Source: an uncultured Bacteroidales bacterium
GTDB taxonomy: Bacteria > Bacteroidota > Bacteroidia > Bacteroidales > FEN-979
Direction: 5' to 3'
DNA: 64,000 nt
Assembly (NCBI GenBank): GCA_903929315.1
Contig: CAIYUC010000211.1
Location: forward strand, 1 to 64,000
The number at the start of each line of letters is the position of its first letter. The first letter of the stretch is position 1. Made by a program: the position numbers and the translations under genes. The notes beneath the pieces are model-generated. The model was not told the DNA's origin. It did no database searches and saw nothing but the letters and a program-made list of their open reading frames with translations. Positions 1-64,000 of the stretch are shown piece after piece.

Positions 1-148
1 CGATACTTTGCTGGACAGACAAAATGGTACAACAGTACCGAAACATTGTGCGATTTGTGTATGTATTCGCTTGGGCTCATACATACAAAGATATTAATTA
101 CGCTGCAAGCAGCGGGGAACTAACCCCTAAAAGAGATTAGAGCACACC

Positions 149-2365
149 TCAATTCTTCAGGCAACGAACACTTACCCCTATATTGTTGTCCGTGCCAGAC
201 GAGTACGCCCCTGCATTCTGGTAGTCCAGATCCCGGTCTATACCAAACCCAGAAGGGTTATCCATCGATGAAGAAGAGATGTAGGTATAAGTGTTCAAAC
301 CATTATAAAACGGATAACCAACGTTGGCGCCACCTGGAAGAGCTGTAAATCCGGTTTGATTTGTTGCTCCGATATTAGGACTTAGCCAATGAGAATATCC
401 AGCTTCTTTCATTTTACCACCTGCAACAGATTCACCTCCAAGATAGTCGGTGAGCGTCACCCATTCAGTATTCGTTGGCATATGCCATCCCGAAGGACAT
501 ATTCCCTGCGTACCCTCGGTAGTGACATATTGCATAATTTCATGCCATTGGTATAGACCGCCATAGGTGGTGCAATTGTTATCATCATCGTTGTAACAGT
601 ACTTTTCGATTATTCCGTTATTGGTTTGATCCTGACTTCCGTCAATCCGGGTTCCGATATTCAGGTTTTCTTTCATCCAGCATTGTGTTCCGATCAGAAC
701 CGTATTATATACCTGACCACCGTAAGTAAATGTCGGCATCCCGGGACACGGTGAACCGTCAGCAACTGTAATGAAGTAAACCTGGTTCCCATAAGCGGTA
801 CCGGCGCTATTGATGGCATAGGCACATAAATAATAGGTTGTATTGGCAGTCAGGCCGGTAATTGAACTGGTAAAACTCCCGGTCCCGCTGCCGTCTAAAG
901 TCTTGCTGTCTGTGGTATGTGGAAATGGTGAAGTACTCCAGCATACTCCCCTCGCAGTAACGGGTGCACCACCATCGAAAGTGATTGTGCCGCCACTGGT
1001 GGCGGTAGTTTGAGTTATATTTATAACTTGTGCAGTAGTGAGGGTAGGTATAACCGGAGCTGCCAGGGTGGAGAAAGTCTGCTGATTTCCGTATGCAGTG
1101 CCTACACTATTGGTTGCATAAGCCCTTAAATAATAAGGGGTACCTGCAGTCAGGCTGGTCAAATTACTCACGAAAGTACCCACACCGCTTCCGTTTGAAG
1201 TCTTGTTGTCTGCTGTTGTTGGATTTGGTGAAGTGCTCCAGCAGACACCTCTAGCCGTGACAGGCGAACCCCCGTCGGAAGTAACTGTTCCACCACTGGT
1301 GGCAGTAGTTTGAGTAATATTAGTTACTTGTGCCGAAGTGACAGTAGGGATAACCGGAGCTGTCAGGGTAGAGAAAGTTTGCTGGTTTCCGTATGCAGTG
1401 CCAACACTATTTGTGGCATAAGCCCTCAAATAGTAAGGAGTGCCTGCATTCAGGCCGGTCAGATTACTCACGAAAGTGCCCATTCCGGTTCCGTTTGAAG
1501 TTTTGCTGTTTGCTGTCGTCGGATTTGATGAAGTGCTCCAGCAGACGCCTCTTGCCGTAACAGGCGACCCCCCATCGGAAGTAATCGTACCACCACTGGT
1601 AGCCGTAGTTTGAGTAATATTAGTTACCTGTGCCGAAGTGAGGACAGGTATGACCGGAGTTGTCAGGGTGGAGAAAGTTTGCTGGTTTCCATATGCAGTG
1701 CCAACACTATTGGTAGCATAAGCCCTTAAATAATAAGGAGTGCCTGCAATCAGGCCGGTCAGATTACTCACGAAAGCACCCACACCGTTTCCGTTTGAAG
1801 TCTTGCTGTTTGCAGTCGTCGGATTTTGTGAAGTGCTCCAGCAAACGCCTCTTACCGTGACAGGCGAGCCACCATCGGAACCAATTGTACCTCCACTGGT
1901 AGCCGTAGTTTGAGTAATATTAATTACTTGTGCCGAAGTGAGGGCAGGTATAACCGGAGTTGCTGCCAGTGTCATGAAAATTTGCTGATTTCCATATGCA
2001 GTGCCAGCACTATTGGTGGCATAGGCGCGTACAAAATAGGCTGTATCGGGAGTCAGGCCTGTAATCGAACTTGTGAATCTACCAATCCCATTTCCATCGG
2101 AGGTTGTGTCGCTGGTTATTGTAGGTAATTGGGATTTACTCCAACATACCCCGCGCGAGGTTATTGGCGCTTCTCCATCATACGTAATTTTTCCACCACA
2201 TTTTGCATTTGTTTGCGTTATCGCGCTAACCGTATCTGTTGTCAGATAAGGTTTGGTTGAAGGATTGAGCTGATTGCAACAATTCTTCATGCAGCCGGTA
2301 TTCAATATTAATCCGGCAAAGGCAACGATGAGGAATACAGGGAAAAAATAAAGCTTTCTTTTCAT
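149..2365 (-). CDS. Surface lipoprotein with FN3-like ~100-aa tandem repeats and C-terminal FISUMP (Fibrobacter succinogenes major paralogous) domain
   Basis: 738-aa ORF; N-terminal signal with lipobox-like LNTGC; repeated TSGGTITSDGGSPVTARGVCWSTSPNPTT...AYATNSVGTAYGNQQTF units; C-terminal GTQCWMKENLN...CPSGWHMPTNTEW...VRCLKN typical of FISUMP. Confidence 0.85.
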   Translation of the reverse strand: MKRKLYFFPVFLIVAFAGLILNTGCMKNCCNQLNPSTKPYLTTDTVSAITQTNAKCGGKITYDGEAPITSRGVCWSKSQLPTITSDTTSDGNGIGRFTSSITGLTPDTAYFVRAYATNSAGTAYGNQQIFMTLAATPVIPALTSAQVINITQTTATSGGTIGSDGGSPVTVRGVCWSTSQNPTTANSKTSNGNGVGAFVSNLTGLIAGTPYYLRAYATNSVGTAYGNQQTFSTLTTPVIPVLTSAQVTNITQTTATSGGTITSDGGSPVTARGVCWSTSSNPTTANSKTSNGTGMGTFVSNLTGLNAGTPYYLRAYATNSVGTAYGNQQTFSTLTAPVIPTVTSAQVTNITQTTATSGGTVTSDGGSPVTARGVCWSTSPNPTTADNKTSNGSGVGTFVSNLTSLTAGTPYYLRAYATNSVGTAYGNQQTFSTLAAPVIPTLTTAQVINITQTTATSGGTITFDGGAPVTARGVCWSTSPFPHTTDSKTLDGSGTGSFTSSITGLTANTTYYLCAYAINSAGTAYGNQVYFITVADGSPCPGMPTFTYGGQVYNTVLIGTQCWMKENLNIGTRIDGSQDQTNNGIIEKYCYNDDDNNCTTYGGLYQWHEIMQYVTTEGTQGICPSGWHMPTNTEWVTLTDYLGGESVAGGKMKEAGYSHWLSPNIGATNQTGFTALPGGANVGYPFYNGLNTYTYISSSSMDNPSGFGIDRDLDYQNAGAYSSGTDNNIGVSVRCLKN
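990..1980 (-). repeat. Tandem coding repeats, exact 300-bp period in the central copies
   Basis: 'gctgrtttccrtatgcagtgcc' recurs at 1081, 1381, 1681 and (offset by 3) near 1984; translation shows near-identical 100-aa units. Confidence 0.9.
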
Positions 2366-2564
2366 AAATTCTACTTTGCAGACTTATACTAATCTATCTC
2401 CCATTACTATAAAAACTATCTGAACTGCACCCTATATCCATATAAACATACGGATATAGGGTTCTCTTTGACTGACATTTTTTCACTAATAACGAAACAA
2501 TGCTGATACCAATTGATCCTTCGGTACAATCCCGAAAAATGTTTCATTTTATAACTCAATCCAC

Positions 2565-4736
2565 TTAGGGACAATTTGTGATACTAATAGACTTTGAAAT
2601 CTGGCACAATGGACACGGCAAGGCAGTGCATTTGACCGTAACGGTATATGTTCCTACCTTGCCGTCAGTGACTGTAGCTCCATGTGAAATAGAGCCATCC
2701 GAATGAAGCCAGTCGTATGTAATGGAAGGACAGTTACCCTGCAGGCAAGCATTTGCTACGGCAGTTATAGTAAAAGTCCCTTTATCACAAAAACAGGGTT
2801 GGCCAACAAAAGAGATTTCTGCATCACAAACCGTAATCGTATTGGATAAAGTATCTTTTCCGCATACAGGGTCCATGACCTGGAGAGCATAATTTCCCGG
2901 TGTTGAAACGTTCAGTGTCGGATTTGTCTGTGCCGGCATCATCGGATCACCATCCTGATACCAGAGATATAAGACATTATAACCTGGCGGAGTATAGGAT
3001 GTTTGAGACTTTAATGTACAAGTATAGCTGGGACAAATCACCTTACATCCTTTAATGGAAACACTCAATTTGGGTTTTACCCTTACCTGGATCGGAGTGC
3101 TGATTTTTGATGGACAGATCCCATTGTGCACCGTAATTTCGTATGAAGTATTTTTTCTTAAATTATTCGTGTACCATTGTGCGTCATGGCCGGCCCCAAC
3201 AATCTTAACCCAACCGATACTTGATAATGAATCCCACTGATCGACCTTAAAGCATGGACCACTATAATTCAATACTGTACCCCTATCGTAACATATGACG
3301 GGAGTTGTCGTGCTGGGTAAAGGCGTTACAGGGCATGGCGTACCACAATAATTCCAATGGTCAGAAGTTATTTTTCCAACTGTTGTCGGACTGTTGATGA
3401 CAATTCTTACTGTTTTTGGGACTGTCTGGGGGGTCGTGACTCCATAAATACAACAATTATATGTGATGTCTGCTTTAATAGTATAGATCTTGTAACATTG
3501 AGTCAGTGGACAGGAAAACCTGATATTCATGGCTGTGACATCCCAGACATTTTTTGGCGTTGTATTGAAGGGACCTATGGGAGTGCCTGTAGAATCAATA
3601 TACCACGAAACGGAATTAATACAATAGCCCAGATCGGGAAGGGTGAACGTCTTATGCGTTGTACCGGAAAGCCAGCTGCCACAGGCATAATATGCATTGC
3701 TGTCGGCAGTCAGGTCGACCAGGTTACTTCCTCCCGTCGGGCTTACGGGAGATACTGTAATACCTCCAATAGACGAGGGATCCGGACAATAGGTAACATC
3801 GATCGGAGTTGTAATGTATGTGTAACAATTGTCTGTCAACACAACTGCATAACAGTATGTCCCATCCAGGTTACCCGTCTGGAGCTCATTCCCGTCATGT
3901 TGTTGGAACACCCAATCACTGGGGTTAAAAGGGTTTATTGACGGACAGTTACCGCTCGATGGCATCTTGACCGCATACCAATCCCAATGATGGCAGGCAG
4001 TTTGGTTTTGATTAGGTATAAGATGGATTTTTGTAAAAGGCTGCCCGGAACAGACCTGAGGACAATCTGCTGACAAGCTAAGAGGGAATCTAGGTTTCGT
4101 AAAGGTTGTATCCATCCAACATGAATACCAATTATCTTCATCATTGTTTAATCTGCAGTGAAAATCCAGCTCCCTAAGTTGAACTTTGATGCTCGATGCA
4201 TTCTGAAAATTAAGAAATACCTTGAATTTAAGTGTAGCTGAACTTGGAATTATATAATTCGGATCTTTTGAATGTACATAACCCCCCTGAGATACACCAT
4301 TATAAGTCGTTTGCCAACCATAATAATGATAACCCCCGGCAGAGACGGGAAATGCTTTAGGGTTGATCCCGGCAGGGGAATATGATTGCCAATTACTAAA
4401 ACCGCTGATCTGCTCGACATTTGTATTGGTGTTGATAACATCGTTATTATGAACATCGAATGCTGCAACATCAATCCCATATGGATAATCGTCGTATTGT
4501 GATTGAGGTAATATTGTAAAATTATCATGAAACGTAATAATCACAAAACACCTGCAAGTCGCAGCATCATACTGCATGGTGGAGAAATGAGAATTCGGTC
4601 GGACAAAACCATCGCAGGGACCTCCTAAAGGAGATAAAGGAGATTTTTTCTGACCGTAAGATTGGCCTGCAGATGCTAGGATCACTAAAGCGGATATTAT
4701 CTGAAATATCCTGCTGAAATATATTTTCTTTTTCAT
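2565..4736 (-). CDS. Exported Cys-rich protein with Ig-like/PKD-like modules, unknown function
   Basis: 723-aa ORF with N-terminal signal peptide; many Cys; Ig-like phrases (WYTNNLRKNTSYEITV, YALQVMDPVCGKDTLSNTITVCD). Confidence 0.7.
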   Translation of the reverse strand: MKKKIYFSRIFQIISALVILASAGQSYGQKKSPLSPLGGPCDGFVRPNSHFSTMQYDAATCRCFVIITFHDNFTILPQSQYDDYPYGIDVAAFDVHNNDVINTNTNVEQISGFSNWQSYSPAGINPKAFPVSAGGYHYYGWQTTYNGVSQGGYVHSKDPNYIIPSSATLKFKVFLNFQNASSIKVQLRELDFHCRLNNDEDNWYSCWMDTTFTKPRFPLSLSADCPQVCSGQPFTKIHLIPNQNQTACHHWDWYAVKMPSSGNCPSINPFNPSDWVFQQHDGNELQTGNLDGTYCYAVVLTDNCYTYITTPIDVTYCPDPSSIGGITVSPVSPTGGSNLVDLTADSNAYYACGSWLSGTTHKTFTLPDLGYCINSVSWYIDSTGTPIGPFNTTPKNVWDVTAMNIRFSCPLTQCYKIYTIKADITYNCCIYGVTTPQTVPKTVRIVINSPTTVGKITSDHWNYCGTPCPVTPLPSTTTPVICYDRGTVLNYSGPCFKVDQWDSLSSIGWVKIVGAGHDAQWYTNNLRKNTSYEITVHNGICPSKISTPIQVRVKPKLSVSIKGCKVICPSYTCTLKSQTSYTPPGYNVLYLWYQDGDPMMPAQTNPTLNVSTPGNYALQVMDPVCGKDTLSNTITVCDAEISFVGQPCFCDKGTFTITAVANACLQGNCPSITYDWLHSDGSISHGATVTDGKVGTYTVTVKCTALPCPLCQISKSISITNCP

Positions 4737-4749
4737 AACGGCTATATAT

Positions 4750-7700
4750 TTAAGGTTGAGCGCAAATTAATACTCCTACAGAGATTGTTTTCGAACAGTT
4801 ATTGTGATCCGTGACTGTCACAGAAAATGGAGACAATATTGAATTGACCTGGGCATTACTTGGTATCGTTCCTACAATTTGCGAAGTGTTAGCCCCAGAG
4901 GTAATATTAAATCCAGGTGGTACGTTCCATGCAAATGAATAAGGTCCGCCGCATGTTGAATACTGGTTGCCAGGGAGTAACGGAATTGCAGTTAACGTTA
5001 TCGAAGAGCCCGGATAAGAGCAACATGGCGCATCTATAGCCATGTCAAAGATGCAATATTCCACTTTACAGGTAGGAGAATGCTTTGACTCACAAACATT
5101 CGAAACAAAAACCTTATATTTACCCGGTCCGTTTACCGTAAGTGATGTATTTGAAGGGCTGGGTGCAGGACCAAAAGGAAGTCCGTCGCGTTGCCATGCA
5201 TAGACCAGTCCTGCATTTTGACACCATGTCGGATTTGGAATCAACGCAGTATTAAGCTGAACAGGAGTGCCGAGGCAGGCCTTAGCCGTAGGACAATTAG
5301 TGATTACCACATCACAAGGCGGCGGTATTATATTGATACATACTACGGGTGTGGTATAGGAAGCACATGGTGAAGGGGGACATGGATATGCAGGATTTGT
5401 TATTACTGCGCGCCAGCAGAGTTGTTGTTGCGGGGGCGGGATATAAGGCCCCAGGGGGCCGATCTCATTTGTTTGCTGCTGTGTGCCGTCTCCCACGGTT
5501 GCAACATTGGTCCAACTTCCATTGTCAGACTTATATTGCCATTGTACTTGCAACTTTACATTGGGTGCAAGACCGCTCAGCGTCAATACAGCATCCTTAT
5601 TCAGACAAACATCAGTTTTTGAACTTGAGATAGTTCCCGTCAATTTCGGATAGACCGTAACTGTATAATCTGTTGATTTTGGTTTGCAATTTCCTGTGTT
5701 AATGGGACCGTTTTCTACAGTTGCAGTAAATTTGATAGAATAAGGAAAAGTAGTGGGCGGCTGAATTGTATATTGAAATGTAGTACCGGTTCCCGTAGAA
5801 TTATCCTTATTGTTTGTCCAGGTTATTTTTGTCCAGGTATTAGGAGGAGGGATCTCCTTCAGTGTTACAGATAATGGGAGGTTGTTGATACAGATTGCAC
5901 AATTACCTGGAGTGGGATTGCAACAGACATTACTTGGGATGTTTGTTGTAATAGGAACAACCTGAGGGGAACACCATATAGTACATTTTATAATATTTTC
6001 ACAGGTAACACCACCACCGATAACAGTATTTCCTTTAAAATAACGGGTATAATGTCCGGTCGAAAATGCACAAAGGTACCATGGGTTTAAGGGGAGCGGG
6101 TTCCCGACACTGAATGGATTCCAGGGGGGACCAGAACCTGCACCAGTGAAGTCATCATGCGTGGTCCATACTATCTGGTTGCAATTGGAACAAACAAGAT
6201 GAGGAACTACTAATTTGGCAGTCTGGCCTTCACAGATATCCGTTACTACCGGATCATTTGTACATGGAGATACTGCATTGAAGTCGACTACTTTAGCATC
6301 ACAAAGACCATCGAAATGAATGGTATATTTCTGGAGTGCCCTGCATTGATCATACCAATGCAACCCAACTTTAAATTCAAAATAAACATTGACAGTTCCA
6401 CTGGGAAGAGTACAAAAGAAAAGGCCAGAGTACATTTGAACAGGATAGTTATGAAATTGACCACGATTCGACAGATCAGTAAACCAGCGATATTGCCTGG
6501 AAAAGTAAACTTCCCATGAAGTATAACCACTGGCAATGTATGACGGTGCTGCAATCCATACCTGGACTCCCTGCAAAGGATCACAAGGACAACATTTATA
6601 AAAATCTATCACTCCAAGAAATGGAGTCAATGAACAAGTCCATGGTAATGTTGGTGTCTGTTTTTTCGCAGATGAATAGCCGAAATATCCAAATTCACTT
6701 TGACCGAGGGCTACACCTTTCATGTCAAGGGCTGCAACTTTCCATACATAAGATTTATTAGTTTCAATTGGGGTGAATTCAGAGGGATAATTTAACGAGG
6801 ATTCTTTGATGCCGGATTTTGTCCAAAATGTTTTCAGGTTCTTTTGGATATCCGTTGTGTCTCCTTTTTCCAGCACTTCGTAAACGGTCACCGTAAATCT
6901 CACATCCGGGCTGATTTTATTCATTCTCCAGGTGAATGAAGGATGATTATTTGTCAAAGAATCTGATGCCACCGGTGTAATCAATTCGATGAGAACCTTT
7001 TCAACAGCGCCTTCTACCCCATAAGTAAAACTGCAAACATCACTATTACCATTATTCTTGAAATTCGTCTGGTTGTTAGGATCGGCGGCTGTCACGGCAA
7101 ACGCATATTTCTTACCGGAAACAAGTTGAGGATCTGAGGGCCCCAGCATATACAGGGGAACACTCGCCGTCTTTTCGAAAAATACTGCATGTGTAGGTGA
7201 TTGTATTGCTTCAATTGCATTCCGGTCGGAAGGCAATAATTCAACGAATTTCAGGGTATATTGGGTGCCTGACGGCGCACCAACCGGCTGGGTCCAGGAG
7301 AAGCTGATGGCCTGTGGTATGGTTGGGGAAATGTTTGCATTGCACTCCGGCCGCACAATAACAGGTGGCTCCACCATCTTGATATTGATCGGGGCACTGC
7401 AACCCTGGGGTTCATCTGCCGAAAGAGGGTTATTCTTTGCATCATAAGCAGCTATGCAGATATAATATTCTTCTTCCGGTATGTTCCCCAGCATGATCTG
7501 ATCTTTTGTAATACCTTTATACACGAGATGATCCACTTCGACTACCTGATCATAATTCGTTTGGTTCACCCTGAAGGTCTCCCCAGGACCCAGGCTCAGC
7601 TTTTTCCTGTACTTCGGATCTGTATAAACAGTGATGCTTGCATTATCGGTAATTTTTACCTGCATAAAGGCATCAATCTGGTGACTGGAAGTGTTCCTGA

Positions 7701-7848
7701 TGGTCATCGTTACCTTATTGGGTTGATTAAAGTAAGTAATCATCTTTGGGGTGTAGGGTGGCAGGACTGTTATGGAAATACCAATGTCCTGCCCCCTGGC
7801 AAAGCCTGTTAAAATGAAAGTAATTAAGAAAAATAACATGGTTTTCAT
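4750..7848 (-). CDS. Large exported protein with N-terminal TANFOR-like domain and C-terminal Ig/PKD-like region
   Basis: ORF track runs to 7938 but the signal peptide MKTMLFFLITFILTGFARG begins at 7848; ISITVLPPYTPKMITYFNQPNKVTMTIRN...GITKDQIMLGNIPEEEYYICIAAYDA resembles the TANFOR family. Confidence 0.7.
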   Translation of the reverse strand: MKTMLFFLITFILTGFARGQDIGISITVLPPYTPKMITYFNQPNKVTMTIRNTSSHQIDAFMQVKITDNASITVYTDPKYRKKLSLGPGETFRVNQTNYDQVVEVDHLVYKGITKDQIMLGNIPEEEYYICIAAYDAKNNPLSADEPQGCSAPINIKMVEPPVIVRPECNANISPTIPQAISFSWTQPVGAPSGTQYTLKFVELLPSDRNAIEAIQSPTHAVFFEKTASVPLYMLGPSDPQLVSGKKYAFAVTAADPNNQTNFKNNGNSDVCSFTYGVEGAVEKVLIELITPVASDSLTNNHPSFTWRMNKISPDVRFTVTVYEVLEKGDTTDIQKNLKTFWTKSGIKESSLNYPSEFTPIETNKSYVWKVAALDMKGVALGQSEFGYFGYSSAKKQTPTLPWTCSLTPFLGVIDFYKCCPCDPLQGVQVWIAAPSYIASGYTSWEVYFSRQYRWFTDLSNRGQFHNYPVQMYSGLFFCTLPSGTVNVYFEFKVGLHWYDQCRALQKYTIHFDGLCDAKVVDFNAVSPCTNDPVVTDICEGQTAKLVVPHLVCSNCNQIVWTTHDDFTGAGSGPPWNPFSVGNPLPLNPWYLCAFSTGHYTRYFKGNTVIGGGVTCENIIKCTIWCSPQVVPITTNIPSNVCCNPTPGNCAICINNLPLSVTLKEIPPPNTWTKITWTNNKDNSTGTGTTFQYTIQPPTTFPYSIKFTATVENGPINTGNCKPKSTDYTVTVYPKLTGTISSSKTDVCLNKDAVLTLSGLAPNVKLQVQWQYKSDNGSWTNVATVGDGTQQQTNEIGPLGPYIPPPQQQLCWRAVITNPAYPCPPSPCASYTTPVVCINIIPPPCDVVITNCPTAKACLGTPVQLNTALIPNPTWCQNAGLVYAWQRDGLPFGPAPSPSNTSLTVNGPGKYKVFVSNVCESKHSPTCKVEYCIFDMAIDAPCCSYPGSSITLTAIPLLPGNQYSTCGGPYSFAWNVPPGFNITSGANTSQIVGTIPSNAQVNSILSPFSVTVTDHNNCSKTISVGVLICAQP

Positions 7849-7983
7849 TGCAACCGGTACGCAAAATGTGCCAGGCATGCGCGAAAACCTTCTACGCGTT
7901 TGGAATTTCTTCCTGAAAAAGGTAAAATGTTTAATCATTGCTTGGATCTCCTTATATTTTAAGGTTTTAAACTACATTACAAT

Positions 7984-8919
7984 CTATTCTTTTTTATCCT
8001 CTTTTAACAATTCCTTAACCCAGGTGAAACTGCAGGATGCACTCATGCCATGGTTCTGGAATGTGACCTGGCTGGAGGGATCAGATACAGTTACAACACA
8101 CACATATCTGCTTCCGGGTTCTAACTGGGGATCAGTCGGGCCAAACAGATAGGAATTAATATTCACGATCTTTTCAAAGAAGAGCGGGGTATTGGCGGTC
8201 TGGATGGCATTATCGGGTATCCGGGTACCGGGTAGCACCTGGATGATCTTCAGGTTATACTGGGCATTTACCGGGGTTCCCGGAGGCCTTGTCCATGTAA
8301 AATTAATTGCCTGGGGGGTAGCAGCCAGTATCTCCTCGCCGCAGACTGGCAGCAGAATGACAGGTGGCTCCACATTGGTCACGGTGAATTTATTGCTGCA
8401 TCCCAGTGGATCTTCCTGGGAAAGAGGCTGGAGGGTATTGTAATCAAAGGCCTTGAGGCAAATTGTATAATCTCCTTCCGGCAGACCGGGTCCATAAAGA
8501 AGTTCATTCTTGGTTATACCTTGAAAAATAAGGTGGTTGGCATCAAAAGCATCCCCAATATTCTGGCGGTTCATCAGGTATGGCCTCCCCGGGTGAAGCA
8601 CGATCGATTCCGGCATTTTGTAAGATGGGCTTGTTTCGACTTTTATACCGCCTTCCCCAAAAAATTTTCCCCGCAAAAAAATCTCCTTATCACTGCCAGA
8701 CGTGTTAATAAGCATCACCATGATCTTATTTGGTTGGGACGTGTAATCATTGATGCGCGAAGTATAGGGCGGAGTTACAGCAATGGAAATGGTTACGGGA
8801 TAAGTCTGGCTCCTGGCAGGAGAAAAAATAAGGATATTGATTATGATGATCATTTGCATAACCAGGAAAACCTTTCTTTTTCCTGATTTCGCCGGATTAA
8901 ATTCAGAATTTGTAAACAT
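7984..8919 (-). CDS. Exported TANFOR-like protein, paralogous to the N-terminal part of the adjacent 4750-7848 product
   Basis: 311-aa ORF; signal peptide; ISIAVTPPYTSRINDYTSQPNKIMVMLINTSG...LPEGDYTICLKAFDYN...VEPPVILLPVCGEEI..TPQAINFTWT aligns with the neighbour. Confidence 0.75.
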   Translation of the reverse strand: MFTNSEFNPAKSGKRKVFLVMQMIIIINILIFSPARSQTYPVTISIAVTPPYTSRINDYTSQPNKIMVMLINTSGSDKEIFLRGKFFGEGGIKVETSPSYKMPESIVLHPGRPYLMNRQNIGDAFDANHLIFQGITKNELLYGPGLPEGDYTICLKAFDYNTLQPLSQEDPLGCSNKFTVTNVEPPVILLPVCGEEILAATPQAINFTWTRPPGTPVNAQYNLKIIQVLPGTRIPDNAIQTANTPLFFEKIVNINSYLFGPTDPQLEPGSRYVCVVTVSDPSSQVTFQNHGMSASCSFTWVKELLKEDKKE

Positions 8920-10582
8920 AGCCTATCTCACCTTTAGATTCATTGAACGATGGATTTTGTGAACCGGGGTTGGTATAGTTCCCGGTAAAAAACAGATTTA
9001 ATTTTATAGAATGATGCTTAGTGATCTTGTAATTTCCATTAATGTTTGAATTCCATACCCAACTCTTATCCTGAATTTGTCCCGAATACATTAATGAATT
9101 ATTCCAGGTCAGCGATATTTTGTCATTGATAAAGGATTTCGATATTCCAAAGGTTCCTCCATCAGAGATATTATTGGAAAGACAAGTTTTGACAGAGAAA
9201 TAGGTTAAGCCGAAGGAAAATGACCATTTGCTTTTGATAAGACCCAGGACATAAGATAATTGAGCAGTCTGGGAATTAAAAGCGGCAGCATTTGAGGTAA
9301 ATTCATTTTTATCAGTGAAATTAGCCAAATTATAGACCAGCATGATCATATGGCTCTTTTTTGAATTGAAAAAAAGAAGGCGGGGCATCAGCGAAAAATT
9401 TTGGTTTATCTGGTGAATTTTTGCAGTATCGTTCAATGGGAGCCTTCCATCCCGTTGGCCGATGCTGTAATTACCGTAGCTTGCATCAACCCCGAATGTG
9501 GACGATGGATTGCAAGAAACATTTACATTTCCTATGGTTCGCAGGGAAGTAGCCCGTTTAGTGCCTGCCAGATTATCCCGCTGAAGGCCGGCACTTCCGC
9601 TTATCGCCAGTTTTTTCTTAAAAAGGGCAAAAGATGGACTAATGGTAAGGTTTTCCAGGTCGTTATTGAAAAAATAGGCTCCCATGGAACGGTAATTCGG
9701 GTCAATGCGCTGATATTCCAGTTTGAGTGACCATGTCTTCGCTTTATATTTCAATGAAGAGCGAAATGCAGTGTAATATTCAGAGGACTGGTTGATCACG
9801 AGAAATTTATTCATTCTCCTGATGATTGAAGCCGTCGAGCTGTCAAGCGACGGGTTTGCCCACATATTGTTGGTATAAAGGCTGATGGCTCCTTCAACTT
9901 CCCACACCAGTTTCTTGAAAAATGTGAACCGGCTGTTAATTCCTGCCACTACATTCTGTTCAGGAGCACGGATAGCGCCTGTATCGGGTTGATGAAGAGA
10001 CGTACTGTCGTCACGGATACGCAGAAAAATCAGGTCAAAGAAGTTATTTTCGGTCCCGACTCCGAGTTTGACGGCAAAACCTTTTCTTTTAAACTCGGGC
10101 AATGGATCAGTTTCAAACACGGGACTTCCTGATGTTTCCCGTTGAAAACGGCCATACACGAAACCGAACCGAAAGATACCGGGATTCAATTCAATTCCAC
10201 CTCCCAGGAAGGTATGACCGGCAAGTGTAAAATTTGAAAAAGTGACATTCCTGTACCCGGCATGAAGGGTAATCCACTTGTATTTCGGACTGATCCCGAA
10301 TTCATCGAAGGATTGAGCGTAGCTTCTTTGTTTATCAGAAAACACAAAGGCAAAGGGGAACTCGAATCCATAAATGCTGACAGTTGCATTTGCCGAAAAA
10401 ATATAGGAGAACGGCAATTGACGGGCAGGGATCCCATCCACCGCATATCCCATGATATCCAGTCCTATATTTCCATGTAGAGTAACGGGCTTCTCCTTTG
10501 CAATGTTTTCTATATCCTGGGAGAACAAAATTCCTGAGAAGGAAAACAAAACACAAAGAATCCACAACCTGGTTGCACGCAT
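8903..10582 (-). CDS. Outer-membrane beta-barrel protein
   Basis: 559-aa ORF; signal peptide ...FSGILFSQ; alternating amphipathic strands; C-terminal ...GEIGYVYKF ending in aromatic F; 17-bp overlap with the 7984-8919 gene. Confidence 0.7.
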   Translation of the reverse strand: MRATRLWILCVLFSFSGILFSQDIENIAKEKPVTLHGNIGLDIMGYAVDGIPARQLPFSYIFSANATVSIYGFEFPFAFVFSDKQRSYAQSFDEFGISPKYKWITLHAGYRNVTFSNFTLAGHTFLGGGIELNPGIFRFGFVYGRFQRETSGSPVFETDPLPEFKRKGFAVKLGVGTENNFFDLIFLRIRDDSTSLHQPDTGAIRAPEQNVVAGINSRFTFFKKLVWEVEGAISLYTNNMWANPSLDSSTASIIRRMNKFLVINQSSEYYTAFRSSLKYKAKTWSLKLEYQRIDPNYRSMGAYFFNNDLENLTISPSFALFKKKLAISGSAGLQRDNLAGTKRATSLRTIGNVNVSCNPSSTFGVDASYGNYSIGQRDGRLPLNDTAKIHQINQNFSLMPRLLFFNSKKSHMIMLVYNLANFTDKNEFTSNAAAFNSQTAQLSYVLGLIKSKWSFSFGLTYFSVKTCLSNNISDGGTFGISKSFINDKISLTWNNSLMYSGQIQDKSWVWNSNINGNYKITKHHSIKLNLFFTGNYTNPGSQNPSFNESKGEIGYVYKF

Positions 10583-10798
10583 GCGAAGACTTTTAGGAAA
10601 TAATTTTCCGATTTTAACAGAACATTTTACATATCCTGTCTTATTCAGGATTTCGTCTGTAATATTAGAAAACTTAACATGGCAAAACCTAACAAATGAG
10701 TGAACGGTATATTCTGTTGAATGAATGGAGCTTATTGGGTGTTAATCGGAGTCAGCAGTCCTCAATCTGTAGTCGGAATGTTTAATAAAAGTATAAAA

Positions 10799-10817
10799 GC
10801 AACTAAAAATTAGTTGC
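10799..10817. promoter_or_regulatory. Perfect palindrome GCAACTAA-AAA-TTAGTTGC overlapping the -33 region; candidate HicB operator
   Basis: 8-bp perfect arms, 3-nt spacer; contains the TTG of the putative -33 element. Confidence 0.6.
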
Positions 10818-10843
10818 AAATACAACAAAACTTATTATATTTG
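10814..10843 (+). promoter_or_regulatory. Bacteroidetes-type promoter (TTG / 19 nt / TATATTTG)
   Basis: TTG at 10814-10816, TAnnTTTG at 10836-10843, 19-nt spacing. Confidence 0.6.
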
Positions 10844-10847
10844 CAAA
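10839..10847. repeat. Target site duplication (left copy) ATTTGCAAA
   Basis: Identical ATTTGCAAA at 12206-12214 immediately outside the IS ends (10 bp if the following C is included). Confidence 0.8.
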
Positions 10848-12205
10848 CACATCCGTCCAAAATAAATTTTTATAAAAAAAAGTAGGGATTGGAGATACCC
10901 CTAAAAGGGGTAATTTTACAATAACGACAAAAACCAATCCCTATGGTAAAATTATCACTTTTTTCACAAATGACAAGTTTAATCCCCAGAGAATTGTTTA
11001 GCAATATTGTAAAAAAATACGATACCGATAAATACAGCAAAGGTGTTGATAGCTGGACGCATTTCGTCAGTATGCTATTCTGCCATTTGGGGCATGCAAA
11101 TTCAGTCAGAGACATTTCAAATGGATTAAGAAGTATCACAGGCAACATTAGTCATCTGGGATGCAGTCATGCTCCTGCCAAATCCACGGTGTCATATGTA
11201 AACGAGCATCGCAATTATCAGGTATTTCAAGAGTTTTATTATGTGCTTGCAGATTATCTGCGTAAACAGACCTCGTTCCCAAAACCCGCTCTAAAACGGA
11301 TCAAACGTAAAATTTTCTTACTGGATGCAAGTGTGATCTCATTATCACTTTCGCTTTATGATTGGGCTAAATTTCGTACCCGTAAAGGGGCAGTTAAACT
11401 TCACCTACTGCTCGATTATGAAGGATGCCTGCCCGCTTTTGCTGATCTTACCCATGGGAATGTCCATGAAATACAGGTAGCACATAAGATGAGATTACCC
11501 TCCGATAGTATCATTGTGTTTGACATGGGCTATTATGATTTTTCTTGGTGGTATAATTTGGACAGCATGAACAACTGGTTTGTAACCCGTGCAAAAGACA
11601 ATATGGATTATGAAATAGTTGAAGACTTTGATTTGACGGATGAAAAGGATAAAAATGTGTTGCAGGACTGTAATATCCGACTCAAAGGCAATAAAGCTCG
11701 GACAGAATACCCTAAAATGTTACGAATGGTAAGGTATTGGGATGAAGAGAACCAAAATGAGCTGGTATTCATCACCAATAACTTTTCTTGGACAGCAACG
11801 ACTGTTGCCATGATATATAAAGAGCGATGGAACATTGAAGCGTTTTTTAAAATGATCAAACAGAACCTGAAAATCAAATCATTTGTGGGAACCTCTGAAA
11901 ATGCGGTTCAAATACAAATATGGACGGCTTTAATCACCATCTTGCTATTGGCATACCTGAAGACAAAGGCAAAATACAAATGGCACATGTCGAACCTTAT
12001 CACTTTTATCCGACTAAATTTATTTGTAAAAATCGACCTGTGGGCTTGGATTGATGAGCCATTTATCCGTCCAAGTACCCATAAATCGGAACAACTTATG
12101 CTTTTTGAGAGGGAGGGTTAATTTTAAAAAGGAACAAAATAGAATTCTATATTATTGATTCTTAGACGATATTAACTATATTTAAATTTATTTTGGACAG
12201 CTGTG
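10848..12205 (+). mobile_element. IS4-family insertion sequence, apparently complete (~1358 bp)
   Basis: Terminal inverted repeats CACATCCGTCCAAAATAAATTT (left) vs CACAGCTGTCCAAAATAAATTT (right, reverse complement), 20/22 identical; transposase ORF inside; flanking 9-10 bp direct repeat. Confidence 0.9.
10943..12121 (+). CDS. IS4-family transposase
   Basis: 392 aa; DDE-type (LLDASV..., IVFDMGYYDFSWW) and Y-(2)-R-(3)-E-(6)-K signature YKERWNIEAFFKMIK. Confidence 0.92.
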   Translation: MVKLSLFSQMTSLIPRELFSNIVKKYDTDKYSKGVDSWTHFVSMLFCHLGHANSVRDISNGLRSITGNISHLGCSHAPAKSTVSYVNEHRNYQVFQEFYYVLADYLRKQTSFPKPALKRIKRKIFLLDASVISLSLSLYDWAKFRTRKGAVKLHLLLDYEGCLPAFADLTHGNVHEIQVAHKMRLPSDSIIVFDMGYYDFSWWYNLDSMNNWFVTRAKDNMDYEIVEDFDLTDEKDKNVLQDCNIRLKGNKARTEYPKMLRMVRYWDEENQNELVFITNNFSWTATTVAMIYKERWNIEAFFKMIKQNLKIKSFVGTSENAVQIQIWTALITILLLAYLKTKAKYKWHMSNLITFIRLNLFVKIDLWAWIDEPFIRPSTHKSEQLMLFEREG

Positions 12206-12214
12206 ATTTGCAAA
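12206..12214. repeat. Target site duplication (right copy) ATTTGCAAA
   Basis: Matches 10839-10847. Confidence 0.8.
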
Positions 12215-12223
12215 CAAAAATTC

Positions 12224-12484
12224 ATGAGCAGACAGGAAAAACTAAGAGAAAAACTCCTTAGATTGCCCGGGAACTTTACTTATAATGAAATGGTTACATT
12301 ATTAAGAGGTTTTGGATATATTGAAGAAGAAAGAAGAAGGTCTTCCGGGTCAGCCATTATGCTTTACCATAAGGAATTAAATGACAAAATAATGTTTCAC
12401 AAACCTCATCCGGAAAAAGAATTAAAAAAGATGTACATACTTAAAATGATAATTGAAAAACTAAAAAATAATAAAATGCTTTAA
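12224..12484 (+). CDS. hicA: HicA-family type II toxin
   Basis: ORF track start (GTG 12203) lies inside the IS end; the in-frame ATG at 12224 gives MSRQEKLREKLLRLPGNFTYNEMVTLLRGFGY...GSAIMLYHKELNDKIMFHKPHPEKELKKMYI, HicA-like; followed by a HicB-like gene. Confidence 0.75.
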   Translation: MSRQEKLREKLLRLPGNFTYNEMVTLLRGFGYIEEERRRSSGSAIMLYHKELNDKIMFHKPHPEKELKKMYILKMIIEKLKNNKML

Positions 12485-12545
12485 TTCAGGAAGATTTCTT
12501 TGCACTTGAAAATTGAAAAACATAAAACAATCAAAACTTTAATCC

Positions 12546-12884
12546 ATGAATATACTCACCTATAAAGATTATATCGGATCTGTCAGTTTTTCCTCTGAAG
12601 ATGAAGTTTTCTACGGGAAAATAGAGCATATAAATGATTTGATTACATTTGAGTCGGATAAATCTCATGATGTAAAAAAAGCATTTGAAGAGGCCGTGGA
12701 TGATTATATCACATTCTGCCAAGAAAAAGGTGTTAAACCTGATAAACCATTTAAAGGGAGTTTTAATGTCAGGGTGAAACCCTCAGTCCACAAGCTTGCC
12801 TATCAGAAAGCAATTCAGCAAGGGATGTCATTGAATAAATTTATTGAAACCACGCTGGAGAAGGAACTGAGAACTGCCGACTAA
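12546..12884 (+). CDS. hicB: HicB-family antitoxin
   Basis: 112 aa; YKDYIGSVSFSSEDEVFYGKIEHINDLITFE... plus C-terminal ribbon-helix-helix-like FNVRVKPSVHKLAYQKAIQQGMSLNKFIETTL. Confidence 0.88.
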   Translation: MNILTYKDYIGSVSFSSEDEVFYGKIEHINDLITFESDKSHDVKKAFEEAVDDYITFCQEKGVKPDKPFKGSFNVRVKPSVHKLAYQKAIQQGMSLNKFIETTLEKELRTAD

Positions 12885-15832
12885 GTACTGACCGGCACCA
12901 CCAACACCACCCTCGTCCCTGGATTCGGGCTGCCGGGAGAGTTTTCACAGAATTTGATACAGGTCGGAACATTGAATTTTTTTCCAAGAAGATCCAACCG
13001 CTTACGGGTCATCTCCATGCCAAGGTGTAAATGCTTTTCTCTTGTTATTGAGTATTCCGCCGATCGCTTCATCCCGATGCCATTATCCTCGATAATGACT
13101 ATGACAGATTTTTCATCCTGCATGCGGAATTTGATGTTGATCTGGCCTTTGTTTTCCAGTGCAGCAATTCCATGCCAGATTGCATTCTCTACAAAAGGCT
13201 GAATGATCATGGAAGGGATCTGGACTTCATCCGCCTCCACATCCTGATCCACCTCAATATTATAATCAAATTTATTTTCCATTCTCAGCTTCTCGAGATC
13301 AAGATAATTCTTTAACCTGTCGATCTCTTCCTCGAGATTGATGCTGGCGGCATTGATGGCATTGAGGTTCTGCCTGATCAGCCGGGCAAACTGTGATAGG
13401 TACAACCCGGCTTCACCAGACTTTTGTTGCAGGAGATAATTCTGTATGGAACCCAGGGAGTTGAAAATAAAATGCGGGTTCATCATCGATTGCAGAGCTT
13501 TCTGCTCCAATGTGATCAACTGGTGGTCTATTTCCCTGCGTTTGATAAGGATGTTTTTTCTCCGGATTATTGCAAGGAAAACAATCGCCAGGAATATCAG
13601 CAAAAGAACTGTAAGAAAAAGAGGATGCTCCCAGAAATGAGCTTTGATAATAATTTTAAATTCAATGGGCTTGCTCCATTCTGTATTCGGTTTGCTTGTC
13701 CTTAATTTAAAAATATATTTCCCTCTCGGAAGATTTTGATAAACAACAATCTTTCCTGTCCCATTTGACCAGTCATGATCGGCTCCTTCAAGCTTGTAGG
13801 AGAAAAGTACCGGTGTGGAGGAGTAGTTAATGCTGCTGAAAATAAACTTGATCCTGTTGTTTCCGGTTAATGTGATATTTTGTTGTGACAGGTCTGCTTC
13901 TATGTCGTTGATCAGGATGGATTGAATATAGGGTATGGGCGTATGGGTTGTGATATTGCTGATCAGTGCTTCCGGGATGATCGTCAGCCCGTCATCTGAA
14001 GCAATGTAAAGCGAATCCTCGTTGACAATTATATCATGGATATTCCGGAAATTGATATCCACCAATTGCAGCTCTACCGGCTTATTTTCAAAGAGGTGCA
14101 ATGGGTTGTCGCATTTATAAATATTTCTAAAGGTTGACAGATATAATGTAGGGTCCTCGTAAACAGCTTTTCTCACCTGAAGGTCAATAGGTGAACCAAA
14201 AGCTGCGGTGAGGTTAATAAAATTGTGCTGGTTATAAAGATAAATACTATCATCTTCGATATTATATAATTCGGTGGAGTCGTTCAAAATAAGATGATCC
14301 GTGATTATTTTATTGTCGAAGCGGGATAATTCTTTACAGGGCAGAATTTTTTCATTTCGGTACAGGTAGTTTTTCTTTGCATTGATGACAATGTCATTAT
14401 AGATATTATAAAAAGTATTATTAATACGTTCGTCTAAATCTATTTCTTTCATATCCCTGAATAGTGTTTCTGTGCTCAAAAGAAACAATCTTGAGACAAT
14501 GAAGGAGTTAATCTTTTCACATGTACTATTTACTGTTATTTTATTAAGGTTAGTTCCTGGGTTGAATGAATATTGGTATAATATTCGTTTCACTGCAAAT
14601 TCCGTTCTGATACCTTCGAAAGCAAAAAATTTTAATCCTCTTTCCCCGACAATTAAATTTTTATTATTCAACTGGCAGATCAGGTTAAATTGAGAGTTTT
14701 TATTCCGGAAATTCAAAGTATAGAAATCATTATTTTTTAAGAGGTATACTGTTTTTCCATTCGTAAGCCAAATACCCTCTCCGGGCTTAGAATCCAAAGC
14801 TGTTATACCTGTATTTTGAAACAAATCATTCTCATAATGCTTATGAGAGTTCAGGTAAGGGTTGATCTTATATACCCCATCTTTCATCGAACTTATCCAT
14901 ATATTGTTCTCGTTGTCCTGGATTATGGACTGGCCCTCGATTAAATCAAAATGACGTACAATTTGGTTATTCCGGAGACAAAAAACACCCCGATCAAATG
15001 TAACAATCCATAAAAACCCGCCGGAATCTTCCAGAATGGACTTTATCCCCATATATGCATTCGGCATTTTAAATGGCATTGAAACAGCCTCAATCTGAAA
15101 TTTATCGTTAATTTTGAATACTCCATTTTCGTAAGCGGAAATATAAAAAGATTTATTTTGGCCTGGAAAGACCCTGTAAATCCCGATTGAATCAAAGATT
15201 TTTGCCGGCTTTTGAATTAAACTATTCAGTTTGAACATCCCGCAACTTGTCCATACTATGAATTCACCCTTAGAATTCTTACCCAGATATCTTAACCCCA
15301 AATCTCCATTGTATTTACAATTTGTTTGATCTTTGACAATGTTTTTGTCTATTTCGTACTTTTTAACATTGTTTTGTGGGTCTATAGCAAATATTTCAAA
15401 CCACCAGTTATAGAAATAGATCATTTTATTCTTATCCTGGTAAAAATCGATAAAGAAATTTTTATTTTTTATTGAATCCAGAAATGGAGCATTAATTTCA
15501 TTAAAGATTTTGTTCTGATAGAAAAAATTAAGTCTGCTGTTTAAATTAAAGAACCAGATACGTCCAAATGAATCTTCTTTGATGCGGATCACCTCATTAC
15601 TATTTAAACCATCGTTCTTACAGAAATTTGTAAATATTGTACCATCATATCGTATAACACCTGCATCCGTTGCAAACCAGATAAATTTTTTGCTGTCCTG
15701 GTAAATATAGTAAACAGTATTTGTTGGCAGGCCATCATAAGTGGTATAATGCTGGATATAGGGGTTCTGTGCTGACAAGAAAGATTCAGCAAACGATAGA
15801 AAAAAGAAGAAAAGAATTAACAACTTTCTCAC
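12881..15832 (-). CDS. LytS/YehU-type sensor histidine kinase with periplasmic beta-propeller (Reg_prop) and Y_Y_Y domain
   Basis: 983 aa; IQHYTTYDGLPTNTVYYIYQDSKKFIWFATDAGVIRYDG propeller blades; single TM; LEQKALQSMMNPHFIFNSLGSIQNYL (His_kinase family) and HATPase C-terminus. Confidence 0.9.
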   Translation of the reverse strand: MRKLLILFFFFLSFAESFLSAQNPYIQHYTTYDGLPTNTVYYIYQDSKKFIWFATDAGVIRYDGTIFTNFCKNDGLNSNEVIRIKEDSFGRIWFFNLNSRLNFFYQNKIFNEINAPFLDSIKNKNFFIDFYQDKNKMIYFYNWWFEIFAIDPQNNVKKYEIDKNIVKDQTNCKYNGDLGLRYLGKNSKGEFIVWTSCGMFKLNSLIQKPAKIFDSIGIYRVFPGQNKSFYISAYENGVFKINDKFQIEAVSMPFKMPNAYMGIKSILEDSGGFLWIVTFDRGVFCLRNNQIVRHFDLIEGQSIIQDNENNIWISSMKDGVYKINPYLNSHKHYENDLFQNTGITALDSKPGEGIWLTNGKTVYLLKNNDFYTLNFRNKNSQFNLICQLNNKNLIVGERGLKFFAFEGIRTEFAVKRILYQYSFNPGTNLNKITVNSTCEKINSFIVSRLFLLSTETLFRDMKEIDLDERINNTFYNIYNDIVINAKKNYLYRNEKILPCKELSRFDNKIITDHLILNDSTELYNIEDDSIYLYNQHNFINLTAAFGSPIDLQVRKAVYEDPTLYLSTFRNIYKCDNPLHLFENKPVELQLVDINFRNIHDIIVNEDSLYIASDDGLTIIPEALISNITTHTPIPYIQSILINDIEADLSQQNITLTGNNRIKFIFSSINYSSTPVLFSYKLEGADHDWSNGTGKIVVYQNLPRGKYIFKLRTSKPNTEWSKPIEFKIIIKAHFWEHPLFLTVLLLIFLAIVFLAIIRRKNILIKRREIDHQLITLEQKALQSMMNPHFIFNSLGSIQNYLLQQKSGEAGLYLSQFARLIRQNLNAINAASINLEEEIDRLKNYLDLEKLRMENKFDYNIEVDQDVEADEVQIPSMIIQPFVENAIWHGIAALENKGQINIKFRMQDEKSVIVIIEDNGIGMKRSAEYSITREKHLHLGMEMTRKRLDLLGKKFNVPTCIKFCENSPGSPNPGTRVVLVVPVST

Positions 15833-15833
15833 A

Positions 15834-16628
15834 TCAATCCAGTGATTTTGAGAAATGTCTCACGGCTTCCCGGAAGTCGTTCAGTTTTCGTCTTGAAATA
15901 CTCAGTTTTGTGCCGTCATTCAGCTCAGCAAAATTTCCTTCATAACTCGAATAAGCCTGCAAATAGTTCATGTTGATGATCGTTGATTTATGGATCCTGA
16001 AAAAAGCAGGTTGTTCAAGAATCTTTTCAAATTCACCCAGCGACCGGGTTGCAACGATCTTGTCCAATCCCGACAAATGCAGGATCGTATAATTACTGTC
16101 GGCCTGCAAATACATGAGGTCGCCTACATTCACCATCCGGAACCCAAATTGCTCAGTAACCGTGATCTTTGAGATCGGTTTATCTCCCGATTGGATCTGC
16201 TCATGCAGGTTATCCAGTGACTCATGATAAATTTTCCGGACATCTGCCTTGCTTTGCCTCAGCTCATGATATTGAACAGCCTTCGATACCGCTTCACGAA
16301 GTTCAAGCGCATTGACCGGTTTTAGCAGGTAATCAATGGCGCTTGCTTTCAATGCTCTTAATGCATATTCCTGGTAAGCGGTGACGAAAATTATCCCGTA
16401 TTCCTCCTTTGGGATAGAACGAAGAAAAGCAAAACCATCTTCCTTCGGCATTGATATGTCCAGAAAGATAAAATCAACCTCGTTTGTCTTTAAAAGTTCA
16501 CGTCCTTCAACAGCCGAAGCAGCAGATCCGCAGACTTGAATCTCAGGACAATGGTCTGCCAATAAAAGCATCAATGCCTCACGGACATTCCTTTCATCGT
16601 CAATAATAATTGCACTGTAACTTTTCAT
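15834..16628 (-). CDS. LytTR-family response regulator
   Basis: 264 aa; receiver domain (IIDDERNVREAL...FLDISMPKEDGF) plus LytTR DNA-binding domain; abuts the histidine kinase. Confidence 0.93.
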   Translation of the reverse strand: MKSYSAIIIDDERNVREALMLLLADHCPEIQVCGSAASAVEGRELLKTNEVDFIFLDISMPKEDGFAFLRSIPKEEYGIIFVTAYQEYALRALKASAIDYLLKPVNALELREAVSKAVQYHELRQSKADVRKIYHESLDNLHEQIQSGDKPISKITVTEQFGFRMVNVGDLMYLQADSNYTILHLSGLDKIVATRSLGEFEKILEQPAFFRIHKSTIINMNYLQAYSSYEGNFAELNDGTKLSISRRKLNDFREAVRHFSKSLD

Positions 16629-16825
16629 GAAAACAAAAATACCATGGTAAAGTTAGAAAAATTAAAGGAATGTGTGAAATGCCACTTTCATCTCTTGAAT
16701 GGTATTATTTATTGAAGGAACGGCGATAGATCATAATTCAGAATGCAGTAATGTAGTAATGCAGAAATTAAGGTTTCACAGTTAATTCGTAATACGTAAT
16801 ACGTAATCATCAAGATAATCCCGAC

Positions 16826-16852
16826 TGTCACGATTGTAACGATTGTCACGAT
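16826..16852. repeat. Three tandem 9-mers TGTCACGAT/TGTAACGAT/TGTCACGAT
   Basis: Direct reading; overlaps the 3' end of the SDR gene. Confidence 0.8.
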
Positions 16853-17604
16853 CTTAAATAAGACGCCCCATTTACATCAATAATGCCACCGGTCATATAT
16901 TCTGAACCATCTCCGGCGAACATCAGGATCGCATAAGCTACTTCTTCCGACCTGGCGGTCCGTTTCAGAGGGCTCTGCTCACGGATCGGATTCCCGGCGG
17001 GCCCGGTTAAGATCTCACGGGTCATATCGGTTTCCACCCACCCGGGTGCAACGACGCCTACATAAATGTTATAGGGTCCCAACGCCTGGGCCAGCGATTG
17101 GCTCATGGCATTCAACCCGGCTTTACTGGCACCGTAAGCAGGGCTGTCAGGTTCACCACGGAAAGCACCGCGTGAGGAAACATTAATGATCTTGCCCCCT
17201 CCTTGCTTTATCATCTGCCGGACTACATAATAACACATGTTAGCAGGACCCATAAGATTGGTGTTAATTGTATTTTCCCAATCTTTCTGCCATTTCTCAA
17301 AAGGATCAGATTGTATATTGTGTTGAACAAAAATACCGGCATTGTTAACGAGAATATCTATCCTGCCAAACCGTCGTACCACAGTTTCAACAAGATCCGA
17401 TATCTGCTGAGCACTTGTCAAATCAGCCTTCATCTTTAAATGAGGTCCGCCATTTAAAAGAAGTAGGGTAGCATCGGCTGCTACATCATCCTCTTTATAT
17501 GTGATAACCACCTTTGCACCTTCATCTGCAAAAGCAATGGCCGTAGCTCTTCCAATCCCTTTAGAACCTCCGGTAATCAAAACAATTTTATCCGTAAATC
17601 TCAT
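16846..17604 (-). CDS. Short-chain dehydrogenase/reductase, FabG-like
   Basis: 252 aa; GGSKGIGRATA, NNAG, S...YGASKAG motifs. Confidence 0.92.
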   Translation of the reverse strand: MRFTDKIVLITGGSKGIGRATAIAFADEGAKVVITYKEDDVAADATLLLLNGGPHLKMKADLTSAQQISDLVETVVRRFGRIDILVNNAGIFVQHNIQSDPFEKWQKDWENTINTNLMGPANMCYYVVRQMIKQGGGKIINVSSRGAFRGEPDSPAYGASKAGLNAMSQSLAQALGPYNIYVGVVAPGWVETDMTREILTGPAGNPIREQSPLKRTARSEEVAYAILMFAGDGSEYMTGGIIDVNGASYLRS

Positions 17605-17722
17605 AATTCCTTGTTGTCCGCCTGTCTTTAGTCAACAGTCAGCAGTCAGCAGTTCAGCTCGTAATCCGTAATTCGTAATCCGTAATCATTCTTGTCCACC
17701 TTCCAGCTGCCCATCTCAGAAC

Positions 17723-19126
17723 CTATTTGTGATTATAGGCTCCCAAATCAGGTGGATTCCCTCGCATGACACCCTTGATATCAGAATATACAGTCGTAGG
17801 GATCCCTTTCCCGATAGCCGGCGATATACTGTCAATCTGGTAGTTGAATGTCAGAGGATCAATGAACCGGGGATCCTGGTTGACAAAACAACCACTGAAA
17901 TGAGTGAGATTTGTGGTTTTCTGCTCTGTTTTTATAAGACAGTGGTCGAACTGGAATTTGAACTGGGCGGCACTTGTCGAATCGGTGAACATTTCTTCGG
18001 TCTGGTCGCCGTAAATGATCGAATTTATGATGTTTGCATGCGTCAAATCATTTGAGACCTTGATTCCTTTGCTGTTATAAGTATAATTTGTGATATAAAT
18101 CGATGGGGCTGTCCTTACCGAGTTGTTCCAGTAATTCCCGATTGTGAGCTGACGAAAATCATACGTTCCTCCTTTTACCATGGAAAGGGAAGATCCTCCG
18201 CAATTCCCGACCACGCAGTTCGTAGATACTACTGAGGTAGAATAAGCATAAATACCGCCGTAAGCAACATTCTGGATGATTGTATTGTCGATTTTCAATA
18301 CTGGTGGGGGAGAGGCACTGCTGGAATCAATATAGATACCCCAATTACCATTTTTAATGATTGCATAATCGATATAGTTGGTTTTACTTCCGCGTTTAAG
18401 ATAGATACCGTTCCATTGGCCGGGAAGATCCCTGTAAAAAGGATCCAGGCGGTCTCCCTGAAAGGTCACAGGGTGATCCAGGTTCCCATAAACATTCAGT
18501 GTGGCATTATAGGATATATCCAACTCGGATTTACCGTGGAAAAACATTTTTACACCTGGCAGCAGGGTCAGGGATGAAGCGGTGTCCACCCTCAGTGCCC
18601 CATATATGACACGGGGTTTAAGGCTATCCCATGTAATGTTTCCTTTGAGGATTATGTTTTTATAGAAATAAGCGTCCTGCCCCCAGGCTACCAGCTTTAC
18701 ATTTTGATGGTTGCCGTTTGTCAGGAAGAGGATGGAATCAGAGACGATAAATGGTGCGTTTTGGTTGTTCGGATTGATCGTGACTTTGACGAAAATGTAA
18801 ATGCTGTCATTGGCAGGGATGTCAACATCACTTACGGAATTTGCTGCAACCCCGTCGATATTAAGGCTGTAATTTGATTGGGAACCACCGGCAAGCTGAA
18901 TAGAGGAAACCTGGATTTTTGAATTATTGTTATTAAACACCAGAAGTCGCTGGTTAACCGATCCGACAGTGCTAAATACAGTATCAAAGAAAACTGTGTC
19001 GGTCGAGAAATTAAGCACCAGGGAAGGGTTCGAATCAATCTTGTCTTTTTTACGGCAGGAGATCAAACCGATAGTAGCTGAAAATACGATCAGAAAAATA
19101 AGCAATTTACCTGTTTTCAAAATCAT
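17723..19126 (-). CDS. Lipoprotein with right-handed beta-helix-like region
   Basis: 467 aa; lipobox TIGLISC; repeated helix-like segments (NYIDYAIIKNGNWGIYIDSS...IIQNVAYGGIYAYS); C-terminal GNPPDLGAYNHK. Confidence 0.7.
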   Translation of the reverse strand: MILKTGKLLIFLIVFSATIGLISCRKKDKIDSNPSLVLNFSTDTVFFDTVFSTVGSVNQRLLVFNNNNSKIQVSSIQLAGGSQSNYSLNIDGVAANSVSDVDIPANDSIYIFVKVTINPNNQNAPFIVSDSILFLTNGNHQNVKLVAWGQDAYFYKNIILKGNITWDSLKPRVIYGALRVDTASSLTLLPGVKMFFHGKSELDISYNATLNVYGNLDHPVTFQGDRLDPFYRDLPGQWNGIYLKRGSKTNYIDYAIIKNGNWGIYIDSSSASPPPVLKIDNTIIQNVAYGGIYAYSTSVVSTNCVVGNCGGSSLSMVKGGTYDFRQLTIGNYWNNSVRTAPSIYITNYTYNSKGIKVSNDLTHANIINSIIYGDQTEEMFTDSTSAAQFKFQFDHCLIKTEQKTTNLTHFSGCFVNQDPRFIDPLTFNYQIDSISPAIGKGIPTTVYSDIKGVMRGNPPDLGAYNHK

Positions 19127-19265
19127 CTACATGGATTTAGAATGCAAATATATTGGAAATTAAGAATTAATTAATAACGAAAAACCCGGCTTTTATTGTA
19201 AATTTGCAGCCCGTTTATTCATTTATTTAGTTTAAATAGAAAGCATTTCGGAAAAACATGCATCA

Positions 19266-21218
19266 ATGAGCTATATCAATTTTGACAAAAACCAGTTAGT
19301 AAATTTAGAATATTCTTTAAGCCGGGAAATAATACGATCTAACCGGGCAGGTTCATATGCAAGTTCCACCATTATTAATTGTAATACGCGAAAGTACCAT
19401 GGAATGCTGGTAACTCTTCAACCGGGGATCGATAATGAAAACCATGTGCTATTATCCTCACTCGATGAGACGATTATTCAACGTGAAGCTGACTTTAATC
19501 TGAGTATTCATAAATATCCTGGTGGAGTTTATAATCCCAAAGGTCATAAATATGTCACCGATTTTGTGACGGAACCCATTCCAAAACTGACATACAGGGT
19601 AGGAGGCGTGGTACTTACAAAAGAAATGATCTTTACCACCAGCGAAGACAGGATGATAATAAAATATACCCTTGAAGATGCTCATTCCAGTACAAAGTTA
19701 AGACTGCGGCCATTCCTGGCTTTCCGTAATGTTCACCGGCTGAGTAAACAGAATATTTTTGTCGAAAAGAAATATGAAAAAATCGGGAACGGAATAAAAG
19801 TAAGAATGTATTTGGGGTATACTGATCTTTTCCTCCAGATTTCCAGGACAAATGATTATACTCATGTTCCCGAATGGTATTATAATATTGAGTACCAGGA
19901 AGAAATGGAAAGGGGTTATGAATACCAGGAAGATCTGTATGTCCCCGGTTATTTTGAATGTGAAATTGCTAAAGGGGAAAGTATATATTTTTCTGCCGGC
20001 ATAAGTGAGATCAATCCTTCTGGTATCAAACGGGCTTATAACCTTGAGTTGAAAAAACGGATCCCGCGGAATAACTTTGAGAACTGCCTTTTCAATTCCG
20101 CCCATCAGTTTATTGTTAAAAAGGGAAGCAAGGTAGAAATCATCGCTGGTTTTCCCTGGTTCGGAAGATGGGGTAGGGATACCTTCATTTCCCTGCCAGG
20201 CCTTACTTTGGTAACAGGAGAATACAAAACATGTAAGAGCGTTATTGACAGCATGATTGCTGACCTCAAAGGACCTTTATTCCCAAATCTTGGTTCAGGC
20301 GGTAATTCAGCATATAATTCTGTTGATGCTTCGTTATGGTTCTTTTGGGCATTGCAGCAGTATGCGGAATTTACCAAAACCCAGGATCAGATATGGAAGG
20401 AATATGGGAAAAAAATGAAGTTGATCCTTGAAGGATACCGGGCTGGGACCCAGTTTAACATCCATATGGACGAGAATGGTCTCATCTATGCAGGCGAACC
20501 TGGAAAAGCGCTTACATGGATGGATGCTATCGTGCATGGGAAGCCCGTAACACCAAGGATCGGGTTTGCCGTGGAGATAAATGCTCTGTGGTACAATGCC
20601 GTTTGCTTCAGTATTGAAATGGCAAAATTGGGCGGAAACAAGGCTTTTGTCAAAGCATGGACCCCAATCAGGGACAGAATACCGGATGCTTTTATACAGA
20701 CGTTCTGGAACCCGGCAAAGAAATACCTTGCTGATTATGTCAACGGGGATTATAAGGACTGGTCGGAACGACCGAATATGGTTTTTGTCACTTCCTTGCC
20801 ATACAGCCCGGTAAATGAGGATATTTGCAAGGATGTCCTGAATACGGTCAAGCAAGAATTATTAACGCCAAGAGGACTACGCACTTTATCACCCAAAAAT
20901 CCAATCTACAAAGGGACTTATTATGGAGACCAGGCCCAGCGTGATCTCGCTTATCACCAGGGAACTGTCTGGCCATGGTTGTTGGGCCATTTCACAGAAG
21001 GATATCTGAAAATCTATGGTAAAACCGGTCTTCCTTTCATTAAAGCCTTATACCAGGGTTTCGAACCGGTAATGACCGAAAATGGGATCGGGACCATCTC
21101 TGAGATCTATGACGGCGATCCGCCCCATACCGCCAGGGGAGCCATTTCCCAAGCCTGGAGCGTAGCGGAATTACTCAGGATTCATTGGCTGATTAAAAAA
21201 TATGAAGGGGGAAAATAA
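19266..21218 (+). CDS. Amylo-alpha-1,6-glucosidase / glycogen debranching enzyme
   Basis: 650 aa; GFPWFGRWGRDTFISLPGLTL, LTWMDAIVHGKPVTPRIGFAVEINALWYNA, HQGTVWPWLLGHF. Confidence 0.93.
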   Translation: MSYINFDKNQLVNLEYSLSREIIRSNRAGSYASSTIINCNTRKYHGMLVTLQPGIDNENHVLLSSLDETIIQREADFNLSIHKYPGGVYNPKGHKYVTDFVTEPIPKLTYRVGGVVLTKEMIFTTSEDRMIIKYTLEDAHSSTKLRLRPFLAFRNVHRLSKQNIFVEKKYEKIGNGIKVRMYLGYTDLFLQISRTNDYTHVPEWYYNIEYQEEMERGYEYQEDLYVPGYFECEIAKGESIYFSAGISEINPSGIKRAYNLELKKRIPRNNFENCLFNSAHQFIVKKGSKVEIIAGFPWFGRWGRDTFISLPGLTLVTGEYKTCKSVIDSMIADLKGPLFPNLGSGGNSAYNSVDASLWFFWALQQYAEFTKTQDQIWKEYGKKMKLILEGYRAGTQFNIHMDENGLIYAGEPGKALTWMDAIVHGKPVTPRIGFAVEINALWYNAVCFSIEMAKLGGNKAFVKAWTPIRDRIPDAFIQTFWNPAKKYLADYVNGDYKDWSERPNMVFVTSLPYSPVNEDICKDVLNTVKQELLTPRGLRTLSPKNPIYKGTYYGDQAQRDLAYHQGTVWPWLLGHFTEGYLKIYGKTGLPFIKALYQGFEPVMTENGIGTISEIYDGDPPHTARGAISQAWSVAELLRIHWLIKKYEGGK

Positions 21219-21259
21219 AGATTAACTGACTAATGACTAAATTACTAAATGACTAAAAG

Positions 21260-22549
21260 ATGCGCGTTTTAATGTTCGGGTGGGAATTTCCACCACATAT
21301 TACAGGAGGGTTGGGAACTGCATGTTACGGATTGACAAAAGGATTGGTCCAGCATGGAGTTGAAGTGATCTTTGTGGTTCCCAAAGCTTACGGCGACGAA
21401 GCAGAGGATGGATTCCGTCTGATGAATGCGGGCGATGTATTGATTGATTATAATGATTTGCAATTTCGTGAGCATTTAAGCAAGATAAAATTCATGGAGA
21501 TCGGTTCCAATCTTATTCCTTATGTCGGACCGGAAGAATTTGAATTATTGGTCGGTCAGGAAGAGAAAAAAGAAACTTCTCAAACAAAGATTTCGCACAC
21601 AAAAAGATTTGAATTTTCAGGAAAATATGGGCATAACCTGATGGAAGAAGTTGCCAGGTATGCTCTCGTCGCATCTTCCATTGCACTAAACAATGACTTT
21701 GACGTTATTCATGCGCATGATTGGCTGACCTATCCGGCCGGAGTAGCTTCAAAAAATATCAGTGGCAAACCATTGATCGTGCATGTTCATGCGACCGAAT
21801 TTGACCGTTCGGGAGAGAATATAAACCAGGATGTCTATGATATTGAACGGAAAGGAATGGAAGCAGCGGACAGGGTGATCACCGTAAGCAATTTCACCCG
21901 CCAGATCGTGATCGAGCGATATAACATTTCTCCGGATAAGGTTGTCACCGTTCATAACGCCGTCGAGTCGGTTGAAAAGCCTGGCCTGGATGACGTTCAG
22001 AAGCATATCAATGAAAAGGTCGTAACTTTTCTTGGCCGTGTTACATTTCAGAAAGGGCCTGATTATTTTATTGAAGCTGCGAACAAAGTATTAAAAAAGG
22101 ATGAAAATGTGAGGTTCGTGATGGCTGGCTCTGGCGATCTGCTGAACCGGATGATCAGGCGGGTGGCTAAATTACACATTGCGACGAAATTTCATTTCAC
22201 GGGTTTTTTAACCGGGCCCGATGTCGACAAAATGTTTACCCTGAGTGATGTCTATGTCATGCCATCGGTGTCTGAACCCTTTGGAATATCTCCACTTGAG
22301 GCAATGCGTTCAAATGTACCGGTCGTCATATCAAAACAATCCGGCGTTTCTGAAGTATTGAAACATGCTTTAAAGGTAGACTTCTGGGATATCGATGCTT
22401 TGGCTGACGCGATATATGCACTGTTGCATTATGAGGGAATAAAAAAAATGTTCCTCCGGTATGGCAAGACCGAAGTCGATAACCTCAAGTGGGATAATGC
22501 AGCATCAAAAGTATTGGAAGTCTATAACGAGGTAACAATCAATGTCTAA
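21260..22549 (+). CDS. Family 4 glycosyltransferase (glycogen synthase-like)
   Basis: 429 aa; MFGWEFPPHITGGLGTACYGL and C-terminal EPFGISPLEAMRSNVPVVISKQSGVSE. Confidence 0.9.
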   Translation: MRVLMFGWEFPPHITGGLGTACYGLTKGLVQHGVEVIFVVPKAYGDEAEDGFRLMNAGDVLIDYNDLQFREHLSKIKFMEIGSNLIPYVGPEEFELLVGQEEKKETSQTKISHTKRFEFSGKYGHNLMEEVARYALVASSIALNNDFDVIHAHDWLTYPAGVASKNISGKPLIVHVHATEFDRSGENINQDVYDIERKGMEAADRVITVSNFTRQIVIERYNISPDKVVTVHNAVESVEKPGLDDVQKHINEKVVTFLGRVTFQKGPDYFIEAANKVLKKDENVRFVMAGSGDLLNRMIRRVAKLHIATKFHFTGFLTGPDVDKMFTLSDVYVMPSVSEPFGISPLEAMRSNVPVVISKQSGVSEVLKHALKVDFWDIDALADAIYALLHYEGIKKMFLRYGKTEVDNLKWDNAASKVLEVYNEVTINV

Positions 22550-22611
22550 TGACTTATTCCCTATTTTCTAATGCCTATTGCCTTTCATTTTGAACGAGTA
22601 ACAAAAAAAAT

Positions 22612-24219
22612 ATGAGATCCATTTGTTTATATTTCCAGGTCCATCAACCTTACCGGTTAAAAACCTATCGGTTTTTCCATATCGGTGATGACCACCAGTA
22701 TTTTGATGATTATCAAAACCGAAGCATTCTTCGCCGGGTATCTGAGAAATGTTATCTTCCTGCCAATAAAATTATGCTCGGTCTTATTCGTGAATATGGT
22801 AGTGCATTTAAAATCAGTTATTCTATCTCGGGAACTGCATTGGAGCAACTTCAGCAATATGCTCCTGAAGTTATTCAAAGCTTTAAGGAACTGGCTAATA
22901 CCGGTAGTGTTGAATTTTTAGCAGAGCCATATGCCCATTCACTCGCATCACTAAGCAGTCCTGAGGAGTTTGTTCAACAGGTGAAACTTCATACTGATAC
23001 AATAGGGGGAATTTTTGGCCATCGCCCCACAACATTCCGTAATTCCGAATTGATCTATTCCGACAAGATTGGTGAGATGATCGCAGAAATGGGATTTAAA
23101 ACTATGATCACGGAAGGCGCAAAACATATCCTCGGATGGAAAAGTCCGAATTATTTGTATTGCAGTGCTGTAAATCCAAAATTAAAGATTTTTTTAAGGA
23201 ACTCCAGATTGAGTGACGATATTTCTTTCCGCTTTTCTGATCATGCCTGGGCAGAATGGCCCCTCACAACAGAAAAATTCGCAGAATGGCTGAACCGCAT
23301 TGATCCCCTGGAAGAAGTGATGAATGTAGCGATGGATTATGAAACAATAGGGGAAAGACAATGGAAAGAAACCGGAATATTTGACTTTTTCAAATCTCTT
23401 CCCAAAACTATTTTTTCAAAATCAAATTATACTTTTAATACACCGGCCGATCTTACTGAAAAACTTCAGCCTGTCGCATCAATTCATGTTCCTTATCCCA
23501 TATCCTGGGCGGATGAAGAAAGGGATATTACTTCCTGGTTAGGGAATGAATTACAGGATGAAGCATTTGCCAAATTATACTCTGTCCAGGAAAAGGTAAG
23601 TCATTGCAAGGATGCTGCTTTACAGCGGGATTGGAGATTATTGCAGACCACCGATCATTTCTACTATATGAGTACAAAATGGTTCTCCGATGGTGGTATT
23701 CATAAGTATTTCAACCCTTACCCATCTCCTTATGAGGCATTTATTAATTATATGAATGTACTTTCGGATTTTATTCTTAGAGTGGAAAGTGAATTAATTA
23801 CCCATAAAATAACGCGAACCATTGGCCGGAATATAAAGGTTGAAAAACCGATAATGAAAGGTAAAAAAACTTTACCAGTAAGGAAAGCCCGGGAAATAGT
23901 ATCCATGAAAAGCAAAGGAAAGAGAATGCCGGAAGTTGGAAAAAAGGAAAGTAAAAGTCCTGGAATTGACTTTAATAATATCCTGCAGCTTTCCGACCGT
24001 AAAATAAAGGAAATGGTTAAAAAGTTTGACATTGAAACAATAACAATTGCATTGAAAGGATCCAAAAAAGAGATTAAAGATAAAATAGAGAAGAATATGG
24101 GGAAATCAGTGTTAAAAAAGTATACTGAGCTTTTTACTCAACTCAAGAAAGTTAAAACTTCAGAAGTTGAAAAAAACCGGAAGAAAATCGAAAAAGAGAT
24201 CATTTCATTATTGAAATAA
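22612..24219 (+). CDS. GH57 alpha-amylase-like protein with basic linker and C-terminal FliG_C-like domain
   Basis: N-terminal SICLYFQVHQPYRLK, SISGTALEQLQ, FRNSELIYSD, MDYETIGE are GH57-like; the last ~90 aa match the FliG C-terminal pattern (NILQLSDRKIKEMVKKFDIETITIALKGSKKEIKDKIEKNMGKSV). Confidence 0.85.
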   Translation: MRSICLYFQVHQPYRLKTYRFFHIGDDHQYFDDYQNRSILRRVSEKCYLPANKIMLGLIREYGSAFKISYSISGTALEQLQQYAPEVIQSFKELANTGSVEFLAEPYAHSLASLSSPEEFVQQVKLHTDTIGGIFGHRPTTFRNSELIYSDKIGEMIAEMGFKTMITEGAKHILGWKSPNYLYCSAVNPKLKIFLRNSRLSDDISFRFSDHAWAEWPLTTEKFAEWLNRIDPLEEVMNVAMDYETIGERQWKETGIFDFFKSLPKTIFSKSNYTFNTPADLTEKLQPVASIHVPYPISWADEERDITSWLGNELQDEAFAKLYSVQEKVSHCKDAALQRDWRLLQTTDHFYYMSTKWFSDGGIHKYFNPYPSPYEAFINYMNVLSDFILRVESELITHKITRTIGRNIKVEKPIMKGKKTLPVRKAREIVSMKSKGKRMPEVGKKESKSPGIDFNNILQLSDRKIKEMVKKFDIETITIALKGSKKEIKDKIEKNMGKSVLKKYTELFTQLKKVKTSEVEKNRKKIEKEIISLLK

Positions 24220-24225
24220 TTGACT

Positions 24226-27200
24226 ATGCAAAGCGAAAGTGCCCTGCTAAAACCCGATTATTTGTTTGAAACAAGCTGGGAAGTATGCAATAAAGTCGGA
24301 GGGATTTACACTGTCATTTCTACCAAAGCACTTACCCTGGTTAATGAATTTAATGACAACTATATCCTGATTGGCCCGGATGTCTGGAAGGAGACGCACC
24401 AGAACCCTGAATTCCTTGAAGATAAGTTTCTTTATAAAGCCTGGAGGCAGAAAGCTGAAAGTGAAGGTCTCAGGATTAAAATCGGCCGGTGGAACAGCGT
24501 TTTCAAACCGGTCGTAATCCTGGTTGATTTCACTCCTTATTTTTCCGAGAAGGACAAGATCTTTGCATGGTTATGGGAAACCTATAAGTTGGATTCCCTC
24601 ACCGGAGGATGGGATTATATTGAGCCGGCTCTTTTCGGTTATGCTGCAGGAAAGATCATCGAAAGTTTTTACAATTTTAACATTTCATTTCATGATAAGA
24701 TCGTGGCCCAATTTCATGAATGGATGACCGGAACAGGCATTCTTTACCTGAAGAATAAAGTGCCCCAAATAGGAACTGTCTTTACTACACATGCCACGGT
24801 TGTCGGGCGTTCCATTGCCGGTAACGGATTGCCCTTATATAAGGACATGAAATTCTTTAATGCTGAAAAAATAGCGGAACAATTCGGTATAATGGCTAAA
24901 CAATCCCTTGAAAGACTTTCAGCGGAGGAATGTGACAGTTTTACTACCGTCAGCCAGATCACAAATACCGAATGCAGTCAATTTCTTGGTAAAGAAGCAA
25001 GTGTGATCACTCCGAACGGGTTCGAAGATACATTTGTTCCTGAAAAAGAAAAATATTATGAGAAGCGCGCGCAGGCTCAACAAAAGTTATTCCAGGTTGC
25101 TGAAGGCCTGATGAACCAGCATCTTCCAAGGAATAGTATTCTGATCATTAACAGCGGGAGATATGAATTTAAAAATAAGGGAATTGACATTTTTGTTGAT
25201 GTCCTCGGGACATTGAATAAACAACCCCAACTGGACAGGCAAATTATCGCATTTATTACCATCCCTGCTTACCAAACAGGTCCAAGACTTGAAATCCTTG
25301 ACAGGATGCAAAAAGCAGATTTTAGTACGCAGGTAACAGATCAATTCCTGACACATGGACTGCATGAACCGGAAAATGATCCGATCCTGCGAAGAATTCA
25401 TCAGAACAACCTTCATAATCTCCCGGAAGACAAGGTAAAAGTGGTGTTTGTACCGGCATATCTCAATGGCTCGGATGGTATCTTTAATCTTAATTACTAT
25501 GATTTTCTGATCGGTTTCGACGGATCGATTTTCCCTTCCTATTATGAACCGTGGGGATATACTCCGCTGGAAAGCATGGCATTTCACATCCCGACAATTA
25601 CTACATCACTTTCCGGATTCGGACAATGGATCAAAACCCTTAGCCCCGGTGAGAATAATTGTATTACCATTGTTCCCCGGGATGATGACAATCATGATTT
25701 TGTAGTAAATGAAATCGTCAGCAAGGTATTGCTGGATAGCGGTAAACCGGAATCTGAGATTCAAAAAATGCGATCCGATGCCTGTAAGATTTCGCATGCT
25801 GCATTATGGGCAAAACTAATTACGTTTTATTTTGAGGCATTTTCTTTTGCACTTGAAAAAGTATCCTCCAGAATCGATTTATTTAAAAATAAACAACCAC
25901 AGTTTCATATGATCACTGTGAAAAGTGTAACTGAAACAAAACCCGAATGGAAAAAAGTCCTTGTCAAACCTAAGGTGCCTTCAAACCTGGAAGGGCTATT
26001 AAGGATCGCAAAGAATTTATGGTGGACTTGGAATCATGAGGGTTCGGAATTGTTTGAGATGATCAACAAGGGACGCTGGAAGGAACAAAAATTCAACCCG
26101 ATTGCCCTGATCGAATCACTCACCTATCAGGATCTTCAGAAATTAAGCACCAACCAAAAATTCCTTGATAAACTGCATGCAGTGACTATTCTCTTCGATG
26201 GATACATGTCAAAAGTTACTGAAAAAGACAAAAAAATGGTGGCTTATTTCAGTATGGAATATGGGTTACATGACACTATTAAGATCTTTTCGGGAGGACT
26301 TGGTATGCTGGCAGGCGATTACCTGAAACAAGCGAGCGATTCCAATTTTAATGTAATTGCAATTGGTTTATTATACCGTTACGGCTATTTCCAGCAAAGG
26401 ATTTCAATCACCGGCGAGCAGATTGCATCTTACACTCCACAAAAATTCGCACACCTTCCCATTGAAGCTGTAAGGGATAAGGACAATAACTGGCTTAAGA
26501 TATTTTTTGCTTTACCAGGACGGACAATGTATGCAAAAATATGGAGAGCTGATGTAGGCAGAATTCCTTTATACTTGTTCGATACGGATATCGAAGAAAA
26601 CATCGAAACCGACAGGGTGATTACTCATCAGCTTTATGGCGGTGACTCGGAGAACCGGCTGAGACAGGAGATCCTGCTGGGTATTGGCGGGATCCGGCTT
26701 CTGAATCTTTTAGATATAAAACCTGATATTTATCACAGTAATGAAGGTCATTCGGCTTTTATTGGGATAGAGCGATTAAGTATCCTGATACAAAAAGACA
26801 AATTAACCTTCAGCCAGGCATTGGAAGTAGTCCGTTCGTCCACTTTATTTACTACGCATACACCTGTGCCGGCAGGGCATGATACTTTCACCGAAGATCT
26901 TCTGCGAAAATATCTTTCACATTATCCCGATCGTCTTAATATAAAATGGGAACAGTTCATAAATCTGGGACGAATGACAGAAAATGATCCTGACGAAAAG
27001 TTTTCCATGAGTGTGCTTGCCGCGAAATTATCCCAGGAAATCAATGCGGTAAGCCGTATCCATTGTGAAGTCACCAGGCAGATGTTCGCCAAGCTTTACC
27101 AGGGTTATTATCCACACGAACTCCATATCGGCTATGTGACAAATGGTGTGCATTATCCCACCTGGACTGCCCTTCAATGGCAACAATTATACCTTAAACA

Positions 27201-28476
27201 ATTCGGCGAAGAATTTCTTGCAGATCAGTCCAACCTTAGTTATTGGAAATCCATTCAGAATGTAGATGATGAAACAATATGGAGGATCAAACTTGTACTG
27301 AAAAGACACCTGGCTGAATACCTGCTGGATCGTCTCTTTGATGAAATGACACGACGCAATGAAAATCCTAAATTAATATTTAAGATTAAGGAGTCAATCC
27401 CCCAAAATGCCATGACAATTGGCTTTGCCCGCCGCTTTGCTACTTATAAAAGAGCTTATCTCCTGTTTAGTAACCCGGGGAGACTTTCAAAAATTGTAAA
27501 CAACGTCGATCGGCCTGTGGTGTTTATATTTGCAGGGAAAGCACATCCTATGGATACTGCAGGACAGGATATGATAAAACGGATCTATGAAATGTCCAAA
27601 ACAGATGAATTTCTCGGGAAGATCTTTTTCCTTGAAAACTATGATATGGAACTGGCTAAATATCTAATCCAGGGGGTGGACATTTGGTTGAATACACCCG
27701 AAAGGAAAATGGAAGCATCCGGCACGAGTGGAGAAAAAGCAGTGTTGAATGGAGTTGTGAATTTCAGTGTATTGGATGGCTGGTGGGCAGAGGGGTATAA
27801 GTCCAAAGCAGGCTGGGCATTACCGGAAAAAACGACATATAAGAGCACCCAAATCCAGGATGATCTTGATGCAGAGACTATATACAGTGTTCTTGAAGAA
27901 GAAATAATCCCATTGTTCTATGAAGTCAATTCAAAAAAAATACCCGTTAAATGGATCTCGTACATTAAAAATACTATCTCAGAGATTGCACCTCGTTATA
28001 CCATGAAAAGGCAGTTGGATGACTATATCAGTCTGTTTTATTCGAAACTTTTTTTACGGTCGACTGAAATGGTGGTCCGAAATTATGAAATGGCCCGTCA
28101 TATAGCATCATGGAAAAGAAATGTCCTCCGGGGTTGGGAAAGCGTTGAAGTGGTTTCTATAAATATACCCGACTCAACACAGAAACCGCTTGACCTCGGG
28201 GAAACATTCAATGCAGAAATTGTTCTTGATATGAATGAACTATCAGGGACGGATGTGGGAATAGAGGTTGTATTTGGTATTAAAGAAAATGACGAAATCG
28301 CTGAACCGGTAAAGGTTTATGAAATGAAACTGAAAAACATAGACAAACATCTTGTTACCTTTACCTGTGATATACCCATTGATCAGCCTGGGGTTTATAA
28401 CTATGTGTTCAGGCTTTTCCCTAAAAATTCTTTATTACCCCATCGGCAGGATTTCAATCTTGTGAAATGGATTTAG
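24226..28476 (+). CDS. Fusion protein: GT3-type glycogen synthase (N-terminal) plus GT35 alpha-glucan phosphorylase (C-terminal)
   Basis: 1416 aa from ATG 24226; [23 protein letters not shown]...[18 protein letters not shown] (GT3); then [23 protein letters not shown]...[32 protein letters not shown]...[29 protein letters not shown] (phosphorylase). Confidence 0.92.
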   Translation: [1416 protein letters not shown]

Positions 28477-28569
28477 TTATCTCAAACCAACACTGGACCG
28501 TCAATTCTGGCACCGGGTCTGGTTGTTCTTTAAAAGTTCCTATCTTTGGGGGAATTTAATCATGCACAC

Positions 28570-29316
28570 ATGAAACTTCTGGAAGGAAAAACTACAATTA
28601 TTACCGGAGCTAACAAAGGGATAGGTAAAGGTATTGCACTGAAGTTTGCAGAACATGGCTCGAATGTTGCATTTTCTGATTTAGCTTATAATGAAGATTC
28701 TAAAAGACTGGAAAACGAACTGGAATCTTTTGGTGTCAAAGCCAAAGGTTATGCATCTGATGCGAGCTCATCTAGCGAAAGTGAGAAGCTTATCAATGAT
28801 ATAATCAGTGATTTTGCAGTCATTGATATCCTGGTAAATAATGCAGGTATAACACGTGATATGTTGCTTCTCCGCATGACTGAGAACGATTGGGATATGG
28901 TGATCAATGTGAATCTCAAATCTGTGTTTAATCTTACAAAAGCTATTCAACGATATATGATTAAGCAGCGGTTTGGCGTTATAATAAATATGAGTTCAGT
29001 TGTAGGGATAGAAGGAAATGGCGGACAGTCGAATTATGCAGCATCGAAAGCCGGAATTATCGGGTTTACTAAATCGGTTGCCCAGGAACTCGGATCACGT
29101 AACATTCGTTGTAATGCCATAGCTCCAGGGTTCATCGATACGGAGATGACAGCAAAACTTTCTCAGGAAATCAGGGAAAACTGGACAAACGATGTTCCGT
29201 TAAAAAGACCCGGTACACCAGAGGATGTCGCCAATGTTGCACTTTTTCTTGCTTCTGACTTGTCCTCTTATGTGAACGGACAGGTCATCAGTGTTTGTGG
29301 CGGTTTACACACTTAG
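28570..29316 (+). CDS. fabG: 3-oxoacyl-ACP reductase FabG-type SDR
   Basis: GANKGIGKGIA, NNAGITRD, SSVVGIEGNGGQSNYAASKAG; ATG at 28570 preferred over the upstream alternative start. Confidence 0.88.
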   Translation: MKLLEGKTTIITGANKGIGKGIALKFAEHGSNVAFSDLAYNEDSKRLENELESFGVKAKGYASDASSSSESEKLINDIISDFAVIDILVNNAGITRDMLLLRMTENDWDMVINVNLKSVFNLTKAIQRYMIKQRFGVIINMSSVVGIEGNGGQSNYAASKAGIIGFTKSVAQELGSRNIRCNAIAPGFIDTEMTAKLSQEIRENWTNDVPLKRPGTPEDVANVALFLASDLSSYVNGQVISVCGGLHT

Positions 29317-31406
29317 TAATTACAATCGGTTTGGATCTTATTGTTGAATACCCTTCATGGTTTATCCTTTTCTGCCTTCTCCTCGGAGCAGGAGGTGCAT
29401 TTTTTCTTTATTTCAAAACAAAAAGGAATGACCTGAAACCCTGGATCCTGAAGCTGATGGTCGTTTTGAGGTTCCTCAGCATTACTATCATCTCCTTTTT
29501 GCTTCTCTCTCCGTTGATAAAAAAAATAACCGAAACAACTGAAAAGTCAATTATAATCATTGCACAGGATAATTCACTTTCTGTTACATCAGGAAAAGAT
29601 TCATCTTTTTACCGGAAGGACTATCGTTCAAAACTAATGGGTCTTGCAGATGAGTTGAAAAAAAAACAGGATGTTGCCTTTTTTTCTTTCGGAGAAAAAG
29701 TTTCAAATACACTATTAACAGGCTTTTCTGAAAGACAAACGGATATTTCCGAATTACTCGATGAATTGAACAGCCGGTATTCAAACAGGAACGTAGGAGC
29801 AATAATTCTTGCAAGCGACGGTATCTATAACCAGGGCTCAAATCCTTATTATACTGCACAAAAATTAAAGTGCCCCATATATACCATTGCTTTAGGGGAT
29901 ACGATTTATAATAAGGATATTATCCTTAAAAAAATCATCTATAATCATACTGTATTTATGGGAGATAAATTTCCTGTGGAGATCAATATAGAAGCGGATA
30001 AATGTGCAGGTGAATCAACCGATGTAGTGGTTAAGAAAGGAGACCAGGTCTTATTCACCCGGAAAATTTTATTTCCTTCCGGGAAGTCCGTGCAGAAGGT
30101 AAATATTCTCCTTGAAGCCCGGGAAAAGGGAATGCAGCGGTATACTATAATGGTTACTCCGGTAAATGGAGAAGTAAGCAAAGTCAACAACCAGCAGGAT
30201 ATATTTGTTGAAGTTTCCGAGGTTCGTCAGAAAATCGCTATCCTTTACCAGGCACCGCATCCTGACATTGCTGCGATAAGATCGGCACTGGAAAGTTCGT
30301 TAAAATTTGATGTTGAAGAACATAAATTTGATGATTTCAATCAGCATCCTGATAAATATGACCTGATCATCCTTTATCAGCTACCCTCACAACCAGAAAT
30401 ATCAAACCTGGCTAATTTGATAAAATCACATACTTCACTGCTTTATTGCATCGGGAGCGAAACAGATATGAATGCCTTTAATGATCTGAAAACAGGATTA
30501 GAGATCCATTCTTCAAAAATAACCTTTATTGAATCGTTACCTCAATGGAATGAATCGTTTTCACTTTTTACAATAGACAAGAGCTTGTTGAAGGTGATCA
30601 AAGAGTTCCCTCCTTTATCAACTCCCTTCGGAATTTTCCAGTTTTCTCCTGTTTCTGACATTTTATTTTATCAGAACATCGGGACGGTTCAATCTAAAAT
30701 ACCATTGATCTTGTTTTTTCAGAATTCCGGTCAAAAGATTGGGATTGTAGCCGGGGAGAATTTATGGAAATGGCGGTTATCCGATTATCAGCAAAAGGGT
30801 AATCATGATATATTTAATGAGATGATGAATAAAATCGCACAATATTTATCCGTCAAAGCCGATAAAAGTTTCTTTCGGGTAAAGTGCAATGATAAATTCC
30901 TGGAAAATGAACCTGTTGAATTTGAAGCCGAGGTTTATAACGAAAGCTATGAACTCATCAATCAACCTGATGTTAACCTTATCATCACTGATGAGAACAA
31001 TAAATCTTATCCGTTTGTTTTTGGAAAGACAGATAAAGCCTACTACCTGAACTCGGGCAATTTCCCGGTTGGCACCTATAAATACCAGGCTACGGTGAAG
31101 GTTGGCAATAATCTTTACCAGAAGAGAGAGGAGTTCGTTATAACTCCATTGAACCTTGAAATGATGAATACAACAGCTGATTTTAATCTTCTTTACAGGC
31201 TCGCCCGATCGCATGACGGAGACATGGTATACCCGCGAAACATGGATCATCTTGCCAAAATGATCAATGACCGTGAAGATATGAAATCTGTTTCCTTTAC
31301 CCAGAAACGATATGCTGATCTGGTTGGGAATCTATGGGTATTCCTTTTGATTTTAGTATTGATCTCAGCAGAATGGTTTATCCGTAAACGTAGTGGAATA
31401 ACTTAA
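29295..31406 (+). CDS. Membrane protein with VWA-like domain
   Basis: 703 aa (start uncertain, non-ATG); two N-terminal TM segments, VWA-like IIIIAQDNSLS...VGAIILASDGIYNQGSNP, C-terminal TM. Confidence 0.7.
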   Translation: MWRFTHLVITIGLDLIVEYPSWFILFCLLLGAGGAFFLYFKTKRNDLKPWILKLMVVLRFLSITIISFLLLSPLIKKITETTEKSIIIIAQDNSLSVTSGKDSSFYRKDYRSKLMGLADELKKKQDVAFFSFGEKVSNTLLTGFSERQTDISELLDELNSRYSNRNVGAIILASDGIYNQGSNPYYTAQKLKCPIYTIALGDTIYNKDIILKKIIYNHTVFMGDKFPVEINIEADKCAGESTDVVVKKGDQVLFTRKILFPSGKSVQKVNILLEAREKGMQRYTIMVTPVNGEVSKVNNQQDIFVEVSEVRQKIAILYQAPHPDIAAIRSALESSLKFDVEEHKFDDFNQHPDKYDLIILYQLPSQPEISNLANLIKSHTSLLYCIGSETDMNAFNDLKTGLEIHSSKITFIESLPQWNESFSLFTIDKSLLKVIKEFPPLSTPFGIFQFSPVSDILFYQNIGTVQSKIPLILFFQNSGQKIGIVAGENLWKWRLSDYQQKGNHDIFNEMMNKIAQYLSVKADKSFFRVKCNDKFLENEPVEFEAEVYNESYELINQPDVNLIITDENNKSYPFVFGKTDKAYYLNSGNFPVGTYKYQATVKVGNNLYQKREEFVITPLNLEMMNTTADFNLLYRLARSHDGDMVYPRNMDHLAKMINDREDMKSVSFTQKRYADLVGNLWVFLLILVLISAEWFIRKRSGIT

Positions 31407-31420
31407 TTGAGCAAAACTCA

Positions 31421-32692
31421 ATGTCTTCAACTTTCTTATATATTATTCTTGCCATCCTTGTCTTTGAGTATATTCTTGAAAGGATACTGGCTTATTTGAA
31501 TTCAACATACTGGAGCGACCATCTTCCCAAAGAACTCATCGGTATCTATGACGAAGAAAAGTACAAAAAATCTATGGCCTATGAGAAGCAAAAGCAGAAA
31601 TTCGGGTTGGTGGTCAACACGCTGACTTTCCTTGCTATGTTGGTGGTGCTTACTCTGGGCGGGTTTGGATGGTTGGATCATTTCATCAGGAATTATACGG
31701 AAAATCCGTTCCTGATGGCTCTTTTATTTTTTGGTATGCTGGGGTTGGTCTCATCGATCCTTTCCATACCTTTTGAGCTCTACCATGTATTTGTTCTTGA
31801 AGAGAAATTCGGCTTCAATCGTACGACACCGAAAACCTTCATTCTTGATAAAATCAAAGGATTAGTCATTGGGGCAATCATTGGTGGTGGTTTACTTTTA
31901 TTGATCATCTATATTTATTTATCGACAGGAAATTATTTTTGGATCATAGCATGGGTTGTTATTGCTTGTTTTATGATCTTTATGACAATGTTTTATTCTA
32001 ACCTGATTGTACCTTTATTTAATAAGCAGAAGCCCCTGGAGCCAGGAACACTGCGGGTTGCGATCGAAGCTTTTGCAATAAAGGTTGGATTTAAGCTGAA
32101 AAATATTTATGTTATCGACGGATCCAAACGCTCCAAAAGAGCAAATGCATACTTTACCGGTTTGGGGATGAAAAAAAGGATCGTCCTGTATGATACACTG
32201 ATCACCGATCATACCACCGAGGAATTAGTAGCCGTATTGGCACATGAGATCGGACATTACAAGAAAAAACACACAACCTTATCCATAATTCTTTCACTAT
32301 TGCAGACAGGTTTGATGCTTTTCATCCTGTCACTTTTCATCAGAAGAGAAAGTCCGCTTTCTCAAATGCTTTGTCAATCCCTGAGCGGCTTTGCAGGTAT
32401 AGGAATTAAACAAAGCTTTCATATGGGGATCCTCGCATTTGGACTTTTATATTCTCCACTCTCATTAATCCTGGGAATATTGTTAAACATGCTTTCCAGG
32501 GCCAATGAATACCAAGCCGACCGTTATGCAGGGCTTAAATACAATCCGGAATCATTGCAGAATGCACTGAAAAAGTTATCCGTGAATAATCTCAGCAATC
32601 TCAGGCCTCATCCTGTTTATGTGTTCTTTTATTATTCGCATCCCTCTTTATTACAACGCCTTTCTGCGCTGGAAAAGTTAAAGGAACAGTAA
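31421..32692 (+). CDS. M48 family metalloprotease (CAAX prenyl protease/Ste24-like)
   Basis: 423 aa; HEIGHYKKKH zinc motif, multiple TM, NEYQADRYA. Confidence 0.92.
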   Translation: MSSTFLYIILAILVFEYILERILAYLNSTYWSDHLPKELIGIYDEEKYKKSMAYEKQKQKFGLVVNTLTFLAMLVVLTLGGFGWLDHFIRNYTENPFLMALLFFGMLGLVSSILSIPFELYHVFVLEEKFGFNRTTPKTFILDKIKGLVIGAIIGGGLLLLIIYIYLSTGNYFWIIAWVVIACFMIFMTMFYSNLIVPLFNKQKPLEPGTLRVAIEAFAIKVGFKLKNIYVIDGSKRSKRANAYFTGLGMKKRIVLYDTLITDHTTEELVAVLAHEIGHYKKKHTTLSIILSLLQTGLMLFILSLFIRRESPLSQMLCQSLSGFAGIGIKQSFHMGILAFGLLYSPLSLILGILLNMLSRANEYQADRYAGLKYNPESLQNALKKLSVNNLSNLRPHPVYVFFYYSHPSLLQRLSALEKLKEQ

Positions 32693-32711
32693 TCTCGATT
32701 TATGTGTTAAT

Positions 32712-32738
32712 AAAAAAGCCGGGCATTGCTGCCCGGCT
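32712..32738 (-). terminator. Rho-independent terminator for the minus-strand gene 32764-33198
   Basis: AGCCGGGCA-TTGC-TGCCCGGCT stem with A-run at 32712-32717 (T-run on the minus strand). Confidence 0.8.
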
Positions 32739-32763
32739 GTTCAACCAACCTCATCTATCCATG

Positions 32764-33198
32764 TTAATCTTTTTCTGAAGGTATTGGATAAAGATTAAAT
32801 TGATAGATTTTGCCTTCTACAAATGGACCTGGTTTTGAATCCGGGTAAGGATAGAGCTTAAAGAGTTGCCAACCACCTTCTGATGGTAATACCAGACGAG
32901 CTACCGTGGCGCTGATTATTGAATTTAAGCGTCTGATGTCGGTAAAATAATAGACCCCGGTGCCCAACGAGAACATTTGTGCGGGTGCAACCATACGTCC
33001 GATTTCATCTGTCATTATTACATAAAGCTTCGGTAGAGGCAAACCTAAATTGGAAGCCGGATGAATATTTACCTGATATTGAATACGACCAGGTACCTGT
33101 GATTTGCTTTGGGGGTTATTTGATTTGGAATAAACTGCATTTACCCCAATGATGATCAGTGCAAGACTGAGAACGGTGACGATTATTAGTGTTTTCAT
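32764..33198 (-). CDS. Hypothetical exported protein
   Basis: 144 aa with N-terminal hydrophobic signal. Confidence 0.5.
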   Translation of the reverse strand: MKTLIIVTVLSLALIIIGVNAVYSKSNNPQSKSQVPGRIQYQVNIHPASNLGLPLPKLYVIMTDEIGRMVAPAQMFSLGTGVYYFTDIRRLNSIISATVARLVLPSEGGWQLFKLYPYPDSKPGPFVEGKIYQFNLYPIPSEKD

Positions 33199-33392
33199 GT
33201 TTTTTTGTTTTAAAGGTTAATACTTTTTTTCATGATGTAAAGGTATTATCGCCAAGTGGACGGGATCAAGAGAGAAAACACCTGATATTACTGTGGTTTT
33301 AGACGCTTTTTCAGAATATATATTTACTTTTATAAAGGATATGTATTTGCGTATTTTTTATGCGTAGTTTTGCATAATGGGAGTTGAAATTG

Positions 33393-33414
33393 ACCTGATA
33401 TGTAAATAACAGGT
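33393..33414. promoter_or_regulatory. Imperfect 22-bp palindrome ACCTGATATGTAAATAACAGGT; candidate regulator site
   Basis: 18/22 self-complementary positions; ~18 bp upstream of a TATATTTG -7 element (33432-33439). Confidence 0.4.
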
Positions 33415-33431
33415 TCATTTATAATTTGTAT

Positions 33432-33439
33432 TATATTTG
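33432..33439 (+). promoter_or_regulatory. -7 element TATATTTG upstream of usp genes
   Basis: Matches TAnnTTTG; no clear -33 TTTG, consistent with an activator-dependent promoter. Confidence 0.45.
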
Positions 33440-33480
33440 CTTTGTTCTATTCCTACCGTGCGTGTTTTACTGAAACGAAG

Positions 33481-34287
33481 ATGAAAAAGAAAATAGTCGT
33501 TCCAACCGATTTGACAAAAACGGCAGATCAAGCGATCAGACAGGCTACAGTCATTGCACTGAAAGCTCGGGCAAAGCTGGTACTGTTGCATATTCTGGAT
33601 AATAAATCTCCCTCTGCAATCGAAGTAGAAAAAACGTTGAATCTACAAGTAAACACCATCATGGAACAAACCGGTCTGGAGTGTGAGATCATCCTGAAAG
33701 AAGGGTCGGTTTTTGATGTAATCCCTTATGTAGCCCGTGAAAAAGACTACGATCTGATGGTGATCGGCACTCACGGCATCAAAGGTATCAGGCAGATGCT
33801 GATAGGCGCAGATATTCTTAAACTCGTTGCAAAAGTCTCCATACCGGTTCTGGTCGTTCAGGAAAAAGCTGCCCTGGTTGAAGACTTCAAGAGAGTCATT
33901 CTTCCTGTCAGCAGCCATGAGGCATTCATTCCAGCAATTGAAGCATTGCTATTCTTTGCCGGAATATATAATTTAGAAGTTCATCTTTATTCCATCTATA
34001 AAGCAGGCTTTGAATGGCCAAAACAATTATTATTGAATATTGATGAAACCATTAAACGGTTTGAATCAAAGGGTGTTCAATTCAAAAGAATAAAGGAAGA
34101 TCAGAACAGTTACTCCATGGGGTATGCAAAACAGACATTAAAATATGCGGAATCCGTTGATGCGGATTGTATCTGTGTCATGTCAGTCCCGTCGAAGGAA
34201 TATTACTATTTTGCACAATCCGATAAGGAAACATTATTGCTGAATGAATCTAACATACCTATACTCTGTACAGGGGGTGGGTATTAA
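33481..34287 (+). CDS. Universal stress protein (two Usp-like halves)
   Basis: ATG 33481 gives MKKKIVVPTDLTKTADQAIRQA...LMVIGTHGIKGIRQMLIGADILKLVAKVSIPVLVVQ. Confidence 0.88.
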   Translation: MKKKIVVPTDLTKTADQAIRQATVIALKARAKLVLLHILDNKSPSAIEVEKTLNLQVNTIMEQTGLECEIILKEGSVFDVIPYVAREKDYDLMVIGTHGIKGIRQMLIGADILKLVAKVSIPVLVVQEKAALVEDFKRVILPVSSHEAFIPAIEALLFFAGIYNLEVHLYSIYKAGFEWPKQLLLNIDETIKRFESKGVQFKRIKEDQNSYSMGYAKQTLKYAESVDADCICVMSVPSKEYYYFAQSDKETLLLNESNIPILCTGGGY

Positions 34288-34303
34288 AATAATAATGATT
34301 ACT

Positions 34304-35182
34304 ATGGAAACAAAGCACAAGAAAGAAGTAAAGTATAACAGTATTATACTCATTCCTACTGATTTTTCAGAGAATTGTGAGAATGCGGTCAGTCATGGAG
34401 TTGAGTTGGCCCGATTCCTTCATTACAATGTTTGCATTCTGCATGTCATTGATAAACAAGCCGAAAGTACAATAAAAAAAGATGAGCCCGCGTTGGATGT
34501 CGTCAAACAAAAGCTGCAAAAGAACAAAGAGGAATATGAGAAAAAGTTTAATGTGAATATAGAAACCCTTATCAGATACGGTAATATTCTGAAAGTTATC
34601 GATAAAGTAGCTGTTGAGCTGAAAGCCAATCTGATGCTCCTGGGAACACCTGGGAAACAAGGGCTTCAGCATTTACTTGGAAGCCATGCCCTGAAGGTCG
34701 TTCTTGATTCACCCTGTCCGGTTGTCGTAGTACAAAAACGTTCATTCGACAATGGGTACAAGAACATCGTTTTACCGGTAAGTAATGAACTTGAATCACG
34801 ACAGGCAATCGAATGGGTAATGCTGATGAGCAGACTTTTTAATTCAAGGATACTTCTCTACCAATCGCTGGAATCGGATCCTGCATTGATCAGCCGCCTG
34901 AAAATCATCATCCAGCAGATCAGTAAAGTTTTGAACGATGAAAAGGTTCCACACACCGTTAAAGTTGCCGAGAAACCGAAAGATTTTGCAGCCCAGGTTA
35001 TATCTTATGCTGTCGCGAATAAATCGGATATGATCATGATTATTACCATGTCGGGAGCCGAGGTGCCGGGTTTCATTTTCTCAGTCTGGGATGAACGCAT
35101 GATGTTCAATGAAGCCCAAATACCGGTAATGTGTATCAATCCTATTGAACTGGGAGAATATTATTACGACTGGATGGGATGA
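34304..35182 (+). CDS. Universal stress protein (two Usp-like halves)
   Basis: METKHKKEVKYNSIILIPTDFSENCENAVSHGVELA...LMLLGTPGKQGLQHLLGSHALKVVLDSPCPVVVVQ; start at 34295 or 34304. Confidence 0.85.
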   Translation: METKHKKEVKYNSIILIPTDFSENCENAVSHGVELARFLHYNVCILHVIDKQAESTIKKDEPALDVVKQKLQKNKEEYEKKFNVNIETLIRYGNILKVIDKVAVELKANLMLLGTPGKQGLQHLLGSHALKVVLDSPCPVVVVQKRSFDNGYKNIVLPVSNELESRQAIEWVMLMSRLFNSRILLYQSLESDPALISRLKIIIQQISKVLNDEKVPHTVKVAEKPKDFAAQVISYAVANKSDMIMIITMSGAEVPGFIFSVWDERMMFNEAQIPVMCINPIELGEYYYDWMG

Positions 35183-35226
35183 TACCTAACTAAAAATTGG
35201 TGTTTGCTAAAAATCCCCGATTGATT

Positions 35227-35865
35227 TTATTTCGGCCCTTTGGTTTTGTTACAATCGCAATTGGGTGGACATGGTTCCACAGAAAAAGTATTTTGGGTTG
35301 TTGATTTGATATCGTTACCAATTTGATCAACACCACATACAACAATGCATTCAGTACCATTAGAAGTATTACCGGGAGTCAACCTGAATCCCGACACTGG
35401 CGTTTTAAGGTTAGAAGCAGTTTGTATTTTTTTCATAGCATTATATTGATCCATAGTCAGATAAATTATTACAAAATTCGGTTGACATGTTCCCATATCG
35501 GTGGTTTTGGATGTGTTTGGAATTACGGAACCATTGGTATCAATTCCGTCGATCAAAATGAAATAATTATTCTTCGTCTTAGAACCCACAGTCAACCTGA
35601 ATGCATCCACCGGCGTGGGAAGGTGTTGAGTACTTAGAATTTTTGTCATCGTATCATATTGACTCTTAAATATAGTCATTCTCCAGAAATGACCAGGGGA
35701 GGGAGGAGGCTTGAGCTTCCCATTGAAATAGATTTGTTTCTCTTTGGCTATATTTTTTTTAGGTACTGCCTGGGTATTTTGCCCTTTTAATCCTATCACT
35801 CCAACTCCGACTATTAAGCCAATTACAAGAGCTGTTACGAACAAAATAAAATTATTATTTTTCAT
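35227..35865 (-). CDS. Hypothetical exported protein with internal duplication
   Basis: 212 aa; SQYDTMTKILSTQHLPTPVDAFRLTVGS... and DQYNAMKKIQTASNLKTPVSGFRLTPGN... repeat. Confidence 0.6.
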   Translation of the reverse strand: MKNNNFILFVTALVIGLIVGVGVIGLKGQNTQAVPKKNIAKEKQIYFNGKLKPPPSPGHFWRMTIFKSQYDTMTKILSTQHLPTPVDAFRLTVGSKTKNNYFILIDGIDTNGSVIPNTSKTTDMGTCQPNFVIIYLTMDQYNAMKKIQTASNLKTPVSGFRLTPGNTSNGTECIVVCGVDQIGNDIKSTTQNTFSVEPCPPNCDCNKTKGPK

Positions 35866-35969
35866 AGTGTGTAAATTTTAGTTGTTTCGATAATTTTATA
35901 TATTTTCGCTATAAATATAAAGACTTTTTTGTAAATGACAATTTCTGTGTAAAATTTTATCCTATTCTT

Positions 35970-38207
35970 ATGTTCCGGATTTCAACTTTACGCAATAATA
36001 CATTACAAAGATATTCTGCTTCAGCTGCTTTAGCTCTCTTTTTCATCTTTAACCTTCACGTCGAAAAAATGGCCGGACAAGTAGAACCAACAAGCTATAT
36101 AAACAACTTGTCACGGGAATATAAAAATGCAAAAAACGATAGCATGAGAATTGAGCTTCTTTCAAAGCTTGCTTCTTTCTATTTAAATTACATGGATGAT
36201 TATATCCTTGCCGATAGTATCAGTGAAGCCGCTATTGAAACTGCTGACAAGAGCTCACTTCCCGGACTTCAGTTTCTTGCCTTGACCAGGTACATCCAAT
36301 CGAACGATCTTGAAAAGTATCCCGAGAAGGCTTTTGCTCATGCAAAAAGATCTATGGAGCTTTCCAGGAAAACCCATAATCCGTTTGATGAATGGCGTTC
36401 TCTCAAAAACATGGATACGGTGTGTTTGTCCAACCATGACTCCTCCATGGCTTATGATTTTGCTTCAAAAGCAATGATAACTGCCGGGAAATTGAACAAT
36501 GACAAGTTAAAAGTTGAAAGTTACCTTGACATCGGGAGATGTCTTGAAGATAAAAAAGAGAAATTAGAGGCATTAATGAAATATATAAAAGCGAAGGACC
36601 TTGCGGAGAGATTGAATGACCCTTCTTTATTGAAGAAATGCTATCATGTTTTGGCAAATTTCTATAGCATGGCTAAGTTCCTCAATAAAGCGGTTGAATT
36701 CAAGGATAGTGAAGATATTCTCGTCCGGAATATCCGTCCGGTTGACTCCACGGCTCTTATGTGGATCCAATATGACAGGTTGACGATTGATATTGCCAAT
36801 AACAACAATCGTATGATCGAAAAAGATTTGCAGTATATTCTTGACTTTGCCATGAGACATGGAGCCCAAAGGCTGAAAAGATTTGAATTCGCACTCTATC
36901 GAACTCATCTTCTCACGGCTAATTCAATTGACCAGCTCTATGACCTTTATAATAAAAAATATCCCTCAGAATTGAAACAAATGTTGTTAAACGAACCGGC
37001 AAGATTTTACCTGCTGAAAGCTTATTTTACTGAAAAAGAAAACAAGACAGATTCCGCCACATATTATTTCAATAAAGCCGAACAATTAATGCGCACCCAA
37101 TCGTCTTTTCTCAGATCTCAGTTTTATTACAGGTTTGCCCAGTTTTTGATCCGGCACGGGCGAAAAATGGAGGCCATCGATAAACTGCACCAATCGTATA
37201 AGCTGGCGAAGGAGGCTGATTACCTGGATAATGAGCTCAGTGCATCCGAACTGCTTGATTCTCTTTATTCTCAAATAGGAGATTATAAAAATGCCTATAT
37301 CTGTTCACTGCAAAATAACAAACTGCAAAATAACATATATGAATGGTCAATGAAAGAACAATTGTTCAGGACACAGATCGAACATGATGCCCAGCAACAT
37401 GAGATGGCTGTAGCACTGGAAAAAGAAAAATCCGATAAAGAGATCAAGCAGAAAAAGACAGAAAGAAATATGATGGCTGCTGGTATTGGGTTCCTTGTCA
37501 TACTTTCGTTTGCTATTTACAGGAACTACAGGAACCAGAAAAGATCGAACAAGCTGCTGGACGCTGCAAAGAAACAATCCGACGATCTCTTATTAAATAT
37601 CCTGCCATATGAAACAGCAGAAGAATTAAAGTTGACAGGAACAGCAAAAGCAAAACGGTTTGATGAGGTTACAGTCATGTTCACAGACTTTAAAGGTTTT
37701 ACCCAACTCAGTGAAAAAATGGGTGCAGAAGATCTGGTTAAATTGGTAGATTTCTATTTCAGCGAATTCGACAAGATCATTGCCCGTCATAATATTGAAA
37801 AGATCAAGATCATCGGTGATAGTTACATGTGCGCAGGAGGATTACCTATTACTAATAAGTCCCATGCATATGATGTGGTTTCTGCTGCACTTGAAATGCA
37901 GGAATTCATGAATATCCAGAAAAATGAAAGATGTTCACGCGGGGAAATTTTCTTCGAATTAAGGATTGGTATCAATACCGGTCACGTGGTGGCTGGTATA
38001 GTCGGATTAAAGAAATTCGCTTATGATATCTGGGGCGATTCGGTGAATATTGCATCAAGGATGGAAAGCGGCGGTGAGACCGGAAAGGTAAATGTCTCCG
38101 GGTTTACCTTTGAGTTAATAAAACATCAATTCCATTGCACTCCCAGAGGAAAAATTGAAGCGAAGAACAAAGGATTGATTGATATGTATTTTGTGGATAT
38201 AAAATAA
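35970..38207 (+). CDS. TPR-containing membrane protein with class III adenylate/guanylate cyclase domain
   Basis: 745 aa; helical repeats, TM (MMAAGIGFLVILSFAIY), cyclase motifs VTVMFTDFKGFTQLSEKM...IKIIGDSYMCAGG...RIGINTGHVVAGIVG...YDIWGDSVNIASRMES. Confidence 0.9.
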   Translation: MFRISTLRNNTLQRYSASAALALFFIFNLHVEKMAGQVEPTSYINNLSREYKNAKNDSMRIELLSKLASFYLNYMDDYILADSISEAAIETADKSSLPGLQFLALTRYIQSNDLEKYPEKAFAHAKRSMELSRKTHNPFDEWRSLKNMDTVCLSNHDSSMAYDFASKAMITAGKLNNDKLKVESYLDIGRCLEDKKEKLEALMKYIKAKDLAERLNDPSLLKKCYHVLANFYSMAKFLNKAVEFKDSEDILVRNIRPVDSTALMWIQYDRLTIDIANNNNRMIEKDLQYILDFAMRHGAQRLKRFEFALYRTHLLTANSIDQLYDLYNKKYPSELKQMLLNEPARFYLLKAYFTEKENKTDSATYYFNKAEQLMRTQSSFLRSQFYYRFAQFLIRHGRKMEAIDKLHQSYKLAKEADYLDNELSASELLDSLYSQIGDYKNAYICSLQNNKLQNNIYEWSMKEQLFRTQIEHDAQQHEMAVALEKEKSDKEIKQKKTERNMMAAGIGFLVILSFAIYRNYRNQKRSNKLLDAAKKQSDDLLLNILPYETAEELKLTGTAKAKRFDEVTVMFTDFKGFTQLSEKMGAEDLVKLVDFYFSEFDKIIARHNIEKIKIIGDSYMCAGGLPITNKSHAYDVVSAALEMQEFMNIQKNERCSRGEIFFELRIGINTGHVVAGIVGLKKFAYDIWGDSVNIASRMESGGETGKVNVSGFTFELIKHQFHCTPRGKIEAKNKGLIDMYFVDIK

Positions 38208-38254
38208 TTTTTGGGTGTATTTTTAATCCGGAATAATTTGTTCTGTTAATACCT

Positions 38255-38902
38255 ATGATAATGGCAACAAAAAAGAAAATAATAACGGTCGAAGATCATG
38301 CAATTTTCCGGGAAGGATTGAGACGGATCATTAGTGAAATGGATGATATGGAATTGGTCGGTGAAGCTCCAAACGGAGTCGAGTTTTTAAAAATGTTAAA
38401 GAAAGTCACTCCCGACCTTGTAATAATGGATATACAAATGCCGGAAATGGATGGTATCGAAGCTACCGAGAAAGCGCTGCAATTTAATCCATCCCTAAAG
38501 ATCCTTGTTTTAAGCATGTTCGGTGAGGAAGAATACATTTTTTCAATGGTGGATAAAGGAATATATGGTTTCATCCTGAAAAATTCCGATGTGACGGATT
38601 TCAAAAAAGCAATTACGAGGGTTTCGGACGGACAACATTACTATTCCGAAGAAGTCATGCAGGTGCTCGTAAAAAAAGTCAGAGGATACGATACCATGGA
38701 TAAGATCACCTTCACCCATAAGGAAAATGAAGTCCTGCGATTACTTTGTAAGGGATTGTCAAATGCTGAGATTGCGGAAAAAATTTTTATCAGCACCCGT
38801 ACTGTTGAAGGGTACCGGAATAAACTGCTTCAAAAGACAGGCACATCCAATGTTTTGAACCTGGTCATATTTGCTTTACGGAATAAACTTGTAATTTTAT
38901 AA
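38255..38902 (+). CDS. NarL/FixJ-family response regulator
   Basis: 215 aa; receiver (VIMDIQMPEMDGIEA) plus LuxR HTH (ENEVLRLLCKGLSNAEIAEKIFISTRTVEGYRNKLLQKTG). Confidence 0.95.
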   Translation: MIMATKKKIITVEDHAIFREGLRRIISEMDDMELVGEAPNGVEFLKMLKKVTPDLVIMDIQMPEMDGIEATEKALQFNPSLKILVLSMFGEEEYIFSMVDKGIYGFILKNSDVTDFKKAITRVSDGQHYYSEEVMQVLVKKVRGYDTMDKITFTHKENEVLRLLCKGLSNAEIAEKIFISTRTVEGYRNKLLQKTGTSNVLNLVIFALRNKLVIL

Positions 38903-38903
38903 C

Positions 38904-39962
38904 ATGATCCATCCTATGAATACCTCCTTCCATGAAAGTGAAGCCCTTTTTAAAACCCTGGTAAAGCATCTTCCGAATCCTATCCTCATTCATATGGATA
39001 GGAAAGTCGTGTTCGCGAATGATTTCATTATACAGATCTTAGGGTATCCAAAAGATGAGATAATAGGAAAGGATCTTGCAACGTTGTTAATCGACCCGGT
39101 AGATCACGAGAACACCCATTTCTTGTATGACCTTTTTATTAACCCTCGTGTTATTGAGGAGGAAATTGAGATCCGTACAGTAAGCCAGAAAGTGATCCTG
39201 AAAACATTTCTTCTCAGGAACAGCAGGATAAAGTATAAAGGAAGGAATGCCGTCATGACTACGCTTTTTGATATTACAGAGCGGAAGAATCTCGAAAGAT
39301 ATGTTCTTGGTAAAGTCATTGAAGCAGAAGAAAAAGAACGGAAGCGATTCGCAGCCGATCTTCATGATGATCTGGGACCTACTCTGTCCAGCATAAAGCT
39401 TCACCTGAGTCTTCTTGAAAACCCTAAGGATCCTGAAACCTTCTTATCAGATCTTAAAATGTGTAAAGAGCTCCTGAACGATTCTATCGGAAAAATGAGG
39501 ATCATCGCTAACAACCTGATGCCTCGGCTGATTGACAATTATGGGCTTGAAGCAGCGTTAAATTCCTTTATTAAAATGATGCAGAAGGAAGGGCAATATA
39601 CAATTGAATTTATTTCAAACCTGAATGGGAAACGTTTTGCAAAACAAGTTGAATTGCATCTATACAGGATCATTTGCGAATTGATCAATAATACCGTCAA
39701 GCATTCCGGCGCCACAAAATCCAAAATAAATCTGGATTTTAAAGGGAAAATTCTGATGTTGTATTACGCAGACAATGGAAAAGGTTATAAAGTTGAAGAA
39801 ATTCATGACAGATCAAAAGGAATGGGTATTGACAACATTCTTCAACGGGTAAGCCTGATCAATGGAACTATTAAATTTCAGAAAAAAGGAGGAAAAATAG
39901 AAGTCAGAATAGGAAAGGAAATTGAGCCCTCTGAACTCCCTGAAATGGCAAAAGACAAATGA
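38904..39962 (+). CDS. PAS-domain histidine kinase, HisKA_3 type
   Basis: 352 aa; PAS, EKERKRFAADLHDDLGPTLSSIKLHL, HATPase; adjacent to its likely regulator. Confidence 0.92.
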   Translation: MIHPMNTSFHESEALFKTLVKHLPNPILIHMDRKVVFANDFIIQILGYPKDEIIGKDLATLLIDPVDHENTHFLYDLFINPRVIEEEIEIRTVSQKVILKTFLLRNSRIKYKGRNAVMTTLFDITERKNLERYVLGKVIEAEEKERKRFAADLHDDLGPTLSSIKLHLSLLENPKDPETFLSDLKMCKELLNDSIGKMRIIANNLMPRLIDNYGLEAALNSFIKMMQKEGQYTIEFISNLNGKRFAKQVELHLYRIICELINNTVKHSGATKSKINLDFKGKILMLYYADNGKGYKVEEIHDRSKGMGIDNILQRVSLINGTIKFQKKGGKIEVRIGKEIEPSELPEMAKDK

Positions 39963-39969
39963 ATTGTTG

Positions 39970-39977
39970 TAAATTTG
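39970..39977 (+). promoter_or_regulatory. Candidate -7 element TAAATTTG upstream of the HD-domain gene
   Basis: TAnnTTTG match ~60 bp upstream of ATG. Confidence 0.4.
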
Positions 39978-40035
39978 CACGGGTAAAATATCTTTCCAAC
40001 TTTAAACAAAATAATAGACTAAAACTACTTATTCG

Positions 40036-40623
40036 ATGAACTTTCAAGGTGCAGAGAAATACATTGTAAGCAGGTTAAAAAAAGAACTGCCCAACTCCAT
40101 GTTTTACCATACACTGGAACATACGCTTGATGTCCAGAAGGTAACAAAACAACTGATCAAAAAGGAAAAAATTGATCCACAGACAGGCTTGATCATTGAA
40201 ACAGCAGCATTATTCCATGATATAGGAATGCTGATCAATTATAAAGAACATGAACTTGCATCCGTTGAAGTTGCCAGAAATTCACTTCCACACTATTCCT
40301 ATTCAACAAAAGAGATCACGGAAATTTGCGACCTTATAATGGTAACCTGTCTTCCGCAACGGCCGGAAACATATACAGGCCAGATCCTCTGTGATGCTGA
40401 TATGGATAACCTGGGTCGGGATGATTTCTTTATTCAGTCATTCAGGCTCAAACTGGAACTGGAAATGAATGGCATTGGCACCACAACCATAAAGAAATGG
40501 CTGGCAAAACTTGTTCAATTCCTCGAGGAGCATACTTTTTACACAGCATCCGCAATTGAACTGCGACAAGCAAAAAAAATGCAGAATCTTTCTGAGCTCA
40601 GAGAGATCGTCATCCTTTACTAA
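40036..40623 (+). CDS. HD-domain phosphohydrolase
   Basis: 195 aa; YHTLEHTLDVQKV...AALFHDIGMLINYKEHE. Confidence 0.85.
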   Translation: MNFQGAEKYIVSRLKKELPNSMFYHTLEHTLDVQKVTKQLIKKEKIDPQTGLIIETAALFHDIGMLINYKEHELASVEVARNSLPHYSYSTKEITEICDLIMVTCLPQRPETYTGQILCDADMDNLGRDDFFIQSFRLKLELEMNGIGTTTIKKWLAKLVQFLEEHTFYTASAIELRQAKKMQNLSELREIVILY

Positions 40624-41450
40624 ATATCCCTCCTTAGCATGATCCGGAATACAATTCCAATCATCACTGCAGAATAGATTAAGGGAACAATGCAATCCAG
40701 AATAGATACTGTATCCTGTAAATGGATTCCCGCAATTTTTTGCAGGGAAGAAATATTTGGATATTCCACGATCTTAAGAACAGAATTTACGGGCAGACGG
40801 GGTGAAATGTTATTGGGTTGGAAATAAGGAATTTTCAAAATGTAATAGATAACAGGCTCAATGATCAAAGTATACAAAGTGAAAAGTGCAATAGTAAGAC
40901 CTGTATTTCGGAATATAAATCCAAAGAAAAAAGCAAAGAGAAGAAATGTCAGGATTTGAATGAAAAAACCTGGTACAAAGACAATCTTCTTCATCATCAG
41001 AGAAAAATTTGGATGATCCGTATGAATAACTCCAAGGAGAAATATGATTACAGCAAGAATGATTGTAATGATCAATGATAATAGAATTATGACCTGTAGT
41101 TTGGATACCAGGAATTCCTGTTTACTCATGCCATTTATAAGGTTTTGTCGGATGGTCTTGAATGTGAATTCATTTGTTATCAGGATGATAATAATAATCG
41201 CTGGAAAGATCAGGAAATAGCGGATACTGGCGAAGAACATCATGTTTTGCCAGATATCAGGAAAGAAATAAAGTGTTATATGAGGCAATGGAATTGGGAG
41301 CCTTTTATTGAAATTGTCGATCCAATTATTTAAGGTAAACTCAGCCATGAGGATCCCCAATGCCAGGAAAACAAAATATAACCCGATCAGGATCCAGAAA
41401 ACTTTATAGTTCACGATTTTCTTTAGTTCTATTTTTAACAGCTTTATCAT
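40620..41450 (-). CDS. ABC-2 type transporter permease
   Basis: 276 aa, six hydrophobic segments; 4-bp overlap with the ATPase gene. Confidence 0.85.
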   Translation of the reverse strand: MIKLLKIELKKIVNYKVFWILIGLYFVFLALGILMAEFTLNNWIDNFNKRLPIPLPHITLYFFPDIWQNMMFFASIRYFLIFPAIIIIILITNEFTFKTIRQNLINGMSKQEFLVSKLQVIILLSLIITIILAVIIFLLGVIHTDHPNFSLMMKKIVFVPGFFIQILTFLLFAFFFGFIFRNTGLTIALFTLYTLIIEPVIYYILKIPYFQPNNISPRLPVNSVLKIVEYPNISSLQKIAGIHLQDTVSILDCIVPLIYSAVMIGIVFRIMLRRDI

Positions 41451-42343
41451 TGATTTTCCTGTAAAAGTTCCAGAAAATGTTTTTCAAGACTTCTTTGCTT
41501 TTCTGAAAGATGAGTAAGAACAATACCATTTCGAAACAGAAATTCATTAATCTCCTGTGGTTTTATTGCCTGCGTGAAATAAACCAATGATTTCCCATCG
41601 GAATGGATTAACGATTTAAAATTTGCATGCGACTGAATCGTTTTATCGAGTAATTCCTGATTTTCTGCAGCAATTTCAATACAATCTGCAATAGCAACCA
41701 CCTCACTGACTTTTCCTGAAAATAATTGTTGTCCTTTGTTCAAAACTGCAACATGGCTGCAAATCTTTTGTACCTCATCCAGGAGATGACTGGCAAGGAT
41801 TATCGTTGTTCCTTTGGAGGCAACCCGGAGAATGATCTCACGGATCTGTGCGATTCCCTGTGGATCAAGACCATTCGTGGGTTCGTCAAGGATCAGGACT
41901 TCAGGATTTCCAAGCAGGGCCGACGCAACCGCCAGTCGCTGTTTCATTCCATATGAAAAAGTATTGAACCTTGAATTCCTCCTTTCATACAGACCTGTTA
42001 TCATTAAAACATCCGGGATACCATCAAAAGATAAATCTTTAATAGATGCGACAATCTCAAGGTTTTTGACAGCGCTCAGATAGGGGAAAAAATTAGGACT
42101 CTCAATAACTGCCCCGATTCTCTTAAGGCTTTTTTTTGAGGGAGCATCACCAAACCACAGGAAGTCGCCTGAATCAGCTTTCATCAGGCCAAGCATGATA
42201 CTTAATGTAGTGGTTTTTCCACTTCCGTTTGGGCCGAGGATACCATAAACCTGGCCTTGCAATACATCGAGGGATAGTACTTTTACTGCCTGGATTTTTC
42301 CGTATCGTTTGGAAATCTTGTGAAGCGAAAGAACAGATTCCAA
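41447..42343 (-). CDS. ABC transporter ATP-binding protein
   Basis: 298 aa; GPNGSGKTTT, FSYGMKQRLAVASALLGNPEVLILDEPTNGLDP. Confidence 0.95.
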   Translation of the reverse strand: MESVLSLHKISKRYGKIQAVKVLSLDVLQGQVYGILGPNGSGKTTTLSIMLGLMKADSGDFLWFGDAPSKKSLKRIGAVIESPNFFPYLSAVKNLEIVASIKDLSFDGIPDVLMITGLYERRNSRFNTFSYGMKQRLAVASALLGNPEVLILDEPTNGLDPQGIAQIREIILRVASKGTTIILASHLLDEVQKICSHVAVLNKGQQLFSGKVSEVVAIADCIEIAAENQELLDKTIQSHANFKSLIHSDGKSLVYFTQAIKPQEINEFLFRNGIVLTHLSEKQRSLEKHFLELLQENQ

Positions 42344-42422
42344 TCTTTAATTTTTAGAGGATGATTATTTATATGATGATAAAGAAATTTCCCTTCAACT
42401 ATGGACTACAATGAACATTTTC

Positions 42423-43130
42423 CTACCGGTACAGGAGAAAAACAGTCGGTTTTTTATTAATATCCGGGATATCGTTTTTCCATTCTTTAACTGTTTTTAC
42501 CTGGATTGATTCTTTTTCAGTAGTCAAATCTGTGGCTGTACACAGGATAATCGCAGTCTGACAGGTTGTAACAATCGCGTGAAAAAGCTGGAGATTTCTG
42601 TAAGGGGCTTCAATGAATATTTGGGTCTGGTCTTTAGAATATACGGCATTTTCCATTTCTTCTATCTTTTTTGTCCTTGCTGTTTTTTCAATCGGCAGAT
42701 AACCATGAAAAATAAAATTTTGCCCATTAAAGCCTGAAGCCATCAGTGCCAGAAAGATAGAAGATGGACCGGAAAGAGGGACAACTTTAATTTTATGCCT
42801 GTGTGCAAGGCGTACAATTTCCGAACCCGGGTCTGCAATACATGGGAAGCCCGCTTCAGAAAGGATACCCATATCATGTCCCTGGAGAAGAGGTTCAATA
42901 TATTGTTCCAAATGTTTTTTATCCGAATGTTCATTGAATAAAAGGAAATGAAAATCATTAAAATCACCCGTCACGCCTGTTTTTCGTAAAAAACGCCGGG
43001 ATGTTTTGATTTCTTCCACTACAAAATGCCGGAGCCTGAGGATACACCTGATATTTGAAGCAGGAAGTGAGTTTTCAACAGGATCGTCATTTAAAACCGT
43101 TGGCAGCAGATATAATGTTCCTTTATCCAT
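42423..43130 (-). CDS. SAM-dependent tetrapyrrole-methylase-fold methyltransferase, RsmI-like
   Basis: 235 aa; ILSEAGFPCIADPGSEIVRLAH, VVPLSGPSSIFLALMASGFNGQNF, FIEAPYRN. Confidence 0.8.
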   Translation of the reverse strand: MDKGTLYLLPTVLNDDPVENSLPASNIRCILRLRHFVVEEIKTSRRFLRKTGVTGDFNDFHFLLFNEHSDKKHLEQYIEPLLQGHDMGILSEAGFPCIADPGSEIVRLAHRHKIKVVPLSGPSSIFLALMASGFNGQNFIFHGYLPIEKTARTKKIEEMENAVYSKDQTQIFIEAPYRNLQLFHAIVTTCQTAIILCTATDLTTEKESIQVKTVKEWKNDIPDINKKPTVFLLYR

Positions 43131-43170
43131 CTTATTTTTTCATATCCTAAACTACACCTTCATTACTTCA

Positions 43171-44142
43171 TTACTTTTTTGTGATCCACGGTAACTTATC
43201 CAGGTCGACATTCCCGCCTGAAAGGATGATCCCGATCTTCATTTTACTGACTGCAACTTTCTTTTCCAAAATTGCAGCAAAAGGTACGGCAGCAGAAGGC
43301 TCTATCAATATCTTCATTCTTTCCCAGATAAACCGCATAGCCATGACAATCGATTTCTCGCTGACTGTAACGATTTGATGAACATTATCCAGGATAATAG
43401 GGTAGGTGAGGGTTCCAAGGGAAGTCCTTAAACCGTCAGCGATGGTGTTTGGGTTCACAGATGGAATGAATTTTTTTTGAGTAAACGAGAGGAATGCATC
43501 ATTCGCTTGTTCAGGCTCGGCTGCTATGACTCTGGTCTTTGGAGAAAAATACCTGGCAGATAATGCAGTTCCGCTCAGTAATCCACCGCCACCGACAGGA
43601 GCCATCAGAATATCAAGAGCCGGAATTTCTTCAATCAGTTCTTTTGCAGCAGTAGCTTGTCCTGCAATTATGCGAAGGTCATTATAAGGATGTATTTCGA
43701 TTGCCCCCGTTTCGGCTATGACCTTTGCCAGTGTTGCTTCCCGTGCTTCAAGTGTCGGCTTACAAAATGTTATTGTCCCTAAATAATTTTTGACAGCTTC
43801 AACTTTAACTTTTGATGAATTGGATGGCATAACAATGAAAGCTTTCGCTTTTCTTAAAGAGGCCGCCCATGATAATGCCTGGGCATGATTCCCGGATGAA
43901 TGGGTTGCAACACCATTTACCAGCGATGAATTGTCAAGCAAGAAAATTGCATTTGTTGCTCCCCTGGCTTTAAATGCTCCTACTTTCTGGAAATTTTCAC
44001 ATTTGAAATAGATCTCACAATGAAAGGCAGCATTGATACTGTGTGAAGTTAAAACAGGAGTTTTGTTGATATGGTGTTTAATACGATCTGCTGCTTGCAG
44101 AATTTTGTTAACATCAGGAAAGTTATAGGCTGGTGACTCCAT
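43171..44142 (-). CDS. PLP-dependent threonine/serine dehydratase-family enzyme
   Basis: 323 aa; FKARGATNAIF, HSSGNHAQALSWAA, PVGGGGLLSGTAL. Confidence 0.88.
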   Translation of the reverse strand: MESPAYNFPDVNKILQAADRIKHHINKTPVLTSHSINAAFHCEIYFKCENFQKVGAFKARGATNAIFLLDNSSLVNGVATHSSGNHAQALSWAASLRKAKAFIVMPSNSSKVKVEAVKNYLGTITFCKPTLEAREATLAKVIAETGAIEIHPYNDLRIIAGQATAAKELIEEIPALDILMAPVGGGGLLSGTALSARYFSPKTRVIAAEPEQANDAFLSFTQKKFIPSVNPNTIADGLRTSLGTLTYPIILDNVHQIVTVSEKSIVMAMRFIWERMKILIEPSAAVPFAAILEKKVAVSKMKIGIILSGGNVDLDKLPWITKK

Positions 44143-44176
44143 GTAACTTTTTTACAGGATACAAAAGGATTTGGAA

Positions 44177-44647
44177 TTATGATTTATATTGTTCCCGGAT
44201 CATTTCTGCAATGATTTCACAGGCTTTTTCCAGTTGAATAAATACCTCTTCAAAAGCAGATATTCCATTATACCAGGGATCATGAACCGGGATGTTTTGC
44301 ATCGGATAGAGTACGTTCATCACATAATCGACTTTTTCTTTATCGTTATCATTTCTTGATAACCTCATGGTATTATCGAAATGCCAGGCATCCATGACAT
44401 AAATTTTATCAAAACGATCGAAGTCAGCCCTGGTAAATAACCTTGCCCTGTGATCAGTGATATCGATGTCATGTTTCCAGGCAATTTTTATTGCGCGTTC
44501 ATCAGGAAGATCGCCGATGTGAAAGTTTTCAAACCCTGCCGAGTCAATCTCCGCCGTAATACGTTTTTTGCGCAGTTTATCCTTAAGAATACCTTCGGCC
44601 AAAGGGGACCGGCAAATATTACCGGTACAGACAAAGAGCACTTTCAT
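44177..44647 (-). CDS. Low molecular weight protein-tyrosine phosphatase
   Basis: 156 aa; VLFVCTGNICRSPLAEG and DPWYNG. Confidence 0.92.
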   Translation of the reverse strand: MKVLFVCTGNICRSPLAEGILKDKLRKKRITAEIDSAGFENFHIGDLPDERAIKIAWKHDIDITDHRARLFTRADFDRFDKIYVMDAWHFDNTMRLSRNDNDKEKVDYVMNVLYPMQNIPVHDPWYNGISAFEEVFIQLEKACEIIAEMIREQYKS

Positions 44648-44669
44648 CGGAGACCTGACGGCGAAGGAT

Positions 44670-46109
44670 TTATAATTTGATTTTTTTATCCAATTCTTCT
44701 ACAAACACCCGGAATTGCTTATCGGTTTCAACAAGGTTATTCACGGTCCTGCATGCATGTAAAACAGTGGCGTGGTCTTTATTTCCACAATGCAAACCGA
44801 TACTTGCGAGGGAAGCTTTTGTATGTTTCTTTGAAAAGTACATGGAAAGTTGTCTTGCCTGGACGATCTCTCTTTTCCTGGTTTTGGAATTGATCATATC
44901 AATCGGTATTTTGAAATAATCACAAACAATCTTCTGGATATAATCGATGGATATTTCGCGGGAAGTGTTCTTGACGAATTTATCGATCATCTGTTTTGCA
45001 AGCTCAAGAGTGATGGTCTTTTTATTGAGAGATGACTGTGCAAGAAGCGAGATCATAGCTCCCTCAAGTTCACGGATGTTGGTATTTATACTATAGGCAA
45101 GGTATTCGACAACTTCCTTGGAAATCTCAATACCATCGTTGTAAAGCTTCTTATGTAATATGGCAATCCGTGTTTCGAGGTCCGGTATCTGAAGATCGGC
45201 GGATAAACCCCACTTGAACCGTGATAACAAACGTGGTTCAATTCCTTTCATTTCGACCGGAGATTTGTCGGATGTAAGAATGATCTGGTTGCTTTTTTGA
45301 TGCAAATGATTAAAGATGTGAAAGAAAACATCCTGCGTTTTCTCTTTTCCCGCAAGGTTATGAATATCATCGATAATCAGGACATCGATCATCTGGTAGA
45401 AATGAATGAAATCATTCTGGTTATTGTTCTTTACCGAGTCGATGAATTGATTGATAAATTGGTCTGTTGTAACATACAGGACTGTCTTATCCGGGAAATT
45501 ATCCTTGACCTGCAGGCCGATAGAATGTGAGAGATGCGTTTTTCCCAAGCCTGTATTGCTGTATATTAACAAAGGATTGAAGGCGGTCTTGCCGGGATTA
45601 TTGGCGACAGCATATCCTGCTGAACGGGCCAGACGGTTACAATCTCCCTCGACAAAATTATCGAAGGAATAGCTTTCGATCAGTTGGGAATTGACCTTGA
45701 TCTTCTTTAACCCTGGAATAATAAAGGGGTTTGGAATTTCCTTTGATGAACCACGGTTCAAATCAATGGGCATTGAAACAGAAGGGTTGGATGTCGGTTT
45801 CTTTTCTCCAGCCGGAACATTGATGGAGAACGGGCCTGGATCCTTCTCGGTATTATCCATGATAATACTGTATTCCAGCCGGCCCTCATTACCCAATTCC
45901 TTTTTAATCGTCTTTTTCAGAAGGCCGATATAATGTTCTTCCATCCATTCATAAAAGAATTGGCTTGGAACCTGGATAGTGAGAACATTATCCTTTAGCT
46001 TTAAAGGTTTTATCGGAAGAAACCATGTTTTGAAACTTTGATAATTGATATTGTCCTTTATTATTTTGAGACAATTTCCCCAAATTTCGACCACGTTCTT
46101 TTCCATCAA
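44670..46109 (-). CDS. dnaA: Chromosomal replication initiator DnaA
   Basis: 479 aa; NPLLIYSNTGLGKTHLSHSIG, VLIIDDIHNLAGKEKTQDVFFHIFNHL, C-terminal GLHCGNKDHATVLHACR signature. Confidence 0.96.
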   Translation of the reverse strand: MMEKNVVEIWGNCLKIIKDNINYQSFKTWFLPIKPLKLKDNVLTIQVPSQFFYEWMEEHYIGLLKKTIKKELGNEGRLEYSIIMDNTEKDPGPFSINVPAGEKKPTSNPSVSMPIDLNRGSSKEIPNPFIIPGLKKIKVNSQLIESYSFDNFVEGDCNRLARSAGYAVANNPGKTAFNPLLIYSNTGLGKTHLSHSIGLQVKDNFPDKTVLYVTTDQFINQFIDSVKNNNQNDFIHFYQMIDVLIIDDIHNLAGKEKTQDVFFHIFNHLHQKSNQIILTSDKSPVEMKGIEPRLLSRFKWGLSADLQIPDLETRIAILHKKLYNDGIEISKEVVEYLAYSINTNIRELEGAMISLLAQSSLNKKTITLELAKQMIDKFVKNTSREISIDYIQKIVCDYFKIPIDMINSKTRKREIVQARQLSMYFSKKHTKASLASIGLHCGNKDHATVLHACRTVNNLVETDKQFRVFVEELDKKIKL

Positions 46110-46501
46110 TGACTAACCTTCAAAAATTCGTTATTCGACAATTACTATATTATGCGCTTTTTCAAGGTGTTAGACTTTGGCCGCAAGTCAAAATCCTTTT
46201 TAGGAGGCAATCTTTCAATTAAGTAACAAATATGATAAAAAAAAAATTAAAAAAAAACTTTTTTGGTCATAATTTTTTAAAAAATATTTTATGCAAAGTT
46301 TCGTCAACCCTTACATCTAAGCGGGTTTGATCTAAGCAGATTTTTTCACCAAGTAGTTACGGATGAATATGTTAAAAGTGTATATGGGATTTATTTAAAA
46401 TAGGTATAAATAGCATTATGTCTTATTCACAATTATATAAAAAAATATGAATATGTTCCTTATACAAAATTAGTCTAAATAACAATTTCTTTCACGAAAT
46501 A
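46110..46501. other. AT-rich intergenic region upstream of dnaA; candidate oriC or dnaA regulatory region
   Basis: A/T tracts 46230-46290; imperfect 15-bp tandem repeat ATCTAAGCGGGTTTG/ATCTAAGCAGATTTT at 46315-46344; TTATTCACA DnaA-box-like site at 46423-46431; ATGAATATGTT repeated. Confidence 0.35.
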
Positions 46502-47122
46502 TCAAGAATAAAAAATACCTTCAAACTTTATCGAGATACCATTGATCTTTTGTAAACGGGATAAAATTTTATCTAACCGGGTTCTCCTTATGGAAAAGGT
46601 TAGTTTACAATTATTATCAAAAACCTGATTGAGAATAGTAGCACTATCATCTTTCAGGGTTTTCATCACTTCATTCATCGCAAGATAATCATACCTGATT
46701 TCAACCCTGACATTAATTGTTTTTTCCACTATCGTAGCCTGGTCCAGTGCTTCTTTCGCGGCGGTTTTGTATGCTTTTATCAATCCCGGAATACCAAGCT
46801 TTGTTCCTCCAAAATATCGTATGACCACAATTAATATATTCGTCAGATCATTGGATAGTATTTGCCCGTAGATGGGTCTTCCGGCACTTCCTGACGGTTC
46901 ACCATCATCGTTAACGCGATAGACCTGATGATCCTTACCAAGCCGGAATGCATAACAATGATGCTGTGCATCGTGATATTCTTTCCTCCATTTCGTGAGT
47001 TGATCTTTTATTTCATCTTCCGAATTAACCGGATAGGCAAGAGCAACAAATCTGCTGCCTTTTTCTTTGTAGATTCCTTGTGAAAGGGAACTCACAGTCT
47101 TATAGGAATCTTCGGAAAGCAT
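46502..47122 (-). CDS. IMPACT/YigZ family protein
   Basis: 206 aa; EKGSRFVALAYPV, DGEPSGSAGRPI, RYFGGTKLGIPGLIKAY. Confidence 0.92.
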   Translation of the reverse strand: MLSEDSYKTVSSLSQGIYKEKGSRFVALAYPVNSEDEIKDQLTKWRKEYHDAQHHCYAFRLGKDHQVYRVNDDGEPSGSAGRPIYGQILSNDLTNILIVVIRYFGGTKLGIPGLIKAYKTAAKEALDQATIVEKTINVRVEIRYDYLAMNEVMKTLKDDSATILNQVFDNNCKLTFSIRRTRLDKILSRLQKINGISIKFEGIFYS

Positions 47123-47180
47123 AACATGAAAATAACAATGAAATACCCCGCTAAATTAATTTATTTTTTAACTTCGGTGC

Positions 47181-48068
47181 ATGGAAAACCAATCAAATTC
47201 TATAAAAAATTTTCTCCGGTTGTTTAAAAACCGGTTAAAGAATCAGTACGATGAAAATGAAATTATACAGTTCTTGTATATTCTGTTTGAAAAGTATTTT
47301 GGATGGGGGAAAGCTGAGGTACACCTGAGATCAAACGATGTTCTTCCTGAAAAGGATGCGACCCGTCTCTATCATGCTCTTTTCGAACTTAGCTGTAACA
47401 GGCCTATACAATATATTACAGAGGTGGCATTTTTTGCCGGGCTGGAACTGAAAGTGAATCCAGATGTTTTGATTCCCCGCCCCGAAACAGAAGAGCTTGT
47501 GGGGTGGATAATAAAAGAAAATGATAAAAGAAAACGCACCGGTCTGACAATCCTGGATATTGGAACCGGTTCCGGTTGTATAGCTATAAGTCTGAAACTG
47601 AAACTGCCAAATGCTATCATAACGGCCATGGATGTTTCTCCTTCCGGATTAGAGATTGCCAGGGAAAACGCGAACCGTTATGGATGTGAGATCCGGTTTC
47701 ATCAGGGAAACATATTGGATCCGGAGGTCCTGAAGGATTTTCCCGCTTATAATATTATTGTTAGTAACCCGCCTTATGTCCTTGAACGCGAAAAGGAAGT
47801 GATGAGACAACATGTCCTTGATTTCGAACCGGCCGAGGCATTATTTGTTCCTGACAATGATCCGATGCGCTTCAATAAAGCAATTGCCGGATTCGCTTCC
47901 CATCACCTGACAAGACCGGGAATCCTGTACCTGGAAATCAATGAGCTTTTTGGTAATGAAGTTCGGGAACTTTTATTACTCAGGGGATTTGAAAATGCAG
48001 AAGTAATTCAAGACATTCATGGCAAGGACAGGTTTGTGAAGGCTTTCCTCTCAGACCATTCATTTTAA
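47181..48068 (+). CDS. prmC: Peptide chain release factor N5-glutamine methyltransferase
   Basis: 295 aa; PDVLIPRPETEELV, ILDIGTGSGCIAI, VSNPPYVLEREK. Confidence 0.93.
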   Translation: MENQSNSIKNFLRLFKNRLKNQYDENEIIQFLYILFEKYFGWGKAEVHLRSNDVLPEKDATRLYHALFELSCNRPIQYITEVAFFAGLELKVNPDVLIPRPETEELVGWIIKENDKRKRTGLTILDIGTGSGCIAISLKLKLPNAIITAMDVSPSGLEIARENANRYGCEIRFHQGNILDPEVLKDFPAYNIIVSNPPYVLEREKEVMRQHVLDFEPAEALFVPDNDPMRFNKAIAGFASHHLTRPGILYLEINELFGNEVRELLLLRGFENAEVIQDIHGKDRFVKAFLSDHSF

Positions 48069-49211
48069 AAAGGGTTGCAGAACGCCATCCTGTTTTATCA
48101 TTGTTTTCAACTCGCTGAATGTTAGAAAACAACTATTAGGACTGCTGGCATAAGGCGCAATTTCATAATGGTTATAGAAGAATCCAATCCCTTCACTTGT
48201 TAAATAAAAATTGTCATTTGGTTTTACCTCATCCGTAAAGAAGCCGGCTTTGGTAAGTTGTTGAACGGGCTTAAGCGAATTTAGATTTTTGAATTTCCGG
48301 GTGATCGTCATGGTAAGCTCTTTTTCATAACCCTCATGGAAAATATCATCGAGTGCAAGAATTTTCCCATTGTTCAGGTTGACTACATAAAATTCATAGG
48401 TCTCAAGTCCATGGGCACCACCAGTAAAAGCATAGTTGATAATATAAAAAGTGAGAAAGTGTTTATCATTGTATAAAACATGCATAAATTCAAGCGATTC
48501 CCAATTCAGATTGGGTCCACCGGTTTTATTACCATATAGTGCTTCATTACCCGAGATATACCTGTCGTAATAAACCTGTTTCAGGGAATTCAGGTTCATA
48601 TCGGGATTGTAATTCGTTACAGGCCTTTTTATGAATTTCCCGAGAATGATTTTCTTCAGACTATCTGAAATGACAGGGTTACTGGATTCAACCGGAGTAA
48701 GTAATGCCATCTCAATGCTTCCTTTTGGTGATCCGGGCTTTTTAACAAGAGGCATAAATCCTTTAAGATAAGAGACATTGAATTGCACACTTCCTTCAGC
48801 GTATTTCTCCATGATTTCAAAGGGGAATTTCCCGTCTTCATTCTCCCAGGTGCCAGTCAGCTTTTGATCCTTTGTAAGTTGTCCGGTAAGGATCGGCGAT
48901 GTCCTGGAAAAAGGTGCACTGAGTGAACAACTCCCGTCAGCTTTCATTTTTCCACAGACAACCGGGATGTTTCCACTATTCGCAAGAGACGAAGAATTTT
49001 CATTTGCATCCGTTGTTAAAGCACGACATTGATAATCTCCGTACAGACTGTCGTTGATCTTTACAAGATTCATGGTTAGTTCATATTTCTTTCCTATCTG
49101 ACCTGTGAGATGCATATAACTTCTTTTCGGGATCATTGTTTGTCCAACAGTACTCTTTATCGCAAAAAGGGTCAAAGGAACAAAGATAAAATTCAAATAT
49201 CGGGTTTTCAT
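48060..49211 (-). CDS. Exported DUF3298/RsiV-like protein
   Basis: 383 aa; signal peptide; FLTFYIINYAFTGGAHGLETYEFYVVNLNNGKILALDDIF. Confidence 0.75.
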   Translation of the reverse strand: MKTRYLNFIFVPLTLFAIKSTVGQTMIPKRSYMHLTGQIGKKYELTMNLVKINDSLYGDYQCRALTTDANENSSSLANSGNIPVVCGKMKADGSCSLSAPFSRTSPILTGQLTKDQKLTGTWENEDGKFPFEIMEKYAEGSVQFNVSYLKGFMPLVKKPGSPKGSIEMALLTPVESSNPVISDSLKKIILGKFIKRPVTNYNPDMNLNSLKQVYYDRYISGNEALYGNKTGGPNLNWESLEFMHVLYNDKHFLTFYIINYAFTGGAHGLETYEFYVVNLNNGKILALDDIFHEGYEKELTMTITRKFKNLNSLKPVQQLTKAGFFTDEVKPNDNFYLTSEGIGFFYNHYEIAPYASSPNSCFLTFSELKTMIKQDGVLQPFLK

Positions 49212-49268
49212 ATATTGTGTTATTATTTTTAATTTTATGGATAATGGCTTTACATAAAAATTGCGTCT

Positions 49269-49940
49269 TTAATTGTACATCCTGTCGCTGAATACCGCCG
49301 TGCCTATTCTTACCATAGTACTTCCTTCCTCAATAGCGATCCTGTAATCTCCTGACATGCCCATTGAAAGCTCCCTGAACTCCGGGGAATTTATGAAATA
49401 TTCTTGTTTTAATAAAGTAAAATACTGTCTCAGCATTCTGAATTCCGTCCTGACAACTTCCGGATCAGTACAAAAAGTTGCCATTCCCATAACACCTGCT
49501 ATCCTGATATTCCGCATTTCTGAAAATTCCTTTGAGTCCAAAAGACATCGGGCTGATTCTTTATCCAGTCCAAACTTCGTCTCTTCTGATGCTATGTGAA
49601 ATTGTAAAAGGCAATTGATCATCCTGTTATTTTTTTGTGCCTCTTCATTAACTTCAATGAGAAGCTTCAGGCTGTCGATACTTTCTATATAATCTATAAA
49701 TGATGCAATCTGCCTGACTTTATTGGTTTGGAGATGCCCGATAAAATGCCATTCAATATCCTTGGGAAGGATAATTTGTTTTGTGACCAGCTCCTGAACT
49801 TTATTTTCGCCGAAAACTGACTGCCCGGCTTGATAAGCGTCCATAATTTCATTGGTGGGCTTTGTCTTGGAAACAGCAACGAGCTTCACACTGTCAGGAA
49901 TTTCCTGCCGGAGTTTCCGGAGATTCTCTTGGATAGTCAT
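49269..49940 (-). CDS. YggS/PROSC family PLP-binding protein
   Basis: MTIQENLRKLRQEIPDSVKLVAVSKTKP...FGENKVQELVTK...WHFIGHLQTNKV; start reset to ATG at 49940. Confidence 0.93.
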   Translation of the reverse strand: MTIQENLRKLRQEIPDSVKLVAVSKTKPTNEIMDAYQAGQSVFGENKVQELVTKQIILPKDIEWHFIGHLQTNKVRQIASFIDYIESIDSLKLLIEVNEEAQKNNRMINCLLQFHIASEETKFGLDKESARCLLDSKEFSEMRNIRIAGVMGMATFCTDPEVVRTEFRMLRQYFTLLKQEYFINSPEFRELSMGMSGDYRIAIEEGSTMVRIGTAVFSDRMYN

Positions 49941-50060
49941 GAAATTGAATACCTTTAATATATGACAAAGATACGCATTTAGATTTCGCTCTTCCGCGGG
50001 TAAAAATAAAATCACGAATGATAATAACGATTATTTGTAATTTTACGTTCTCTCTTAACT

Positions 50061-51920
50061 ATGAAAAAAGTCATCTATTCATTCCTCCGACAACTCTTGT
50101 TCTGGATACTCTTTTTCGATTTCACAAGGGTGGTCTTTCTTCTTTATCACTTCCGGCTTATCGTCGCCGAGAAGATCAGACTTTTTGATATCCTTGGAGT
50201 CTTCTGGTATTCCCTGAAACTGGATCTCGCCACTGTTGGGTATATAATGATCTTCCCGTTTCTACTACTGGTCATACAATCCATCTGGAGTCCCAGATGG
50301 TTCAATTACATCAATAAGGTTTATACGGCTGTGTTGATTTTCGCATATTCACTGACGACGGCAGGGGAGATGGGGATCTATTCAGAATGGAAAACAAAGC
50401 TTACCTATAAGGTCATAAAATATTTAAGCCATCCCTCCGAAATATATAATTCGGCAGAATCCGGCGTTTTTCTCTTTTTACTGATTCTATTAGTATTCCT
50501 GTTCTTTGCAGGATTCATTTCCTATCTTAAAATATTCTATCTGGATATCATCAAAGAAAAACGTAACCTGGTATTCACATTTGTATTTCTGATCATTATG
50601 CCCCCATTAATTTTTATAGCCATGCGCGGCGGGATTCAAGCTATTCCGATCAACCAAAGCCAGTCTTATTATTCTAAAAACAACATGCTGAATCTTACAT
50701 CGGTCAATAATTTTTTTAATCTTTATATAAGCATTTTTGAGAATCTTCCGAATTTTGAAAAAGATCCTTATATCTTTTTCGATCAGCAAAAAGCTGAAAA
50801 ACTGGTTGCGGAGATATATCGTACGCCAAAAGACACAACCATCTCAATTCTGAAGACAAACCGACCGAATATTGTGATCCTTATCCTTGAAAGCTGGTCA
50901 GCCGATTTGATTCAGGACCTCGGGGGTGAACCGGGGATAACTCCTCAATTTAAAGAGCTGGAAAAGAACGGTATTTTATTCGACAGGATATATGCTTCAG
51001 GTTCGCGTTCTGAACAAGGGATGGCATCGATATTCAGTGCCTTTCCCGCACATCCTGTTTCTTCCATCACTGTCCAGCCTGATAAATTTGTCAAACTGCA
51101 AAGCCTCCCTCAAATGTTGAAGCGCCAGGGATATAAAACCTCTTTTTATTTTGGCGGACAACTGATCTATGGTAATATTAAAAGCTATATTTTCTTTAAT
51201 GGATTTGATAAGATCATGGAAGGTTCTGATTTTCCAAAGAATTTTTTTCGCGGAAAACTTGGAGTTCATGATGAGTACACTCTTGGCTATCAGTTGAACG
51301 ATTTGAGTAAAGAACAACAACCCTTCTTTTCTGCATTATTTACGGTCAGCACTCATTCACCATGGGATCAGCCATATCCTAAGCCATTAAAATGGGGCAA
51401 AAATGAACATGAATATATAAATGCCGCATATTATACAGACCATTGTCTGGGTGAATATTTTAAAAAAGCCAGGTTGGAACCATGGTTTAATAATACGCTA
51501 TTCATTGTCGTAGCCGACCATAGCCACAATTCCTACCGGAACTGGGATCCGCAATCAAAGGAATATCATAAAATCCCGCTGTTATTTTATGGGAATGTGA
51601 TTCGGGATGAATTCAAGGGAAAAACATGGCATAAATTGGGAGATCAGCATGATATTGCTGCCACATTGCTTGCGCAGATGAAATTAAGAAGTGATAAGCT
51701 TAAATGGAGTAAGAATCTATTCAATCCCTATACGCCTGATTTTGCCTACTTTTCAACAGAAGATGGGGTTGGATGGATCCGGCTTGATTCTTACTTTTCA
51801 TATGATAAAGGAACGGATTATTATCATTTTCTACAGATCGATCCATCCATTCGTGATTCCATACTGAATGAAGGAAAAGCCTATCTTCAGGTGCTATTTT
51901 CGGAATATATGAGCGATTAA
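50061..51920 (+). CDS. LTA synthase/sulfatase-family membrane protein
   Basis: 619 aa; N-terminal TM bundle, PNIVILILESWSADLI, SRSEQGMASIFSAFPA, VVADHSH. Confidence 0.88.
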   Translation: MKKVIYSFLRQLLFWILFFDFTRVVFLLYHFRLIVAEKIRLFDILGVFWYSLKLDLATVGYIMIFPFLLLVIQSIWSPRWFNYINKVYTAVLIFAYSLTTAGEMGIYSEWKTKLTYKVIKYLSHPSEIYNSAESGVFLFLLILLVFLFFAGFISYLKIFYLDIIKEKRNLVFTFVFLIIMPPLIFIAMRGGIQAIPINQSQSYYSKNNMLNLTSVNNFFNLYISIFENLPNFEKDPYIFFDQQKAEKLVAEIYRTPKDTTISILKTNRPNIVILILESWSADLIQDLGGEPGITPQFKELEKNGILFDRIYASGSRSEQGMASIFSAFPAHPVSSITVQPDKFVKLQSLPQMLKRQGYKTSFYFGGQLIYGNIKSYIFFNGFDKIMEGSDFPKNFFRGKLGVHDEYTLGYQLNDLSKEQQPFFSALFTVSTHSPWDQPYPKPLKWGKNEHEYINAAYYTDHCLGEYFKKARLEPWFNNTLFIVVADHSHNSYRNWDPQSKEYHKIPLLFYGNVIRDEFKGKTWHKLGDQHDIAATLLAQMKLRSDKLKWSKNLFNPYTPDFAYFSTEDGVGWIRLDSYFSYDKGTDYYHFLQIDPSIRDSILNEGKAYLQVLFSEYMSD

Positions 51921-51927
51921 CAACCGG

Positions 51928-53175
51928 TTATTCCAACGAATGCACCACCAGCCCACTACGCAGTTTCGGTTCAAACCATGTTGTTTTCGGAGGCATGATA
52001 TTTCCCGAATCCGCAATATCGATAAGTTGTTTCATTGAAACAGGGTAAAGTGCAAATGCTGCCTTCATTTCACCACTGTCAACTCTTTTTTTCAATTCAC
52101 CGAGGCCACGTATTCCTCCGACAAAATCAATACGATCGGAAGTTCTGAGGTCTTTAATATTCAGGATCGGTTCAAGGATTAAACGTGAAAGGATCGTGAC
52201 ATCAAGCACTCCGATAGGATCGGAATCATTGTAAGTACCTTGTTTAGCAGTAAGAGAGTACCATGTACCATCGGTATATAAACCAAAATTATGCAATCTG
52301 TCAGGTTTGTATATAGAAGTACCAACCTCTTCAACAAGAAAGATCTCTGATAATTTCGCCAGGAATTCCGGCTTATCCAATCCGTTCAGATCTTTCACAA
52401 CACGGTTGTAGTCGATAATCGTCAGTTGATTATCAGGGAAATGAACAGCGAGAAAAAAATTATACTCTTCGGAACCTGTATGATTTGGGTTCCCCTTTCT
52501 TTTCTCATTTCCAACAAGGGCAGCCGCTGCGGTCCTGTGATGACCATCAGCGACATAAGTATAGGGTATCTTCCCGAAAAGATCAATGATCGTTTTAATC
52601 GTTTGGTCACTGTCAATCACCCAAAAATGATGCCCGACGCCGTCGGTTGCCACAAAGTCATACTCAGGAGGCTTTGATTTAACGATTTTGGAAACAATTT
52701 CATCTATTTTGCCGACAGCAGGATAAGTGAAAAATACAGGTTCCATATTGGCATTTGTTATCCTCACATGTTTCATCCGGTCTTCCTCTTTATCTTTCCT
52801 TGTCAGCTCATGTTTCTTAATGATTCCATTCATATAATCATCAACACCGGCACAACCTACAATACCGTATTGTGTTTTGCCATTCATCGTCTGGCCATAT
52901 ATATAAAGGAGATCTTTTGTATCTTTTATCAACCAGCCATTTTTTTTAAATAAAGTAAAATTTTCTTTCGCTTTTTCATAAACAGGCTGTGAATGAATAT
53001 CCAGCTCTTCCGGAAGATCAATTTCCGGTTTTATGATATGAAGAAGGGAAAACTTATTATTTTTTGCTTCTTCTCTTGCTTCTTTTGAATTTAACACATC
53101 ATATGGCCTCGAAGCCAAATCTTTAGCGATTTCCTTAGGAGGCCTGAGTCCTTTAAAAGCTTTTAAAATAGCCAT
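51928..53175 (-). CDS. DUF1015 family protein
   Basis: 415 aa; AFKGLRPPKEIAKDLASRPYDVLNSKEAREEA, YVADGHHRTAAA. Confidence 0.9.
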   Translation of the reverse strand: MAILKAFKGLRPPKEIAKDLASRPYDVLNSKEAREEAKNNKFSLLHIIKPEIDLPEELDIHSQPVYEKAKENFTLFKKNGWLIKDTKDLLYIYGQTMNGKTQYGIVGCAGVDDYMNGIIKKHELTRKDKEEDRMKHVRITNANMEPVFFTYPAVGKIDEIVSKIVKSKPPEYDFVATDGVGHHFWVIDSDQTIKTIIDLFGKIPYTYVADGHHRTAAAALVGNEKRKGNPNHTGSEEYNFFLAVHFPDNQLTIIDYNRVVKDLNGLDKPEFLAKLSEIFLVEEVGTSIYKPDRLHNFGLYTDGTWYSLTAKQGTYNDSDPIGVLDVTILSRLILEPILNIKDLRTSDRIDFVGGIRGLGELKKRVDSGEMKAAFALYPVSMKQLIDIADSGNIMPPKTTWFEPKLRSGLVVHSLE

Positions 53176-53256
53176 AATTCTCTTTTCTGAATGAATATAG
53201 TTGGCAAAAAATCCAAAATGTTCAGTGGTTTGATATTGAAGGAATGAAAAACGGGA

Positions 53257-53685
53257 TTATTCCGTTTCTTCTTCATCGTTTGAATGTTCTTCAGGCCTGG
53301 TGCTTCTTTGTAATGAACCGATCAATGCCCCGATCATTTTCGTCATTTCCATCAGATGATTCTTCGAATCTTCATATACTTCTTTTGAAAACCAGGTACG
53401 GTTTTGGGCTATCGTCGATAACACCACACATTCCCGAACCGAGCTTTTTGCCATTTTCAGGTAATAAACGAACTGACTCTTGTTTCGTGATGAGCCTTCT
53501 GCTATGTTCAGGGCTATACCGTTAGCAGATGATATAAAGCGCTCAAAGAAAAATCTTACATACGGATCATCTTTACTGTTTTTTGATACAGAGTAAGCCC
53601 AATTAATGTATTCAAGGGCTTTATGATAGATTCTCAAATCTTCAAACCTGAAAAAGGTGATGGGTTTTTCTTGTTCGTTTTCCAT
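53257..53685 (-). CDS. Four-helix bundle protein (S23 / 23S rRNA intervening-sequence-like family)
   Basis: 142 aa; FRFEDLRIYHKALEYINWAY...RFISSANGIALNIAEGSSRNKSQFVYYLKMAKSSVRE. Confidence 0.9.
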   Translation of the reverse strand: MENEQEKPITFFRFEDLRIYHKALEYINWAYSVSKNSKDDPYVRFFFERFISSANGIALNIAEGSSRNKSQFVYYLKMAKSSVRECVVLSTIAQNRTWFSKEVYEDSKNHLMEMTKMIGALIGSLQRSTRPEEHSNDEEETE

Positions 53686-53777
53686 AGGAAATTGGTATTA
53701 AAATAAATAATATCCAAGGGTGACGGAAGAATATATCAAATGTATCATTATACGTGGCAAGATCTGATAATTCATGA

Positions 53778-54701
53778 TTATTTATTAACCTGAAACGTAC
53801 GATCACCATTTTTCAAAAAAACTACAATTTGCTTTGCTGCAGCAATACCTGCATTGATGTTCGCTTCCTCAGTCTGGGCACCCATTTTCTTGGGGGTAAA
53901 GAAATAACGGCCCTTGAATTTGGCTTCAAATTCTGCTTTATTAACAGGTTCAACATCGGAAAGATAAGCAAATGCCTTTTTTTCCTCAAAGATTCGCAGC
54001 AGATCTGCTTCATGGATGACTTCAGCCCTGGCTGTATTGACAAGAACTGCCGGTGCAGGAATCCTGGATAAGAGGCTATAATTGATTGATTCTTTAGTCT
54101 TACTATTTGCCGGAATATGAAGGGAAATAAAGTTGCAGGTACTGTACAATTCTTCGGCGGAGCCTAAACATTTTACTCCATCTTTTTCGATATCTTCTTT
54201 TGAAATAAAAGGATCGTAAGCATATACTTCCATCCCAAATCCTTTGGCTATACGGGCTACATTCTTGCCAACAGCGCCGTAAGCGTGAATACCAAGCTTT
54301 TTATCTTTCAGTTCGGTTCCTGATTTTCCATTAAAAAAACTCCTTACGTAATAGACCATCATTCCCAAAGCAAGTTCAGCTACAGCATTCGAATTCTGAC
54401 CCGGGGTATTCATCACGCATACTCCCTTTGCACTTGCAGCCTGCAGATCGATATTATCATATCCGGCTCCTGCACGTACTACAATTTTCAACGCTTTACC
54501 GGCATCAATAACGCTTTTATCAGTCTTATCGCTTCTGACAATAACCGCATCGACATTTTCTACCGCCTTGATAAAATCTTCCTGTTTCGGATAACTTTCC
54601 AGAAGGACCAATTCAAACCCGGCACCTTCAACAACTTTTCTGATCCCTTGAACCGCGACAGGTGCGAAAGGTTTATCCGTTGCTATTAAAACTTTTGTCA
54701 T
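53778..54701 (-). CDS. serA: D-3-phosphoglycerate dehydrogenase
   Basis: 307 aa; VVRAGAGYDNIDLQAASAKGVCVMNTPGQNSNAVAELALGMM; downstream of serC. Confidence 0.9.
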   Translation of the reverse strand: MTKVLIATDKPFAPVAVQGIRKVVEGAGFELVLLESYPKQEDFIKAVENVDAVIVRSDKTDKSVIDAGKALKIVVRAGAGYDNIDLQAASAKGVCVMNTPGQNSNAVAELALGMMVYYVRSFFNGKSGTELKDKKLGIHAYGAVGKNVARIAKGFGMEVYAYDPFISKEDIEKDGVKCLGSAEELYSTCNFISLHIPANSKTKESINYSLLSRIPAPAVLVNTARAEVIHEADLLRIFEEKKAFAYLSDVEPVNKAEFEAKFKGRYFFTPKKMGAQTEEANINAGIAAAKQIVVFLKNGDRTFQVNK

Positions 54702-54731
54702 AGAATATCACCGTTTATTGTTATTACAGAC

Positions 54732-55802
54732 TTATGCGTTGATTTTTTCAAATTCATGCATGCAATCGATCAATGCCTGAACACTTTCAATAGGTAATGC
54801 ATTGTAGGTCGAGGCTCTGAAACCACCTACTGAACGGTGTCCTTTAATTCCAACCATCCCTTTGCTTTTTGCAAAATCCATAAAGGCATCTTCTTTATCT
54901 TTATATTGTTCTTTGAGAACAAAGCAAATATTCATAATCGACCGGGATTCTTTTTCAACCGTTCCTACGAACATTTTGCTATTGTCAATAGTATTATAAA
55001 GAAGATTTGCTTTTTCAATATTCATTTCCTTGATCTTCTCAATACCCCCCAGGCTTTTGATCCACCGTAAGGTTTCCATACATGTGTATATCGGTAAACA
55101 AGGTGGTGTATTAAAAAGAGAGCCTTCCTTAATATGTGTTTTATAATTTAACATGGTAGGAATAGGTCTGTCGACTTTACCCAGTATATCTTCCCTGAGA
55201 ATAACAAAAGTAACACCGGCAGGACCCAGATTCTTTTGTGCACCCCCATAGATCAAAGCATATTTTGAAATATCAATGGGCCTTGTTAATATATCAGAAG
55301 ACATATCAGCGACCATATTGACAGGGCTGTCCATATCATACCGGATCTCGGTACCGAAAATAGTATTGTTCGTGGTAATATGAAAATAATCTGCATTCTC
55401 TGGAATGGTAAAATTCTTTGGGATATAGTTAAAGTTCTTGTCACCGGAAGAGGCAACAATATCAACCGCACCGAAAAGTTTGGCTTCTTTGATCGCTTTC
55501 TGCGCCCAGACGCCGGTTTCCAGGTAAGCTGCTTTCTTCTGAAGCAGGTTATATGGAACCATGCAGAATTGAAGGCTTGCACCACCACCTAAAAACAATA
55601 CATGGTAATTGTCGGGAATTTTTAACAGTTCTTTGAATAGGGCAACTGTTTCATCAATAATAGCCTGAAAATCCTTGCTTCTGTGCGAGATTTCAAGAAT
55701 TGACATCCCGATACCATTCAGTTCAAGAACAGCCTTTGCAGTGTTCTCAATCGCAATTCTGGGAAGAATGGAAGGCCCTGCATTAAAATTGTGTTTTTTC
55801 AT
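54732..55802 (-). CDS. serC: Phosphoserine aminotransferase
   Basis: 356 aa; [41 protein letters not shown]. Confidence 0.95.
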
Positions 55803-55964
55803 AAGAAATAAGATTAAAATATAGTAAAACCAAAGTAAAGAAATAGATATTGATTATTAAAACAAAGGTAAAAGATTTTACTGTGAAAAATCAAACTTGG
55901 AAAATAAAATTTTTACGGAAAAGAAAATTAATATAAGAGAGGAAATTCAATGGGTGACAAAGCA

Positions 55965-56903
55965 TTATTTTCTTTTTTTAGAAGGTAATGGACTGTTTCT
56001 GGCATCCACTTCATGAAGGAAAATCCATGCATCTTTTGAAAATACAAAAGCATCATATGTATCAGCTTCAGGCACATAAAACTGGTACTGGTTCTCTAAT
56101 TGAGGTTCCAATGGAACAAGATGGTCAAAAATGATCATTTTCGCCTTTTTGCCTTTTATTCCGGATTGTTTTAATAAGGCAGCCGATTTATTCCCTACAG
56201 GTAAGCCCATCTCATTATAATTTAATGCCATTTTTGCTGATAAAGAATATTTGAATATGACTCTTCTTACCTGTCCATCTTGAAAATTTTTAAAGATCTT
56301 TGCCCCCATATGTGGTATTCCATCTTTATCAAATGTTAAAACTTCGATGATTTTCTCAGCAATGAATCTGTTTTTCGCTATCCACCCCAGAAGAGTATAA
56401 TATTTTTTGTTATCCGGAATGGATGAATTCTCAATGATTTTATAATATAATGTACCATACCAATGATTGACATCCAGTGTTTGGATCGCCGGTTGGTCTA
56501 TCGAATCTGATCTGTCGGCCAGGTCAAAGGTTTCATATTGATCCTTGCTCTTATTATAAACCTGCAGGAAACAAAAAGAAATGTTGGTCCCATCGCTTTT
56601 AGGGAGGTTCCAATTATACATCCTGAATCTCTTGTCAGGTGATTTCAATTTTCCCAGTATCTTTATAGAATCGAAGGGGTAGTCGAAAGAACCGGGGAGA
56701 TGGATAGCCTGGTCCAATGTAATAAAGAACAGGGCATTCAAATGCAACCTGGCTGAATCTGAAGATGACTCCTTTATCAATTTACCAATGCTTTTAAGGG
56801 AATCTTCAGACTGTTTGAGTGATGGGTTGTTTTGTGCGACCACAGAAATAGCGAAAAAAATCAGACAGACGTAAAGTTGAGACTCAAATAACCGCTTAAA
56901 CAT
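55965..56903 (-). CDS. Hypothetical exported protein
   Basis: 312 aa; N-terminal hydrophobic signal; no confident family. Confidence 0.55.
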   Translation of the reverse strand: MFKRLFESQLYVCLIFFAISVVAQNNPSLKQSEDSLKSIGKLIKESSSDSARLHLNALFFITLDQAIHLPGSFDYPFDSIKILGKLKSPDKRFRMYNWNLPKSDGTNISFCFLQVYNKSKDQYETFDLADRSDSIDQPAIQTLDVNHWYGTLYYKIIENSSIPDNKKYYTLLGWIAKNRFIAEKIIEVLTFDKDGIPHMGAKIFKNFQDGQVRRVIFKYSLSAKMALNYNEMGLPVGNKSAALLKQSGIKGKKAKMIIFDHLVPLEPQLENQYQFYVPEADTYDAFVFSKDAWIFLHEVDARNSPLPSKKRK

Positions 56904-56941
56904 GAATGCTGATTCTGATTTAATTGTGGAAAATTGTATTA

Positions 56942-57148
56942 AACCTCAAAACTCATCACCTTAATGGGGTTGACCAAAAAGTCTTTGTGATCTTTGTGTG
57001 AAACTTTGTGACCATTGTGGTTAATTCATAAAACGCTGAACCACAATAAACACTAAGAAGGCACTGAGTACACAAAGAAGAAATAATTATCTTCAGACCT
57101 ACCTTTTAGTCAACCTCAAGCCACGAGTTTTCGTGCGGGGGTGAGGTT
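56942..57148. repeat. ~207-bp imperfect palindrome with nested inverted repeats
   Basis: Outer arms aacctcaaaactcat...ggggttgaccaaaaag vs ccttttagtcaacctca...gagttttc...gaggtt; inner arms ctttgtgatctttgtgtg...attgtggtt vs aaccacaat...cacaaagaag. Confidence 0.6.
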
Positions 57149-57222
57149 ATTTAACGGGAAATCCTGTTCATTATTTCTACTACCTGTGAATAAGTTAAAT
57201 TTGTACAAAATTTGAATCCATT

Positions 57223-58281
57223 ATGACCCTGAATGAAAGGATAGATTCATTTGTAGGGCTCGGAGAACTTTTCCGGAATTTCCCCGGCGAAACGGATGAT
57301 CCGCAATTGGAAATAATCCGGGCTGCAGCAAAACAAGCGCAGATTGAAAATCCCTGGTTTTTACAAGAGAATATTTGTCATGCTCTTTTATCACTTGCCG
57401 AAAGGTTAACTCATGAAAAGCTCGAGAAATGGCTTAAACCTTATATGAGAAAGATCGCTGACAATGATCAACCGCAAACTATAGCCATAGTAATGGCGGG
57501 AAATATCCCCCTTGTAGGTTTTCATGATTTTCTCTCTGTATTGATAACAGGACACCGGTTGATCGCTAAATTATCTTCGCAGGATGCTGTATTGCTTCCG
57601 GCTATTATTGAGGTTTTAATTGCCAATCATCCGGAATGGAAGGATTATACCAGTATTACCAGACAACCGTTATCTTCCTTTGATGCAATCATTGCCACCG
57701 GAAATAATAATTCCTCCAGGTACTTTGAGTATTATTTCGGAAAATATCCGAATATTATACGAAAAAACCGTAACAGCATAGCTATTATTACTGGTGAAGA
57801 GACAAATGAGGATCTCTATGCACTGGCAGATGATGTACTGCTCTATTTCGGATTGGGGTGCAGAAGTGTTTCAAAATTATATATTCCGGTTGGTTACGAT
57901 CTGAAACAGTTTATAAACAACCTTGGGAAATTCGAATATTACAGGTATCATCATAAATACAGGAACAATTATGATTATTTTAAATCCATTTATATCATAA
58001 ATAAGATCCCGTTTATTGATACGGGAGATATCATCCTGACAGAGAACAATTCAGTTTCATCACCAGTCTCTGTTATATTTTATGAATATTATGAAGATCT
58101 GAGAACTTTGTCAAAACAAATCGGGGACATGGACAGTCAATTACAAAACATTGTTTGTCATAAACGGATAAAAAGTCATTGGATTTTACCTGGTACGGCT
58201 CAACATCCTGAATTATGGGATTATGCAGATCGGATCGATACAATCGATTTTTTACTGAATCTTGGAAAGAAAGATGAATAA
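57223..58281 (+). CDS. LuxC-like acyl-CoA reductase
   Basis: 352 aa; IAIVMAGNIPLVGFHDFLSVLITGHRLIAKLSSQD, FDAIIATGNNNSSRYFEYYF, LYFGLGCRSVSKLYIP. Confidence 0.88.
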   Translation: MTLNERIDSFVGLGELFRNFPGETDDPQLEIIRAAAKQAQIENPWFLQENICHALLSLAERLTHEKLEKWLKPYMRKIADNDQPQTIAIVMAGNIPLVGFHDFLSVLITGHRLIAKLSSQDAVLLPAIIEVLIANHPEWKDYTSITRQPLSSFDAIIATGNNNSSRYFEYYFGKYPNIIRKNRNSIAIITGEETNEDLYALADDVLLYFGLGCRSVSKLYIPVGYDLKQFINNLGKFEYYRYHHKYRNNYDYFKSIYIINKIPFIDTGDIILTENNSVSSPVSVIFYEYYEDLRTLSKQIGDMDSQLQNIVCHKRIKSHWILPGTAQHPELWDYADRIDTIDFLLNLGKKDE

Positions 58282-58305
58282 ATGGCAAAATCAATAAATG
58301 ATTTT

Positions 58306-58336
58306 TTTGTGATCTAAAGAAAAATCTTTAATTTTG
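58306..58336 (+). promoter_or_regulatory. Bacteroidetes-type promoter for rpmE2 (TTTG / 19 nt / TAATTTTG)
   Basis: TTTG 58306-58309 and TAnnTTTG 58329-58336, 28 bp upstream of ATG. Confidence 0.65.
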
Positions 58337-58364
58337 CACACTTATTTGAAAAATCAGTCAAAAA

Positions 58365-58634
58365 ATGAAAAAAGATATTCACCCGAAAGATTACAGGCTG
58401 GTCGTTTTTAAGGATATGTCGAACGATTATGCATTCTTATCCAAGTCCACCATACAAACAAAAGAAACGATCCTTTGGGAAGATGGGTTGGAATACCCTT
58501 TGGTTAAACTTGAAATATCACATACCTCACATCCTTACTTTACAGGTAAAATGAAGCTTATCGATACTGCCGGCAGGGTTGACAAATTTAAAAGCAGGTA
58601 TCAGAAACACATCGATCAGAGAGCCAATAAATAG
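58365..58634 (+). CDS. rpmE2: 50S ribosomal protein L31 type B (no zinc-binding Cys)
   Basis: 89 aa; [29 protein letters not shown]...[30 protein letters not shown]. Confidence 0.95.
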
Positions 58635-58659
58635 CTGGAATGTTTTACAATCAGCATTG

Positions 58660-58695
58660 AAAGCCTCCTTTTACACAAAATGGAGGCTTTTTTTA
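58660..58695 (+). terminator. Rho-independent terminator after rpmE2
   Basis: AAAGCCTCC...GGAGGCTTTTTTT hairpin with T-tract. Confidence 0.9.
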
Positions 58696-58777
58696 TAAAA
58701 TTAAATAATAAATGTCTAATTTTGTCAGTTGACTATATGACAATTACCTGAGATACAACATAAAACTATCAGTACAA

Positions 58778-59968
58778 ATGAACTATATCTTATTCGACGA
58801 AAGTATTGTCAGAAATAACTTACTTCCGCTAACATTTACCAGACCGGTCGCGGATATCCGGATAGGGATCCTTACCATCCGCGAAAAGTGGGAAAAATAT
58901 CTGAAAGTGAAAACCTCTACTTTAACTGAAACGTATTTATCCCGTAAATACCCCATTATAAAGGAAAATAATAACATTCTTATCAATGGATCGGTTTGTC
59001 CTAACGAGGAGATCATCAACATCATTAAAAAGCTGAAGCCAAACCAGACGGTTGTTTCACGTGATGTTATCATTGCCCTGCACATTACGGCAGAAGAGCT
59101 TGATAATATCAGTGAAGCCACAAATGAAGGGATCGAAGAGATTAACGTGAAAAATATTCCATTAAAAGTAAATCAGCTATGGGACATTTTTTCCAAGAAT
59201 GAAGCTGCGATTTTGGAAGATTTTATTTTACTTACAAACAATAAAAAATCGCAGGAATTAAGCTCAAGTAACAAGGTGCTTGGACAGGAAAATATTTTTG
59301 TTGAGAAAGGAGCCGAAATCGAGTGCGCAGTATTGAATGGATCAACCGGACCGATCTTCATCGGCAAAAACGCGGAAATTATGGAAGGAAGCGTTATCCG
59401 GGGACCCTTTGCACTTTGCGATCATGCGCAGGTAAAAATGGCAGCAAAAATTTATGGTCCTACTACCATAGGACCTTACTGCAGAGTAGGAGGAGAGGTG
59501 AATAATTCGGTTTTCTTTGGATTCTCAAATAAAGCCCATGATGGATTTTTAGGACATTCTGTCATAGGAGAATGGTGCAATCTTGGTGCAGACACAAACA
59601 CATCCAACCTTAAAAATACATATGATTCAGTGCGGCTGTGGAGTTACAGTAAACAGACTTTTGTTGCGACAAACCTGCAGTTTTGCGGATTGATCATGGG
59701 AGATCACTCGATGTCCGGGATTAATACAATGTTTAATACCGGTACGGTTGTTGGTGTCAATGCAAATATATTTGGATCCGGTTTTCAGAGGAATTTCATT
59801 CCTTCATTCAGTTGGGGAGGTACCTCAGGTCATTCCAACTATAATCTGAACAAGGCCATGGAAGTTGCTGAACTCGTTTATAAAAGAAGGAACCGGGTCT
59901 TTGATGAAACGGAAAAAGAGTTGCTCTCCAATGTCTACCACCTTACGCTGAATAATAAGTGGTTTTAA
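58778..59968 (+). CDS. GlmU-like sugar nucleotidyltransferase/left-handed beta-helix protein
   Basis: 396 aa; NYILFDESIVRNNLLPLTFTRPVADIRIGILTIREKWE; hexapeptide-like C-terminus. Confidence 0.88.
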   Translation: MNYILFDESIVRNNLLPLTFTRPVADIRIGILTIREKWEKYLKVKTSTLTETYLSRKYPIIKENNNILINGSVCPNEEIINIIKKLKPNQTVVSRDVIIALHITAEELDNISEATNEGIEEINVKNIPLKVNQLWDIFSKNEAAILEDFILLTNNKKSQELSSSNKVLGQENIFVEKGAEIECAVLNGSTGPIFIGKNAEIMEGSVIRGPFALCDHAQVKMAAKIYGPTTIGPYCRVGGEVNNSVFFGFSNKAHDGFLGHSVIGEWCNLGADTNTSNLKNTYDSVRLWSYSKQTFVATNLQFCGLIMGDHSMSGINTMFNTGTVVGVNANIFGSGFQRNFIPSFSWGGTSGHSNYNLNKAMEVAELVYKRRNRVFDETEKELLSNVYHLTLNNKWF

Positions 59969-60084
59969 AATAATCTGACCTGAGTTTGTCATTATATTTT
60001 TTCCTGTAGAAAATTGGCATATATATTGCCATTGCTTTTCTTTTTTAAGCAATAAGTTGTAATTTAGAACCGATTTCTTTGCAA

Positions 60085-62541
60085 ATGGAAAATCCAATCC
60101 TATATTCACCACTATTATTTTCGGAAATCCTGGATGCTGAGACTGAATTCATCCCTTTATTATCCTCGGAAGACGAGGAAGTAATTAATTCGGAGGATGT
60201 CCCCGAAATTCTGCCAATACTTCCGCTACGGAATACTGTTTTATTTCCCGGAGTCGTCATTCCGATCACGGTCGGAAGAGACAAATCAATTAAATTAATT
60301 AAGGATTACTACAAAGGTGACAGGATTATCGGAGTGATTGCACAGAAAGATGCCTCTATTGAAGATCCGGAGTTTCATGACCTGCATACTGTCGGGACCG
60401 TCGCCTATATCATCAAGATCCTGCAAATGCCGGATGGCAGCAATACAGCTATCCTTCAGGGAAGAAGAAGATTTAAGGTAAATGAACCTCTACAAACAGA
60501 CCCTTACATCAAAGCAAAAGTTTCAGCTTATAATATCCCGGTCAATTCACCTGCTGATAAGAAAGAATTTAATGCACTGATCTCATCATTGAAAGACCTT
60601 GCAATTCAAATTGTCAATAAATCTCCCAATATACCATCGGAAGCAGCATTCGCGATTAAAAATATCGAAAGTCCTGATTTCCTGGTTCATTTCATCTCTT
60701 CAAATCTGGCCATTGAATTGATTGAAAAGCAGAAGATTCTGGAAATGACTGACCTCGCTGAAAGGGCCAACCTTGTTCTGACGCATCTTACCAGGGAAAT
60801 TCAGATGCTTGATTTAAAACAACAAATTCAAAGTAAAGTAAAAGTCGATCTCGATAAGCAACAACGGGATTTCCTTCTCAACCAGCAGCTGAAAACCATC
60901 CAGGAAGAGCTTGGGGGGACTCCAAATGCGCAGGAGGTGAATACGCTCAGGGAACAGGCGAAGAATAAAAAGTGGTCAAAAGAAGTGGAAGCTGTTTTTG
61001 AAAAAGAGATGAGCAAACTTCAAAGAATGCATCCGGCTGCCGCTGAATACTCAATCCAGGTAAATTATCTTGAAACGCTTGTCCAACTTCCATGGGATAC
61101 CTTTACAGAGGATAATCTCGACCTGAATCATACGCAGAAAATTTTAGATGAGGATCACTTCGGACTTGAAAAGGTTAAAGAAAGGATCATAGAATATCTG
61201 GCGGTTATCAAGCTTAAAAAGGATCTGAAATCACCCATTCTTTGCCTTGTCGGGCCTCCGGGTGTTGGAAAAACTTCTTTAGGACGGTCGATTGCAAGAG
61301 CTTTAGGGAGAAAATATATAAGGATGTCGCTCGGTGGGTTAAGAGACGAATCGGAATTGAGAGGGCACCGGAAGACCTATATTGGCGCAATGCCTGGCAG
61401 GATAATCCAGAATCTGAAGAAAGTGAAATCTTCAAATCCTGTTTTTGTGCTGGATGAGATCGATAAGGTAAGCGGGATGAACTTCAGTGGGGATCCGCAA
61501 GCAGCTTTGCTGGAGGTCTTGGACCCTGATCAAAACGTAGCGTTCTATGATAATTTTCTCGAGATCGAATACAACCTTTCAAGGATCATGTTCATCGCAA
61601 CTGCGAATACATTGAGTACTGTGCATCCTGCCTTACGTGACAGAATGGAGGTAATCGAACTTCCTGGTTATATAATCGAAGAAAAGATTGAAATCGCTAC
61701 CCGTCATCTGGTACCCAAACAAATGAAAGAACATGGCTTACGAAAAACCCAATTGATATTCAGCAGGGACCTGTTACAAAAAATCGTCGAAGACTATACA
61801 CGGGAATCAGGCGTCAGGACGTTGGAGAGAAATATTGCCAGGATCATCAGGAACAAAGCTAAATCCATTGTCACCAAAGAAAAATTTACAAGGAATCTCG
61901 GTACTGAGGATCTTAATAAAATCTTAGGTCGTCCTATTTTCCAGGTTGAAAAATCCATATCAAATGTGGTGGCCGGTGTTGTAACCGGTCTTGCCTGGAC
62001 CGCTACAGGAGGAGAAATTCTTTTCGTAGAAGTCAGCCTGAGTAAGGGGAAAGGTGAACTTACACTGACCGGTAATCTGGGAGATGTAATGAAAGAATCG
62101 GCTTCCATTGCACTGGCATATTTAAAATCACATGCTTTTCTCTTTGGGATCGATCCCAATGTCTTTGAAAAATGGAATGTACATATTCATGTACCTGAAG
62201 GTGCAACTCCAAAAGATGGGCCGTCAGCCGGGATTACCATGTTCACTGCGCTTGCTTCTGCTTTCACCCAGCGAAAAGTAAAGGAAAAGCTCGCCATGAC
62301 TGGCGAAATCACATTACGCGGGAAAGTGCTGCCGGTAGGGGGGATCCGGGAGAAAATCCTTGCTGCCAAACGAGCCAATATTACTGACATCATCCTGTCA
62401 GTTGAGAACCGGAAAGATATCGAAGAGATAAAACCTGATTATATCAAAGGTTTGAATTTCCACTACATTGAAGAGATGGCAGAAATCAATAACCTTGCAA
62501 TGCTAAATGAGAGGGTAGCAAATCCTATTTCTTTTAGTTAA
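60085..62541 (+). CDS. lon: ATP-dependent protease Lon
   Basis: [67 protein letters not shown]. Confidence 0.97.
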
Positions 62542-62565
62542 TTGCCGTTTGGATTATATCCCTAA

Positions 62566-64000
62566 TCATTTCGATTTTGCTTTTATTTTATGCACTATTG
62601 TCGTTGCTTCCTTTATAAGAATATTCTCATATGGATCGAAAACTGCAGTAATAGGGCGTTTGGTAAAGACAAACTCAAATACCTGAGGATTAAAGGTATT
62701 ATCCACCTTAATTAATGTATCGCTTTTATCTGAGAATCCAACCAGCATTTGTAAAGGCATCTGAAAAAAAGGTGCATTCGATTGAGTTTGTTCAACCATA
62801 TATTTAACTTTCCATTTATTTTTTCCTAAAGCGCTGATCTCAAAAGTATTTTTATATACAGGATGGTTTGAAGAATAGATCCATTCATGAAAGTACCATG
62901 AATAATCCTTTCTGCTGACCTGGTTCACCTTTGCGATAAAGTCCTTTGTCACAGCATTTTTAAATATAAAATTGGTATCCGTTATATATTCGTACAGAAC
63001 ACGGAAAAAAACAGAATCTCCTAAGAGGTACCTGAGCTGATGAAGAATGCAGGCTCCTTTATCATAGATAACCGAAGCAGTATAAAGCATATTCACCGGT
63101 GGGGTTTGGAAAACCCATCCGGGGTTATATACTGGAAATCCAGGGTTATTATTCAGGTAAACATTGGCCTGATTGTTCAAATGATCCTGATAAGCCGGAT
63201 AACCTGTTGTATGCTCAAGCCATAACGATTCGCAATAAGTGGCAAAGCTTTCGTTCAGCCAGATATCAGCCCAGGTCCCGCAGGTAACAAGATCACCAAA
63301 CCACTGATGCGAAAATTCATGGGCAATCAGACCTTCCCGCCATCCGTTCAGTTGAAGATTGATCATTGTCTGGTTTTCCATTCCACCCCATTGGAAAAGC
63401 CCGTTTAATGTTGCGAATCCGATTTTCTCAAAAGGATATTCGCCAAATTTCCGGGAATAGAAATCTGTCATAGGGATAATAATGGATTCAACAGAGAATG
63501 GATTTTCAGATTGCTTATAATAAAATCTCACCGGGATGCTATCCTTTGGATTTCCCGGTTTATGCCAGTATTTTATATCAATGTTGTAACCTTTTCCTGA
63601 AGTCAGGGTCATCAGGTAGGTTGCCATCGGATCATGGCTGATCCAATGGTAATATATGGTATCTCCGGTTATCACAGAATCAGCCAATATCCCGTTTGAT
63701 GCAAGCCTCACAGATCCAGGCACTTTAGCTGTCAATTCCCATTTTGCTTTATCGGAAGGTTTGTCCCAGCATGGAAAACATCTTCTTGCCCCTTCTGCCG
63801 GAAAGTCGAAGAAAACATAGCCACCACCGGAATAAAATGCATGATCGGCAGTATCCTTATGCCTGTAAAAAATCTTTACGTTGACAGTCTCACCCGGCAG
63901 ATAGGTCCGGTTTAAATAAACGTTCAGGGTGTCCCGGGCATGGGTGAAGGAAACCCCGGCCATTTCGACAGAATCAATTTGTAAAGAACTATTGACAGCA
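62566..64000 (-). CDS. M1 family metallopeptidase, N-terminus truncated by window edge
   Basis: LIAHEFSHQWFGDLVTCGTWADIWLNESFATY (HExxH-18-E); reading frame remains open to 64000. Confidence 0.92.
   Translation of the reverse strand, partial: AVNSSLQIDSVEMAGVSFTHARDTLNVYLNRTYLPGETVNVKIFYRHKDTADHAFYSGGGYVFFDFPAEGARRCFPCWDKPSDKAKWELTAKVPGSVRLASNGILADSVITGDTIYYHWISHDPMATYLMTLTSGKGYNIDIKYWHKPGNPKDSIPVRFYYKQSENPFSVESIIIPMTDFYSRKFGEYPFEKIGFATLNGLFQWGGMENQTMINLQLNGWREGLIAHEFSHQWFGDLVTCGTWADIWLNESFATYCESLWLEHTTGYPAYQDHLNNQANVYLNNNPGFPVYNPGWVFQTPPVNMLYTASVIYDKGACILHQLRYLLGDSVFFRVLYEYITDTNFIFKNAVTKDFIAKVNQVSRKDYSWYFHEWIYSSNHPVYKNTFEISALGKNKWKVKYMVEQTQSNAPFFQMPLQMLVGFSDKSDTLIKVDNTFNPQVFEFVFTKRPITAVFDPYENILIKEATTIVHKIKAKSK

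Follow-up and report, generated by a model that had tools for sequence, protein, structure and literature searches.

An IS4-family insertion between a hicAB operon and its promoter, with a conserved stem in the transposase leader

Results

Organization of the locus

The window, by which we mean the whole 64,000-nucleotide stretch analyzed here, comes from an uncultured Bacteroidales bacterium and lies on contig C211 of a 4.3-Mb, 244-contig metagenome-type draft genome. Within it, an IS4-family insertion sequence (IS) stands between a promoter with its probable operator and a hicAB toxin–antitoxin operon. The features are as follows.

10799-10817, no strand: palindrome GCAACT-N7-AGTTGC to the left of the IS, conserved upstream of related hicAB, the probable operator for HicB
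10814-10843, plus strand: native hicAB promoter, TTGC at 10814-10817 and -7 box TATATTTG at 10836-10843 (pattern scan, conservation)
10839-10847, no strand: left copy of the target site duplication, ATTTGCAAA, 9 bp, a direct repeat flanking the IS
10848-12205, plus strand: IS4-family insertion sequence, 1358 bp, terminal inverted repeats 20/22, ends matching L055 and L075
10884-10942, plus strand: leader stem (predicted fold, covariation, relatives)
10888-10918, plus strand: probable native IS promoter, ATTG at 10888-10891, N19, TAATTTTA at 10911-10918 (pattern scan, conservation)
10943-12121, plus strand: IS4 transposase, intact, 392 aa (ORF, NCBIfam and Pfam profiles)
12184-12205, minus strand: right terminal inverted repeat (comparison of IS ends)
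12206-12214, no strand: right copy of the target site duplication, ATTTGCAAA, restoring TTTG only, without TA, -33 box or operator
12224-12484, plus strand: hicA toxin gene, intact (PF07927, 33.2 bits, cut-off 27)
12546-12884, plus strand: hicB antitoxin gene with HicB (DNA-binding) domain, intact (PF05534, 68.6 bits, cut-off 21)

A first-pass annotation of this sequence had described terminal inverted repeats and an intact transposase with the YREK signature, and both descriptions are borne out. The left end, CACATCCGTCCAAAATAAATTT (10848-10869), is identical at 20 of 22 bases to CACAGCTGTCCAAAATAAATTT, the reverse complement of 12184-12205. The transposase scores 257.8 bits against NCBIfam transpos_IS4_1 (cut-off 115), contains the Pfam domains DDE_Tnp_1 and DUF4372, and carries the signature Y-x2-R-x3-E-x6-K as YKERWNIEAFFKMIK. 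Together with a duplication of the expected size (∼9–12 bp), the inverted repeats and the YREK transposase place the element in the IS4 family. This is its only full copy in the 4.3-Mb genome. An IMG/VR search with the transposase gave no match, PADLOC reported nothing, and Rfam nothing relevant.

The insertion and its empty site

The length of the target duplication had been left at 9–10 bp. Nine bases are found on both flanks and in six further IS copies that are 88–45% identical, whereas the optional tenth base, and with it a 10-bp duplication, was rejected. At the left junction that base, C, already belongs to the IS as its first letter, and at the right its presence is due to chance, since 9 bp is the length in all other copies read. 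As the first-pass annotation expected of other copies, matching ends and 9-bp duplications are present: The copy L055, from a Bacteroidales metagenome-assembled genome and 88% identical, has matching ends and the duplication ATTTGGTAT, and duplications were read from the junctions in L075 (ATGGATGAA), L056 (ACACAACAT), and the Persicobacter copies L065–L067 (TGTGCATTG, ATTGTAGAA, and AGGGAAAGT). We rejected promoter targeting by the IS, since the seven target duplications have in common only a frequent leading A. Because the six others are not promoter boxes, insertion into the hicAB promoter looks like a chance choice of site.

The closest hicAB loci come from five genomes of the same family. 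Joined with one target copy, the window flanks read TTGC-N18-TATATTTGCAAACAAAAATTCATGAGC, which matches uninterrupted hicAB loci, and align across the junction with L032, L031, L033, and L037. The uninterrupted order is GCAACT-N7-AGTTGC, TTGC, TATATTTG, 13–16 bases, and the hicA ATG, and it is poorest kept in L033 and L037. Removal of the IS had been proposed to put a promoter directly ahead of hicA, and relatives had been expected to show the empty site; indeed, they carry operator, promoter, and hicA in a continuous, IS-free line. The proposed separation of promoter and operator from hicAB is likewise confirmed, since both sit left of the IS and now direct into it. The insertion had also been placed within or just after the -7 box, with the duplication re-creating a motif at the right junction. 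The box at 10836-10843 is complete on the left, and so was not destroyed, because the duplication, which includes its ATTTG, restores it; the right junction has TTTG only. The literature on IS insertion at hicAB yielded nothing relevant.

Promoter and probable operator of hicAB

The promoter assignments follow the Bacteroidota consensus, with a -7 box centered at -7 (PMC7366714), on which all transcription starts predicted here rest. In a plus-strand scan of 10780-12260, the hicAB promoter is the sole perfect TAnnTTTG with a -33 box, and its boxes are conserved in L031 and L032. Transcription is predicted to start at ∼10846-10847, at the IS edge.

The palindrome was sought as G[CT]AACT-N5..8-AGTT[AG]C, allowing up to one mismatch, with 200 shuffled sets as the control. 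It is present in 24 of 26 related hicA upstream regions across the order (17 exact), whereas the shuffled sets average 0.075 such regions and never exceed 1. TAnnTTTG occurs in 21 of the 26 (mean in shuffles, 3.1). In the window clade, the palindrome lies in the -33 region; in many other loci, it abuts or overlaps the -7 box. Across the 4.3-Mb genome, the exact pattern occurs only twice, at 10799-10817 and at G000:C185:11369-11387 (L139; GTAACTATGTCCAAGTTAC). Since the palindrome is common upstream of related hicAB yet has only two genomic sites, it very likely serves as the HicB operator.

hicA and hicB

HicA and HicB domains score above cut-off in adjacent genes on the same strand, which identifies the pair as hicAB. 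Compared with L031, Ka and Ks are 0.12 and 1.7 for hicA and 0.08 and 1.1 for hicB. The two genes had been under strong purifying selection, although their Ka/Ks of ∼0.07 was largely set over the period preceding the insertion. Three of the five nearest hicAB loci have an open hicB but a damaged hicA: L032 has an internal deletion, L033 a near-complete deletion, and L037 a frameshift. In these loci, the toxin has been lost repeatedly and the antitoxin retained. Weak hicA expression would therefore probably be tolerated.

Window HicA carries the motifs SGSA and HKPHP. Across the related group L031–L108, the former is SGS[R/A], with SGSA in the window clade, and HKPHP is almost invariant. No sequence match was found between HicA and solved structures. 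The hicA–hicB spacer (12485-12545) exceeds that of L031, the nearest relative, by ∼48 bp and is not conserved; a promoter for hicB alone within the spacer was rejected. Convergent with hicAB, a minus-strand ORF of 983 aa (12881-15832) looks like a sensor kinase that has propeller repeats at its N terminus.

A conserved stem at the transposase start codon

The transposase leader is predicted to fold into a stem (z = -2.77) with a 5' arm at 10884-10892 (AGGGATTGG), an inner hairpin at 10897-10911, and a 3' arm at 10934-10942 (CCAATCCCT) that abuts the start codon. When close relatives are aligned by sequence, 4 of 9 stem pairs have changed on both sides. The covariation score is 0.328 compared with 0.186 in shuffled alignments; none of 500 scored as high, a count that is not a probability because the rows are related. 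Shifting the partner by one column lowers stem pairing from 92% to 51–54%, and four of the seven unpaired alignment cells belong to the broken copy L060.

The same arrangement extends to more divergent elements. In 13 of 14 (100%–38% identity), the 12 bases preceding the start codon pair with an arm that lies well upstream, a pairing matched in each case by 0–16 of 200 shuffles. Ten of these 13 have protein identities of ≤51% and unrelated arm sequences. Arms among the 13 include CGGTCTTT/AAAGACCG in L056, GAAAAGGGT/ACCCTTTTC in L116, and CAGAGAG/CTCTCTG in L113. What is kept is the complementarity and the proximity to the start codon (0–4 bases). The leader of L076 (47% identity) does not fold the stem. 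Overall, compensatory changes maintain the leader stem, and 13 of 14 relatives have built it anew out of unrelated sequences. Among 20 more distant relatives (31–40% identity), only L125 and L126 have a clear stem. A general property of IS4 leaders was therefore rejected, as 18 of the 20 are without it.

The native IS promoter appears to lie inside this structure, with its -33 box within the 5' arm, the promoter in the loop, and the predicted start at ∼10922, past the 5' arm. Its TA.TTT..AC is conserved among close relatives, and TAnnTTTG stands at the corresponding place in L112–L115, L118, and L126. On the consensus, 10 of 14 elements, the window IS among them, have a probable -7 box (TAnnTTTG or TAnnTTTA) placed between the two arms. 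Predicted pairing of the start region is 0.54–0.82 in read-in RNA; in native RNA, it is 0.00–0.03 in 9 of 10 and 0.39 in L126. The window IS thus combines the two marks of read-in protection, a conserved stem at the start codon and, from the consensus, a native start 3' of the 5' arm. Between the transposase stop and hicA, the plus strand has no terminator-like site, and the pattern scan found no convincing promoter.

Discussion

All regulatory consequences of the insertion discussed below are ones that we infer. Our preferred explanation, which we consider probable, is that the IS hit the start region of hicAB, that the hicAB promoter now gives a poorly translated IS RNA, and that hicAB receives only weak read-through. 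Transcripts from the hicAB promoter would start at the IS edge and carry both stem arms. In such read-in transcripts, the start codon would be hidden and transposase poorly translated, as in the read-in protection of IS10 and IS50. Transcripts from the IS promoter would start inside the loop, without the 5' arm, and would be translated. A poorly translated 1.2-kb transposase gene could also expose the read-in transcript to Rho-dependent polarity. With poor translation and possible polarity, hicAB would therefore receive little from its own promoter and would be expressed at a low level, at the far end of read-through transcripts, some of them from the IS promoter. HicB would still repress the share of hicAB transcript that comes from the old promoter, while the share from the IS promoter would escape HicB control. 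Such weak read-through expression is favored by the predicted structured leader and by the absence of terminator-like sites on the plus strand downstream of the transposase gene.

Three other readings bear on this explanation. It is possible, if somewhat unlikely, that hicAB is effectively silent and heading to decay. The losses of hicA in L032, L033, and L037 indicate that the clade tolerates absence of the toxin; however, hicA and hicB are intact in the window, their low Ka/Ks relative to L031 covers mostly pre-insertion time, and no terminator-like site lies between them and the IS. We think it unlikely that the right end of the IS bears an outward promoter, maybe using the duplicated TTTG, that makes hicAB constitutive and free of HicB autoregulation. 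Outward promoters borne by IS are well known in other elements, and the pattern scan offers a right-end candidate, ATTG-N19-TATATTTA, at 12154-12184. However, 1.5 kb of plus strand contains ten promoter-like matches at up to one mismatch per box, so that chance alone would be expected to place one near the right end, and no matching box pair is visible by eye at the right end of L055. Finally, the leader stem could act not as an RNA switch but as a DNA feature, such as a site for the transposase or a host factor, a reading that is conceivable because the 5' arm of the stem overlaps the probable IS -33 box but quite improbable given arms that lie 41 bases apart in the window IS and that, among relatives, are unrelated in sequence yet retain complementarity and proximity to the start codon.

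The preferred explanation, an IS whose leader resists outside transcription, has close parallels. In IS10 and IS50, a leader stem reportedly hides transposase initiation in outside transcripts only, as described by Davis, Simons and Kleckner in 1985 and by Krebs and Reznikoff in 1986. The window IS resembles IS10 (Tn10) and IS50 (Tn5) in its IS4-family transposase, 9-bp duplications, and leader-stem design. It differs in belonging to a DUF4372 plus DDE_Tnp_1 subgroup, in its Bacteroidota promoter boxes, and in its unrelated ends, and its leader function is predicted. As an event, the insertion is commonplace but unusually well documented, and the IS leader adds a new case of a protective device already known. 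Our findings suggest that IS10/IS50-like protection from outside promoters also exists in an IS4 subgroup of Bacteroidota, with other promoters and ends. We see the chances as about even for the full proposal, namely that the Bacteroidota DUF4372-type IS4 subgroup has its own read-in-proof leader and that here the hicAB promoter yields untranslated IS RNA while hicAB has come under IS control. ISPpu9 also has a structured transposase 5' untranslated region that limits translation, but there the native mRNA itself carries the structure, which an antisense RNA opens (PMC8450116). The native transcript of the window IS, by contrast, should lack the 5' arm.

The locus offers a clear before-and-after case of an IS uncoupling a toxin–antitoxin operon from its operator. 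Like the HicB-autorepressed HicAB3 of Yersinia pestis (PMC11594946), it has a probable inverted-repeat operator at the hicA promoter and the toxin gene first; it differs in the IS between promoter/operator and hicA, and in the HicA motifs of its group, SGS[R/A] and HKPHP. Two results have a more general reach: the sequence GYAACT-N6/7-AGTTRC as a probable HicB operator at hicAB loci of Bacteroidales, and the probable read-in-proof leader of the IS4 subgroup.

Partial copies of the IS were also seen. Three solo left ends (L003:1517-1608, L004:1501-1594, and L005:1501-1590; G000:C152:84486, C112:2885, and C152:82853) consist of the first 92–97 bp of the IS, are 76–90% identical to it, and stop at the 3' arm of the stem; they lack a transposase and a right end, and no target duplication is visible around them. 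Two of them flank one LamG/PKD-like gene in direct orientation. L002:1501-1727 (G000:C231:22032-22258) is a decayed left 230 bp of the IS, 81% identical.
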